Assembly: GCA_021647905.1 (NCBI GenBank)
Contig: JAKITW010000014.1
Coordinates: 1-46,465 of the forward strand
Direction: 5' to 3'
From: Desulfobacterales bacterium
Lineage (GTDB): Bacteria; Desulfobacterota; Desulfobulbia; Desulfobulbales; BM004
DNA: 46,465 bases
In this document: positions 1 through 46,465 of the stretch, piece after piece
Layout of the letters: each line of letters starts with the position of its first letter
How positions within the stretch are numbered: the stretch's first letter is position 1
Notes under the pieces: model-generated
Seen by the model: the letters and a program-made list of their open reading frames with translations, nothing else
Told to the model about the DNA's origin: nothing
Databases searched by the model: none
Made by a program: the position numbers and the translations under genes

Positions 1-33
1 GCGCGGGTGTGCGGGGTGAGGGGTCGCGGGTCG

Positions 34-94
34 GGGGTCAGGGGTCAGGGGTCAGGGGTCAGAGTAAATTATAAATTTTGACTTATTGTCAGGC
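34..94. repeat. Tandem GGGGTCA heptamers with conserved tail (left copy)
   Basis: Four exact GGGGTCA units run from 34 to 61, preceded by decayed G-rich units from base 1. They are followed by a 33-base AT-rich tail ending ..GACTTATTGTCAGGC at 94. The same arrangement, with seven units and one base change in the tail, closes the window at 46384-46465. The repeat lies beyond the 3' end of the formate dehydrogenase gene, past its terminator. Its function is unknown. Confidence 0.9.
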
Positions 95-97
95 CAC

Positions 98-138
98 AAA
101 AAAAGGCCGCCCGGGGTTGATCCCCGGGCGGCCTTTTT
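98..138 (-). terminator. Rho-independent terminator downstream of fdhA
   Basis: A perfect 12-bp stem (GGCCGCCCGGGG at 105-116 and its complement at 122-133) encloses a 5-base loop. It is flanked by A7 on the left and T5 on the right, so it can work in both directions. On the minus strand the U-run is the complement of 98-104. It lies about 20 bases past the fdhA stop. Confidence 0.9.
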
Positions 139-158
139 GAATATGATTAAAACGCAAC

Positions 159-3100
159 TCAGGTCTTCTTGATCTTGACCGCGCATATCTTGAGTTCGGG
201 GATGCCGCAATCCGGGTCCGTCGCCGGGTTGGTCAGCTGGTTGGTGGGGGTTTCGCTAAAGTGGAAGGTCATGAAGACCACCCCCCTGGGGGACTTGTCG
301 GTGATCCGGGTCCGGGCCGTGACCTCGCCCCGCCGCGACAGGACCACCACCACCTCGCCATCCTCGATCCCGAGACCAACGGCGTCCTCCGGGTTGATCT
401 CCACAAACTCCTGATTAACGATATTGCGCAGTACCTCACATCTCCGGGTCATGCTTCCGGTGTGATAATGGTAGAGGTTGCGGCCGGTGGTCAGGATAAA
501 GGGATACTCCTCGTCAACAAGCTCCAGGGCGGGCCGGTAGGCCAGGGGGATGAACCTGCCCCGGCCGCGCGGAAAGCCGTTGGCATGCAGATACCGGGTG
601 CCTGGATGATCGGTATCCGGACAGGGCCACTGCAGGCTGCCCTGCTCCAGCCGCTGGTAGTTGATGCCGCCATAGGACGGCACCAGGCTGCTGATCTCGT
701 CCATGATCTCGGCGGGATGGTTGAAATCAAAACCGTCCGCGCCCATCCGCTGGGCAATCTGGCAGATAATCTGCCAGTCGGCCTTGATCTCGCCGGCCGG
801 GTTGACCGCCTTGCGGATCCTCTGGGCCCGCCGCTCGGTATTGGCAAACACCCCGTCTTTCTCATAGCTGCAGGCCGCGGGCAGGACCACGTGGGCAAGC
901 TGGGCGGTCTCGGTCAGGAAGAGATCCTGGACAATCAGCAGGTCAAGGCTTTTCAGGCATTTTTCCACATGGTTGGCGTCCGGGTCGCTCAACACCGGAT
1001 TCTCGCCCATGATATAAACGGCCTTTAATGTTCCCGCATCAACCGCCGGCCACATCCTGGTCAGGGTCAACCCCGGGGTCTCGGGCAGCCGCACGCCCCA
1101 GCCCTGTTCGAACCGCTGCCGCGCCGCGAGATCAGCGACCTGCTGGTAGCCGGGATAGTAAATGGGCAGTCCCCCCATATCGCAGGCCCCCTGGACATTG
1201 TTCTGGCCGCGCAGGGGATTGACCCCGGAGGAGGGCTTGCCGATGTTGCCGGTGAGCATGGCCAGGTTGGAAATGGCCTTGACATTGTCGGTGCCCTTGG
1301 AGTGCTGGGTGATACCCATGGCGTAAAGGATCGTTCCCGGTCCCTCGCTGGCGTAGATCCGGGCCGCCTCGACGATCTTATCACCATCCACCCCGGTGAG
1401 CGCGGCAACCTCGGCCAGGCCGAAGCCGGCCAGGGATTGCCTGAACTCCTCGAAATTCTCGCAGCGGCTGTCAATGAAATCCCGGTCCAGCAGCCCCTGG
1501 TCAACTATCACCCGGGCCATGCCCATCAGGAGCGGCACGTCGGTGCCGGGGTTGAGACGGAGCCAGAGGTGGGCATGGGTGCAGAGCCCGACCCGGCGGG
1601 GGTTGATAACGATCAGCTTGCCGCGGTTCTTTACCGCCCGGAGCACCTGGTGATAGATGATCGGGTGATTCTCCGCCGTATTGGAGCCAATGACCATCAC
1701 CACCCTGGCCTCGCCGATCTCATCAATGGAGTTGGTCATGGCGGCCGAACCGTAAGTTGTGACCAGACCGGTCACGGTTGGGGCGTGTCAGAGACGGGCG
1801 CAATGATCAATGGAGTTGGTCCCCATCACTGCGCGGGTAAACTTCTGCAGCAGGTAGTTGTCCTCGTTGGTGCAGCGGGCCGAGGCCAGGGCGGCGAATT
1901 GTTCGCCCTGGTTGTCCTTGAGTCTGTCGGCGATAAAGCCCAGGGCCTCGTACCAGGAAACCTTCCTGAAGGGGGCCTCGTTGCTCTCCCGGAGCAGGGG
2001 CTGGGTCAGTCGCTCCGGAGAGTTGTAGAAATCAAAGCCGAAACGGCCCTTGACACAGAGTTCGCCGTGGTTGGACGGGCCATGCGCATCGCCCTTGATC
2101 TCAAAGATGACGTTGTTCTTGGTATAGATCTCAGTGGCGCAGCCAGTGCCGCAATAGGTGCAGACCGAGTTGGTCATCTCGGCCTCGCCGGGCAGCAGCG
2201 GCAGCACCAGGTGATTCTTCATCAGGGTGCCGGTGGGACAGGCATCAACGCAGACCCCGCAGGATACACATTTATCATTAATGGTGATATCCTTGTCAGT
2301 AACCACCCCGTCCTCTTCCTTAAAGGACAGGGTTATCGCCCCGTAGGGACAGACCCGTTCGCAGCGATAGCAGAGGACGCACTTGTTGGCATCGATCCGG
2401 ATCGATGGATGATCGCTTTTTTCGTGGCACTGCAGCCTCTTGGCCGCAAGCTTGGCCGGCACCTTATGCTCAATGGCCAGGGGCCGCAGGGTACATTTGG
2501 ACAGACCGGTGCAGCCGCACTGCAAACATCTTTTGGCCTCCCTGACCGCCATTTCCACGGAAAAACCGGTTTCCACCTGGTCAAAGTCACGGATCCGTCG
2601 TTCCGGCGGCCGGGCCGGCATCGCCTCGGCCAGGGCAACGGAGGAGCCGGCAAAGTTGGCCATGTCCACGTCCTCGAACTTCTTGCCCTTGGAGAAATTA
2701 AGCCGGCCATCAGCCGGTTTGGGCACCGGGTTGCCGGTCATTTCCTTGTGAATGGCCTCGGCGGCGCGCCGGCCCGAATCCACTGCCTGGATCACGCTCC
2801 TGGCCCCGGTGGCCGCCTCGCCGCCGGCATAGATGCCCGGGACATTGGTGGCCATGGTGGAGGGATTGGCCTTGATCGCCTTTTTGGGGGACAGGTTCAA
2901 CCGGGCCTCGATCTCGCCAAAGCCGGCAAAGGCGCCGTCCGACATCTGGCCAAGGCCGTTGATCACCAGGTCGCCCTCCCAGATCAGGGACGAGCCCTCC
3001 ATGGGAATAGGTTTGCGCTTGCCCCGTTTATCCGGCTCGCTCAGCACGGTACGGGCGATCTCCATCCGCAGGCCACCGCTGTCGGTTTTGGCAAGGCCAA

Positions 3101-4304
3101 GCGGGGTCGCCATCATAAAGAACTGGACGCCCTCTTTTTCCGCCTCATCGATGTCCCGCTGTGAGGCGGGCATTTCAACCTTGGCCCGGGGATAAAGAAC
3201 CGTGACCTCAACATCCCCCAGACGGCGGGCGCTGCGAGCCGCATGGATGGAAATCTTGGTGCCGCCGATCACCATCACCTTGTGGCCGGCATTGATCCTT
3301 TCGCCGCTGTTGGCGCGCCGGAGAAAGGAGAGACCGTCCCAGATATGCGCCTTGCCGGGCACATCCAACTGGATCTGCCGGGCCATGCCGCAGGCGATAA
3401 AAATCGCCTCAAAGCCGTCGTTGCGCAGGTCGGCCAGGTTGAAATCACGGCCCCACTCCTTGCCGGTCCTGACCTGGACCCCCATACCGATGATGATCTC
3501 GATCTCGCGGTCCAGTTCGTAATCCGGCATCTTGAAATTGGGAATGCCGTAACGGGCCAATCCGCCCAAACGGGTATCAGCCTCAAAGAGATAGACCTCA
3601 TGTCCCAGCTTGCGGAGATAATAGGCGCAGGAAAGACCGGCCGGGCCGCCGCCGATAATGGCGACCTTGTGGCCGCTGGGCTCGCCCACCTCCTCGGTAA
3701 AGCCACCCTTGAGATTGGCCTGATCAACGGCAAAACGCTTGAGGTGGTTGATGGAGAGCGCTTCGTCGAGCAGGATCCGGCGGCAGCGGGTCTCGCAGAA
3801 ACGGGGACAGACCCGGCAGACAATGCCGGGCAGGGCGTTGCGCTCCTTGATCAACCGCAGGGCCGCCTCGAATTCACCCTTGGCAATCAGATTGATATAG
3901 CCCTGGACATTGATGCCGCCGGGGCAGGTAAGGGTGCAGGGGGCCTTGCAGTCGCCATAATGATGGCCGGCCAGTTCCTGCAGCCGCTTTTTGCGGTGCG
4001 CGGTCAACTCGGGGGTCTCGGTTTTGATCACCATTCCGGCGGCAACCGTGGTCCGGCAGGCCCGCTTCCGTTCCCCGTCCACCTCGACCAGACACATCAG
4101 GCAGGGCCGCGGCGAGTCTGGTTTTCCTTCCTGGTGGCAGAGGCGGGGAATATCAATGCCGACCTGGCCGGCCGCCTCGAGGATGGAGCAGCCAGCGGCA
4201 ACCCCGACCTCCCGGTCGTTTATCGTCACTGATACCAGCCCGCGGCCGGCAGCAATGGAACTGTTCTCTGTCATTGTTTCAGCCTTACGGTCAACTGTTG
4301 TCAC
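159..4304 (-). CDS. fdhA: Selenocysteine formate dehydrogenase catalytic subunit fused to FeS and FAD/NAD(P)-type domains
   Basis: Reversible formate/CO2 oxidoreductase with a Mo- or W-bis-pterin cofactor. The gene is read here as one 1381-residue protein. An in-frame UGA at 1790-1788 follows the residues IDHCARL and precedes HAPTVTG, exactly where selenocysteine sits in E. coli FdhF, so residue 839 is taken as Sec. Order of domains: 2Fe-2S ferredoxin (Cys56, 68, 71, 83); GltD-like FeS region (Cys119/123/127 and 163/166/170/174); FAD motif GGGPAG (218-223); two 4Fe-4S ferredoxin motifs before residue 700; the CTYCGTGC cluster motif from Cys715; then the molybdopterin oxidoreductase body. In the second dinucleotide motif the usual GGGNxA is replaced by GGTKIS. 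The fused flavin module suggests coupling to NAD(P)H or ferredoxin; this is inference. No partner subunit is in the window. Ordinary gene callers would split it at 1788. The start ATG at 4304 was not tested against the internal Met at residue 11. Confidence 0.9.
1750..1790 (-). promoter_or_regulatory. Bacterial SECIS element of fdhA
   Basis: Just after the UGA (complement of 1788-1790) the mRNA can form a perfect 6-bp hairpin GTGACC-GGTCT-GGTCAC (complement of 1759-1775). The apical GGUCU begins 22 bases from the U of UGA. As recalled, E. coli fdhF also has GGUCU at that spacing. This is the expected SelB binding site for selenocysteine insertion. Confidence 0.88.
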
Positions 4305-4608
4305 ACATTAAGCAGATATTTCCGAAACCCGTCCCAGCGCCTATGAAAACAGGCTCCTTTCTTTAAGAAAACAGGAAGTTGGGAGGGGGAGGAACGGAAG
4401 ACAGACTGCCGGATATTGATGCAACCCATGCCGGGCAGATTGGAACAACTGGTCCGGAGACCGCAATGTTGTCCAGATGGTACGTCCTGTTAATGCGTAC
4501 TCATAAAAGTATATATTTTGCCTGTTATCTCTATACGATCAACCGATTATAGTCAATAGATTTTCTGGCCGGGCCTCCTCCAAAACAGCGGCCGGAATCC
4601 TGCTTTCA

Positions 4609-4716
4609 GCACCTGGGGTAGAGCAAAAATCACCCGCCGGACTCCGGGTTGCCTCCTGCCTGGCAAGCGCTTGCCGGCTGCCGGAGAGGTGTCTGTCCGG
4701 CAGCCGGCCCTTTATC
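4609..4716 (+). promoter_or_regulatory. Strong hairpin and candidate structured leader upstream of tupA (possible Moco/Tuco-type riboswitch)
   Basis: Seen directly: a perfect 13-bp inverted repeat (4673-4685 and 4696-4708, 10-base loop) followed by a pyrimidine-rich run, like a terminator. The upstream segment can form competing pairs: GGCAAGCGCTTGCC at 4662-4675, CTCCGG at 4642-4647 with CCGGAG at 4681-4686, and CACCT at 4610-4614 with AGGTG at 4687-4691. GCACCTGGG, GCCTCC and GGAGAGGTGT resemble pieces of the molybdenum-cofactor riboswitch recalled from E. coli moaA. The position next to tungstate transport and formate dehydrogenase genes fits. The riboswitch identity is inference and weak, because a sigma70-like promoter lies between this structure and tupA. 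Confidence 0.35.
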
Positions 4717-4774
4717 CATCTTTACCATTGTTCTGGTTATGTTAAGCAGGTATAAGAAAGTATAAGTATCCCGG

Positions 4775-4804
4775 TTGACATCTTCCAACCCACCCGGGTA
4801 AATA
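4775..4804 (+). promoter_or_regulatory. Sigma70-type promoter candidate for tupABC
   Basis: TTGACA at 4775-4780 and TAAATA at 4799-4804 are separated by 18 bases, about 100 bases before the tupA start. The rest of the 4305-4904 spacer shows no open reading frame I would support. It holds the hairpin described at 4609-4716 and an AT-rich stretch near 4495-4565 that probably carries the divergent fdhA promoter. Confidence 0.4.
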
Positions 4805-4904
4805 ATGCCCTCGGCAAAACGCGCTTACCCGGCAGCCATGGAGTCTTTGCCCATGAATCCCGCGGAATCATTTCGCGGCTACGGAAAAAAGCACAATACA
4901 AAAA

Positions 4905-5798
4905 ATGAAAAAACTATTGGTTACATATCTCGGCCTGACGCTCCTGGGCCTGATGATTAACGGACCGGTAACAGCAGCCGACAAGATCCTCACCATGTCC
5001 ACCACCACCTCAACCCAGGCCTCGGGGCTGCTCGACCGGCTCCTGCCGGAGTTTGAAAAAGATACCGGCATCAAGGTCAAGGTGATTGCCAAGGGGACCG
5101 GCGCCGCCATCCGCGACGGCATGGACGGCAACGTGGATATCATTTTTGTCCATGCCAAAAACCGGGAGGAGGAGTTTGTCGTCCGGGGTTTCGGCACCAG
5201 GCGGTATGCGGTGATGCACAACGATTTCCTGATCATCGGCCCGGCAAACGACCCGGCCGGAATCAAGGGGATGAAAAATGCCGCCGCGGCCCTGGGAAAG
5301 ATCGCTACGGCCCGGGCCCTTTTCATCTCCCGGGGCGACGATTCCGGCACCCATACCAAGGAGCAGCAACTCTGGCGCGCTTCCGGAGTCAGGCTGGCCG
5401 AACAGCATCAAACCATCGTCAAAAAGGGCAAAGAGAAAAAAATAACCTCTCAGCGGCCGGCCGGTTCCAACGGCTGGTACCTGTCCATCGGCCAGGGCAT
5501 GGGCAAGACCGCCACCTTTGCCGATGAGAAGCAGGCCTACACCCTGATCGACCGGGGCACCTACATCAAGTACAGGTACGGCCGGACCCCGGCCATCGAC
5601 CTGGTCCCCCTGGTTGAAGGGGACCCGGCCCTGGCCAACCCCTACGGGATCATCCCGGTCGATCCGGCCCGGCATCCCCATGTGGATTACGATCTGGCCG
5701 AGCGCTTCGCCCGCTGGATCACCTCGTCCCGGGGCCAGAAGCTGATCAACAACTACCGGTTGATCGGCAGGCAGCTCTTTTATCCGGACGCAAGATAA
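4905..5798 (+). CDS. tupA: Tungstate ABC transporter substrate-binding protein
   Basis: Periplasmic binding protein of 297 residues that captures tungstate for the TupBC importer. An N-terminal signal peptide (MKKLL, then a hydrophobic stretch, cut near AxA at about residue 25) precedes the mature chain. The TTTSTQASGLLD segment holds the TTTS oxyanion-binding motif typical of TupA rather than ModA, and GTGAA, VHAKNREEEFV and NDFLIIGP are family hallmarks. It is first of three genes, tupA-tupB-tupC. Tungstate supply fits the nearby formate dehydrogenase, which in such anaerobes may carry tungsten. No strong ribosome site precedes the ATG. Confidence 0.93.
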   Translation: MKKLLVTYLGLTLLGLMINGPVTAADKILTMSTTTSTQASGLLDRLLPEFEKDTGIKVKVIAKGTGAAIRDGMDGNVDIIFVHAKNREEEFVVRGFGTRRYAVMHNDFLIIGPANDPAGIKGMKNAAAALGKIATARALFISRGDDSGTHTKEQQLWRASGVRLAEQHQTIVKKGKEKKITSQRPAGSNGWYLSIGQGMGKTATFADEKQAYTLIDRGTYIKYRYGRTPAIDLVPLVEGDPALANPYGIIPVDPARHPHVDYDLAERFARWITSSRGQKLINNYRLIGRQLFYPDAR

Positions 5799-5877
5799 AA
5801 AAACTTTGCAGACCCGGCGGCCCGGCCTGAGATTCCGCATTGCCGAATGACCGCCGATCAAGCCGCGAACCGAGCCC

Positions 5878-6582
5878 ATGGACCTTCTCCTTGACAGTCT
5901 GGCATCCGCTGTTCATCTGCTCCTGTCCCTGGATTCCGAGCTTTTCATCATCGTCGGGGTCTCTGTCTGGGTAAGCTGCAGTTCAACGGTCATTGCCTCG
6001 CTGATCGGCCTTCCCCTTGCCTCCCTGATCGCCTTTTCCACCTTTCCGGGCAAGCGGCTGACCATCACCTGCCTGAACACCCTGCTGGCCATGCCCACAG
6101 TGGTTATCGGACTGCTGGTCTATTCCTTTATCTCCCGCCGGGGCATCCTCGGCCCCATGGAACTGCTCTACACCCGGAAGGCGATTATCATCGGCCAGGT
6201 GCTGCTGATCATCCCCCTGGTGACCACCCTGACCATTGCCGCCGTCAACCGGATCGACAAACGCTACCGCAATACCGCCCTGACCCTGGGCGCCAACCGG
6301 TTGCAGATGGCGCTGGTCATCTTTAAGGAGGCACGGTACGGGATCATCGCCGCAATCATTGCCGCCTTTGGCCGGGTGATCGCCGAGATCGGCATCTCGA
6401 TGATGCTGGGCGGCAATGTCCGGGGCTTTACCCGCACCATGACCACGGCCATGGCCCTTGAATACGACAAGGGCGAGTTCACCCTGGCGGTGGCCCTGGG
6501 AATCGTCCTGCTCAGTCTGGCCCTTGGCATTAATCTGCTGTTTCACTTTTTCCAGGGCAGGCTGCAATCCAATGCTGTATGA
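5878..6582 (+). CDS. tupB: Tungstate ABC transporter permease
   Basis: Inner-membrane permease of 234 residues with about five or six hydrophobic segments. The cytoplasmic coupling loop that contacts the ATPase is visible as the segment around TLGANRLQMALVIFKEAR, followed by GRVIAEIGISMMLGGN, a typical TupB/ModB-like signature. It lies 79 bases after tupA and overlaps the start of tupC by 11 bases, indicating translational coupling within one operon. Confidence 0.93.
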   Translation: MDLLLDSLASAVHLLLSLDSELFIIVGVSVWVSCSSTVIASLIGLPLASLIAFSTFPGKRLTITCLNTLLAMPTVVIGLLVYSFISRRGILGPMELLYTRKAIIIGQVLLIIPLVTTLTIAAVNRIDKRYRNTALTLGANRLQMALVIFKEARYGIIAAIIAAFGRVIAEIGISMMLGGNVRGFTRTMTTAMALEYDKGEFTLAVALGIVLLSLALGINLLFHFFQGRLQSNAV

Positions 6583-7243
6583 ACTCTCCGGACTGACCCG
6601 GGTCTTTAACAGCCGGACTGTCCTCGACATCCCGGACCTCACCATGGAAAAGGGGCGGATCCATGCCCTGCTGGGGCCCAACGGTTCGGGCAAGACCACC
6701 CTGCTCAACCTGCTCGCCTTTCTCGACGCGCCGACCGCCGGGACCATCTCCTTCGGCTCCGGCCCGGTGCGTTTCACCGAGTCCTTTCTACTGCCCCTGC
6801 GGCGCCGGGTTGTGCTGGTTGATCAACACCCGATCCTCTTCACCGCGTCGGTGTACGCCAACCTCGAGTTCGGCTTGAAGATCCGCAGGATCAGGAAAGA
6901 GGTTCGCGATAAAAAGATCCGGGCCGCCCTGGAGATGGTCGATATGCAGGACTTCATCCATGCCCGGGGCCAGACCCTGTCCGGCGGCGAGACAAAAAGA
7001 ATCGCCCTGGCCCGGGCCCTGGTGCTTGAGCCGGAGGTGCTGCTCTGCGACGAACCCCTTGCCAATGTTGATGCCGGGAACCAGGAACGGATTCTGGCCA
7101 TCCTCGGCCGGATTAACACCCTGCAGCGGACATCGATAATATTCTCAAGCCATGACCAGCCCCTGGCCGAGCGGCTGGCCCGGAACAAACTCTATCTGGA
7201 TAACGGCCGCCTGGCCGCGAAGAGCGCCTCTCCCCCTTTCTGA
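6572..7243 (+). CDS. tupC: Tungstate ABC transporter ATP-binding protein
   Basis: ATPase of 223 residues that energises TupB. Motifs in order: Walker A GPNGSGKTT, Q-loop VDQHPILF, signature LSGGE, Walker B VLLCDEPLANVD, and the switch His in SSHD. The start is taken at ATG 6572 (MLYELSGL), inside the end of tupB. A longer in-frame extension to 6458 would only read tupB in another frame. It lacks the C-terminal molybdate-binding (TOBE) domain found in ModC, consistent with the Tup type. Confidence 0.93.
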   Translation: MLYELSGLTRVFNSRTVLDIPDLTMEKGRIHALLGPNGSGKTTLLNLLAFLDAPTAGTISFGSGPVRFTESFLLPLRRRVVLVDQHPILFTASVYANLEFGLKIRRIRKEVRDKKIRAALEMVDMQDFIHARGQTLSGGETKRIALARALVLEPEVLLCDEPLANVDAGNQERILAILGRINTLQRTSIIFSSHDQPLAERLARNKLYLDNGRLAAKSASPPF

Positions 7244-7291
7244 CCCGCCCGGTGGTTTCCGTAAATTTGTAGCCCCTGGTGAACGGTTACC

Positions 7292-7327
7292 TTGACAATC
7301 AGCAACAAAACATATAAATATATGTTT
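7292..7327 (+). promoter_or_regulatory. Promoter with overlapping palindromic operator of the ArsR-selenoprotein operon
   Basis: TTGACA (7292-7297), a 17-base spacer and TAAATA (7315-7320) make a near-consensus sigma70 promoter. A perfect palindrome, AAACATATA-AA-TATATGTTT (7308-7327), covers the -10 box. AT-rich inverted repeats of this kind are typical ArsR-family operators. Repressor binding here would block RNA polymerase, so autoregulation by the adjacent gene is the simple reading. Confidence 0.75.
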
Positions 7328-7401
7328 ATATGTTTTTAAACTTAATAGGGCCCGGGTTTGACGGAAACCCGGAGCATATTCTTCCACCCAAGGAGAAACC
7401 C

Positions 7402-7734
7402 TTGCGAAAAAAAACCGGGCAAGCAAAAAGCAAAGAGGTAAATCTCCAGGCCGCGGCCTTTCTGGCCAAGACCATGGCCGACGAAAACCGCCTGCGAATT
7501 ATTCAATCGTTGCACAAAGGCAAAAAACCGGTCTCCCGCATTGTCGAGGAACTGGGGATTTCCCAGCCCCTGGTATCCCATCACCTCAAGGAACTCAAGC
7601 GTTCGCTCCTGGTCAAGGTTGAACGGAACGGCCCCTTTATCAACTATGAACTGACCGACCAGCGGGTCACTGAAATACTCAGCGGCCTGAGCCGGCTGGC
7701 AACCGATCTACTCACCAACCGAACCACCTTTTAA
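7402..7734 (+). CDS. ArsR-family transcriptional regulator without cysteines
   Basis: Winged-helix repressor of 110 residues. The core LAKTMADENRLRIIQSL, then VSRIVEELGISQPLVSHHLKEL (recognition helix), is classic ArsR. The TTG at 7402 is chosen as start because AGGAG lies six bases before it. The upstream ATG at 7330 sits in the AT-rich operator region and has no ribosome site. No Cys is present, so the usual ArsR/SmtB thiol metal sites are absent and the signal is unknown. It is first in an operon with two UGA-containing genes and a TauE/SafE permease; the gap to the next gene is 20 bases. Confidence 0.88.
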   Translation: MRKKTGQAKSKEVNLQAAAFLAKTMADENRLRIIQSLHKGKKPVSRIVEELGISQPLVSHHLKELKRSLLVKVERNGPFINYELTDQRVTEILSGLSRLATDLLTNRTTF

Positions 7735-7754
7735 CGTCAAAGGGAGGAGTACCA

Positions 7755-8216
7755 ATGAAGGAACTTCTGCAGATAGTTGAAAAAATGGACCCAAAAGAGG
7801 CGATGACCGCGCTTGCCGGCGCCGTGTCCACCCTTTTCAAACATATTGACGAGAATGCCAAGCTTGACTTTGTTGTCTCCCTGATCGGTGATTCCGGCAA
7901 CGACAAGATATCGAGCATGGTCAATCTCTGACTGGCTGAATGCATGGACGAAGGTGTCGATCCAACGCGTATGTGCCAGAGCCTGGTGGACAAGGTGGCC
8001 CAATCCAGACAGCTGCAGGCGGTCACCGACCCGGAGATCCTGCCCCTGTTCGAGGACTGGTTCGAGGAGCTGGAAAACGAGGTGCTTTCCTTTGCCAGGG
8101 ATAATCATCCCGTAACCGCGAATGGCCTGGCCGAGGGTATCGGTTTGTCGCGCGCCGGGGCGCATTTTATGCTCAGCAAGCTCAAACGGGAAGGAAAAAT
8201 TCAAACAGGAGAATGA
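7755..8216 (+). CDS. Predicted novel selenoprotein with C-terminal winged-helix-like region
   Basis: Reading from ATG 7755, which has the strong ribosome site GGGAGGAG five to six bases before it, gives 58 codons and then an in-frame UGA at 7929. The same frame continues without break to a stop at 8216, 153 residues in all. A standard annotation would call either a 58-residue stub or a short gene from 7944. The UGA lies in the context MVNL-U-LAECMDEG, giving Sec59 with Cys63 four residues on and another Cys at 74. A SECIS-like hairpin follows. The N-terminal part is helical; residues about 113-150 (NHPVTANGLAEGIGLS.. LSKLKREGKI) resemble a winged helix. I do not recognise the family. It lies between an ArsR regulator and a thioredoxin-like selenoprotein, four bases upstream of the latter. 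A plain nonsense mutation is the alternative, but matching evidence in the next gene argues against it. Confidence 0.75.
7929..7964 (+). promoter_or_regulatory. SECIS-like hairpin of the first ArsR-operon selenoprotein
   Basis: After UGA 7929-7931, TGGACGA (7945-7951) pairs with TCG-A-TCCA (7957-7964, one bulged A at 7960), leaving the loop AGGUG. The GG of the loop is 25-26 bases from the start of the UGA. GG in the apical loop at this distance is the expected SelB recognition feature. Confidence 0.65.
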
Positions 8217-8220
8217 CGCC

Positions 8221-8505
8221 ATGTTGCTGGTACGCTTTTTTCTCAACGAACCGCAGGGGAAAACCTGACGCCATTTCGAGGAAATGCTGCCCAGGCTGGG
8301 CAAACGGTTTGACATCGATATTACGGTTATTTCAAAACCGCGCCACGAGTTCCAGTCGCTTGACCATGACGCCCTCGGCCTGCCAAGGGCGCCAGCGGTT
8401 ATGATCGGCGACCGGGTCATTGTGGCGGGCGCGGATATCAGCGAGGAACAGCTGGCGGCCGCGATAGGGTTGCAGCTTGCAGAGGCCGGGGACGGGCAGC
8501 CGTGA
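8221..8505 (+). CDS. Predicted thioredoxin-fold selenoprotein
   Basis: ATG 8221 follows AGGAGA by about eight bases and lies four bases after the previous stop. The frame has UGA at codon 16 (8266) and then stays open to 8505, giving 94 residues. The first strand MLLVRFFLNEPQGKT leads to Sec16 at the start of a helix (U-RHFEEMLPRLGKRF). LPRAPAVMIGDRVI has the Ala-Pro of a thioredoxin-fold cis-proline loop. Sec thus sits where glutaredoxin or thioredoxin active-site cysteines are, but without a CxxC partner, since the chain has no Cys. A redox or selenium/sulfur-transfer role is inferred. Its stop overlaps the GTG start of the permease (GTGA), so the two are translationally coupled. Truncation by a nonsense mutation is the alternative. 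Confidence 0.78.
8266..8302 (+). promoter_or_regulatory. SECIS-like hairpin of the thioredoxin-fold selenoprotein
   Basis: UGA 8266-8268 is followed by TGCCC-AGGCT-GGGCA (8288-8302), a perfect stem with an AGGCU loop whose GG is 29-30 bases from the UGA. The same AGGCU loop occurs after the UGA of the SelW-like gene at 30728. Confidence 0.72.
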
Positions 8506-10196
8506 AAAGGGCGCTCCTGAACCGTAACCCGCTGTTTTTGCTGAGCCTTGTTATCGGAATGTTGTTTTTCCCCCCGCTGCCCGGGGCAGCGGCAATGGAG
8601 GCCACCTTGTCCGGCCGGGATATCGTGGCCGGCGATCCGGTTACCGTAACCGGTTCAATCGAACCGGGCCGGGAGCTTTACGTGGTTGTCTGTACGGAAC
8701 AGACGTTCAAGGCCGCAGACTCGCCGGGTATTACGGAAAAGAAAAAACTGGCCGCGCTTTTCCAGGACACAACCATCCCGCCGGTTTATTACGTCCTGTC
8801 AAGCGACCCGCAGACCCTTGCCCTGCCGCAATCGGTTGAAAAGGGGCAGGAAGAAGGTCTGTTCGCCTTTCCGCCCTTCAGGTATACGGTGGGGGTCAAT
8901 AAAATAAAAAAATGGGCCGAGATCGACCCTGGGGTGAAAACCATGCTCGGGCCGGTGACCACCGGCGAGCAGTGGAAGTTTCTGACCTATGCCCATGAAA
9001 CCAGGTTCGGGATCAACACCATTACCAAGGAGAAACAGGCCGGCGGCGGCAACGCCAGAATGGTGCTTGCCGATTTCAGCCGGCAACCCGAACCATGGAA
9101 CCGGGGTGTCACTGTTTCGCTGGATAAGAAAAGCGGGGCCTTTTCCATTACCATGACCCCCTACGGCAACCTTGCGCCAGGCACCGAGATGGCGGTTTAC
9201 GTGAACGGCGAGCGGGCCGGCGGGTTTGTCATCAAGCCTTCGGGTTTTTATTTTTCCATTGCCAATACCTATGTGAATCCCCTGGTGGTCGTGCTGGGCA
9301 GTTTTCTGATCGGCGTGCTTTTTGTTATCATGGGCGCGGCCGGCGGTCTCTTTACCGCTGCTTTTCAGATTACGATCCTCGGCACCATGGGCCCCCTGGG
9401 GGTGAACGCCGCCAATACCATCAAACCAACCAATCTTTTTCTCACCCTGTTGTCACCGGTCACCGGGCTGGGCAACTATTTTCGCGAAAAACGGTTTGCC
9501 TGGCCGCTCGGCCTCTTTTTTGCCGCCGGCATTGTGGTTGGCGCCTTCTGGCTGGGCCCGGAATATTCAGCCAAATACCTGCCCATGAAGGCCTACAAGT
9601 TCTATCTCGGTATTGTCTGTCTGATAATCGGCATCAAGCTGTTCTGGGAAAGCCTGCCCAGCGCCATTGCCAGGAAGAAACAAACAAAGGCGATTGTCGA
9701 ACGTTTTAACCGGGCCATGAAAAAGGCCAGGCAAGAGGGCACCGCCATCCAGATCGGCAGGGTTGAGTTTGAAAAATTCAGCCTGACCCGGTTCGACATG
9801 AAGTTCTGGGGCGAGACCTTTGTGGCCCGGCCGTTGCTCATGCTGGTCAGCGGGGTGTTCATGGGAATGATCGCCTCCTCCTTCGGGGTGGGCGGCGGTT
9901 TCATGTTCATGCCGTTCATGGCCTCTGTTCTCGGCTATCCCATGTATCTGGCAGTACCCATCGCCCTGGCCGGCACCTTTGCCACCTCCCTGGGCGGGAT
10001 CAGCAGGTACACGATGATGGGGTACTCGCCGGACTGGCTGATGGCCGCCTGTATTGCCGTGGGCGCCATCGGCGGCGGCATGGTGGGGCCGAAGATCCAG
10101 AAACGGCTGCCCGAGGTCTTTCTGAAGCGGATGCTGGCCCTGGCGTTGATCATAGTATTTATGAAATACACCGGAGCGCTGCCCTTTCTGCGCTGA
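8502..10196 (+). CDS. TauE/SafE-family permease with large N-terminal extracytoplasmic domain
   Basis: Membrane protein of 564 residues. A signal-like N-terminus (hydrophobic to the AAA at about residue 31) is followed by about 200 residues of soluble, presumably periplasmic, sequence, then TauE/SafE-type membrane segments from about residue 258 (GSFLIGVLFVIMGAAGGLFTAAFQI). A charged cytoplasmic loop lies near 385-440, and a second repeat contains SSFGVGGGFMFMPFMASVLGYP. The family exports sulfite, sulfoacetate and other small anions; the substrate here is unknown. The GTG start at 8502 overlaps the stop of the thioredoxin-like selenoprotein. The operon context suggests transport of a sulfur or selenium oxyanion or a related toxic species, which is inference. 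Confidence 0.85.
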   Translation: MKRALLNRNPLFLLSLVIGMLFFPPLPGAAAMEATLSGRDIVAGDPVTVTGSIEPGRELYVVVCTEQTFKAADSPGITEKKKLAALFQDTTIPPVYYVLSSDPQTLALPQSVEKGQEEGLFAFPPFRYTVGVNKIKKWAEIDPGVKTMLGPVTTGEQWKFLTYAHETRFGINTITKEKQAGGGNARMVLADFSRQPEPWNRGVTVSLDKKSGAFSITMTPYGNLAPGTEMAVYVNGERAGGFVIKPSGFYFSIANTYVNPLVVVLGSFLIGVLFVIMGAAGGLFTAAFQITILGTMGPLGVNAANTIKPTNLFLTLLSPVTGLGNYFREKRFAWPLGLFFAAGIVVGAFWLGPEYSAKYLPMKAYKFYLGIVCLIIGIKLFWESLPSAIARKKQTKAIVERFNRAMKKARQEGTAIQIGRVEFEKFSLTRFDMKFWGETFVARPLLMLVSGVFMGMIASSFGVGGGFMFMPFMASVLGYPMYLAVPIALAGTFATSLGGISRYTMMGYSPDWLMAACIAVGAIGGGMVGPKIQKRLPEVFLKRMLALALIIVFMKYTGALPFLR

Positions 10197-10221
10197 TCTC
10201 CGTCCAGTAACAAGGAAAGCC

Positions 10222-11802
10222 TCATGCAAAGGGTGACCGCAGACCGAATTTCTTGATCCGGTAACCGATCTGGCGCTGGGTCAGTCCCAGTTCCCGGGCC
10301 GCCCGGGCCTGTACCCAGCCATGGCGGTTGAGCGCGGCCTCGACCTGCTGCCTCTCCAGCGCCTGCAGGGACTGGGTCTGGGCGCCCATTGCCGGCTGGG
10401 CAAGGGATGGGGCCGGGGCCAGCGGCACCATCCGCTCTTCCGGCTCCGCCTTCATGAATGAGGGCAGGTCCGCCATTTTCACCAGGTTGCGGTCCGCCAT
10501 GATCACCAGCCGTTCGATCAGGTTCTGCAGTTCCCGGACATTGCCGGGCCAGCGGTAGGTACGGAGAAACTCCAATACCTCCCGGGAAAGGGCCACCCTC
10601 CGTTTATTCTCCCGGTTGCTCAACTGGAGAAAATGTTCGAGCAGAAAGGGAATATCCTCGCGCCGGTCCCTTAAGGGCGGCAGGATGATCGGCACCACGT
10701 TGAGCCGGTAATAGAGATCGGCCCGGAAGGTGTTTTGAAGCACTGCCTGTTCCAGGCTGAGGTTGGTGGCGGCAATGATCCGGACATCCACCCGGATGGT
10801 CCGGGTGCCGCCCAGCCGCTCGAACTGCTTCTCCTGCAGAACCCGGAGCAGCTTGGCCTGGAGCTCCAGCGGCAACTCGCCGATCTCGTCCAGGAACAAG
10901 GTACCCTGGTCGGCCAGTTCAAAACGGCCCAGCTTGATTCCAGTGGCCCCGGTAAAGGCCCCCTTTTCATGGCCGAGCAGTTCACTTTCAAGCAGGTTCT
11001 CCGGCAGGGCCGCGCAGTTGACCTTGATGTAGGGCCGATCCCGCCGGGGACTGGCCAGGTGTACGGCCCGGGCCACCAGTTCCTTGCCCGTGCCTGATTC
11101 GCCCAGCAGCAACACGCTGGCCGTGCTCGGGGCCACCTTGTCAATGGTCCGGAAGACCTCCTGCATCGGCTTGCTCTGGCCGATGATATTATGATGACCG
11201 AACCTCTTTTTCAACTCCTCCTTGAGTGACAGGTTCTCGGCCACCAACCGTTCTTCTTTCTTTTTAATCGCATTGTGCAGGTTGAGAAACTGGGCGATCA
11301 GCATGGCCACCACGGTGAGGAACCGGATGTCCTCTTCAAAGGAGATCTCCGGGCCAAAGAGCCGGTCCACGGTCAGAACCCCCACCGGCTCCTCAAGCAG
11401 GATGACCGGAACGCCGATAAAGGAGGTTTCGCCCTTGGAAAAGCGGGCCCTGGCCCCGGTCCGGTTCAGAAAAAGCGGCTCTTCGGCAATATCCGGCACC
11501 ACGCAGGGGTATGTCTCCTGGAATATCTTGCCGATGATCCCCTCGCCCACCCGGTAGATACCCCGTTCCCTCTCCTTGGCAGTGAGCCCGTACGAGGCCC
11601 TGATCACCAACCGCCGGTCTTTTTCATCCATCAGCACCAGGGTGGCCCGCTCCATCCGCAGGGTCTCGTGCAGGATGCCCAGGATCTCGCCCAGGGCCCG
11701 GTCCAGGTCCAGGGCCGAGCCGATCATCTGGGCAATCTGATAAAGGGCCTGGATTTCCTGGGCCTCGATGTTCGGTGTCTTGTCACTGTTGTGCTGAATC
11801 AT
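10222..11802 (-). CDS. nifA: NifA, sigma54-dependent activator of nitrogen fixation
   Basis: Activator of 526 residues. GAF sensor domain (about 20-180), AAA+ domain with Walker A GESGTGKE (234-241) and the sigma54-contacting GAFTGA loop (281-286), and a C-terminal Fis-type helix-turn-helix ([27 protein letters not shown]). The linker between the AAA+ and DNA-binding domains has no cysteines, unlike the oxygen-sensing NifA class. It is divergent from nifH; a matching NifA binding site and sigma54 promoter lie in front of nifH. It converges with the permease gene 25 bases away. Confidence 0.95.
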
Positions 11803-11995
11803 TGCCTGGCCTTTTATATATTTTTAACGATAAGTCACCATCCTGGCTTGCAAAATCCATTCCGAAACGTGGAACCAGGGATTCTTTTTTTCACCGGACA
11901 GATTATCCCCGGTTTTTCATCATGTTATCCATTGTCCGGACCAGGCGGCAGTATAACTTCGCCCGGCCGGCGGTTAATCATTTTACTCCAAAAAT

Positions 11996-12050
11996 GTAAC
12001 AAAATGATTTTCAAGGGACCACAAAAACTACAATATTGTCATTTTGTTAC
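11996..12050. repeat. Perfect 12-bp inverted repeat between nifA and nifH
   Basis: GTAACAAAATGA (11996-12007) is exactly complementary to TCATTTTGTTAC (12039-12050), with 31 bases between. It lies about 195 bases upstream of nifA and 160 bases upstream of the nifH promoter. It could be a paired binding site for a regulator, possibly acting on nifA; no known box is recognised. Confidence 0.6.
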
Positions 12051-12093
12051 CTGGCCGGGCTGATTGACAAAGATGACGAGATCTCTTCATTTT

Positions 12094-12109
12094 TGTCGCA
12101 TTATGCACA
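12094..12109 (+). promoter_or_regulatory. NifA upstream activator sequence
   Basis: TGT-N10-ACA (TGTCGCATTATGCACA) matches the NifA site exactly. It is centred about 110 bases upstream of the -24 element of the nifH promoter, a normal distance for looping to sigma54 polymerase. Confidence 0.8.
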
Positions 12110-12209
12110 TTAAGGGCGTTTGTTTCTTTCCCCTGTTTTTTCTCCCGCCGACAGCTTATTCCTCAGCAACATACTGATTTTTAATCATAAAAAATAAACA
12201 GTAGCCTCC

Positions 12210-12225
12210 TGGCACGCTGTTTGCC
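12210..12225 (+). promoter_or_regulatory. Sigma54 (-24/-12) promoter of the nifH operon
   Basis: TGGCACG-CTGT-TTGCC matches the consensus TGGCACG-N4-TTGC with correct spacing. It lies about 100 bases before the nifH start and, with the upstream NifA site, accounts for regulation of the whole nif operon. Confidence 0.93.
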
Positions 12226-12230
12226 CTTAG

Positions 12231-13157
<927 letters not shown>

Positions 13158-13159
13158 GC

Positions 13160-13230
13160 GTTCAAACGGTTCAAACAGCTCAAACAGCTCAAACAGTTCA
13201 AACAGCTCAAACAGCTCAAAAGATTCAAAA
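13160..13230 (+). repeat. Tandem 9-base repeats between nifH and nifI1
   Basis: About seven near-identical units of TCAAACAGC/T, decaying at both edges (TCAAACGGT first, TCAAAAGAT last). Related TTCAAACGG-type units occur at 15640-15726 and 18393-18420 in the same operon. Function is unknown; they are in the transcribed leader of nifI1. Confidence 0.9.
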
Positions 13231-13251
13231 TTCAAAGCTGGAGATAATAAT

Positions 13252-13608
13252 ATGCTGATCATGATTAGAGCAATTGTCAGGCCGGAAAAGGCGGATAATA
13301 TCCTCGCGGCCCTGATGGACGCCGGTTTTCCCGCGGTAACCAAGTATTCGGTGGCCGGCCGCGGCAAGCAGCGCGGCATCAAAATCGGCGAGGTCACCTA
13401 TGATGAAATCCCGAAAACCATGCTGATGAGCGTGGTCAAGGCCGAGGACAAGGATTTTGTCATCGAGACCATCATGGACACCGCCCGCTCGCCGGGCAAG
13501 GGCGCCTTTGGTGACGGCAAGATATTTGTCAGCGAGGTTGAGGAATCCTACACCATCAGTTCCGGCATCAAGGAGAACGGTGGCGCCCCTGAGGAGGATG
13601 CGGCATGA
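13252..13608 (+). CDS. nifI1: PII-like nitrogenase regulator NifI1
   Basis: GlnB-family protein of 118 residues lying between nifH and nifD, the characteristic place of NifI1. NifI1 and NifI2 together switch off nitrogenase when fixed nitrogen is available, by binding NifDK in response to 2-oxoglutarate and ATP. MIRAIVRPEKADNILAALMDAGFPAVTKYSVAGRG and GDGKIFV are PII signatures. A second ATG three codons in (13261) could also be the start. It overlaps nifI2 by four bases. Confidence 0.95.
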   Translation: MLIMIRAIVRPEKADNILAALMDAGFPAVTKYSVAGRGKQRGIKIGEVTYDEIPKTMLMSVVKAEDKDFVIETIMDTARSPGKGAFGDGKIFVSEVEESYTISSGIKENGGAPEEDAA

Positions 13609-13979
13609 AGGAAGTGATCGCGGTGGTGCGAATAAACATGATGAATCAGACCAAGCAGGCCCTGACCGACAGCGGTGTTGACGCCTTCTTTGCCCACGAG
13701 GCCCAGGGCCGCGGCAAGGGATTTGTCAACCCCGAGGTCCTTGAAGGCGCGACCCAGGGTTATGAGGAGGCCGCCTCCCTGCTCGGCGAAAAGGGCAAAC
13801 TCTATCCCAAGCGCCTGGTCACGGTGGTAATCAAGGACAACCAGGTCGATGAGGTGGTCCGGGCGATTATCAAGACCAACAAAACCGGCAAGCCCGGGGA
13901 CGGCAAGATCTTTGTCCTGCCGGTCTCCGATGCCGTCCGGATCCGGACCGGTGAAACGGGCGTCAGTTCCATTGTCTAA
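13605..13979 (+). CDS. nifI2: PII-like nitrogenase regulator NifI2
   Basis: Second GlnB-family protein, 124 residues, starting in an ATGA overlap with nifI1. It has the longer T-loop region (RGKGFVNPEVLEGATQGYEE) and the GDGKIFVLPV ending typical of NifI2. It forms the post-translational switch with NifI1; it is not a general GlnB/GlnK because there is no amtB neighbour. NifD follows after 20 bases. Confidence 0.95.
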   Translation: MKEVIAVVRINMMNQTKQALTDSGVDAFFAHEAQGRGKGFVNPEVLEGATQGYEEAASLLGEKGKLYPKRLVTVVIKDNQVDEVVRAIIKTNKTGKPGDGKIFVLPVSDAVRIRTGETGVSSIV

Positions 13980-13999
13980 ACTTATAAAGGAGTACAAGA

Positions 14000-15637
14000 A
14001 TGGCAACAACAGCGAAAAAGCTGGTGCAGTGGGACCCGGCCGAGGTCAAGGCGGAGTTACTGAAGAAATATCCACCCAAGGTCGCCCGCAAGCGCGCCAA
14101 GCAGATAATGATCAACGAGGCCCTGGAAAACGAGACCCCGGAAATCACCGCCAACGTGCGGGCCACCCCGGGGATCATCACCATGCGCGGCTGCACCTAT
14201 GCCGGCTGCAAGGGCGTTATCATGGGTCCGACCCGCGACATCGTCAACATCACCCACGGCCCCATCGGCTGCGGCTTCTATTCCTGGCTGACCCGGCGCA
14301 ACCAGACCGCTGCCGGGCCGGACGGCGAGAACTACATGCCCTACTGTTTTTCCACCGATATGCAGGACGCCGACATCATCTTCGGCGGTGAGAAGAAACT
14401 GGAAAAGGCGATCCAGGAGGCCTATGACCTGTTCCACCCCAAATCGATCGCCGTGTTCGCCACCTGTCCGGTGGGGCTGATCGGCGACGACATCCATACG
14501 GTGACCAGGCGGATGAAGGAAAAGTTCGGCGACTGCAACGTCTATGCCTTTTCCTGTGAGGGCTATAAGGGCGTCTCCCAGTCCGCCGGTCACCATATTG
14601 CCAACAACCAGGTGTTCCGCCACATTGTCGGTGAAAACGATGCGGTCAAGCCGGGAGACTATAAGATAAACCTGCTCGGCGAGTACAACATCGGCGGTGA
14701 CGGATTCGAGATCGACCGCATCCTCAAGATGTGCGGGATCACCAACATTGCCACCTTTTCCGGCAACTCCACCTATGACCAGTTTGCCTCGGCCCATACC
14801 GCTGATCTGAACACGGTCATGTGCCACCGTTCGATCAACTACGTGGCCGACATGCTGGAGACCAAGTACGGGATCCCCTGGATCAAGGTCAACTTCATCG
14901 GCGCCGGGGCCACGGCCAAGTCGCTCCGCAAGATTGCCGAATACTTTGGCGACCAGAAGCTCATCGACCGGGTGGAAACGGTGATCGCCGAGGAGATGCC
15001 CGCGGTGGAGGAGGCGGCCCAAGAGGTCAGGACCCGCACCGAGGGCAAGACCGCGATGATGTTCGTGGGCGGCTCCCGGGCCCATCATTACCAGGAACTG
15101 TTCAACGAGATGGGGATGAAGACCATCTCGGCCGGCTATGAGTTCGCCCACCGGGACGACTACGAGGGCCGCCAGGTGATCCCCGACCTGAAGCTGGATG
15201 CGGACAGCCGCAACATCGAGGAACTGGTGGTCGAGCCCGACGAGACCCGGTTCAAACCGCGCAAGACCCCGGAGGAGATCAAGGCCCTGGAGAAAGCCGG
15301 GTACCGGTTCAAACATTACGACGGCCTGAATCCGGACATGGACCAGGGCACCCTGATCATTGACGACCTCAACCAGTACGAGGCCGAAAAGCTGGTGGAA
15401 CTGATGAAGCCGGATATCTTCTGCGCCGGGATCAAGGAGAAGTTTTCCATCCAGAAGCTGGGCGTGCCGATGAAGCAGCTGCACAGCTATGACTCCGGCG
15501 GCCCCTATGCCGGGTTCAAGGGCGCGGTCAATTTCTACAAGGAAATCGACCGGCTGGTCAACTCCAGGGTCTGGAGCTACATGAAGGCCCCCTGGCAGGA
15601 GAATCCCCAGCTTTCAGCCGCTTATGTCTGGGAATGA
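14000..15637 (+). CDS. nifD: Nitrogenase MoFe protein alpha chain
   Basis: FeMo-cofactor-bearing subunit, 545 residues. P-cluster ligands Cys65 (MRGCTYAG), Cys91 (GPIGCGFYSW) and Cys156 (ATCPVGL); cofactor ligands Cys275 (NTVMCHRSINY) and the His in KQLHSYDSGGPY; His198/199 in GVSQSAGHHIAN. Compared with the Azotobacter protein it has an insertion of about 50 residues around KPRKTPEEIKALEKAGYRF, as in NifD of clostridia, methanogens and sulfate reducers with nifI genes. AAAGGAG precedes the ATG. The cofactor ligands are those of Mo-type nitrogenase, and no delta-subunit gene follows. Confidence 0.98.
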   Translation: MATTAKKLVQWDPAEVKAELLKKYPPKVARKRAKQIMINEALENETPEITANVRATPGIITMRGCTYAGCKGVIMGPTRDIVNITHGPIGCGFYSWLTRRNQTAAGPDGENYMPYCFSTDMQDADIIFGGEKKLEKAIQEAYDLFHPKSIAVFATCPVGLIGDDIHTVTRRMKEKFGDCNVYAFSCEGYKGVSQSAGHHIANNQVFRHIVGENDAVKPGDYKINLLGEYNIGGDGFEIDRILKMCGITNIATFSGNSTYDQFASAHTADLNTVMCHRSINYVADMLETKYGIPWIKVNFIGAGATAKSLRKIAEYFGDQKLIDRVETVIAEEMPAVEEAAQEVRTRTEGKTAMMFVGGSRAHHYQELFNEMGMKTISAGYEFAHRDDYEGRQVIPDLKLDADSRNIEELVVEPDETRFKPRKTPEEIKALEKAGYRFKHYDGLNPDMDQGTLIIDDLNQYEAEKLVELMKPDIFCAGIKEKFSIQKLGVPMKQLHSYDSGGPYAGFKGAVNFYKEIDRLVNSRVWSYMKAPWQENPQLSAAYVWE

Positions 15638-15639
15638 TA

Positions 15640-15726
15640 GCCGTTCAAACGGCTCAAACTGTTTAAGCGGTTTTTAATGATAACCGTTCGAACGGCTCAA
15701 ACTGTTTAAACGGTTTAAACAGTTAT
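15640..15726 (+). repeat. Palindromic TTCAAACGG-family repeats between nifD and nifK
   Basis: Two related copies of a CCGTTCRAACGGCTCAAACTG unit occur in tandem. The second ends in a perfect stem AACTGTTTAAA-CGG-TTTAAACAGTT (15700-15724). They belong to the same family as the 13160-13230 repeats. In the mRNA the hairpin could affect stability or balance between nifD and nifK; that is inference. Confidence 0.85.
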
Positions 15727-15743
15727 CTAAAAAGGATACGACA

Positions 15744-17117
15744 ATGTTACTACGACATACACCAAAGGAAGTAACCGAGCGCAGCGTCCTGGTCATCAAC
15801 CCGGCCAAGACCTGCCAGCCCATCGGGGCCATGTACGCGGCCCTGGGCATCCACGGCTGCCTGCCGCACAGCCACGGCGCCCAGGGGTGTTGCGCCTATC
15901 ATCGCAGCACCTTGACCCGCCACTACAAGGAGCCGGTCCCGGCGGGCACCAGTTCGTTCACCGAGGGCGCGTCGGTGTTCGGCGGCCAGGCCAACTTGCT
16001 CCAGGCGATCAGCAATATTTTTTCCGTATATGAGCCTGAGATCATCGCCGTCCACACCACCTGTCTCTCCGAGACCATTGGCGATGATCTGCCCCAGATC
16101 AGAAAGAAGGCGATCAAGGAAGGCAAGCTGCCCAAGGGCAAGTACATGATCAGTGCCTCCACCCCGAGCTATGTCGGCTCGCACGTGACCGGTTTCTCCA
16201 CCATGGTCAAGTCAATGACCGGGCTCGCCGAACCCACCGGCAAGAAGAACGGCAAGGTGAACATCATCCCCGGCTGGGTCGAACCGGCTGATATGGAAGA
16301 GCTCAAGCGGCTGGCCGCCCTGACCGGCGTCAAGACCATCCTCTTTCCAGACACCTCGGGCGTGCTGAACGGCCCCTTGTCCGGCGAGTACAAGATGTTC
16401 CCGGACGGCGGCACCACCATTGCCGAACTGAAATCCACTGCTGACTCAATCGGCACCCTGGCCCTGGGTGAGTGGTGCTCGGCTGCCGCGGCCCGCGAGC
16501 TGGACAGCAGACACAAGGTCCCCTGCAAGGTGCTCGACATGCCCTTCGGCCTCAAGGCCACCGACCGGTTCATCGATGCCCTGCGCACCGTGGCCGGGGT
16601 GCCGGTGCCTGACGAGGTGTCCCTTGAACGCGGCCAGCTGGTGGACATGATCTCGGACATGCACCAGTACTTTTATCGGAAAAAGGTGGCCCTGGTGGGT
16701 GATCCGGACCAGCTCATTGCCATGACCGAGTTCCTGGTGTCCATCGACATGTGCCCGGTGCACATTGTCACCGGCACCCCGGGTAAGAACTTCGAAAAAC
16801 GGATCAGGGAGATCACCGAGGAGATGCCCTTTGAGGTCAACGTCAAGGCCAAGGGCGACATGTTCCTGCTCCACCAGTGGATCAAGAACGAGCCGGTGGA
16901 CCTGATCATGGGCAACACCTACTGCAAGCATATGGCCCGTGACGAGGATATCCCGCTGGTCCGCTGGGGCTTCCCGATCCTGGACCGGCAGGGACATCAG
17001 TATTTCCCCACCGTGGGTTACAAGGGCGGGCTCAGACTGCTTGAAAAAATCCTCAACGCGCTCATGGACCGGATGGACCGTGACGCACCGGAGGAGAGCT
17101 TCGAACTGGTCTATTAA
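15744..17117 (+). CDS. nifK: Nitrogenase MoFe protein beta chain
   Basis: Beta subunit of 457 residues that shares the P-cluster with NifD. Cluster cysteines are Cys24 (AKTCQPIGA), Cys49 or 50 (GAQGCCAYHR) and Cys107 (HTTCLSET). It lacks the roughly 50-residue N-terminal extension of proteobacterial NifK, matching the short anaerobe type. It is preceded by AAAAGGA nine bases before the ATG. nifE and nifN do not follow, unlike most nif operons. Confidence 0.98.
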   Translation: MLLRHTPKEVTERSVLVINPAKTCQPIGAMYAALGIHGCLPHSHGAQGCCAYHRSTLTRHYKEPVPAGTSSFTEGASVFGGQANLLQAISNIFSVYEPEIIAVHTTCLSETIGDDLPQIRKKAIKEGKLPKGKYMISASTPSYVGSHVTGFSTMVKSMTGLAEPTGKKNGKVNIIPGWVEPADMEELKRLAALTGVKTILFPDTSGVLNGPLSGEYKMFPDGGTTIAELKSTADSIGTLALGEWCSAAAARELDSRHKVPCKVLDMPFGLKATDRFIDALRTVAGVPVPDEVSLERGQLVDMISDMHQYFYRKKVALVGDPDQLIAMTEFLVSIDMCPVHIVTGTPGKNFEKRIREITEEMPFEVNVKAKGDMFLLHQWIKNEPVDLIMGNTYCKHMARDEDIPLVRWGFPILDRQGHQYFPTVGYKGGLRLLEKILNALMDRMDRDAPEESFELVY

Positions 17118-17210
17118 CCGGCATGGCCGGACCATCTTGGTTTGAAAATGATTCCTTGTTCGATATCCCGTGGTTCAAGTGAGGTGTAACTCCCATATCC
17201 GAGGCAGCTG

Positions 17211-18377
17211 ATGGACGTAATCCCTTTCCCCCGAAAAAGTAATCCCTGCTGCAACGCGGACAGTCCCGGGCCGGCGGGATCAATAAGCCTGCCGGTGGCG
17301 CCGCGGGCCAACAGCCGGATCCGCTTTGCCCCCACCGGGGAGCAGCAGCAGGCGATGCTGCCGGCCGAGGCGATTGCCTGGCTGGACGAACTGCTCGGCC
17401 GGGGGATTGCGGTGGACATGGCGGACATAGACGGGCCGGGCGACCCCCTGGCCGTGCCCGGGCCCACCATGGAGACCATCTCCCTGCTCGGCCGGAACCA
17501 TCCCGGGATCACTCTGAGTATCACCACCCTGGGTATCGGCGGCGGCCAGTACGTTGAACTCCTGGCTGAAAAAGGCGTCCGCCAGGTCACCCTGCTGGTG
17601 GATAGCATTGATCCCGAGACGGCCAAGCTGCTCTATGCCTGGATCCGGCCCGGCAGAAAGACCGTGCCCCTGGCCGAGGGGGTCGAGATTCTTATCAGTG
17701 AACAGGCCCGGGCGGTTGTCGCCTTTACCTGGGCCGGGCTGGCGGTCCGGGTCCGAACCACTGTTTATCCCGGCTATAACCACGACCATGTGGCAAAGAT
17801 CGCCCAGCGGATGGCCGCGCTGGGGGCAAAGGGCATGACCCTGGTCCCGTACAGGCCGGCCGGCGGGGAGCATACCCTGCTGGAGGCGCCCGGGGAAGAA
17901 CTCATGGCCACGCTGCGTGATCAGGCGGCAAAATATATTGAAATCAAGGCTGATCCGGAAAGACTCGGGCCTGAAAAAGGACCGGCCCTCTGTGCCGCGG
18001 ATTGCGGACGGAAGGCAACCACGCTGCCCAAACCGAGCAAGGAGAGGCCCAATGTGGCGGTGGTCAGCTCCAACGGCATAGAGATTGATCTCCACCTGGG
18101 CCATGCGATCCGGGTACTGATCTACGGACCCCGGGAAGACGGGCTGGCCTGCCTGCTCGAAACCCGGCCGGCGCCGGAACCCGGCAAGGGCAGCTCGCGC
18201 TGGGAGGAGTTGGCAGATACCCTGGACGACTGTTTTGTGCTGCTCGCCGCCAGCGCCGGCAAGAGCCCCAGGGAAATTCTCAGCCGCCGGTCCATTGCCG
18301 TGCTCATCGTTGAAGAGAACATCGAGGGCACGGTTGATCTGCTTTATGGCGGCGGCAGGAAGAAAAAGAAGGCATGA
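17211..18377 (+). CDS. NifB-like protein lacking the radical-SAM cysteines, with NifX/NafY-type C-terminal domain
   Basis: 388 residues. The backbone follows NifB closely: SLPVAPRANSRIRFAP (26-41) aligns with the NifB segment LPVAPRCNIQCNYC, and GPGDPLAVP, TVYPGYNHDHV and LVPYRP also match. The three cluster cysteines are replaced (Ala33, Ile37, Ala40), so no SAM-cleaving 4Fe-4S cluster can form there. The C-terminal part (about 280-385, NVAVVSSNGIEIDLHLGHA) is the dinitrogenase iron-molybdenum cofactor-binding fold of NifX, NafY and the NifB tail. It is probably a scaffold or carrier of NifB-co or FeMo-co rather than an enzyme; that is inference. The frame is intact, so it is not a simple pseudogene. 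GAGG precedes the ATG. It is followed by a 2Fe-2S ferredoxin gene after 64 bases. Confidence 0.85.
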   Translation: MDVIPFPRKSNPCCNADSPGPAGSISLPVAPRANSRIRFAPTGEQQQAMLPAEAIAWLDELLGRGIAVDMADIDGPGDPLAVPGPTMETISLLGRNHPGITLSITTLGIGGGQYVELLAEKGVRQVTLLVDSIDPETAKLLYAWIRPGRKTVPLAEGVEILISEQARAVVAFTWAGLAVRVRTTVYPGYNHDHVAKIAQRMAALGAKGMTLVPYRPAGGEHTLLEAPGEELMATLRDQAAKYIEIKADPERLGPEKGPALCAADCGRKATTLPKPSKERPNVAVVSSNGIEIDLHLGHAIRVLIYGPREDGLACLLETRPAPEPGKGSSRWEELADTLDDCFVLLAASAGKSPREILSRRSIAVLIVEENIEGTVDLLYGGGRKKKKA

Positions 18378-18392
18378 CAAACCAGATAGATA

Positions 18393-18420
18393 TTCAAGCG
18401 TTCAAACGCTCAAACGGTTC
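18393..18420 (+). repeat. Short TTCAAACG repeat
   Basis: Three units (TTCAAGCG, TTCAAACGC, TCAAACGGT) precede the ferredoxin gene. This is the third occurrence of the family in the nif operon. A related inverse copy (CGTTTGAACCGCTTGG) lies near 41585. Confidence 0.7.
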
Positions 18421-18441
18421 ACATTTTCAAGGAGATTGATC

Positions 18442-18747
18442 ATGGCCACCCCTGAACGACAGATACTTGTATGCCAGAGCTTTCGCGCCACCGGCGGCGA
18501 TCCCAAGGGCCTTTGCCACAAACAGACCGACGGCTTCCTCCCGTACATTGAGGAAGAGATCCTTGATCGCGGCCTGGACTGCCTGCTCACCGCCACCACC
18601 TGTCTCAAGCAGTGTGAATCCGGGCCGATCATGGTGATCCAGCCCGAGAACTGGTGGTTCAAGGGCGTGGATAGTGAAGAGGCCATTGACGCTATCCTGG
18701 ACGGCCTTGAGGATGGCGAGCCGGCCGCGGATTACCTGATCGGTTAA
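18442..18747 (+). CDS. Thioredoxin-like [2Fe-2S] ferredoxin of the nif operon
   Basis: 101 residues of the thioredoxin-fold 2Fe-2S ferredoxin type. Cysteine ligands are visible as Cys11 (ILVCQSF), Cys25 (GLCHK) and the CLKQC pair (Cys54 and Cys58). Such proteins are common in nif operons, where they carry electrons to nitrogenase or to cofactor assembly. The start ATG 18442 follows AAGGAG by seven bases. It is located between the NifB-like gene and a small helical protein. Confidence 0.88.
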   Translation: MATPERQILVCQSFRATGGDPKGLCHKQTDGFLPYIEEEILDRGLDCLLTATTCLKQCESGPIMVIQPENWWFKGVDSEEAIDAILDGLEDGEPAADYLIG

Positions 18748-18768
18748 TTTTGTCGGTCTCGCAACAAC

Positions 18769-18854
18769 CCGCTCGACGGACGTGATTCGTCTTGTAACTT
18801 GTTGATTTTATTGGGTGGCATTTGAAGCCTTTCGGGTTGTTACGAGTTCATCAA
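18769..18854 (+). repeat. 85-base dispersed repeat, copy A
   Basis: This segment matches the complement of 30239-30323 with three substitutions and one inserted base. The core TTGTTGATTTTATTGGGTGG is identical. The copies face each other across 11.4 kb that includes the polysaccharide block. Here it fills the spacer between the ferredoxin and the next small gene. Confidence 0.9.
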
Positions 18855-18891
18855 TTTTCAGGTGAACGGTTACAATAACCGGGAGGAAAAA

Positions 18892-19323
18892 ATGTTTGGA
18901 CTCGAGGACTGGCGGCAATATATCAAGGAAGGCGGTCAGTACCTGAACACCGCGGTCAACGCGGCCCGGGACCGGCCCGAGGTTTTCACCCCGGAGATTC
19001 TCTACAACCTCACCGCCATGGCCATTGAGAAGTTCCTGATGGGATTTCTGATGTACCACGGCGATATGGCCGACAACCACACCATGGCTGATCTGCTGCG
19101 GTCCGTTGAACGGCATATCGAGGTGACCCCGGGGTTTGCCGGGAGGCTGCTTGTGCTGGATTCCTTTCAGGAGATCTGTGATCTGGACACCTATAATATC
19201 AGAAAGCCGACCCCTGAAGACATTGTCATGATTCTGGCCATCGGCCATGAGGTCAAGGTGTTTGTTGCCGAACATGTCGTTGGCCCGGGAAAGATTGCAG
19301 CCGGACCGGCCGGTCTGTGTTGA
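18892..19323 (+). CDS. Small helical protein of the nif operon, HEPN-like
   Basis: 143 residues, starting at ATG 18892 after GGGAGG. The segment LYNLTAMAIEKFLMGFLMYHGDMADNHTMADLLRSVE resembles the paired helices of HEPN-domain proteins, many of which bind RNA or nucleotides or act as partners of nucleotidyltransferases. An R-x4-H pair (RSVERH) is present, but not clearly in the catalytic position, so RNase activity should not be assumed. Its position between nif ferredoxin and Nif11 genes suggests a nitrogenase-linked role. The family name is uncertain. Confidence 0.6.
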   Translation: MFGLEDWRQYIKEGGQYLNTAVNAARDRPEVFTPEILYNLTAMAIEKFLMGFLMYHGDMADNHTMADLLRSVERHIEVTPGFAGRLLVLDSFQEICDLDTYNIRKPTPEDIVMILAIGHEVKVFVAEHVVGPGKIAAGPAGLC

Positions 19324-19446
19324 TCACTCGCAACTCTTTCCTTGTAATTCAGGGATGGTGTTCAGCCCGTGATTGGTTACGATGGATGAAATATGGCGAA
19401 TTGATTTAAGAAAACTAGAAAATATCATCATCACAGGAGAAAAAGC

Positions 19447-19668
19447 ATGTCCAAGAAAAACGTGGAAGAATTTCTGATCGCTGGCGGTGAAGACCACAAG
19501 CTGCGGGCCAGGTATGACGTGATCAAGACCAGGGAGGAGTTCGTTGCCCTGGCCAACACCGATGATTACGACTTCACCATTGAAGAGTTTGACGATGTGC
19601 TCAGGGAGTCGGGCGATTCATTCGACCTGATCGGCAACCCGGCCAAACGCCAGATCTGGTGGGTTTGA
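19447..19668 (+). CDS. Nif11-domain small protein
   Basis: 73 residues. VEEFLIAGGEDHKLRARYDVIKTREEFVALANTDDYDFTIEEFDDVL follows the Nif11 pattern (short helix, a basic residue run, then the aromatic FDFT-type segment before the last helix). Nif11 proteins are found in nif clusters with unknown function, and related sequences serve as leader peptides of ribosomal natural products. There is no Cys-rich core and no modifying enzyme nearby, so a nitrogenase-associated role is more likely. AGGAG precedes the ATG. It is the last gene of the nif run. Confidence 0.85.
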   Translation: MSKKNVEEFLIAGGEDHKLRARYDVIKTREEFVALANTDDYDFTIEEFDDVLRESGDSFDLIGNPAKRQIWWV

Positions 19669-19757
19669 GAACCGTTGTTTTAACCCGCATTTCTCACCAG
19701 CGATCTACTGTAACAGAGCAATGACCTGCGCCTGCTGCGTTGTGCTGGAAAAACGGG

Positions 19758-21035
19758 TTAAGCCAGTCCCCTGACAAACTCCTCCAGGCTGTCGCAGCCG
19801 TCCACCAGGTTGGGGAACAGCCGGCGGGTTTTGTCTTCATCCATGTCAAGCGGGCCTGTCCAGGCGTCGAGCACCGCCTGTCCGTCAAAATCAACCGCAG
19901 CCACCCGGACGCCGAAGCTGGTGGCCGGCAGGTAGAAGTCCGCGCCCGGCAGCAGGGCCACATGGAACTGTTCCAGCAGATGCTTGCACAGTGACATGCC
20001 GGTCAGGATTTCCCGGCGGTTGAGCTGCTCCTTGAAGTTCTCAAAATCAGGAAACAGATAAAAAGAACCCTCCGGCCTGGGGCAGTTCAGCCCCATCCCG
20101 ACAAACCGCTGGTGCAGGTATCGGGCCACGAACCCGTAGATCTCGTTTGTTTTTTCAATAAAGGGGCGGACCGCGGCAAAGTTAGCGTATGCCTCCAGGG
20201 CCGCATACTGGATCGGGGCGCTGACCGCGCTGAAGGTCTCGCTGATCACCGATTTCAGGGCATTCAGGATGATTTCCAGGGTCTCGGGCAGCAGCATCAC
20301 CCCGAGCCGGTAGCCGCCGGCGGCAAAGGATTTTGACAGTCCGCCGGTAACAATGGTCCCTTCCGGGTAGTAATGGGCCAGACTGGCCTGGGCATTGTCA
20401 GTGAAATCGATCATCGCGTAGATCTCGTCCGAGATGACGATGATCTGATAAGCCCGGCAGATCGCTGCCAGTTCCTTGATCTCGTCCCGGGTATAAACCG
20501 CGCCGGTGGGGTTGTTGGGGTTGTTCAAAATCAACAGCTTCTGCTGCTGTCCCATGGCGTGCGCCGTACGGTCCAGCTCATCCAGCTGCAACCGGTAACT
20601 GTTCTCCCGTTTGGTGATAATCGGCACGATCTCCTTGCCGCGCAGGGCGGCCTGGGGTCCGTAGCTCACCCAGCTCGGGGCCGGCACCAGCAGCGGCCCC
20701 TCCATCAGGTACAGGATCTGGAAGATCAACTCCTTGCTGCCCGGGCCGACACAGATGTTGCCGGCCTTGAAATCATAGCCGAACTGCTGGTTATAAAAGC
20801 CGGCCACCGCGTCAAGCAGCTCCGGCAGCCCCTGGGTGGGCAGGTAGTCTTTCTTGTCAACATTGTCCCGCAGCGCCGCCTGAATGGTATCAGGCACCGG
20901 AAAGGGCGACTGGCCGAAACCAAAGTGGAATATTCTCCGGCCCTGGTTTCGCAACCGCAGGGCCTCCAGGTTGATGGCCAGGGTTGCCGATTCCTTGAGG
21001 CTCAAGACCAGGGGATTCAGTGCAGGCATAATCAT
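19758..21035 (-). CDS. PLP-dependent class I/II aminotransferase
   Basis: Fold-type I aminotransferase of 425 residues. NNPNNPTG, the cofactor-contacting Asp in VISDEIYA and the Schiff-base Lys in GLSKSFAAGGYRLG are all present. The substrate cannot be set from sequence; an aspartate- or aromatic-type enzyme is possible. The gene is preceded by GGGAG eight bases before ATG 21035. It converges with the nif operon and is not obviously part of the polysaccharide genes next to it. Confidence 0.88.
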   Translation of the reverse strand: MIMPALNPLVLSLKESATLAINLEALRLRNQGRRIFHFGFGQSPFPVPDTIQAALRDNVDKKDYLPTQGLPELLDAVAGFYNQQFGYDFKAGNICVGPGSKELIFQILYLMEGPLLVPAPSWVSYGPQAALRGKEIVPIITKRENSYRLQLDELDRTAHAMGQQQKLLILNNPNNPTGAVYTRDEIKELAAICRAYQIIVISDEIYAMIDFTDNAQASLAHYYPEGTIVTGGLSKSFAAGGYRLGVMLLPETLEIILNALKSVISETFSAVSAPIQYAALEAYANFAAVRPFIEKTNEIYGFVARYLHQRFVGMGLNCPRPEGSFYLFPDFENFKEQLNRREILTGMSLCKHLLEQFHVALLPGADFYLPATSFGVRVAAVDFDGQAVLDAWTGPLDMDEDKTRRLFPNLVDGCDSLEEFVRGLA

Positions 21036-21091
21036 GGTTCACTCCCTGTTGGTGTTTGATCAATGTAAGCGCGGAGATGCACACCACATAA

Positions 21092-23386
21092 TCAGTTACG
21101 AAAGATGATATGGCCGATGCTATACATTCCATCACCTTTTCCAGGCGTCACCACAACCCGGTTAAAGGCCCGGCCGCGAACGCTGTCCGGCAGTTCCAGA
21201 TTCCGGATCTGGAGGCCGCCCCCATTGATGGAAGCCGGCACCATCATTTCCCCTATAAAAAGTTCATCACTGTAAAATTGCAGGAGATACCGATCATTGT
21301 TATCAGCGGATATCTCCAGTTTTTCCGCCACCACCATTTTTCCCGAAGCAAAGACTATCCCGGTCTCTCTAACGGTATAATTCTCCCTGGCATCCCACGG
21401 GGTGCCATTTTTTTTCGGGGCGGCGACCGATCCCGTGTCAAGACTGTAGACAGGCAGTGCCGCCGGAACCGATTCAAGTCTTTTCAGTGTGATATGGCTG
21501 ACACAGAGATCATTCTCTTCCGGTGCAAGAATTCGAAATTCAATATCATCCTCCCCATTACTCAAAAAAGGCACTGTGATCCTGCTATCCGTTCCTCTGC
21601 CGGTAAAGATTGTGGTGGAAGCCAGTTCGCCGTTTTTATTGCTGTAAACCTGAAAAACCGGGGTACCGGCCAGACCCCTGTCTTCCTGCTCGTCAATTGA
21701 AACGGTTGCCGTATACCGTCCGGGCGGAAGATAGATGTATGGGCCGTAAACAACGGTCCCTGTGGCATCGTTAAAACAGCGGTAATAATTGCCCCCGGTT
21801 TCCTTTCTAAAGGTTTTGCTTGGCGAAATATCGCTGCGCTGGTCATGGATATTGATTTCCAGATCAGAGACAAAATCCTCATAGGAATATTCCTCTCCTT
21901 CCCCAGGGCTCCTGATATTCTTTTTAAGAATTATTACCCTGCCGGTCCGGTCTGCAACACTGTACTGTTTCGAGGCCAGCTTTGACTTCAGGTAGTAATC
22001 AAGAAACTGGTAGCTTCTTGGCCAGGAAGAAACTTGGTCGGAAATATTATTGTATCCCTTTGCTCCGCTCGATCTTTCCGCGACGATCAGATCAGGCGGC
22101 TGCCAGCCATCCTCTTTCGTTCCGATAAGCCTGACCGTGTGCCGCTGGGCGAAAAAAAGTATTGTATTATAGGAAGCGGATACAGTCGCATCCGGATACG
22201 TCCGGGCATATCTGGCGAGCAGTTTCACATCTTCCACCCTGTTGCCACGGGTAAACAATCTGCTATCCATGAGCGGTCTTTTCAGAGAATCAAATCCCAG
22301 GATGTTGATCAACAGGCCCGCCAGGGTAATAAAGCCGGCAATCATGACCATCCGCCTTCTGCACAGGGGAAACCGTTCAAGCCGGGCAAGTGCGCCTATT
22401 GCGGCAAATGCAATAAAGGGGGTGGCCGGTGCGATGTACCAATACTTAACAGAGGCAACGGGAAGTGTCCCCTTGGCAAGGAGCACTTCGGCAAAATTAC
22501 CAACAGGTATGAGCAGGGTCACCGGGTTAAGCAGGGGCAGAAACAGCCAGGGTACCAGAAGATCCCAGATAAAAGCCTTGTTGCTCCAGAGCTGGGCAAG
22601 AACGATACCGGGCTTTGTGACGATTGAAATGACTATCTGCGAGAGCGACTCTCCCAGATAGCCATACTTGTCAAAGCCGAGACCGCCGGTCCGGGTCAAA
22701 TCACCGGCCAGCCATGGCATGACAAACTTTACGGCAATAACAAAGTATGCCAGCGGCAGAAACAGGCTGACAAAAATCCATTTTTTTTCACGCTTGAACC
22801 ACCAGGAGGCAAAAGCAAAGCCAACCAGGGCAAGGGAGGTGTCCTCCCGGCATAACATGGCAAGAACCAAACTCATCAAGAATAATCGCCACCTGTTGGC
22901 CATGAAAAAATATATTGCCATGGAAACCGGCAGAACCGACACCACCGCGTCACGGAATCCCGAAGTCATCATGTGGAAGAACACCGGTGTTGTCACATGG
23001 ATAACGAGCATCATGAGAATCAGATGATCAGCCACCTGCAAACGCCTTCCCGCCAGATAGATGAAATACACCGACAGGACCAGGCCTGCATCGACAATGA
23101 GATAATGGAGAGGCAGGCCGCCAAACAGTTTGGTGAACGGAGCAAGCAGAATGAAGATCGGGGTAAAATGGGAGGCGAAAAAATTTCTCTCGGAATAAAT
23201 CGAACTGTCCAGCCGGCCATGCAGGATTTTCCACATCACCTGGCTGAAAATACCCTGGTCCTGGGGCCAGAAGATCCCGCCGTTCACCGCCCACATGGTG
23301 GAAAGGGCTATTTCATAGAACAAAACAGCTGCAAGGAGTGTTCGCAGCAATAAAACCAAAGCTGAATATTCTTTATCCATCCTCAT
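21092..23386 (-). CDS. DUF2079-type integral membrane protein
   Basis: About 764 residues from the preferred start ATG 23386 (MRMDKEYSAL, with GAGG eight bases upstream); an in-frame start at 23461 is possible. The N-terminal half has about nine membrane segments and the pattern QDQGIFSQVMWKILHGR.. ASHFTPIFILLAPF typical of DUF2079, a family related to membrane glycosyltransferases of the GT-C fold. The C-terminal 350 residues are soluble and partly beta-rich, perhaps a carbohydrate-binding module. It probably acts on lipid-linked sugars or surface glycans; the acceptor is unknown. Confidence 0.75.
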   Translation of the reverse strand: MRMDKEYSALVLLLRTLLAAVLFYEIALSTMWAVNGGIFWPQDQGIFSQVMWKILHGRLDSSIYSERNFFASHFTPIFILLAPFTKLFGGLPLHYLIVDAGLVLSVYFIYLAGRRLQVADHLILMMLVIHVTTPVFFHMMTSGFRDAVVSVLPVSMAIYFFMANRWRLFLMSLVLAMLCREDTSLALVGFAFASWWFKREKKWIFVSLFLPLAYFVIAVKFVMPWLAGDLTRTGGLGFDKYGYLGESLSQIVISIVTKPGIVLAQLWSNKAFIWDLLVPWLFLPLLNPVTLLIPVGNFAEVLLAKGTLPVASVKYWYIAPATPFIAFAAIGALARLERFPLCRRRMVMIAGFITLAGLLINILGFDSLKRPLMDSRLFTRGNRVEDVKLLARYARTYPDATVSASYNTILFFAQRHTVRLIGTKEDGWQPPDLIVAERSSGAKGYNNISDQVSSWPRSYQFLDYYLKSKLASKQYSVADRTGRVIILKKNIRSPGEGEEYSYEDFVSDLEINIHDQRSDISPSKTFRKETGGNYYRCFNDATGTVVYGPYIYLPPGRYTATVSIDEQEDRGLAGTPVFQVYSNKNGELASTTIFTGRGTDSRITVPFLSNGEDDIEFRILAPEENDLCVSHITLKRLESVPAALPVYSLDTGSVAAPKKNGTPWDARENYTVRETGIVFASGKMVVAEKLEISADNNDRYLLQFYSDELFIGEMMVPASINGGGLQIRNLELPDSVRGRAFNRVVVTPGKGDGMYSIGHIIFRN

Positions 23387-23511
23387 ATCATGGTCCTCGT
23401 TCGGAGAGCGAAGGTTGCCAATCAATACGAAAATGCTCCGGCCCGTGGAAAGACCACGCACCGGACGGGGTTTGCCAATACAAAAGAATCAGGATCACGC
23501 CAGGGGCGGTA

Positions 23512-24882
23512 TTACTGGCATGATCCCGGGGATTCCATGACCATGTAGTTTTCCCGCTCCGAGACACTACAGGGACGGAATTGCGCCCGAAGGTCCTCGC
23601 TGGACCGGGGGCCTAAAACAGCCACATCCACGGTCCTTATCTGTTTGCTTATCTCGGGAGTCAATTGTTTCCCGCCGGAGAAAACAGTAACAATTGATTG
23701 GGCGTGATCGCCGAACGGATAGTAGCCAAACGTCCAGAAGCAGTCGATCAAGGCAAGTCTTTTGGGATGGAGCCGGGCAACGTCCTGCACGGTTTCTTCC
23801 AACCCCTGGTACTCCCGCAGATAATCAAGCCCCTGCCCCCTGAAAGAATAATATTCGACAAGACGATTTACTTTCCCCTGGTACACGATGACGATGCAGA
23901 ACAGGGCAACGATGCCCCCTGATATTGCAAGCCACTGTTTTTTCCGGGACAGCCGGCGCAGGCTTTGCTCAATGGGCATCAAGGCACCGGCAACAGCCAA
24001 CCCGCAGAAAGGTATCCCTACCAGGGTATACCAGCCGGTGACTCCCCGGCCCAGAATTGCCCACCACCCCAGGTAGAACAGCGGGAAGATACAAAAGAGA
24101 TACAGCTCTTTCCAACGCCTTCCTATTACAAGAAGCATGTACATCGGAATAAAGGCATAGCCAATAAGCAGCAAGAACCAGAAATTCCGGGATGGCGGCA
24201 GGGAACTCCAGCCCTGCATCTTTCCACCAAGAAAAAACATTGAGACGGCAATACACGAAAGAACCGGCACCAGCGAAGCGGCGACCCAGGGCGCCATGGG
24301 AGAAAACTGGAAACCGAAACGACCGCCGCGGCGCAGGCACAGCGGTAACAGGGCGCAAACCGCGACCAGATAGATTTCCTTCACCAGGCATGCGGCGGCC
24401 AGAAAAACAAAGGTCCAGAATCGTTTCTGATAAAAGAAAGCCAGTACCCCAAGGCTCCCCAGGAGTACGGCAGTGATATCCGGAAACAGATGAAGCGAGT
24501 ACTTGAGCCCGATATAGTGGATTGCCACCAGCAGGGCGCCGCCGGTGGCGCTGAGCAACGGAATCCCGACACGGAGAGCGATGAGGAATGTTACCGGAGC
24601 CAGGAGGCAGCTGAGGATCTGATTTACCGTGCGCGCGGCAGCCAATGAAATCTGGGCCGCGGGAAAATGCAGGAGATAAAAAAGGGGCCGGGCCGCCAGG
24701 TGCGGCGCATAGGGGCCGGTGTTTTCCACCACTGTCGGCTGTAAGCCCAGGGTTTTCGAAAAATAGAAATAAAAAGCCTCATCTCCGTAGATGGGGATAC
24801 CCAGATGCTGGAACCGGAGCAATGCTCCGACGGCAACAAGGAACAGAATGGCAAAGACTACATGCACCCTGTCTGTCTTCAT
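23512..24882 (-). CDS. GT39/ArnT-like membrane glycosyltransferase
   Basis: About 456 residues. GIPIYGDEAFYFYFSKTLG near the N-terminus contains the acidic residues of the first periplasmic loop in dolichyl- or undecaprenyl-phosphate-sugar glycosyltransferases, followed by many membrane helices and a soluble C-terminus. The start is taken at ATG 24882 (GGTGA four bases before); a TTG at 24906 is the alternative. It is part of the minus-strand polysaccharide run. Confidence 0.7.
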   Translation of the reverse strand: MKTDRVHVVFAILFLVAVGALLRFQHLGIPIYGDEAFYFYFSKTLGLQPTVVENTGPYAPHLAARPLFYLLHFPAAQISLAAARTVNQILSCLLAPVTFLIALRVGIPLLSATGGALLVAIHYIGLKYSLHLFPDITAVLLGSLGVLAFFYQKRFWTFVFLAAACLVKEIYLVAVCALLPLCLRRGGRFGFQFSPMAPWVAASLVPVLSCIAVSMFFLGGKMQGWSSLPPSRNFWFLLLIGYAFIPMYMLLVIGRRWKELYLFCIFPLFYLGWWAILGRGVTGWYTLVGIPFCGLAVAGALMPIEQSLRRLSRKKQWLAISGGIVALFCIVIVYQGKVNRLVEYYSFRGQGLDYLREYQGLEETVQDVARLHPKRLALIDCFWTFGYYPFGDHAQSIVTVFSGGKQLTPEISKQIRTVDVAVLGPRSSEDLRAQFRPCSVSERENYMVMESPGSCQ

Positions 24883-24983
24883 CTTTTCACCAGCCCGAGC
24901 AGCCAAGGCCTCCCCTCAAAACGGTTAATAAAAGCAACATCCTTTCCGCCGATCATGGAGCCCAGCGGTTGTTCACTGCTCTA

Positions 24984-25331
24984 TCAGGCCCGCCCTTTTT
25001 TCCTGATCCCATAGCCTTGCAGGACAACCTTTCCTGGATGCCGGCTTGAAACGCCTAATTTATCCGAAGGGCAGATATCAAAGGGCGAGGGGGCGTCATT
25101 GCGAATGATCGCGTCCGCATCTATATAAAATATCCGATCAGCATCAACCTGTTCGAACAGGAGTAATTTGTGTTCAAGGGGAGTGACGCCGGCAGGACCG
25201 TCTTCCCGGGTAAGCTCGACATAGGCGGCTCCCCATCGTTTCGCCGCGGCCTTGAAGCTCTGCCGGGCATTGTCACATAAAAAAGCACCATGATTTATGG
25301 TTACAACCGCCAGGCGATAATGATCAGTCAT
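24984..25331 (-). CDS. Truncated sugar-nucleotide glycosyltransferase fragment
   Basis: 115 residues starting at ATG 25331 with a good ribosome site. RLAVVTINHGAF.. and RIFYIDADAIIRNDAPSPFDI carry the DxD-type nucleotide-sugar site of GT8-like enzymes. The chain then stops at RKKGRA, before the acceptor half that a 250-300 residue enzyme would have. It is probably a 3'-truncated remnant, or a gene cut by rearrangement, since the following bases lead directly into the neighbouring gene. Confidence 0.6.
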   Translation of the reverse strand: MTDHYRLAVVTINHGAFLCDNARQSFKAAAKRWGAAYVELTREDGPAGVTPLEHKLLLFEQVDADRIFYIDADAIIRNDAPSPFDICPSDKLGVSSRHPGKVVLQGYGIRKKGRA

Positions 25332-25473
25332 CCTTTAACCTCTCATATTAATCCGGGCACCAAGACAACGACATTTTTTCCAAAGGCCATACCAGGTACT
25401 GGTGATTCTCCAGATGGCTTCCCGGTATGCAGGCCGGCCGAGACATGATCACGGCTCCATACCTGGAAAGAAT

Positions 25474-26739
25474 TTAATCAAGAAGAATCGAATAGGCATC
25501 CGACAGTCTCTTCCGGTAATTCTCCATGCTGAAAAACCGAGCCCGCTCCCGGCCCTGTTCACTTAATCGCTGCCTGAGACCGGGGTCGTCATACATGCAT
25601 TGAATTTTCTCCGCTATGTCCGATACATTATACGGATCGACATACAGGGCCGCCGCGCCGCAGACCTCGGGCAGGGACGAGACGTTGGAGGTAATTACCG
25701 GGCAGCCGTGTGCCATGGCCTCAAGCGGGGGGAGGCCGAATCCTTCGTAGAGTGACGGGAAAACAAAAAAGAGGGCGCCCTTATAAAGACATTGCAGGTG
25801 CTCTGTCGGCACGAAATCCAGCAGAATAAGACCGTCCGTCTTCTGCAACTCACCTTCCCAGAGCCAGGCCTTTTTGCCGACAAGGACCAGCGGAATATCG
25901 AGCCGGAGCGATTTGACAGCCCGGGCCAGTCTCTTGATGTTTTTTTTGGGTTCAATGGCCCCGACAAAAAGAAAATATTCTTTGTTCCTTAAGCCGTAAC
26001 TGGCAAGAAGCGCATCAATCGCCTCCTCGGACAGGTCAGGAGACACACTGCGTAGAGGCTGGTAGGTTACCCGTACCCGTTCCGGATCCACGTTAAACAT
26101 CTCGACCAGATCCTGCTTCGTGTTTTCAGACACCGTTATCACCAGATCCGATCTGTCCAGACTTTGTTTAACTGAATTACGGAAAAAACGCCGGTTATCC
26201 AAACAGGTCCATGGCAGCTTTAACGGAATCAGATCGTGGATCGAGATCACGCTTCTGGCGCCTTTCACGCCAATTAACAGCGGATAAGTTGCATGCCAGA
26301 AATCTACCTGATCAGGCACTTTGACCTGCAGGGACATGCCGAGGCGGGAGAACAACCTGGTAATATCCCGGGGGATGAAATAATACCGATGCACCAAGCT
26401 GGCGATATTATCATTCGCCCGGCTTGATGCAACCTGTTTTGAGGGGCCTTGCCCGCCGGCATTGACGGTTCTGCCGCTAACGAGTACATGTGCTGCCACC
26501 CGCCCCATTGCCCCGACATTCTCCAGCCAACTTCTTTTCTTTTGCTGGTCTTGCTTGTACAACAAAGATTCCCGGTCAACGGAAGTGGCGCAGAACCGGG
26601 AACTCCAGAGGATACTGACCCGTGCTCCCAAATCGACAAGGGTACGGACAAGAGTCAGGGCATAGGTCTTGATCCCGGTGCCATGCATGAGCTGCAGGTT
26701 ATCGCCATCCACCAGAACATGCTTTCCTGCTAAATCCAT
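25474..26739 (-). CDS. GT4-family glycosyltransferase (group 1)
   Basis: 421 residues, retaining GT-B enzyme. [16 protein letters not shown] is the donor-phosphate-binding segment, and [22 protein letters not shown] carries the family E-x7-E motif. It likely adds a hexose during surface-polysaccharide assembly in the cytoplasm. AAGGGGAA lies upstream of ATG 26739. It is 15 bases downstream of the Wzt-like gene on the minus strand, so probably cotranscribed. Confidence 0.88.
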
Positions 26740-26754
26740 AACCTTGTATTCCCC

Positions 26755-27507
26755 TTAATACCTTTTGACCTGCTTTCGGTATTCCGCCACCACCTCGACG
26801 GGAGGTCCGATCACTTTACTATGCCCCTCATCGAGAAACAGGACCCGGTCACAGATCCTTTCCACGTCGTCCAGGTCATGACTGACAAAAACGATTGTAA
26901 TGCCTTTAGAACGGAACTCTTCCATCTTCAGCTGACATTTATCCTGAAACTCCTCATCACCCACTGCCAGGACCTCATCAATCAGAAGAATTTCCGGGTC
27001 GAGGTGGACCACCACCGAAAAACCAAGCCTGGCCACCATGCCTGACGAGTATGTTTTCAAGGGCCGGAGGATAAACTCTCTCATTTCCGAAAACTCGATG
27101 ATATCGTCCAGCCTTTCTTCAACCTGTCTGCGGGTCATTCCGAGGAGAATACCGTTCAATATGATATTGTCCCGGCCGGTGAGTTCCGGATGAAAGCCAG
27201 CGCCCAGTTCTAGCAGAGGCGAGACCCGGCCGTTAATCCGGATGCTGCCGCCGGACTGCTTGAGCACCCCGGCAATCAGCCCCAGGGTGGTGGATTTGCC
27301 GGAGCCGTTCTTGCCGATGATCCCGAAGGTCTCCCCCTTGTGCACGGAAAACGAAAAATCCCGCAGGGCCACAAAGCCTTGCTGTTGCCGCAGGGCCCGC
27401 AGGTATTGCGGAAAATGCAGGAGCATATTCTTAAACCCGGAATAGCTGTTATCCTTTAAGGAATAACTTTTCCAGACCCGGTTAAACTGAATCACCTCGT
27501 TAGACAA
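26755..27507 (-). CDS. Polysaccharide-export ABC transporter ATPase (Wzt-like)
   Basis: 250 residues from the TTG at 27507 (LSNEVIQFNRVWKSYS), which overlaps the permease stop by eight bases and has GGAGG ten bases upstream; a longer frame from 27582 would read into the permease. Walker A GKNGSGKST, signature YSSGM, Walker B ILLIDEVLAVGD, switch His in VSHD. The extended N-terminal stretch before the P-loop and the helix LGAGFHPELTGRDNI are typical of O-antigen or teichoic-acid exporters. It lacks the C-terminal carbohydrate-binding domain of long Wzt proteins. Confidence 0.88.
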   Translation of the reverse strand: MSNEVIQFNRVWKSYSLKDNSYSGFKNMLLHFPQYLRALRQQQGFVALRDFSFSVHKGETFGIIGKNGSGKSTTLGLIAGVLKQSGGSIRINGRVSPLLELGAGFHPELTGRDNIILNGILLGMTRRQVEERLDDIIEFSEMREFILRPLKTYSSGMVARLGFSVVVHLDPEILLIDEVLAVGDEEFQDKCQLKMEEFRSKGITIVFVSHDLDDVERICDRVLFLDEGHSKVIGPPVEVVAEYRKQVKRY

Positions 27508-28324
27508 TCTCGGCAAACCTCCATACCAGGCGCTTGAATACCGTTTGGCCAAGAAAATATGTAAGGATCGCATAAGCAACACTTACACTGAAAAAATCAA
27601 TTGGCAGCACCCCATCCAGAAAAACACTGCGCCAACAGATGGTGGTCGCTGCCAGCGGGTTAAGATACAAGGCCCAGTGATATTGTTCCGGGACCATCTC
27701 CACCGGGAAAAGAACCGGGGTCAGGAAAAACCAGAGCATGAGTACCAGCGACGAGATGCGCTCCAAATCACGAAAAAACAGGTTCCAGGTCGCCAGCGTC
27801 AAGGAGAGCCCGTAGGTGAAGGCCAGTTGAACTCCTATCAGCAGCGGAATCTGGTAGAACCAGGAAAACGAAGGATAGACACGGTAATAGAGCATGAAAA
27901 CGATAATAACCGGAATCGCGGCGACAAAGTGGATGAGGTCGTTCAGCACCCCGGAGAATACGAGCAGTTCCCTGGGGAACCTGACCTTTTTTATCAGGCT
28001 GCTGTTGCCGAGGAAAAAGAAGTTGGATGCGGCCAACGAGTTTGAAAACCACTGCCAGGGGAACAGGCCGCAGATCAGGAAAAGCGCATAGTTGTCCATC
28101 TTGATGCGCATGACGATCTTGAACACGACAAAGTAAACCAGAGCGAAAACAAGGGGATGAAGGATGGACCAGGCATAGCCCAGAACGGTGCCCTTGTACC
28201 GTATCTTCAGTTCCTTCTCTACCAGAACCCGGATAAGGTCAAGATAGTACTGATATGAAGATGCACGCTTTGCCAATCTCATAGCGATATAGAATCCTTT
28301 CAGAAAGACCGCCCTCAACTCCAC
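27500..28324 (-). CDS. Polysaccharide-export ABC-2 permease (Wzm-like)
   Basis: 274 residues with about six membrane segments. YYLDLIRVLVEKELKIRYKGTVLGYAWSILHPL is the hallmark N-terminal segment of Wzm/TagG permeases. It pairs with the overlapping ATPase gene to flip lipid-linked polysaccharide across the inner membrane. Confidence 0.9.
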   Translation of the reverse strand: MELRAVFLKGFYIAMRLAKRASSYQYYLDLIRVLVEKELKIRYKGTVLGYAWSILHPLVFALVYFVVFKIVMRIKMDNYALFLICGLFPWQWFSNSLAASNFFFLGNSSLIKKVRFPRELLVFSGVLNDLIHFVAAIPVIIVFMLYYRVYPSFSWFYQIPLLIGVQLAFTYGLSLTLATWNLFFRDLERISSLVLMLWFFLTPVLFPVEMVPEQYHWALYLNPLAATTICWRSVFLDGVLPIDFFSVSVAYAILTYFLGQTVFKRLVWRFAEIV

Positions 28325-28493
28325 TTCAACCTTGGCACTTATAACACGTCAACATTGTTAAACAAAACATTTTCCTGCCCCCTGCTCAGTCGAACAGGTC
28401 TCGGCGAGCATCGCCTGCTTGACCTCGCTGAGCGAAACGAGACGACACCGGGGCACGGAAGAGGGCCGCTCTCCAGGCGCACCTTATTTCCTT

Positions 28494-30176
28494 TCAATAT
28501 AACTTGATGACCCGGACGCCTCCCGCCCGGTAGACCGACGGGAATTGTTCCTCATCCAGAACAGCGAAGTTGTTTTTTGAACCGAGAATCTTACGTATTT
28601 CGCTGTTAAACGGCTCAAAATAATAGCGCTCTTTATCCGGCAGGATCCTGAAATCCTGCTCCCGCACGATCAGATAATCAATGGAGTTGTTCCGACAGAA
28701 CTCGCGGACATCGTCCGGCTCCGCAGCATAATAGGCCTTGAAAAAGGCGGAGGTCCGGTCTTTGATCATCGACCAGTAGGGCTGAATCCAGGCATGGGAG
28801 AGTTCATAGGTGACAAATGCCCGGCGCCGGGAAAAGGTAAGCACATTATCCATCAATCCCGGATGCCCGGCGACCAGGCTGTCTATCGGGGTTGTTGCCA
28901 TGAAACGGTACAGAGGGGCCTGGGCGGAGTAGTCGTATATGCCCACCCCCTGCAACCTGAAGGCGGCGAACAGGATAAAAAGGGTGGTCAACAACGGGAA
29001 GGCGAGATGTTTCAGCCTTAACTCCTCGATGGTTATCCTGAGGCAGGTTGCCAGGGCCAGACAGTAGAAAAGGTTGAGAGAAAACTGGAGATACCGCCGG
29101 GGCACAAACAGTTTCAGCAGAAAAAAGTTGGCAAAAAGATAGAGTATCAGCGAAGCAACAAAAAGATAGGCAAAAACACGAAAATCCGTAATGTCGATAT
29201 CCTTCCATCGCCGAGTGACGGCGAAACCAACCAGCGCAACCACCAAGACCACACCGAACAAACCGGCCGTCAGTCCCCACTCCCGAAAAGGCAGGTTGAA
29301 AATCCAGGGACGGATCAACTCGTAAAAAAATGACGGCTGCGGCAGAAGCTCATAGCGGCCGGCGGCCGAATACTCTGCCAGTCCCTTCATCTCCGCCCGG
29401 GTGACCAGGTTGCCGAATTCCTGAGATTTGAAGAAAACATATTTCAGGGCCATCAATACAATTCCCGCCCCAACCGTAAGATTTGCCAGGAAGAGTCTGT
29501 TGAACTGTTTCCGCTGTGCACCGGTTGCCGCTTGCGGACGCAAAATCCTGTTCCCAATCAATCCACCATGGTTGTGGGCGATATAAAGGGCATGGGTCAG
29601 CAGACAAAGCAGAAAGATATAGGGATTGAATACCGACTGCAGCAATATAACTCCCCCGGCGGCCACCAGTCTTTGTCTGGCCAGGAAAAGCAGGTACCCG
29701 ATCAGCAAAGGATAGGCAAAAGACTGGGGCAGACCGCCGGATATCTTCATCATGAAGCCGCCGAAGAGAAAATAAACGCATACCGCAAGAAGTGGAGTCA
29801 GTCTATCTCGGAACATGCCGCGGGCCAGAGAGTAAAGAAGCCCGGCCGTCAGAACATAGAGCAGGCCGGCCAGCACCTTGGTGAATTGCACCGGATTCAT
29901 GAAATGTGATGCCGGCCAATATATGGCCTGTACGCCCCACGACACATAATTCCTGGCGTATCGGGCCAGGACGTCGCCCTGGTACAACCCCGGCTCCTGC
30001 CACTGCTGCATCCAGAAAATCTGCTGTCTGACATCGTCATTAATGACATAGGGTGAACTGATCGCACTCCAATGGGAGACGACATAGACAAAAAAGGCCG
30101 CGGAGAGCACATACCAGAGATCGCGGCGGCACTTACCAGATATGTCCTTCATGTTTTCATCGGATACGTTTTTCAT
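28494..30176 (-). CDS. Polytopic membrane protein, possible GT-C-fold glycosyltransferase
   Basis: 560 residues with about ten membrane helices and a soluble tail of about 130 residues. The first loop (SSPYVINDDVRQQIFWMQQW) has an acidic DD pair, a position often catalytic in membrane glycosyltransferases, so a role in glycan synthesis is possible. I do not recognise the exact family. It shares strand with the Wzm/Wzt pair, 169 bases upstream of Wzm. That spacer (28325-28493) contains only a weak CTCG/CGAG hairpin. Confidence 0.6.
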   Translation of the reverse strand: MKNVSDENMKDISGKCRRDLWYVLSAAFFVYVVSHWSAISSPYVINDDVRQQIFWMQQWQEPGLYQGDVLARYARNYVSWGVQAIYWPASHFMNPVQFTKVLAGLLYVLTAGLLYSLARGMFRDRLTPLLAVCVYFLFGGFMMKISGGLPQSFAYPLLIGYLLFLARQRLVAAGGVILLQSVFNPYIFLLCLLTHALYIAHNHGGLIGNRILRPQAATGAQRKQFNRLFLANLTVGAGIVLMALKYVFFKSQEFGNLVTRAEMKGLAEYSAAGRYELLPQPSFFYELIRPWIFNLPFREWGLTAGLFGVVLVVALVGFAVTRRWKDIDITDFRVFAYLFVASLILYLFANFFLLKLFVPRRYLQFSLNLFYCLALATCLRITIEELRLKHLAFPLLTTLFILFAAFRLQGVGIYDYSAQAPLYRFMATTPIDSLVAGHPGLMDNVLTFSRRRAFVTYELSHAWIQPYWSMIKDRTSAFFKAYYAAEPDDVREFCRNNSIDYLIVREQDFRILPDKERYYFEPFNSEIRKILGSKNNFAVLDEEQFPSVYRAGGVRVIKLY

Positions 30177-30238
30177 TTTTCAACGGCCGAGAGGTCTCCT
30201 CCCGCCGACAACTGGCCCGGCCCTTCACCCATCAATAT

Positions 30239-30323
30239 TTGATGAACCCGTAACAACCCGAAAGGCTTCAAATGCCACCCAATAAAATCAACAAGTACAA
30301 AACGAATCACGTCCGTGGAGCGG
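30239..30323 (-). repeat. 85-base dispersed repeat, copy B (inverted)
   Basis: The complement of this segment matches 18769-18854 (three mismatches, one indel). Just outside it, at 30230-30244, CATCAA-ATA-TTGATG forms a short perfect palindrome. An open frame of 104 codons runs across this repeat (30487-30173) but is not supported as a gene. Confidence 0.9.
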
Positions 30324-30697
30324 TAAACATTCAGTAACCCCCTCCTGTCGGGAAAGGGGTCTTCTTCTACCGACAGCCGCTCCATTGAGAAGGGCCGGCT
30401 GTTCATAAACAGGCTATCAAGCAGGAACTCGCTTCGCCGCAACGGCGATTCGGAAGCCATAAGCATATCCTGCCGAAGTTGTTTCAAATTCCGCTTTTGC
30501 CGTCACGGCCGCGGCTCAGGATCCGCTACACCGTTCGGTATAAGAAAACCCCTTTCCCGGTCCAACCTCAAACGTACGGGGTTTATCGAAACCTTACCCC
30601 CCTCTTTTTGCCGGCTCCACTTTACACCCCTGGTCCCGGGTGGTAAAGTTCTTGCCGATAATTCAACGTACGACTTCAAGAAACACGAGGTTCAGCC

Positions 30698-30919
30698 ATG
30701 CAGATCACCATCACCTACTGTGCCAAGTGAAACTATCGCCCCCGCGCTTCCAGGCTGGAAGAAGAACTGCAACGGGAGTTCAATGCCCGGGTAACCCTTG
30801 TCGCCGGTTCCGGCGGCATATTCGAGGTCGAGGCCGACGGGCGGCCGGTCTTTTCCAAGGCCGGCCGGGGCCGCTTCCCGGATGACGGCGAGATAGTCGC
30901 CCTGCTCACCGGCAAATAA
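30698..30919 (+). CDS. SelW/Rdx-type selenoprotein
   Basis: 73 residues with an in-frame UGA at codon 11 (30728). MQITITYCAK-U-NYRPRASRLEEEL gives the CxxU redox motif right after the first beta strand, as in selenoprotein W and the Rdx family. The tail EVEADGRPVFSKAGRGRFPDDGEIVALL is the typical Rdx ending (VxxDGxxVFSK). Probable thioredoxin-fold thiol/selenol redox protein; the partner is unknown. Gene callers will miss the N-terminus. It converges with the DtxR gene, leaving two bases between the stops. The ribosome site is weak (ACGAGG nine bases before the ATG). A SECIS-like hairpin supports Sec decoding. Confidence 0.88.
30728..30761 (+). promoter_or_regulatory. SECIS-like hairpin of the SelW-type gene
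   Basis: UGA 30728-30730 is followed by CTTCC-AGGCT-GGAAG (30747-30761), a perfect 5-bp stem (six if the A-U of the loop closes), with GG at 26-27 bases from the UGA. The loop is identical to that at 8293-8297. Confidence 0.82.
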
Positions 30920-30921
30920 GG

Positions 30922-31428
30922 TCACCCCTTGTTGCTCCGCTCAAGGGTAGCGGCAACGCACCGGCGGCATTGCTCCCCGGCCCGCCCCTTTTCACGGTAC
31001 TCGGCAAAACAGCGGAGCAGGTCCGCGCCGCCGCGCGGACACTCCTCGATAAAGGCGACAAACCTGGTCAACCGCTCGATGATCTCCGGCGGGGCCGCAT
31101 GCTCGACCCGGCAGGCGCCCTGTTCGGCGATTTTTTCGTTAATGGCCAATACCTTGATGAAAAAATCCTTCAGGGCCCTGTGGCGGCGAATCACGTCCCT
31201 GGCCGCCTCCTTGCCCGCCCCGGTCATGGTGATCACCTCGTAGGGGGCATAGTTGATCAACCCCTTTCTGGCCAGGGTCTGCAGGGCCTCGGTCACCGAG
31301 GCGCGGCTCACCTTGAGCCGGCCGGCGATCTCCTTGCCCCGGGCCACCTTCTTCTCGGCGATTATATGAAAAATGACCTCGATATAATCCTCGAGGCTGG
31401 CGCTGAGCGATGTATTTGTCGCTGTCAT
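30922..31428 (-). CDS. DtxR/MntR-family metal-dependent regulator
   Basis: 168 residues. The N-terminal winged helix (EDYIEVIFHIIAEKKVARGKEIAGRLKVSRASVTEALQTLARKGLI) and the dimerisation helix (AARDVIRRHRALKDFFIKVL) are typical of the iron- or manganese-responsive DtxR family. The C-terminus has a CRVEH motif and a CRRC pair. The start is ATG 31428; an open frame reaches 31596 but has no family-like sequence there. It converges with the SelW-like gene. The 31429-31790 spacer to recN holds both divergent promoters; I see no clear boxes in it. Confidence 0.85.
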   Translation of the reverse strand: MTATNTSLSASLEDYIEVIFHIIAEKKVARGKEIAGRLKVSRASVTEALQTLARKGLINYAPYEVITMTGAGKEAARDVIRRHRALKDFFIKVLAINEKIAEQGACRVEHAAPPEIIERLTRFVAFIEECPRGGADLLRCFAEYREKGRAGEQCRRCVAATLERSNKG

Positions 31429-31790
31429 TTCACCAGAGACTCCATGGTTGATGGGCTCGTAACAAAAAATTTTACCGCTGAGGACGCAGAGAAAACAGTT
31501 GACCAAGTCACGAAAAAAAATAACCCCGCTCACCGTGACAATCGCCGGGCGGGCAAGGTTTGACCCAAGGTTCCCTTTTCTTTGAAACAGCTGCAATTTA
31601 CCCTATTTCAAGCTCCAGTCAAGCCCGAATGGCCGGCCCGGGGTCCGGGGAACCGGATGCGCGCCCACGGATTTCCCTGGTCTCATCCTTGCATTCTTGA
31701 AAATTTCCAGTATAGATGTCATTCCATGGAGCCTGCCGCGCCCTCCGGTCCGGGCCGGCAACGCCTCTTCCCCTTGCCCTTGAGACCTGA

Positions 31791-33473
31791 ATGCTGCGCG
31801 AACTGATCATCAAAAACCTGGCCCTGATCGACTCGCTTCATCTCTGTTTCGATCCCGGCCTGACGGTACTCACCGGTGAGACCGGGGCCGGCAAGTCGAT
31901 CATCCTCCAGGCCCTGACCCTGCTGGCCGGCGGCCGGGCCTCGGCCGCCTGGGTCCGCAGCGGCTGCGACAGGGCCGGCGTGGAGGCGCTGTTTGAGATT
32001 CCTCAAGAACGCGATCATCTCCTGAAAAAGATCAACGACCAGGGGGTTGGGTGTGACAACGCCCTGATCGTAAAACGGGTTCTCGCCGCCAGCGGCAAAA
32101 GCCGGTACTATTTAAACGGCAGCGCAGCCACTGCCAGACAGGTTAGCGCAATTGTCGCCGATCTGGTCAGTATCGCCGGCCAGCACGACCAGCAACGGTT
32201 ACTGGCCCCGGCCCACCACCTTGATTTCATCGACGCGGCCGGCGACCTCTGGGGCCTGCGCCGGGAACTGGCCGAGCTTTTCGCAGACTGGAGCGAACTC
32301 AAGACCCGCTACCAGCGGCTGCTCAAACAGGAGCAGGAAAAGGAGCAGCGCCGTGATTTTCTCACCTTTCAGTGCAACGAGATCAAGGACGCCGGTCTCC
32401 TCCCCGGGGAAGACGAGGAACTGCAGAATGAAAAGGACCGGCTCAGGTCAGCGGATACCCTGAAACAGCTGGGCTGGGAATCCTACCACCAGCTGGCCGA
32501 CACGGTTGGTGATACCCTGCGGCAGGTGCGGCGCAAGGTGGAGCAGATCGGCGAGATCGACCGCTCGGCCGGAGAACTTGTTGAGGCGATCGTTGACAGC
32601 AGTTTCCAGGTCGAGGATCTGACCGAGCGGTTGCGGGGCTACCTTGACACGATTCCCGACGATCCCTCCCGGCTCGAGGAGGTGGATACCCGGATCGACC
32701 AGTTGCAGCGGCTGAAACGAAAGTACGGCGGCAGCCCGCCGACCCTGGAACAGGTCCTGGCCCACGGGTCGGCCTGCGCGCGGCAACTGAACGAACTGGA
32801 GACCATGGACCGGACCAGGGCGGAGCTGGCCGGTAAGCTGGGCAAGGCGGAAGAGATCCTGCGGGCAAAAGCGGCCCGGCTTTCCGCGGCCCGGCGGAAA
32901 CAGGCCGGTAAACTGGCCGCGGCCATGGAGCGCGAGCTGGCCTCGCTCAGCTTTGAACATACCTCCTTTGCAGTGGCCTTTGCCCCGGGCGCGAACCAAC
33001 TGGAGGAACTCACCCCCACCGGCTGGGACCTGCCGGAGTTCATGTTTTCGGCCAATCCCGGCGAACCGGTCAAACCCCTGGCCCAGATCGCCTCGGGCGG
33101 CGAGCTTTCCCGGTTGATGCTCGCCTTGAAATGTATCCTGGCCCGCAAGGACCAGGTGGAGACGGTGCTGCTTGACGAGGTTGACGCTGGAATCGGCGGC
33201 CGGGCCGCCGGGGCCCTGGCCGGAAAGATCAAGGAACTGGCCGGCCACCACCAGGTGCTCTGTATCACCCATCTCCCCCAGATCGCGGCCCGGGCCGACA
33301 GCCATTTCCTGGTGAGCAAGGGACAGAGCAACCGCCGGACCAGGACCGGGATATCCCGGCTCGACCGGCAACAACGGCTCCACGAGATAGCCCGGATGCT
33401 GGCCGGTGAAACAATCACCGGACCGACCCTGGACCATGCCCGGGAATTGCTGGCAAGGGACAGTGAACAGTGA
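31791..33473 (+). CDS. recN: DNA repair protein RecN
   Basis: SMC-like ATPase for double-strand break repair, 560 residues. Walker A GETGAGKSI near residue 35, FNGSAATARQV-type loop (YYLNGSAAT), a central coiled coil (about 165-370), then the signature SGGELSRLMLALK and Walker B TVLLDEVDAGIGG, ending with the family pattern QIAARADSHFLVSK. Full length. Confidence 0.97.
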   Translation: MLRELIIKNLALIDSLHLCFDPGLTVLTGETGAGKSIILQALTLLAGGRASAAWVRSGCDRAGVEALFEIPQERDHLLKKINDQGVGCDNALIVKRVLAASGKSRYYLNGSAATARQVSAIVADLVSIAGQHDQQRLLAPAHHLDFIDAAGDLWGLRRELAELFADWSELKTRYQRLLKQEQEKEQRRDFLTFQCNEIKDAGLLPGEDEELQNEKDRLRSADTLKQLGWESYHQLADTVGDTLRQVRRKVEQIGEIDRSAGELVEAIVDSSFQVEDLTERLRGYLDTIPDDPSRLEEVDTRIDQLQRLKRKYGGSPPTLEQVLAHGSACARQLNELETMDRTRAELAGKLGKAEEILRAKAARLSAARRKQAGKLAAAMERELASLSFEHTSFAVAFAPGANQLEELTPTGWDLPEFMFSANPGEPVKPLAQIASGGELSRLMLALKCILARKDQVETVLLDEVDAGIGGRAAGALAGKIKELAGHHQVLCITHLPQIAARADSHFLVSKGQSNRRTRTGISRLDRQQRLHEIARMLAGETITGPTLDHARELLARDSEQ

Positions 33474-33502
33474 CCCCTTACCCCTGAAGGAACATACCGA
33501 CC

Positions 33503-34522
33503 ATGAGTTCATCTTCGATAACCGCCCTGGCCCTCTTCTCCGGGGGCCTGGACAGCCTGCTCGCCTGCCGGACAGTGATGGCCCAGGGAATCCGGGTCCA
33601 GGCACTGAAATTCGTTACCCCTTTTTTCGGCTACGATCTCCTGGCCCGCGAACAAGAGTACATCCAGGAAGTAAAAGAGAAATATGACATCGATCTCCGG
33701 TTGATCGACGTTACCGGGCCCTACCTGGAGCTGCTCCGGGCCCCGGTCCACGGCTTTGGCAAACATTTCAATCCCTGCGTGGACTGCAAGATATTTCTTC
33801 TCTCCCGGGCCCGGCGAATGATGGACCGGTTCAAGGCCTCCTTCCTGATCACCGGCGAGGTGATCGGCCAGCGGCCCATGTCCCAGCGCCGCGACACCCT
33901 GTTTCTGATCCAGCGGGACAGCGGCTGCAAGGAGATCCTGGTCCGGCCGCTCTGCGCCAAAAATCTGCCCCCGACCAGACCGGAACTGGAGGGGCTGATC
34001 AACCGGGAACAGTTGCTGGGCTTCAGCGGCCGGGGCCGGTCGGCCCAGATGCAACTGGCGGCCGACCTCGGGATCAGCGATTATCCGAGCCCGGCCGGCG
34101 GCTGCACCCTTACCGATCCGGTCCTGGGCGAACGGATCAAGCGCTATTACCAAGCCAACGACACGGTCCGGGCCGAGGACATCCGGCTGCTCCTGGTGGG
34201 CCGGCAGTTTGTCCTTCCCCAAGGCGGCTGGCTGGCCATGGGCCGCAACCAGGCGGAAAACCAGCGGGTAGACGAACTGCGCCGGCCCGGCGACCTTATC
34301 CTCAATTGCGTTGACCGGCCAGGCCCCACCGGGCTCCTGCGCCGTTGCGGCGGCCGGGACGATCTCGACATTGCGGCCGGGATCATGGCCCGCTACGCAA
34401 AAAAAGGTCCCGGCCTCCCGGCCGGGACCCGGGTGGAGGTGGAGACAACACCCCCTGATAACATCATCAGCCTGACCGGCCACGCCCCGGCCGATGCGGA
34501 ACTTCTCGCCTGGCAGCGCTGA
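33503..34522 (+). CDS. PP-loop ATPase, tRNA-thiolation-like (MnmA/ThiI-related)
   Basis: 339 residues. ALFSGGLDSLLACR is the PP-loop SGGxDS motif of ATP pyrophosphatases that activate tRNA or other substrates for sulfur transfer. FNPCVDCKIFLLSRAR carries a CxxC, and GEVIGQRPMSQR is a family-specific segment. The C-terminal part (from about 230) resembles the small domain fused to such proteins in anaerobes. Often annotated as a thiouridylase, but the real substrate is not established. It starts 29 bases after recN, so probably the same transcript. Confidence 0.8.
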   Translation: MSSSSITALALFSGGLDSLLACRTVMAQGIRVQALKFVTPFFGYDLLAREQEYIQEVKEKYDIDLRLIDVTGPYLELLRAPVHGFGKHFNPCVDCKIFLLSRARRMMDRFKASFLITGEVIGQRPMSQRRDTLFLIQRDSGCKEILVRPLCAKNLPPTRPELEGLINREQLLGFSGRGRSAQMQLAADLGISDYPSPAGGCTLTDPVLGERIKRYYQANDTVRAEDIRLLLVGRQFVLPQGGWLAMGRNQAENQRVDELRRPGDLILNCVDRPGPTGLLRRCGGRDDLDIAAGIMARYAKKGPGLPAGTRVEVETTPPDNIISLTGHAPADAELLAWQR

Positions 34523-34965
34523 CCCGCCCCTGACCGGGAAGACCGGCAAGCTGGAATATCACCCCAAAGCGTCACGAATTCAGAAAATCAGCAGATTGAC
34601 ATTTACAAGCCCTCCCCTTTCGTGGTAGTTTTCAGGAGTACCATTTGTGCACGGCAGTTGATGTGTTACCTCTTTTGCCTGAGGGTAAACAATGCATCCC
34701 CAGCAGGCCGCTTACATACTGTTCCCTTTTCCAAAGGTACTGCTTTACCGTTGGCAATCCTTTCCTTTTTTTCCACCGCTGGCGCGCCTTTCCCTCACTC
34801 CCCCCCGGCCAACGCCTTATTTTCCCCGGCCAACGCCCTTACCACTGAAAAGATCACATATATTCCTTGATTTTTTATCCCTTGGAAGTACTAAGAGTAC
34901 ACACGGGTTCTGTCCAACCACGAGCAACAACTCCTTAAAAACCACATCAGCACAAGGGGGAGCGT
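34523..34965 (+). other. Leader region upstream of the hydrogenase operon
   Basis: 443 bases without a supported gene. A TTGACA at 34594-34599 has no matching -10 at the right distance. A short imperfect duplication, CCGGCCAACGCC, occurs near 34806 and 34829. The region must hold the hydrogenase promoter; no FNR-like or sigma54 box was found by eye. Confidence 0.5.
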
Positions 34966-36087
34966 ATGCGTAGCAGAGAGTCAGACAACAGTCTCGGTTT
35001 CGGAGGGGTGTCACGGCGGGACTTTCTCAAGGTATGTACCGCCGCGGCAGTCTACATGGGCCTGCCGGCAAGTTTCGGACCCAGAATAGCCGAGGCAGCC
35101 ACATCGGCCGCCAGGCGGCCCTCGGTGATCTGGCTCTCCGGCCAGGAATGCACCGGCTGCATCGAAACCCTGTTGCGGGCCACCCATCCCACCCTGGAAT
35201 CCCTGATCCTCAACCTGATCTCCCTTGATTATTCAGAGACCTTGAACGCCGGGGCCGGCCACCAGGCCGAGGAGTACCGGGCCAAGATGATAGAGGAGAA
35301 CAAGGGCAAATTCATCCTGGTGGTTGAGGGGTCGATCCCGGTCAAGGACGGCGGCGTCTACTGCAAGATCGCCGGCCGGCCGGTGCTGCAGATCCTGGAA
35401 GAGACCGCGCCCAAGGCAGCGGCGGTGATCGCCATCGGCTCCTGCTCCTCCTGGGGCGGGGTGGTCTCGACCCCGCCCAACCCCACCGGCGCCACCCCGG
35501 CGCACAAGATTCTGGCCGGCACCGGCATCCCGGTGATCAATATCCCGGGCTGCCCGCCCAGCCCCTATAACTTCCTGTCCACGGTGCTCTACTTCCTGAC
35601 CTTTAAAAAGCTGCCGCAACTGGACGACAAACTGCGGCCCAAGTTCGCCTACGGCCGGTTGATCCATGAAAACTGCGAACGGCGGCCCCACTTCGATGCC
35701 GGCCGCTTTGCCGAACAATTCGGCGATGATGGACACCGCCAGGGCTGGTGCCTGTACAAACTGGGCTGCAAGGGTCCGGAGACATACAACAACTGCCCGT
35801 CCCTGCAGTTCAACGACATGGGCGCCGGGACCTGGCCGGTGGGCACCGGCCACCCCTGTTTCGGCTGCTCTGAAAAGGGAGTGGGCTTTGTCACCCCGAT
35901 CTATTCCCCGGCCGAGGTACTCAACGTCACCCCGCCGGTCCAGTTTGCCCCGGCCGAGCCGGAGCAGGGCAAGGGGGCATCGACCCTGGCCGCGGCAGTG
36001 ATCGGCGCAGCGGTGGGCGCCGGCACGGTGGCCGTCGGCTTGAACCTTGGCAACAAATCCCACAACGGGGAAGACAAGGAGAGCTAG
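34966..36087 (+). CDS. [NiFe] hydrogenase small subunit, Tat-exported (Hyb/Hyn type)
   Basis: 373 residues. The twin-arginine signal is SRRDFLK (about residues 16-22). Cluster-binding segments SGQECTGCIE, IGSCSSWGG and GCPPSPYN follow, with Cys-rich regions near NCERRPHF and HPCFGCSEKG. A C-terminal hydrophobic helix (LAAAVIGAAVGAGTVAVGLNL) anchors it in the membrane, as in HybO. It transfers H2 electrons through three FeS clusters to HybA/HybB-type partners. GGGGGAG precedes the ATG. First gene of the order small subunit, HybA, large subunit, protease, HybB. Confidence 0.95.
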   Translation: MRSRESDNSLGFGGVSRRDFLKVCTAAAVYMGLPASFGPRIAEAATSAARRPSVIWLSGQECTGCIETLLRATHPTLESLILNLISLDYSETLNAGAGHQAEEYRAKMIEENKGKFILVVEGSIPVKDGGVYCKIAGRPVLQILEETAPKAAAVIAIGSCSSWGGVVSTPPNPTGATPAHKILAGTGIPVINIPGCPPSPYNFLSTVLYFLTFKKLPQLDDKLRPKFAYGRLIHENCERRPHFDAGRFAEQFGDDGHRQGWCLYKLGCKGPETYNNCPSLQFNDMGAGTWPVGTGHPCFGCSEKGVGFVTPIYSPAEVLNVTPPVQFAPAEPEQGKGASTLAAAVIGAAVGAGTVAVGLNLGNKSHNGEDKES

Positions 36088-36088
36088 G

Positions 36089-37075
36089 ATGGGTATCAAC
36101 AGGCGCGATTTCTTGAAAGTAACCGCCGGGAGCGGATTACTGCTGGCCGCCGATATATCGCCCGGCCTGGCCGCCGCTCCCAGGTCGCTGCCTCCGGACG
36201 CGGTGGGAATCCTCTACGACGCCACCCTCTGTATCGGCTGCAAATCCTGCATGGTGAACTGCAAGAAGTACAACAGCATGCCGGGCGGCGCCCTGCACCG
36301 CAAGGACGGCACCATTCCTTATGAATATCAAACCGCGGCCCGGATCTACGATGCACCCACGGATCTGTCCGACAAGACCCTGAACATCATAAAGGCCTAC
36401 CGGAGCGGCACCGGGCTGAACAAGGACCGGGAAGAAAACGGTTATTCCTTTGTCAGTCAGCACTGTCTCCACTGCCTGGACCCGGCCTGCGTGTCGGTCT
36501 GTCCGGTGGCAGCCCTGCACAAGGAGCCGGACACCGGGATCGTGGCCTATGCCGCGGAAAGATGCATCGGCTGCCGTTACTGCCAGGTGGCCTGTCCATT
36601 CGGCGTGCCCCGGTTCGAATGGGGCGAGAGTTCGCCCAAGATCGTCAAGTGTCAGCTCTGCCGGCACCGGATCGCCAAGGGCGGCTACTCGGCCTGCTGC
36701 GAATTCTGTCCCACCGGGGCCTCGCTGTTCGGCAAGGTAATTGACCTCCGTCAGGAGGCGATGCGACGGCTGGGCCTCAAGCCGGGCAGCTATTACGACT
36801 ATCCGCTGAACCGGCTCAACGCTGGCAGAACCATCCCCACCAAGGTAAGCGGTTACAACGATCACATCTACGGACTCACCGAGGCCGGCGGTACCCAGTA
36901 CATGCTCCTGGCCGGGGTGGGATTTGAAAAACTGGGATTCAACCCGCGGATCACCGGCCAGGCCTATCCGGAGCTGACCTGGGAATATATCGCCAAGGTC
37001 CCGGCCCTGGTCGCGTTACTGCTGCTCGGCGGGGCGGGGATTCATCTGCTGACCAGGGACAAGACGAACGAATAA
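36089..37075 (+). CDS. hybA: HybA-like periplasmic 4Fe-4S ferredoxin subunit
   Basis: 328 residues from ATG 36089, which follows GGAGAG and the small-subunit stop by one base. Tat motif NRRDFLK at 4-10. Four ferredoxin motifs: CIGCKSCMVNCKK, CLHCLDPACVSVCP, CIGCRYCQVACPFG and CQLCRHRI..CCEFCPTG. A C-terminal hydrophobic helix (PALVALLLLGGAGIHLL) anchors it. It relays electrons from the hydrogenase to the NrfD/HybB membrane subunit and the quinone pool. Confidence 0.95.
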   Translation: MGINRRDFLKVTAGSGLLLAADISPGLAAAPRSLPPDAVGILYDATLCIGCKSCMVNCKKYNSMPGGALHRKDGTIPYEYQTAARIYDAPTDLSDKTLNIIKAYRSGTGLNKDREENGYSFVSQHCLHCLDPACVSVCPVAALHKEPDTGIVAYAAERCIGCRYCQVACPFGVPRFEWGESSPKIVKCQLCRHRIAKGGYSACCEFCPTGASLFGKVIDLRQEAMRRLGLKPGSYYDYPLNRLNAGRTIPTKVSGYNDHIYGLTEAGGTQYMLLAGVGFEKLGFNPRITGQAYPELTWEYIAKVPALVALLLLGGAGIHLLTRDKTNE

Positions 37076-37143
37076 GGCCGGACAAGCCGGCGTAATGGTG
37101 AGTTCATCCACTCGGTATTAATGATTTCGGGAGGAAACAATAC

Positions 37144-38844
37144 ATGGCGAAGCGAATAGTAATTGACCCGATCACCAGGATCGAAGGACATCTCCGCATC
37201 GACTGCGAGATCGACGGGGGCAAGGTGACCAATGCCTGGTCCTCGGGCCAGATGTGGCGCGGATTCGAGCTGATCCTCAAGGGCCGCGACCCCAGGGACG
37301 CCTGGGTCATCACCCAACGAATCTGCGGGGTCTGCACAACGGTCCACGCGCTGGCCTCGGTGCGTACGGTTGAAAATGCCCTGGGCATGGAGGTCCCCCT
37401 CAATGCCCAGTACATCCGCAACCTGATCATGGCCGCCCACGGGATCCATGACCATATTGTCCATTTTTACCATCTCTGCGCCCTGGACTGGGTGGATATC
37501 GTCTCGGCCCTTTCCGCCGACGCCCGGGCCACGGCCAAGCTGGGCCAGTCCCTGTCCGACTGGAAACGCAACAGCTACCAGGAGATCAAGGGGGCCCAGG
37601 AACAGCTCCAGACCCTGGTCGATTCCGGCCAGCTCGGTATTTACGGCAGCGGCTACTGGGGTCATCCGGCGATGAAACTGTCGCCCGAGGTCAACCTGCT
37701 GGCCGCCACCCATTATCTCCAGGCCCTGGAATACCAGCGCAACGTCAACAAGGTGGTGGCCATCCTGGGCAGCAAGACCCCCCATATCCAGAACATGGCG
37801 GTGGGCGGGGTGGCCAATGCGATCAACCTGGACAGCCCCTCCACCCTGAACATGGAACGGCTCTACAAGGTCAAGACCCTGATCGACGAGGCGAACGACT
37901 TTATCAAAAAGGTGCTGCTGGTGGACGTGGCCGCGGTGGGCGCGATGTACGCCGACTGGACCGCAATCGGCGCCGGGGTCACCAACTACCTGGCCGCGCC
38001 GGACATGCCGATGGATACCAGGGGCACCACCTTTTCCCTGCCCGGCGGCTACATTCCCAACGGCGATATCTCCAGGTTCACCGAGATCACCAGCTTCCAG
38101 GACAAGTTCTTTGAGGACAATGTCCAGGAATCGATCAAACATTCCTGGTACGACGGCGACTGGACCCGGCACCCTTACCAGGGGGAGACCGTGCCCAAGT
38201 ACACCGACTTCCAGGACAACGGCAAGTACTCCTGGGTCAAGGCCCCGACCTTCCAGGGCGAGCCGGCCCAGGTGGGCCCGCTGGCCAACGTGCTTACCAT
38301 GTTCGCCGCCGGCCACAAGCCGACCCAGAAGTATACCACCCAGATGCTGGATAGGGTCAGTTCCCTGGTCGGGTCCAAGGTCGGGATCCCGGCCCTGCAT
38401 TCGACCATCGGCCGGATCGCGGCCCGGGCCGTGCGCTGCGCCGTGTTGAACGATACCATGAAGGAACAGTGGACCGCCCTGGTCAACAATATCGCCAGCA
38501 ACGACATGACCACCTTCAACCCGCCCACCTTCCCCTCCGGAATCCAACAGGGGTTCGGCTACCATGAGGCGCCGCGCGGCATCCTCTCCCACTGGATCAT
38601 AATCGAGAACGGCAAGATCAAGAACTACCAGGCCGTGGTACCCTCCACCTGGAACGCCGGGCCGCGCAACGGCAAGGACGCTCTCGGCCCCTACGAGTCG
38701 GCCCTGCTGGGCACCCCGGTGGCGGATCCGGAAAAACCGCTGGAGGTGCTCCGCACCATTCACTCCTTTGACCCGTGCCTGGCCTGCGCCATTCACCTGG
38801 TGGACAAGGAGAACAAGGAGATCGTCAAGGTCAGGGCGCTGTAG
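37144..38844 (+). CDS. hybC: [NiFe] hydrogenase large subunit (HybC type)
   Basis: 566 residues. Active-site motifs RICGVCTTVH (Cys61 and Cys64) and DPCLACAIH (Cys545 and Cys548) bind Ni and Fe(CN)2CO. The C-terminal His551 is followed by a 15-residue tail removed by the protease encoded next, so the nickel site is the ordinary Cys type, not selenocysteine. Group 1 membrane-bound uptake hydrogenase. GGGAGG precedes the ATG. Confidence 0.97.
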   Translation: MAKRIVIDPITRIEGHLRIDCEIDGGKVTNAWSSGQMWRGFELILKGRDPRDAWVITQRICGVCTTVHALASVRTVENALGMEVPLNAQYIRNLIMAAHGIHDHIVHFYHLCALDWVDIVSALSADARATAKLGQSLSDWKRNSYQEIKGAQEQLQTLVDSGQLGIYGSGYWGHPAMKLSPEVNLLAATHYLQALEYQRNVNKVVAILGSKTPHIQNMAVGGVANAINLDSPSTLNMERLYKVKTLIDEANDFIKKVLLVDVAAVGAMYADWTAIGAGVTNYLAAPDMPMDTRGTTFSLPGGYIPNGDISRFTEITSFQDKFFEDNVQESIKHSWYDGDWTRHPYQGETVPKYTDFQDNGKYSWVKAPTFQGEPAQVGPLANVLTMFAAGHKPTQKYTTQMLDRVSSLVGSKVGIPALHSTIGRIAARAVRCAVLNDTMKEQWTALVNNIASNDMTTFNPPTFPSGIQQGFGYHEAPRGILSHWIIIENGKIKNYQAVVPSTWNAGPRNGKDALGPYESALLGTPVADPEKPLEVLRTIHSFDPCLACAIHLVDKENKEIVKVRAL

Positions 38845-38883
38845 CAGGGCATCACGCTGATAATCGAAGCAAACGAGGCGGTT

Positions 38884-39441
38884 GTGGACATACTGGTACT
38901 GGGAATCGGCAACGTCCTGCTCATGGACGAGGGAGTCGGGGTCAAGGCGGTGGAGGAACTGGACCGGCGCTACAGCTTTCCCCAAGGGGTGGAGCTGCTG
39001 GACGGCGGCACCTCGGGCATTGAGTTGCTCACCCATATCCGCAACCGGGATGCGGTGATCATCATTGATGCGATGACCTGGGGCCGGCGGCCCGGCAGCG
39101 TTGGCAGGGTCGAGGGCCGCGATGTTCCCGCCGCCTTCCTGACCAGGATATCGCCCCACCAGCTCGGGCTGTCCGACCTGCTGGCCGCGGCCATGCTCAC
39201 CGACGAGTTGCCCGGGCATCTGGTGCTCTTCGGGGTCGAGCCCCAATTCCTGGAGGCGGGTTTTTCCCTGTCCCCGGCAGTGACGGCGAATTTCGAAAAG
39301 CTGCTCACCGCGGTGCTCGACGAGTTACGCCGCCTCGGCTGCGACGAAATCCAGCCGCAGACCAGGACAATTACTCCCAGCCCCTGGGCCTACAGCCTGC
39401 ATAATGGTAACGCCTGCTGTCCCGGCAAGGAACCGAGCTGA
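38884..39441 (+). CDS. hybD: Hydrogenase maturation protease (HybD/HyaD type)
   Basis: 185 residues from GTG 38884 (MDILVLGIGNVLLMDEGVG). The nickel-sensing acidic residues are visible as Glu in MDEGVG and Asp in IIIDAMTWG, with a family His in RISPHQLG. It cuts the C-terminal tail of the large subunit after nickel insertion. The C-terminus runs about 25 residues past the core and includes a CC pair with no known role. Confidence 0.92.
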   Translation: MDILVLGIGNVLLMDEGVGVKAVEELDRRYSFPQGVELLDGGTSGIELLTHIRNRDAVIIIDAMTWGRRPGSVGRVEGRDVPAAFLTRISPHQLGLSDLLAAAMLTDELPGHLVLFGVEPQFLEAGFSLSPAVTANFEKLLTAVLDELRRLGCDEIQPQTRTITPSPWAYSLHNGNACCPGKEPS

Positions 39442-39484
39442 CGGCCGGACGGCCGGACGGCGTTTTGAGTGTAAGGAGAAAGAG

Positions 39485-40615
39485 ATGACATCTGACCATG
39501 AGATCAAGACCTGGAACCTGAATACGGCCTGGCTGCTCCTGTTCATCATCATCGGCGGGGCGGTGGCGCTCTACCGGTTGAGCCAGGGACTCGGGGCCGC
39601 CACCAACTTGAACGACAGCTATCCCTGGGGCTTATGGCTCGGTTTCGACGTGCTCGGCGGGGTGGCCATGACGGCCGGCGGTTTCATCATTGCCGCGGCC
39701 ATCTACCTGTTTAACTGGAAAAAATACCAACCCATTATCAGGCCCGCGCTCCTGACCGCCTTTCTCGGCTACCTGATGGAGATCCTCGCGGTATTTCTGG
39801 ACATCGGCCATCCGTTCCGGATCTGGCACCCGGCGGTGATGTGGCAGCGCCACTCGGTGATGTGGCTGGTGGCCATCCTGGTCATCCTCTACACCATCAT
39901 CCTGACCATCGAGGCCAGCCCGATGCTCCTGGAACGGTTGCAGTGGAACAAGACCAGGAAAACGTTGAACAGGATCATGATCGGGGTGGTGATCTTGGGG
40001 GTGATGTTCTCCGTGCTCCACCAGTCTTCCCTGGGCGCGCTCTTCCTGATCGCGCCCTCCAAGATGTCACCCCTCTGGTTCACCTGGTTCCTGCCCTATT
40101 TCTTCCTGATCTCGGCCGTTGCCATGGGGCTGGCCATGGTCGGCGCCGAGGCGATGCTGAGCGCCAAGGCCTTCAACCACAAGGTGGATGACGAAATCTT
40201 CTTCGGCCTGGCCCGGGGCCTGATTATCACCCTGACCATCTATTTTCTGCTGAAGCTCTACTTCCTGATCACCAATACCGGAATCAGCGCCGCATTCGAC
40301 GGCAGCCTGGGCGCCAACATGTACCTGCTGGAGATGGCCGGCGGAGTGGTCCTCCCCCTGGTCCTGCTGGGGATCAAGCAGATCCGCACCAACCTGACCG
40401 GTATCTTCTCGGTCAATATCCTGGTGATCACCGGGGTGCTGGTCAACCGTTTGAACGTCTGCCTGTTCAGTATGCAGGAGTACAACGCCACCCAGCGGGG
40501 CGCTGATTATTTCCCCTCGGCAATGGAATTCATGATCACCCTGGGGATCATCTCTTTCGGGCTCCTGCTCTTCAAGCTGGCGGCCAAACATCTGCCGCTT
40601 TTTGCCGAGGCCTGA
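39485..40615 (+). CDS. hybB: HybB/NrfD-type membrane subunit
   Basis: 376 residues, about ten membrane helices. The quinone-reducing integral membrane partner of HybA, linking H2 oxidation to the quinone pool. NDSYPWGLWLGFDVLGGVAMTAGGF and VMFSVLHQSSLGALFLI are NrfD/HybB signatures. The start ATG 39485 follows AAGGAG by seven bases. Last gene of the hydrogenase operon; a terminator lies 29 bases on. Confidence 0.95.
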   Translation: MTSDHEIKTWNLNTAWLLLFIIIGGAVALYRLSQGLGAATNLNDSYPWGLWLGFDVLGGVAMTAGGFIIAAAIYLFNWKKYQPIIRPALLTAFLGYLMEILAVFLDIGHPFRIWHPAVMWQRHSVMWLVAILVILYTIILTIEASPMLLERLQWNKTRKTLNRIMIGVVILGVMFSVLHQSSLGALFLIAPSKMSPLWFTWFLPYFFLISAVAMGLAMVGAEAMLSAKAFNHKVDDEIFFGLARGLIITLTIYFLLKLYFLITNTGISAAFDGSLGANMYLLEMAGGVVLPLVLLGIKQIRTNLTGIFSVNILVITGVLVNRLNVCLFSMQEYNATQRGADYFPSAMEFMITLGIISFGLLLFKLAAKHLPLFAEA

Positions 40616-40643
40616 GTTCACTCGCCCCTGTTACGAAAAAAAG

Positions 40644-40674
40644 AAAGCGGGTCCTGGCCAGGACCCGCTTTTTT
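40644..40674. terminator. Bidirectional terminator between hydrogenase operon and moaA
   Basis: A 28-base perfect palindrome with AAAGCGGGTCCTGG as its left arm (40644-40657), followed by Ts. It is also preceded by an A-rich run, so it can end both the plus-strand operon and the minus-strand moaA. Confidence 0.92.
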
Positions 40675-40752
40675 CGTGGGTGGTAACTCGGCGCTACAAT
40701 TGTCAGCCAGACCCGCGGGCGAGCCGGCAAGACGACTCCGCACAAAAAAATC

Positions 40753-41565
40753 TCAACCGCCGATCTGACGCATGCTGCGGTTCTCGCACATAAGACCGTT
40801 TTCCGGTTTGGCCCGGACCGCGGTCATAACTGATTCCTTGATATTTCCCAGGTCCATTCTGATCTCGTGACTGGAAAAAAGACACGGCTTCAGATAACCG
40901 TCCGCAGTGAGCCGCAGCCGGTTGCAGGAGAGACACTTCGGCGGCCGGTCGGCGCTGATCGCCCCCTGCGGGTCCTTGTGGTCGGCAAGGACAAAATGCT
41001 TGATGGTCTGCAGCCGGAGCCCCTGTTGCCGGCAAAAGAGTTCCATGGTTTCGATCTCCTTGACGGTTGTGGCATCCATCAGCACCATGTTGATCTTGAC
41101 CGGCTCAAGTCCGGCCGCCTTGGCCGCAGCGATCCCGCCAAGCACCTCATCGATATTCCCGCCCCGGGTCAACCCGGCAAAACGGTCCTGGTCCAGGGTA
41201 TCGAGGGAGATATTGATCCGGTCGAGTCCGGCCCCTTTCAACCCCCGGGCCAGTTCCGGGGTGAGGAGAGAACCGTTGCTGGTCATGGAGAGTTCCGCAA
41301 GCCCGGGGATCGCGGCCAGCCTTTCCACCAGCCAGGTGATGTTCTTGCGGACCAGCGGTTCGCCGCCGGTGAGCCTGATCCTGGTGATCCCCAGGCCCAC
41401 CGCGACCCGGGCGATCTGTTCGATCTCCTCGTAGCGGAGGATCTCCGCATAGGGCTTGAGTGGGGCCCCGCCCTCGGGCAGACAGTAGACGCAACGGTAA
41501 TTGCAACGGTCGGTAATCGAGATGCGCAGGTAATTTATTTTCCGGCCAAAGGGATCAACAAGCAT
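40753..41565 (-). CDS. moaA: MoaA, GTP 3',8-cyclase (short form)
   Basis: Radical-SAM enzyme that starts molybdopterin synthesis from GTP. 270 residues, shorter than the usual 320-340. The first cluster motif CNYRCVYC is present, then TGGEPL. A second cluster site is CLSC with a third Cys in LKPCLFS. The C-terminal MRQIGG carries the double glycine needed for catalysis. The missing residues come from the region before the second cluster (after FCRQQGLRLQTIK), a natural short variant rather than a truncation because both ends are intact. Confidence 0.88.
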   Translation of the reverse strand: MLVDPFGRKINYLRISITDRCNYRCVYCLPEGGAPLKPYAEILRYEEIEQIARVAVGLGITRIRLTGGEPLVRKNITWLVERLAAIPGLAELSMTSNGSLLTPELARGLKGAGLDRINISLDTLDQDRFAGLTRGGNIDEVLGGIAAAKAAGLEPVKINMVLMDATTVKEIETMELFCRQQGLRLQTIKHFVLADHKDPQGAISADRPPKCLSCNRLRLTADGYLKPCLFSSHEIRMDLGNIKESVMTAVRAKPENGLMCENRSMRQIGG

Positions 41566-41630
41566 CTTCTCAACAAATCATATGAACGTTTGAACCGCTT
41601 GGACCGTCCTGTTTCAGGTCCGGATAAACA

Positions 41631-41942
41631 TTAACCCGGCATCTCCGCTTCCGGAAAGAGGGCCAGGGTGACTATCGTGCCCCGGGCCAGTCCCTGCAGG
41701 ACGTCCATATGCAGCTCGCGTTTAAAAACCCTGGCGCTGATAATCGATTCCAGGCTGACCATGTTGAGTCCCATGGCCACGGCCGAAATCAGGAAGAAAA
41801 AGGGAATAAATGAATTATACCAGAGGGGCGATAATTTATCAGCCACGATCAGGTAGAGCGCGCCCAGGGAAGACTGGTGGAGCACGGAGAGCATCACCCC
41901 GAACATTACGAAACTTTCAGACCTCCCGGGGGTTGGTGTCAA
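41631..41942 (-). pseudogene. Internal fragment of a HybB/NrfD-type membrane gene
   Basis: About 80 codons (GVMLSVLHQSSLGALYLIVADKLSPLW.. SAVAMGL.. GLARGTIVTLALF) align with the middle of the hydrogenase HybB gene upstream. The flanks (PGRSES and PEAEMPG) are unrelated, and the only start is a TTG without a ribosome site. It is read as a decayed, truncated paralogue. Confidence 0.8.
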
Positions 41943-42032
41943 TCAGATGTTGCCGTGGCTGAAAAAAACTGGTTACCTCTTGTTATCCCTTTTCACAACT
42001 CCATATCCAAATCAAACCAATGGGAATTGATC

Positions 42033-42251
42033 ATGCGTAAGGACAAGACAACTTCAGACGATGCCGCCCTGCCGGCGGAACAGCGCCGGGGGATCGAAAA
42101 AATGATCCTGGAAAATGCCGAAACGGGCCGCCTGCCCTGCGCCAGGGCCTGGGCGATCGCCAAATCTCTCAAGGTACCCTTCCTGGCAGTCGGCCGGACC
42201 GCCGACCGGTTGCAGATCCGCATCAGCCAATGTCAACTGGGTTGCTTTTAA
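42033..42251 (+). CDS. Conserved small protein next to fdhD
   Basis: 72 residues from ATG 42033 with GGGAA nine bases upstream. The C-terminal half LPCARAWAIAKSLKVPFLAVGRTADRLQIRISQCQLGCF looks like a short helical motif ending in CQLGCF. It resembles small proteins seen beside fdhD and moeA in anaerobes; a role in formate dehydrogenase or cofactor handling is inferred from position only. Ends ten bases before fdhD. Confidence 0.7.
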   Translation: MRKDKTTSDDAALPAEQRRGIEKMILENAETGRLPCARAWAIAKSLKVPFLAVGRTADRLQIRISQCQLGCF

Positions 42252-42261
42252 AGGCGCCACG

Positions 42262-43080
42262 ATGAAACCGGCCAACCAGATACTGCTCATCCGGGTAACC
42301 GGCGACCGGGCGGAGGAACGGGTCGATCTCGTGGCCGCGGAGATTGCCTGTACCCTGGTCGTCAACAACCGGGAACTGGTCTCCCTTCTCTGCACCCCCA
42401 CGGAACTCGAGGCCCTGACCCTGGGTTTTCTCCTCTCCGAAGGGTTGCTGGAAGAACGAAATTCCCTGCCGGCAATGGGGGTGGATGAAGAAAAATCCGT
42501 GGTCCGGGTAGAGTTGCCGGACCTGCCCACTGACTGGCAGGACCGCTTCCATAAAAAGACCGTCACCTCGGGCTGCGGCAAGGGCATTACCTTCACCGAC
42601 CCGGGCAGTCTCACTTCCCTGCCCGCGGACCGGAAGCCTATCCATCTGACTACCGGACGGATCCAGGACTTTCTCGCTGATTTCAGAAACCGCTCCCAAC
42701 TGTTCATCAGCACCGGCGGGGTGCACAGCGCGGCCCTGGCCGACAGCACGAAAATCCTACTGTTTGCCGAGGATATCGGCCGCCATAACGCGGTGGACAA
42801 GCTGATCGGCAAGGCATTTCTCCAGGAGATCCCGCTACGGGACAAAATCCTGATTTCCAGCGGCAGGATTTCCGCTGAGATCATGACCAAGGTGGTGCGC
42901 AACAAGATTCCGGTCCTGATCAGCAGAACAGCCCCGACCTGCATGGCCGTCACCCATGCCGAGGACCACGGCGTCACCCTGATCGGCTTTGCCCGGGGCA
43001 ATAGAATGAACATCTACACCCACCCCCTGGGAGTGGTGCTGGACAACCTGACCGGCGATGATAATGAAGAAATCGTATAA
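42262..43080 (+). CDS. fdhD: FdhD, sulfur carrier for formate dehydrogenase cofactor
   Basis: 272 residues. FdhD moves sulfur from a cysteine desulfurase to the Mo/W-bis-pterin cofactor, and formate dehydrogenase is inactive without it. TPTELEALTLGFLLSEGLL, TVTSGCGKGITF, EDIGRHNAVDKLIG, SGRISAEIMTKV and RTAPTCMAVTHAED are family blocks. The canonical CxxC is here C-G-K-G, one of its two cysteines. The ATG 42262 start follows the small gene; the stop overlaps the moeA start by 23 bases. Confidence 0.93.
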   Translation: MKPANQILLIRVTGDRAEERVDLVAAEIACTLVVNNRELVSLLCTPTELEALTLGFLLSEGLLEERNSLPAMGVDEEKSVVRVELPDLPTDWQDRFHKKTVTSGCGKGITFTDPGSLTSLPADRKPIHLTTGRIQDFLADFRNRSQLFISTGGVHSAALADSTKILLFAEDIGRHNAVDKLIGKAFLQEIPLRDKILISSGRISAEIMTKVVRNKIPVLISRTAPTCMAVTHAEDHGVTLIGFARGNRMNIYTHPLGVVLDNLTGDDNEEIV

Positions 43081-44371
43081 AGAATCCAAGCTTCAACAAC
43101 CGCCCGCCGCCCCCCGCGACATGCTGGGCCGGGCCGAGGTCATTCCCCTGGCCGCGGCCCTGGCCCGCCTGAAGGAGAGCCTGGGCCGCTGCCCTCCTGT
43201 TGAGGCGGAAACCGTTAATCTCGAACAGGGACTCGGCCGGGTGCTGGCCGGGCCGATCCGGGCTGATCAGGACCTGCCCTCCCATCCCCGCTCGACAATG
43301 GACGGCTATGCGGTCAAGGCGTCGGCAACCTTCGGCGCCACTGAAGCCATGCCGGTCTATCTCACGGTCAGCGGCGCGGTCCGGATGGGGGAGATAGTCG
43401 CTCGCGGCCCGCGAAACCAGGAGTGTTTCCAGATAGCCACCGGCGGCTATCTGCCGCCGGACACCGACGCGGTGATCATGCTTGAGCATACCGTTGATAT
43501 TGACGGCACCCTGATCGAGGTGACCAGAGCGATGTCACCAGGGGGCAATATCCTGGGCAAGGGCGATGACGTACGCAAGGGGGCCCGACTTCTCGAACCT
43601 GGTGTTGTTCTGCGGCCCCAGGAGCTGGGCCTGCTGGCCGGTCTTGGCAAGACCACCATCCTGGTCCATAAAGAGGTGCGGGTCGGCATCTTTTCCACCG
43701 GCGACGAGATCGTGACCCCTGACCAGACCCCGCCGTTGGGCAAGATCCGCGACATGAACGGTATCAACCTCAACGGCCTGGGCCGCCAGGCAGGCGCCCG
43801 CTGCCGCTATTACGGCATTGTCCGCGACCGGGAAGCGGATTTTGCCGCGCTCCTGGAAAAGGCCCTGGCGGAGAATGATCTGGTCCTCTTTTCCGGGTCC
43901 AGTTCGGTGGGGGTCCGGGACCTTGGCGAACAGATCATCGACCGGATCGCCGATCCGGGGATCATCGTCCACGGGGTGGCGATCAAACCGGGCAAACCGG
44001 TGATCATCGGTTTTGCCGGGCAAAAACCGCTGTTCGGCCTGCCCGGCCACCCGGTATCAGCGGCAGTGGCCTTTGATCTCTTTGTCCGGCCGGCCATCGC
44101 CCATCTCTCGGGCCGCAAGGTCTCACCCCTGCCGGACCGGCCCATGGTCCGGGCCCGGTTGCAAAGAAACCTCAACTCAGCCCCGGGCCGCACCGATTTC
44201 ATCCGGGTGCGGCTCGAAGAAATTAAAGAAACGCCCGGCTTTGCCGCCCATCCGGTGCTGGGCAAATCAGGCGCCCTGTCCACCATGGTCCAGGCCGATG
44301 GTTTTTTCATTATCAAGGAGAGCAGCCAGGGGGTGTATGAGGGCGACCTGGTGGAGGTGTATCTCTACTGA
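43058..44371 (+). CDS. moeA: Molybdopterin molybdotransferase MoeA
   Basis: 437 residues. Inserts Mo or W into adenylylated molybdopterin. STMDGYAVK, PPDTDAVIMLEHT, STGDEIV, the MoCF-type SGSSSVGVRD and KPGKPVIIG.. GLPGHPVSA blocks are all present. It is translationally linked to fdhD. Together with the second, extended MoeA downstream, this may reflect separate molybdate and tungstate insertion, as proposed for other organisms with two MoeA proteins. Confidence 0.94.
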   Translation: MIMKKSYKESKLQQPPAAPRDMLGRAEVIPLAAALARLKESLGRCPPVEAETVNLEQGLGRVLAGPIRADQDLPSHPRSTMDGYAVKASATFGATEAMPVYLTVSGAVRMGEIVARGPRNQECFQIATGGYLPPDTDAVIMLEHTVDIDGTLIEVTRAMSPGGNILGKGDDVRKGARLLEPGVVLRPQELGLLAGLGKTTILVHKEVRVGIFSTGDEIVTPDQTPPLGKIRDMNGINLNGLGRQAGARCRYYGIVRDREADFAALLEKALAENDLVLFSGSSSVGVRDLGEQIIDRIADPGIIVHGVAIKPGKPVIIGFAGQKPLFGLPGHPVSAAVAFDLFVRPAIAHLSGRKVSPLPDRPMVRARLQRNLNSAPGRTDFIRVRLEEIKETPGFAAHPVLGKSGALSTMVQADGFFIIKESSQGVYEGDLVEVYLY

Positions 44372-44460
44372 CAGAGGACTGTGGACGGAAAAAACATGTA
44401 GCAATGGCCGTTGCTTGGAATATAATCTTTTTCTGACCTATGACCCCTGACCCCTGTATA

Positions 44461-46380
44461 ATGAAATCACGCGACATCTACATCAGCAACACACCCCTGG
44501 CCGAGGCCCTTGATCTCTGGCACCAGGCCCTGGCCGATCTTGGCCTGGGCCGGCAGGTGGAAAAAATCCCAGTGGATGACTGCCTGGGCCGGGTCACGGC
44601 AGAACCGGTCTTTGCGCCCCGCTCCACCCCATTCTATAATGCCGCGGCCATGGACGGTATCTGTGTACGTTTCCGCGACACTGTCGGCGCCAGTGAAGCC
44701 GCGCCGATCAGGCTGACCCCGGGACAGTTCATCGAGGTCAACACCGGCAATGCCGTTCCGCAAGGGTTTGACGCGGTGATCATGATCGAGGATATCCAAC
44801 GCACCGACGACAGCGGCGTGGAGATCATTGCCGGCGCCACCCCGTGGCAGCATGTCCGCACCATTGGCGAGGATATCGTGGCCACCGAGCTGATCCTGCC
44901 CGAGGGCCATACCATCCGGCCCATCGACCTGGGCGCCATGCTGGCCACCGGCGTTGATACCGTCACCGTGCATGCCGTCCCGTCGGTGCTGGTGATCCCC
45001 ACGGGCAGCGACGTGGTCCAGCCGGGCGAGGAGCTTGAGCCCGGCAAGATTATCGAGTTCAACTCCAGGATTCTGGCCGGATATCTCCAGGAATGGGGCG
45101 CCGAAGCCCGTCGCGGCCAGGTGGTTGCCGACGATCCCCTGGCCATTAAAGAGGCCCTGCTCGCCGGGGTGGCAGACCATGACCTGGTGATCATCAATGC
45201 CGGGGCCTCGGCCGGGGCCAAGGATTTTACCGCGTCGGTGCTGGCCGGGATCGGCCGGGTGATCGTCCACGGGGTCAATATAAAACCGGGTAAACCGGTG
45301 ATCCTGGCCATTGTTCAGGGGAAACCGGTTATCGGCCTGCCCGGCTATCCGGTATCAGCGGTGCTCACCCAACGGCTCTTTGTCAAGGAACTGATCCATA
45401 CCGCCCTGGGCCAGGCCTCATTGCCGCCGGATCTGCATCCGGCGGTCCTCTCCCGGCCCATCTCCTCAAGGATGGGGGTGGAGGATTTCATCCGGGTCAA
45501 ACTGGGCCGGGTCAACGACACCCTGATCGCAACCCCCACCGGCCGCGGCGCCGGCGCGGTGATGACCCTGGTCCAGGCCGACGGCATCTTGACCATTCCG
45601 GCCGGCAGCGAGGGAATCGGTGGTGGTGAAACAGTCCCGGTCGAGCTGCTCCGCCCCTTGGACGAGGTGGACAACACCCTGGTGTTCATCGGCAGCCACG
45701 ACAATATCCTCGATGTGCTGGCCAATATGCTCCATAAACTGCGGCCGGTTATCCGCCTTTCCTCGGCCCATGTGGGCAGCATGGGCGGGATCATGGCCAT
45801 CCGCCGGGGCGAGGCCCATATTGCCGGCACCCATCTCGTCGATGAAGAGAGCGGTGAATACAATATCCCCTTTATTCAAAAATATCTGGCCGGAATCCCG
45901 CTTAAGCTCATCAACCTCGCCTACCGGGAGCAGGGATTTCTGGTACAGCGCAACAACCCGAAAAATATCAAAGATTTTGAGGACCTGACGCGGGACGATG
46001 TCCGGTTCATCAACCGGCAACAAGGGTCCGGCACCCGGATTTTATTTGATTTGAACCTCAAGAAACAAAACATCCCGGCCGCGCGGATCAACGGCTACGA
46101 CCGGGAGGAGTATACCCACATGAACATCGCCTCCGCGGTTGCCAGCGGGTCGGCCGATACCGGGCTGGCCATCCGCGCCGCGGCCCATGCCCTTGATCTG
46201 GACTTTATCCCGGTTGCCAGCGAGCGCTACGACCTGATCATGCCGATTGCCCATCAGGACGACCCGCGGGTCCGGGCCCTGCTGGAGACCATCCGTCATA
46301 ATGAAAAATTCCGCAACACGGTCACCGGCCTGGGCGGCTATGACCTGCGCGACTGCGGCCGGGTAATGTATGAGCAATAG
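44461..46380 (+). CDS. MoeA fused to a C-terminal periplasmic-binding-protein-like domain
   Basis: 639 residues from ATG 44461; a start at 44440 would begin inside a TGACCCC repeat. Residues 1-400 are MoeA (AAMDGICVRF, IPTGSDVV, INAGASAGAKD, GLPGYPVSA). From about 405 to the end comes a LysR-effector-like binding domain (LVFIGSHDNILDVLANML.. RQQGSGTRILFDLNL.. ASAVASGSADTGLAIRAAA). This fusion is found in many anaerobes and archaea; the extra domain is thought to bind an oxyanion or cofactor intermediate. It lies 89 bases after moeA. Confidence 0.92.
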   Translation: MKSRDIYISNTPLAEALDLWHQALADLGLGRQVEKIPVDDCLGRVTAEPVFAPRSTPFYNAAAMDGICVRFRDTVGASEAAPIRLTPGQFIEVNTGNAVPQGFDAVIMIEDIQRTDDSGVEIIAGATPWQHVRTIGEDIVATELILPEGHTIRPIDLGAMLATGVDTVTVHAVPSVLVIPTGSDVVQPGEELEPGKIIEFNSRILAGYLQEWGAEARRGQVVADDPLAIKEALLAGVADHDLVIINAGASAGAKDFTASVLAGIGRVIVHGVNIKPGKPVILAIVQGKPVIGLPGYPVSAVLTQRLFVKELIHTALGQASLPPDLHPAVLSRPISSRMGVEDFIRVKLGRVNDTLIATPTGRGAGAVMTLVQADGILTIPAGSEGIGGGETVPVELLRPLDEVDNTLVFIGSHDNILDVLANMLHKLRPVIRLSSAHVGSMGGIMAIRRGEAHIAGTHLVDEESGEYNIPFIQKYLAGIPLKLINLAYREQGFLVQRNNPKNIKDFEDLTRDDVRFINRQQGSGTRILFDLNLKKQNIPAARINGYDREEYTHMNIASAVASGSADTGLAIRAAAHALDLDFIPVASERYDLIMPIAHQDDPRVRALLETIRHNEKFRNTVTGLGGYDLRDCGRVMYEQ

Positions 46381-46465
46381 TCAGGGGTCAGGGGTCAGGG
46401 GTCAGGGGTCAGGGGTCAGGGGTCAGGGGTCAGAGTAAATTATAAAGTTTGACTTATTGTCAGGC
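46381..46465. repeat. Tandem GGGGTCA heptamers with conserved tail (right copy)
   Basis: Directly after the stop of the second MoeA gene: TCA plus seven exact GGGGTCA units (46384-46432), then the same AT-rich tail as at 61-94 with G in place of T once. The window ends inside the tail. Two units in the opposite orientation (TGACCCC) occur at 44441-44454. Confidence 0.92.

Follow-up and report, generated by a model that had tools for sequence, protein, structure and literature searches.

ArsR-type repressors such as BigR and SqrR, and the CsoR-type repressor CstR, govern operons that encode sulfur-transfer proteins together with a TauE/SafE-type permease, as is also found at the locus described here. 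To our knowledge, these sulfide- and persulfide-responsive operons contain no selenocysteine (Sec) proteins. The Tso system, for "three-selenoprotein operon", was named by Haft and Tolstoy in 2025 (mSystems e01417-24), as cited in a review (PMC13188914). Its naming is from sequence, and our literature search found neither experiments on the Tso protein set nor an established function for the system. NCBIfam provides Tso models for TsoA (NF045695), TsoB (NF045694), TsoC (NF045708), TsoR (NF045707) and TsoY (NF047643).

The window analysed here is the whole 46,465-nucleotide stretch of DNA, from a Desulfobulbia-type bacterium. Four of its genes, consecutive and on one strand, encode an ArsR-type regulator, two proteins that each have a single UGA within the reading frame, and a permease of the TauE/SafE family (Table 1). 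The first two genes are separated by 20 bases and the next two by 4 bases, and tsoC overlaps tauE by 4 bases; the original prediction of a single-transcript operon was correct to the base in its coordinates, spacings and overlap, and its assignment of the fourth gene is borne out by the Pfam match. Its statement that no system with this layout had been described proved wrong, as the first three genes score above the curated Tso cut-offs (NF045707, NF045695 and NF045708). In the profile search, the read-through frames of TsoA and TsoC match the curated models over almost their whole length. By these scores TsoR, TsoA and TsoC belong to their respective Tso families, and we regard both the Tso identity and the reading of the two UGAs as Sec as close to certain. 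The operon shares with the described Tso system these three proteins and Sec at the same motifs (LULAxC and NEPxGxxU), but differs from it in lacking TsoB and in ending with a long TauE/SafE permease. TsoB, a rhodanese/DsbD fusion and the third selenoprotein, was not found in the genome (best match 26.9 bits, cut-off 805); the operon thus belongs to the Tso family without having three selenoproteins. Judged from its sequence, it is a genuine and conserved TsoB-less Tso variant with a TauE permease, of a kind already known.

Table 1. Positions of the operon features in the window and the evidence for each
Feature	Position	Strand	Evidence
-35-like box TTGACA	7292..7297	+	sequence
Probable TsoR operator CATATAA-N8-TTATATG	7311..7332	+	inverted repeat; near-perfect palindrome spans 7307-7336 and overlaps the likely -10 region
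tsoR, ArsR/SmtB-type repressor	7402..7734	+	TTG start, AAGGAG at 7390; NF045707 158.2 bits (cut-off 115); PF01022 E 1.9e-12
tsoA, LULAxC-motif selenoprotein, 153 aa with read-through	7755..8216	+	NF045695 227.8 bits (cut-off 170)
Sec codon UGA, residue 59 of TsoA	7929..7931	+	U in 72/73 loci, Arg in 1, Cys in 0
SECIS-like hairpin of tsoA, apical loop AGGUG	7945..7964	+	fold; loop 20 nt after UGA
C-terminal winged-helix-like domain of TsoA, about residues 96-150	8040..8204	+	HTH_24, AlphaFold, Foldseek
tsoC, NEPxGxxU-motif selenoprotein, 94 aa, thioredoxin-like fold	8221..8505	+	NF045708 125.9 bits (cut-off 45)
Sec codon UGA, residue 16 of TsoC	8266..8268	+	U in 63/64 copies, Cys in 1
SECIS-like hairpin of tsoC, apical loop GGC	8288..8302	+	fold; loop 25 nt after UGA
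tauE, long TauE/SafE-family permease	8502..10196	+	GTG start; PF01925 E 2.4e-27, 96.6 bits (gathering score 32.6)

The genes just upstream of the operon (4905-7243) encode the substrate-binding protein (PBP_like_2), permease and ATPase of an ABC transporter; by eye, the binding protein looks like that of a tungstate transporter (TupA-type). After the operon (10222-13157) come a GAF/sigma-54 activator resembling NifA and then nifH, so that the operon sits between a transporter and a nitrogenase region. Immediately after nifH is a tandem array of the 9-base unit TCAAACAGC (13162-13229), and a 43-base repeat at 15633-15716 has units similar to it. Both contig ends are close to 7-base tandem repeats, GGGGTCA and GTCAGGG (13-62 and 46380-46433), which may be the reason that the assembly stopped there.

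The two UGAs could in principle be ordinary stops, the mark of two decayed genes or of frameshift or sequencing errors; the one point in favour of this is that the genome is a draft (118 contigs totalling about 2.7 Mb, with 98% completeness). The UGA is retained in 72 of the 73 non-redundant tsoA loci and in 63 of the 64 tsoC copies, and the homologues, from tens of genomes, are conserved on both sides of it. The same genome encodes a full-length SelB (354.5 bits) and two tRNA-Sec genes with a UCA anticodon (74.8 and 56 bits; L009 and L010 on contigs C12 and C61). A SECIS-like hairpin follows each UGA, as predicted. The folding energy of the single hairpins is weak evidence (z = -2.15 for tsoA and -0.11 for tsoC, over 57 nucleotides), and for this reason a family-wide synonymous shuffle was used. 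Among tsoA genes, 85-96% have a hairpin of the bacterial SECIS pattern 3' of the UGA, as do 86-89% of tsoC genes, against 61-76% of synonymous-codon shuffles, a difference that counts as support rather than as an independent probability, since the criteria are loose enough for that share of shuffles to pass and the loci are related. No Rfam family matched the window at the gathering threshold; bacterial SECIS elements are expected to be poorly covered by Rfam. The pseudogene or sequencing-error reading is rejected by the conservation, and we consider ordinary stops here hardly credible. Both UGAs are, on this comparative evidence, conserved Sec codons in a Sec-decoding genome, as the claim of two genuine selenoprotein genes had it. 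The expectation of Sec or Cys at the homologous positions was borne out for Sec at both sites and for Cys only at position 16 of TsoC, in a single copy; position 59 of TsoA is never Cys, and its one exception is an Arg in a second tsoA copy lying beside TsoB and TsoC (L131, G093:C109).

The promoter and palindrome foreseen upstream of tsoR are both present. A generic sigma-70 scan did not call a promoter at 7292, probably because the -10 element overlaps the palindrome at 15-base spacing. Both elements recur in the family: CATATAAA is found in 31 tsoR upstream regions where 0.9 are expected from mononucleotide shuffles, and CTTGACA likewise in 31 against 1.8 expected. The exact CATATAA-N8-TTATATG occurs once in the whole genome, which fits an autoregulated single operon and agrees with the dedicated ArsR-type repressor of the original prediction; sites with two mismatches are no commoner in the genome than those of a reversed control. 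TsoR is encoded directly upstream of tsoA in 71 of the 73 loci. An alignment of the 71 TsoR sequences revealed no conserved Cys (no Cys column exceeds 27 of 71, and the present TsoR has none), no canonical ArsR/SmtB metal site and no conserved His pair outside the recognition helix. TsoR thus differs from the BigR, CstR and SqrR repressors in lacking the conserved Cys pair that senses persulfide there; the alignment shows the pair of the ArsR-type persulfide sensors BigR and SqrR to be missing.

The features of TsoA suggest where sensing may take place instead. Cys63 and Cys74 are invariant among the 73 loci. The Pfam winged-helix model HTH_24 matches 20 of 50 TsoA homologues weakly and is below threshold in the present TsoA. 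AlphaFold models the C-terminus confidently as helical (helices 96-116, 122-129 and 133-145), and the region around Sec is of low confidence (pLDDT 52-64). The best local Foldseek matches of TsoA are winged-helix domains, none of them significant (E 0.15 or worse); its matches to protein A were set aside as chance helical similarity. A sequence search of solved structures gave no informative match to TsoA, to TsoC or to the permease. Since TsoR has no conserved Cys and TsoA combines a predicted winged helix with Sec59, Cys63 and Cys74, TsoA may be the sensor. In its full form, this idea makes TsoA a Sec-based transcriptional sensor, with a Sec59-Cys63(-Cys74) site for reactive sulfur, selenium or soft metals, acting as partner of the Cys-less TsoR in a portable pair placed before varying cargo; we offer it as a speculative possibility.

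The modelled TsoC has a thioredoxin fold (pLDDT 84, pTM 0.72), and its Foldseek matches are led by thioredoxins (best E 6.5e-4) and include the ArsD metallochaperone (E 0.003). In the model, the Sec residue lies in a GxxU motif at the place of the active-site Cys of thioredoxin-like proteins, and a conserved APA loop is found where the cis-proline would be expected. Two genomes of the host's own family carry tsoC without tsoA (G009:C18 and G011:C112).

The permease has an N-terminal signal and soluble domain followed by the TauE membrane domain (residues 264-555). The substrates of TauE/SafE permeases cannot be read from sequence. Contrary to the expectation that the four-gene order would recur elsewhere, it was found with this permease in only one other genome (G015; L021/L097), where a 71% identical protein occupies the same operon slot. 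Long TauE/SafE permeases of the host's class show mostly 60-71% identity over the whole length, but next to the others lie genes for sensor kinases and response regulators, along with a molybdopterin oxidoreductase that includes a ferredoxin subunit (two-component and oxidoreductase genes assigned by eye), rather than tso genes. The two tso-linked permeases form one clade (SH-aLRT 88), whereas the TsoA tree does not join their operons. The two genomes might each have acquired the permease separately; since the permease tree joins them and the TsoA tree does not, one specialised lineage of permeases that was transferred or lost is equally likely. Within a single genus, G016 encodes TsoB in its Tso operon, and G015 encodes the permease there and shows no above-cut-off TsoB. 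In the present draft genome, the missing TsoB could be an assembly gap.

The profile search found TsoA in 75 of 258 genomes of the host's class and in 46 of 395 genomes drawn from the phylum; all of the above-cut-off matches listed for the phylum contain one TGA. TsoC follows tsoA in 51 of the 73 loci and TsoB is present in 29, leaving 44 TsoB-less loci, the present operon among them. The cargo of these 44 comprises type III SQR-like oxidoreductases (12 loci), DsrE-like proteins with UGxC or CGxC (10), TsoY (6), RND proteins (6), SelD (4), and short (4) and long (2) TauE permeases; some contigs end early, so the absences are upper bounds. SQR, TsoY, SelD and TauE occur in none of the 29 loci with TsoB. 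The avoidance between SQR and TsoB has a Fisher P of 0.002, with loci counted without correction for kinship; TauE is rare, with 2 long and 4 short copies in 73 loci, and its absence from loci with TsoB falls short of significance (P = 0.07). These genes suggest that the cargo of TsoB-less operons serves reactive sulfur or selenium chemistry, and the SQR, DsrE, TsoY, SelD and TauE genes of the related operons lend support to the sulfur or selenium theme first proposed for this locus.

A distant branch of the family, TsoA2, retains Sec and Cys63 and has Ser in place of Cys74. At most TsoA2 loci with upstream sequence, a TsoR-like gene in the same orientation precedes TsoA2 by 0.4-1.5 kb; the genes that follow are MerT-like (weak, sub-threshold) and DUF5714 genes and, in one case, a TauE permease. 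In the TsoA2/TsoR2 paralogue operons (L024, L127, L208-L227), the MerT-like frame crosses a UGA (FCU) and a DUF5714 protein is also encoded; these operons may contain further selenoproteins.

TsoA2 and its neighbours fit metals better than sulfur. They bear on the reading of the operon as detoxifying soft metals or metalloids (As, Hg, Cd), in which Sec and Cys of TsoA or TsoC would bind the metal and the permease would aid efflux. The ArsR/SmtB type of the regulator, called a metalloregulator by NCBIfam, the ArsD match of TsoC and the three possible ligands U59, C63 and C74 would agree with such a role. However, TsoR lacks both the conserved Cys and the His motif of known ArsR/SmtB metal sites, the cargo of TsoA operons includes SQR, DsrE, SelD, TauE and rhodanese-DsbD, and no metal ATPase, ArsB or Acr3 was recognised in the characterised cargo; we therefore judge metal detoxification to be rather unlikely. 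The operon might alternatively serve selenium supply or homeostasis, with the permease moving selenite or selenide and the selenoproteins reporting selenium status. SelD lies near tsoA in four loci, in three of which a TauE permease comes next, and making the sensor would itself need selenium. Yet SelD is missing from most Tso operons, including this one, SQR and DsrE indicate sulfur, and the permease's relatives are normally found next to two-component genes and a molybdopterin oxidoreductase that includes a ferredoxin subunit, so this role seems improbable.

The evidence favours a regulated module for the handling of sulfur or selenium, and a role in sulfur or selenium rather than metal is in our view reasonably probable. 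The best overall explanation, held with moderate confidence, is a TsoB-less Tso operon in which TsoR and TsoA exert control and TsoC and the permease handle sulfur or selenium. TsoR would bind the palindrome and repress its own operon only. Any reactive sulfur, selenium or soft-metal(loid) species arriving at the cell would be captured by TsoA at its Sec59/Cys63/Cys74 cluster, which would either relieve repression together with TsoR or pass the species on. TsoC, as a one-Sec thioredoxin-like protein, would reduce or carry the chalcogen, and the TauE permease would move the resulting small sulfur or selenium anion across the membrane. TsoC and the permease might thereby replace the work done in sister operons by TsoB (a rhodanese-DsbD-thioredoxin fusion), SQR, DsrE, SelD or TsoY. 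This exact division of labour among the four proteins is tentative.

The survey separates a fixed TsoR-TsoA pair from exchangeable cargo and provides a candidate operator. A constant pair with changing cargo would be the expected look of a regulatory pair. Retention of Sec at residue 59 of TsoA, with not one Cys among 73 loci, is unusual and suggests a chemistry for which sulfur is no substitute. TsoA is possibly a sensor rather than an enzyme, and Sec-based sensing is the most interesting question that the family raises.

Follow-up and report, generated by a model that had tools for sequence, protein, structure and literature searches.

A 2026 review lists TsoC as a GxxU selenoprotein and Tso as a three selenoprotein operon, both credited to Haft and Tolstoy 2025 (PMC13188914). 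The family is catalogued in NCBIfam as NF045708 ('NEPxGxxU motif selenoprotein TsoC'), and the order of the operon is TsoR-TsoA-(TsoB)-TsoC, with TsoB being a rhodanese-DsbD-thioredoxin selenoprotein. Two groups of thioredoxin-fold proteins resemble TsoC. Thioredoxins of the MTH895/ArsE type (TIGR00412, Pfam Thioredoxin_3) are like it in size, fold, cis-Pro loop and register of the active-site loop, but have CxxC where TsoC has GxxU. SelW-like (Rdx) selenoproteins, which are likewise small and thioredoxin-fold, use CxxU or CxxC, and TsoC has Gly where their first Cys stands. At the level of gene neighborhoods, sulfide and sulfane-sulfur operons combine a sensor, rhodanese, DsrE, TauE, thioredoxin and SQR in varied ways (PMC9918477, PMC5823870). 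The bigR, cst and yrk-type operons share these parts, the sensor being a repressor, with Tso in differing combinations; Tso differs from them by its selenoproteins and a Cys-free ArsR-type regulator, and no persulfide dioxygenase was noticed in it.

The open reading frame described here lies on a 46,465-nucleotide stretch of DNA from a Desulfobacterales bacterium (contig JAKITW010000014.1, positions 1-46,465, referred to as the window) and almost certainly encodes the TsoC selenoprotein of a Tso operon that lacks TsoB (TsoR-TsoA-TsoC-TauE; Table 1). It has in common with the described system a full-length family match, the NEPxGxxU motif and adjacent TsoA and TsoR; it differs in that TsoB is found nowhere in the genome, a TauE/SafE gene comes next and the C-terminal Cys (alignment column 83, in the last helix, present in 51/97 members) is absent. 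The family is already named and catalogued, and the lone-Sec protein is therefore not new as a kind.

Table 1. Features of the Tso locus in the window
Feature	Position	Strand	Description or basis
tsoR	7402..7734	+	ArsR/SmtB-type winged-helix regulator, Cys-free; NF045707 157 bits, cut-off 115
tsoA	7755..8216	+	LULAxC selenoprotein with Sec59, Cys63 and Cys74; NF045695 227.8 bits, cut-off 170
UGA codon, Sec59 of TsoA	7929..7931	+	Read from sequence
SECIS-like hairpin of tsoA	7946..7963	+	alifold -6.08 versus -0.02 +/- 0.11 for synonymous-codon null
Shine-Dalgarno-like AGGAGA of tsoC	8207..8212	+	Read from sequence
tsoC	8221..8505	+	94-residue NEPxGxxU selenoprotein, Cys-free, predicted thioredoxin fold
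UGA codon, Sec16 of TsoC	8266..8268	+	UGA in 95/97 homologues, Cys in 1
SECIS-like apical hairpin of tsoC, UGCCCA-GGC-UGGGCA	8288..8302	+	alifold, synonymous-codon null
Cis-proline loop codons Ala57-Pro58-Ala59	8389..8397	+	Aligned to TPA of ArsE/MTH895 family
TauE/SafE-family membrane protein	8502..10196	+	Start overlaps tsoC stop; PF01925 96.6 bits, residues 264-555

The tsoC gene and decoding of its UGA codon

The frame runs from ATG (8221-8223) to a terminal UGA (8503-8505). The sequence confirmed the first-pass annotation, in which codon 16 is the single further in-frame UGA and the whole chain is free of Cys. The product matches NF045708 at 125.9 bits (E 4.5e-37, cut-off 45), with residues 3-86 aligned to profile positions 2-85 of 87, and its motif reads NEPQGKTU, where U is the UGA of codon 16. 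The tsoA stop is separated from the tsoC start by 4 nt and the tsoC stop shares nucleotides with the GTG that opens the TauE/SafE gene, so that the genes look like one operon.

A contig scan with a single protein query gave one relative, and homologues were collected by whole-genome searches. TsoC scores above the NF045708 cut-off in 64/257 genomes of the class and in 30/395 genomes sampled more widely across the phylum, and a search of viral contigs for relatives found none. Among 97 aligned homologues, codon 16 is UGA in all except one Cys-containing member and one fragment. The SECIS-like hairpin, located 22-37 nt 3' of the UGA, has the conserved form UGCCCA-GGY-UGGGCA and an alifold energy of -7.38, versus 0.00 +/- 0.00 in 100 synonymous-codon randomizations. 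In addition, Arg25, whose codon forms part of the hairpin loop, is encoded by AGG in 81/82 cases, compared with 47/353 for the Arg codons in the rest of these genes. An Rfam scan of the window gave no match at gathering thresholds. The genome carries tRNA-Sec (74.8 bits) and SelB (354 bits).

The family profile match, the retention of UGA in homologues, the hairpin, the AGG bias at Arg25 and the presence of tRNA-Sec and SelB indicate that the frame is more than a chance occurrence, and decoding of the UGA as Sec is well supported. A single window by itself could not have excluded a true stop codon within an accidental frame. That reading was rejected, being refuted by the conservation among homologues, which retain UGA within a protein conserved on both sides of it, and by the hairpin; with Sec machinery also present in the genome, its probability is close to nil.

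The Cys-containing member at codon 16 is the only clear non-Sec homologue and comes from a tandem TsoC pair (locus L062, 5135-5392), the first copy of which has Cys at this position while the second retains Sec. Cys is also found at the aligned position in two distant homologues, and no non-redox residue was seen there. The distant TsoC-like proteins (L074, 2480-2716 on the reverse strand; L064, 4500-4721; L071, 5147-5395) score at or below the family cut-off, with motifs that include NNPMGVRC, NEPQGGRC and NDPMGKRU, and possibly form a sister family with Cys or Sec.

Predicted fold and active-site loop

An AlphaFold2 model of TsoC has a βαβαββα thioredoxin fold (pLDDT 70, pTM 0.60), with moderate confidence since the input alignment consisted of two sequences, the window protein being paired with a single relative from the Nitrospirae. 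In a Foldseek search with this model the best rows were almost all thioredoxins, the first being desulfothioredoxin of D. vulgaris (E 1.8e-3), and no match had an E value below 1e-3. VIA-align gave Z scores of up to 10.3, with the SelW-like structures 2obk and 2fa8 at 8.4. A profile of 15 TsoC sequences compared with PDB sequences had the thioredoxin 1fo5 as its top hit, albeit weak (E 0.17), and hhalign of TsoC against 35 MTH895/ArsE-type proteins gave 87.6%. The window protein itself does not belong to TIGR00412, to which it has no match at E values up to 10. The βαβαββα topology together with a cis-Pro loop, as seen in the prediction and the PDB matches, places TsoC in the thioredoxin-fold superfamily, as the first-pass annotation had proposed, and no other fold emerged.

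The Ala-Pro pair that the same annotation had read as a cis-proline loop does align with the T-P of MTH895/ArsE-type thioredoxins in the hhalign comparison (Ala57-Pro58), and the loop is highly conserved (A57 95/97, P58 94/97, A59 96/97). Sec16 is predicted to lie where helix 1 begins, within the active-site loop and beside Ala57-Pro58. The earlier assignment of Sec to the active-site position thus stands, with its register refined: both the 1fo5 alignment and the MTH895/ArsE hhalign put Gly13 on the first Cys of CxxC and Sec16 on the second. Judged from these alignments, the Cys that usually attacks first is replaced by Gly13, and selenium occupies the second CxxC position (GxxU).

This arrangement resembles the TxxC/TxxU of peroxiredoxins, whose reactive Cys is the second CxxC position, and the combination of a missing first Cys with Sec at the second could point to TsoC as a peroxidase-like enzyme or a general thiol-disulfide reductase acting in oxidative stress, its selenenic acid being reduced by a partner thiol. 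Selenols are good peroxide scavengers, and the DsbD and thioredoxin domains of TsoB could supply electrons. However, TsoC has no NCBIfam or Pfam peroxiredoxin match, and the genes downstream of TsoB-less operons (see below) indicate sulfur compounds rather than peroxide, making a role of this kind unlikely.

The chain contains no resolving Cys, as had been noted from the sequence, and a thioredoxin-fold protein with one selenium as its sole redox atom would be a simple system in which to study how selenenyl sulfides react. A lack of Cys is common in the TsoC family, 22/97 members being Cys-free. The window protein belongs to a 17-member clade (support 0.90) in which many proteins are Cys-free; the clade contains single copies from TsoB-less operons as well as first copies of tandem pairs. 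From the sequences, the lone Sec is thus a recurrent trait of the family. Column 83 was considered as the site of a family resolving Cys and rejected: the window protein has no Cys there, and a position near the end of the last helix is probably distant from Sec16.

Neighboring genes and Tso operon types

TsoR is encoded immediately 5' of tsoA in 54/54 testable loci and is Cys-free in 28/54. The window gene starts either at TTG 7402, behind AAGGAG, or at ATG 7330. The window TsoR has no Cys with which to sense persulfide in the manner of BigR or CstR, and this argues for caution in a sulfur interpretation of the locus.

TsoA has Cys at positions 63 and 74 in 54/54 loci and a UGA-encoded residue at position 59 in 53/54. 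A single-sequence model is helical with low confidence (pLDDT 53), and residues 107-150 give weak winged-helix matches (PF13412, E 8e-4), pointing to a C-terminal winged-helix-like segment; it would be unusual for a protein that binds DNA to contain Sec. At L093 (2446-2892), in a second Tso operon of that genome, a TsoA copy has Arg in place of Sec.

The TauE/SafE protein has an N-terminal extension of ∼230 residues, and a protein of the same architecture directly follows tsoC in one further locus (L069, 5122-6837). The latter locus also has an ArsM-like methyltransferase near TsoC, which, in combination with an ArsR/SmtB-family regulator upstream and MTH895/ArsE-type proteins as the nearest thioredoxin relatives, could be taken to mean that TsoC is an ArsD/ArsE-like carrier or chaperone delivering a metalloid or selenium species (arsenite, selenide or mercury) to a membrane exporter. 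This is improbable given that a lone selenol is a poor chelator unless TsoC dimerizes or pairs with TsoA, that the ArsM-like gene is present in one locus only and that TsoR, being Cys-free, has no As(III) site of the usual kind.

TsoA and TsoC occur together in 55 loci, of which 33 have TsoB between them and 22, including the window, have none. The best match to TsoB in the window genome (98% complete, 118 contigs) scores 26.9 bits against a cut-off of 805. The two operon types differ in what follows them: among loci with at least 3 kb visible, an SQR-like, DsrE-like or TauE gene is downstream in 15/20 TsoB-less versus 2/25 TsoB-containing operons (Fisher p 5e-6), whereas a VTT-domain membrane protein is downstream in 1/20 versus 17/25 (p 1.4e-5), the p-values ignoring shared descent. 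The SQR-like flavoprotein, at 93 bits, falls far short of the 525 bits set as cut-off for the SQR family, and the DsrE-like proteins are under theirs. The TsoB-less operon type linked to sulfur genes may be new, the remainder representing the known family. A small protein of ∼90 residues also recurs downstream of TsoC (L076, 4750-5019; L088, 6613-6996); its L076 copy matches nothing in Pfam or NCBIfam.

Proposed chemistry and genomic surroundings

With a probability that we place a little short of even, TsoC would act as a single-selenol thioredoxin-fold protein whose Sec16 forms selenenyl sulfides with sulfane sulfur or thiols that are then resolved by a partner. Persulfides, polysulfides or mixed disulfides would be attacked by Sec16 at their sulfane sulfur or at a thiol. 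Since TsoC has no Cys of its own, a second selenol or thiol would then resolve the selenenyl sulfide; candidates are TsoA (Sec59/Cys63/Cys74), the DsbD/thioredoxin part of TsoB in operons that have it, and small thiols. TsoA is the favored putative partner because it shares the operon with TsoC wherever this could be examined and combines invariant Cys63 and Cys74 with a nearly invariant Sec59. The TauE/SafE protein might carry a sulfur oxyanion or a sulfane species across the membrane, and the overall task of the operon in anaerobic bacteria would be to deal with reactive species of sulfur (or selenium).

A role in reactive sulfur metabolism is favored because rhodanese, which forms part of TsoB, and DsrE, SQR and TauE, which accompany TsoB-less operons, also occur in operons known for sulfide and sulfane sulfur. 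It is conceivable, though doubtful, that TsoB-less operons, with TsoR-TsoA-TsoC ahead of SQR-like, DsrE-like or TauE genes, represent a distinct selenium-dependent reactive-sulfur module of anaerobes, in which TsoA, as a helical Sec/Cys protein, serves the turnover of a Cys-free single-selenol TsoC. The existence of two operon types offers a concrete, testable lead from the Tso selenoproteins to reactive sulfur species.

Just 5' of tsoR, the window encodes a substrate-binding protein, a permease and an ATPase that resemble a tungstate/molybdate ABC transporter (4905-7243). Farther upstream, on the reverse strand, lies a formate dehydrogenase-like gene (147-4304) with an in-frame UGA at 1788-1790 (CARLU).
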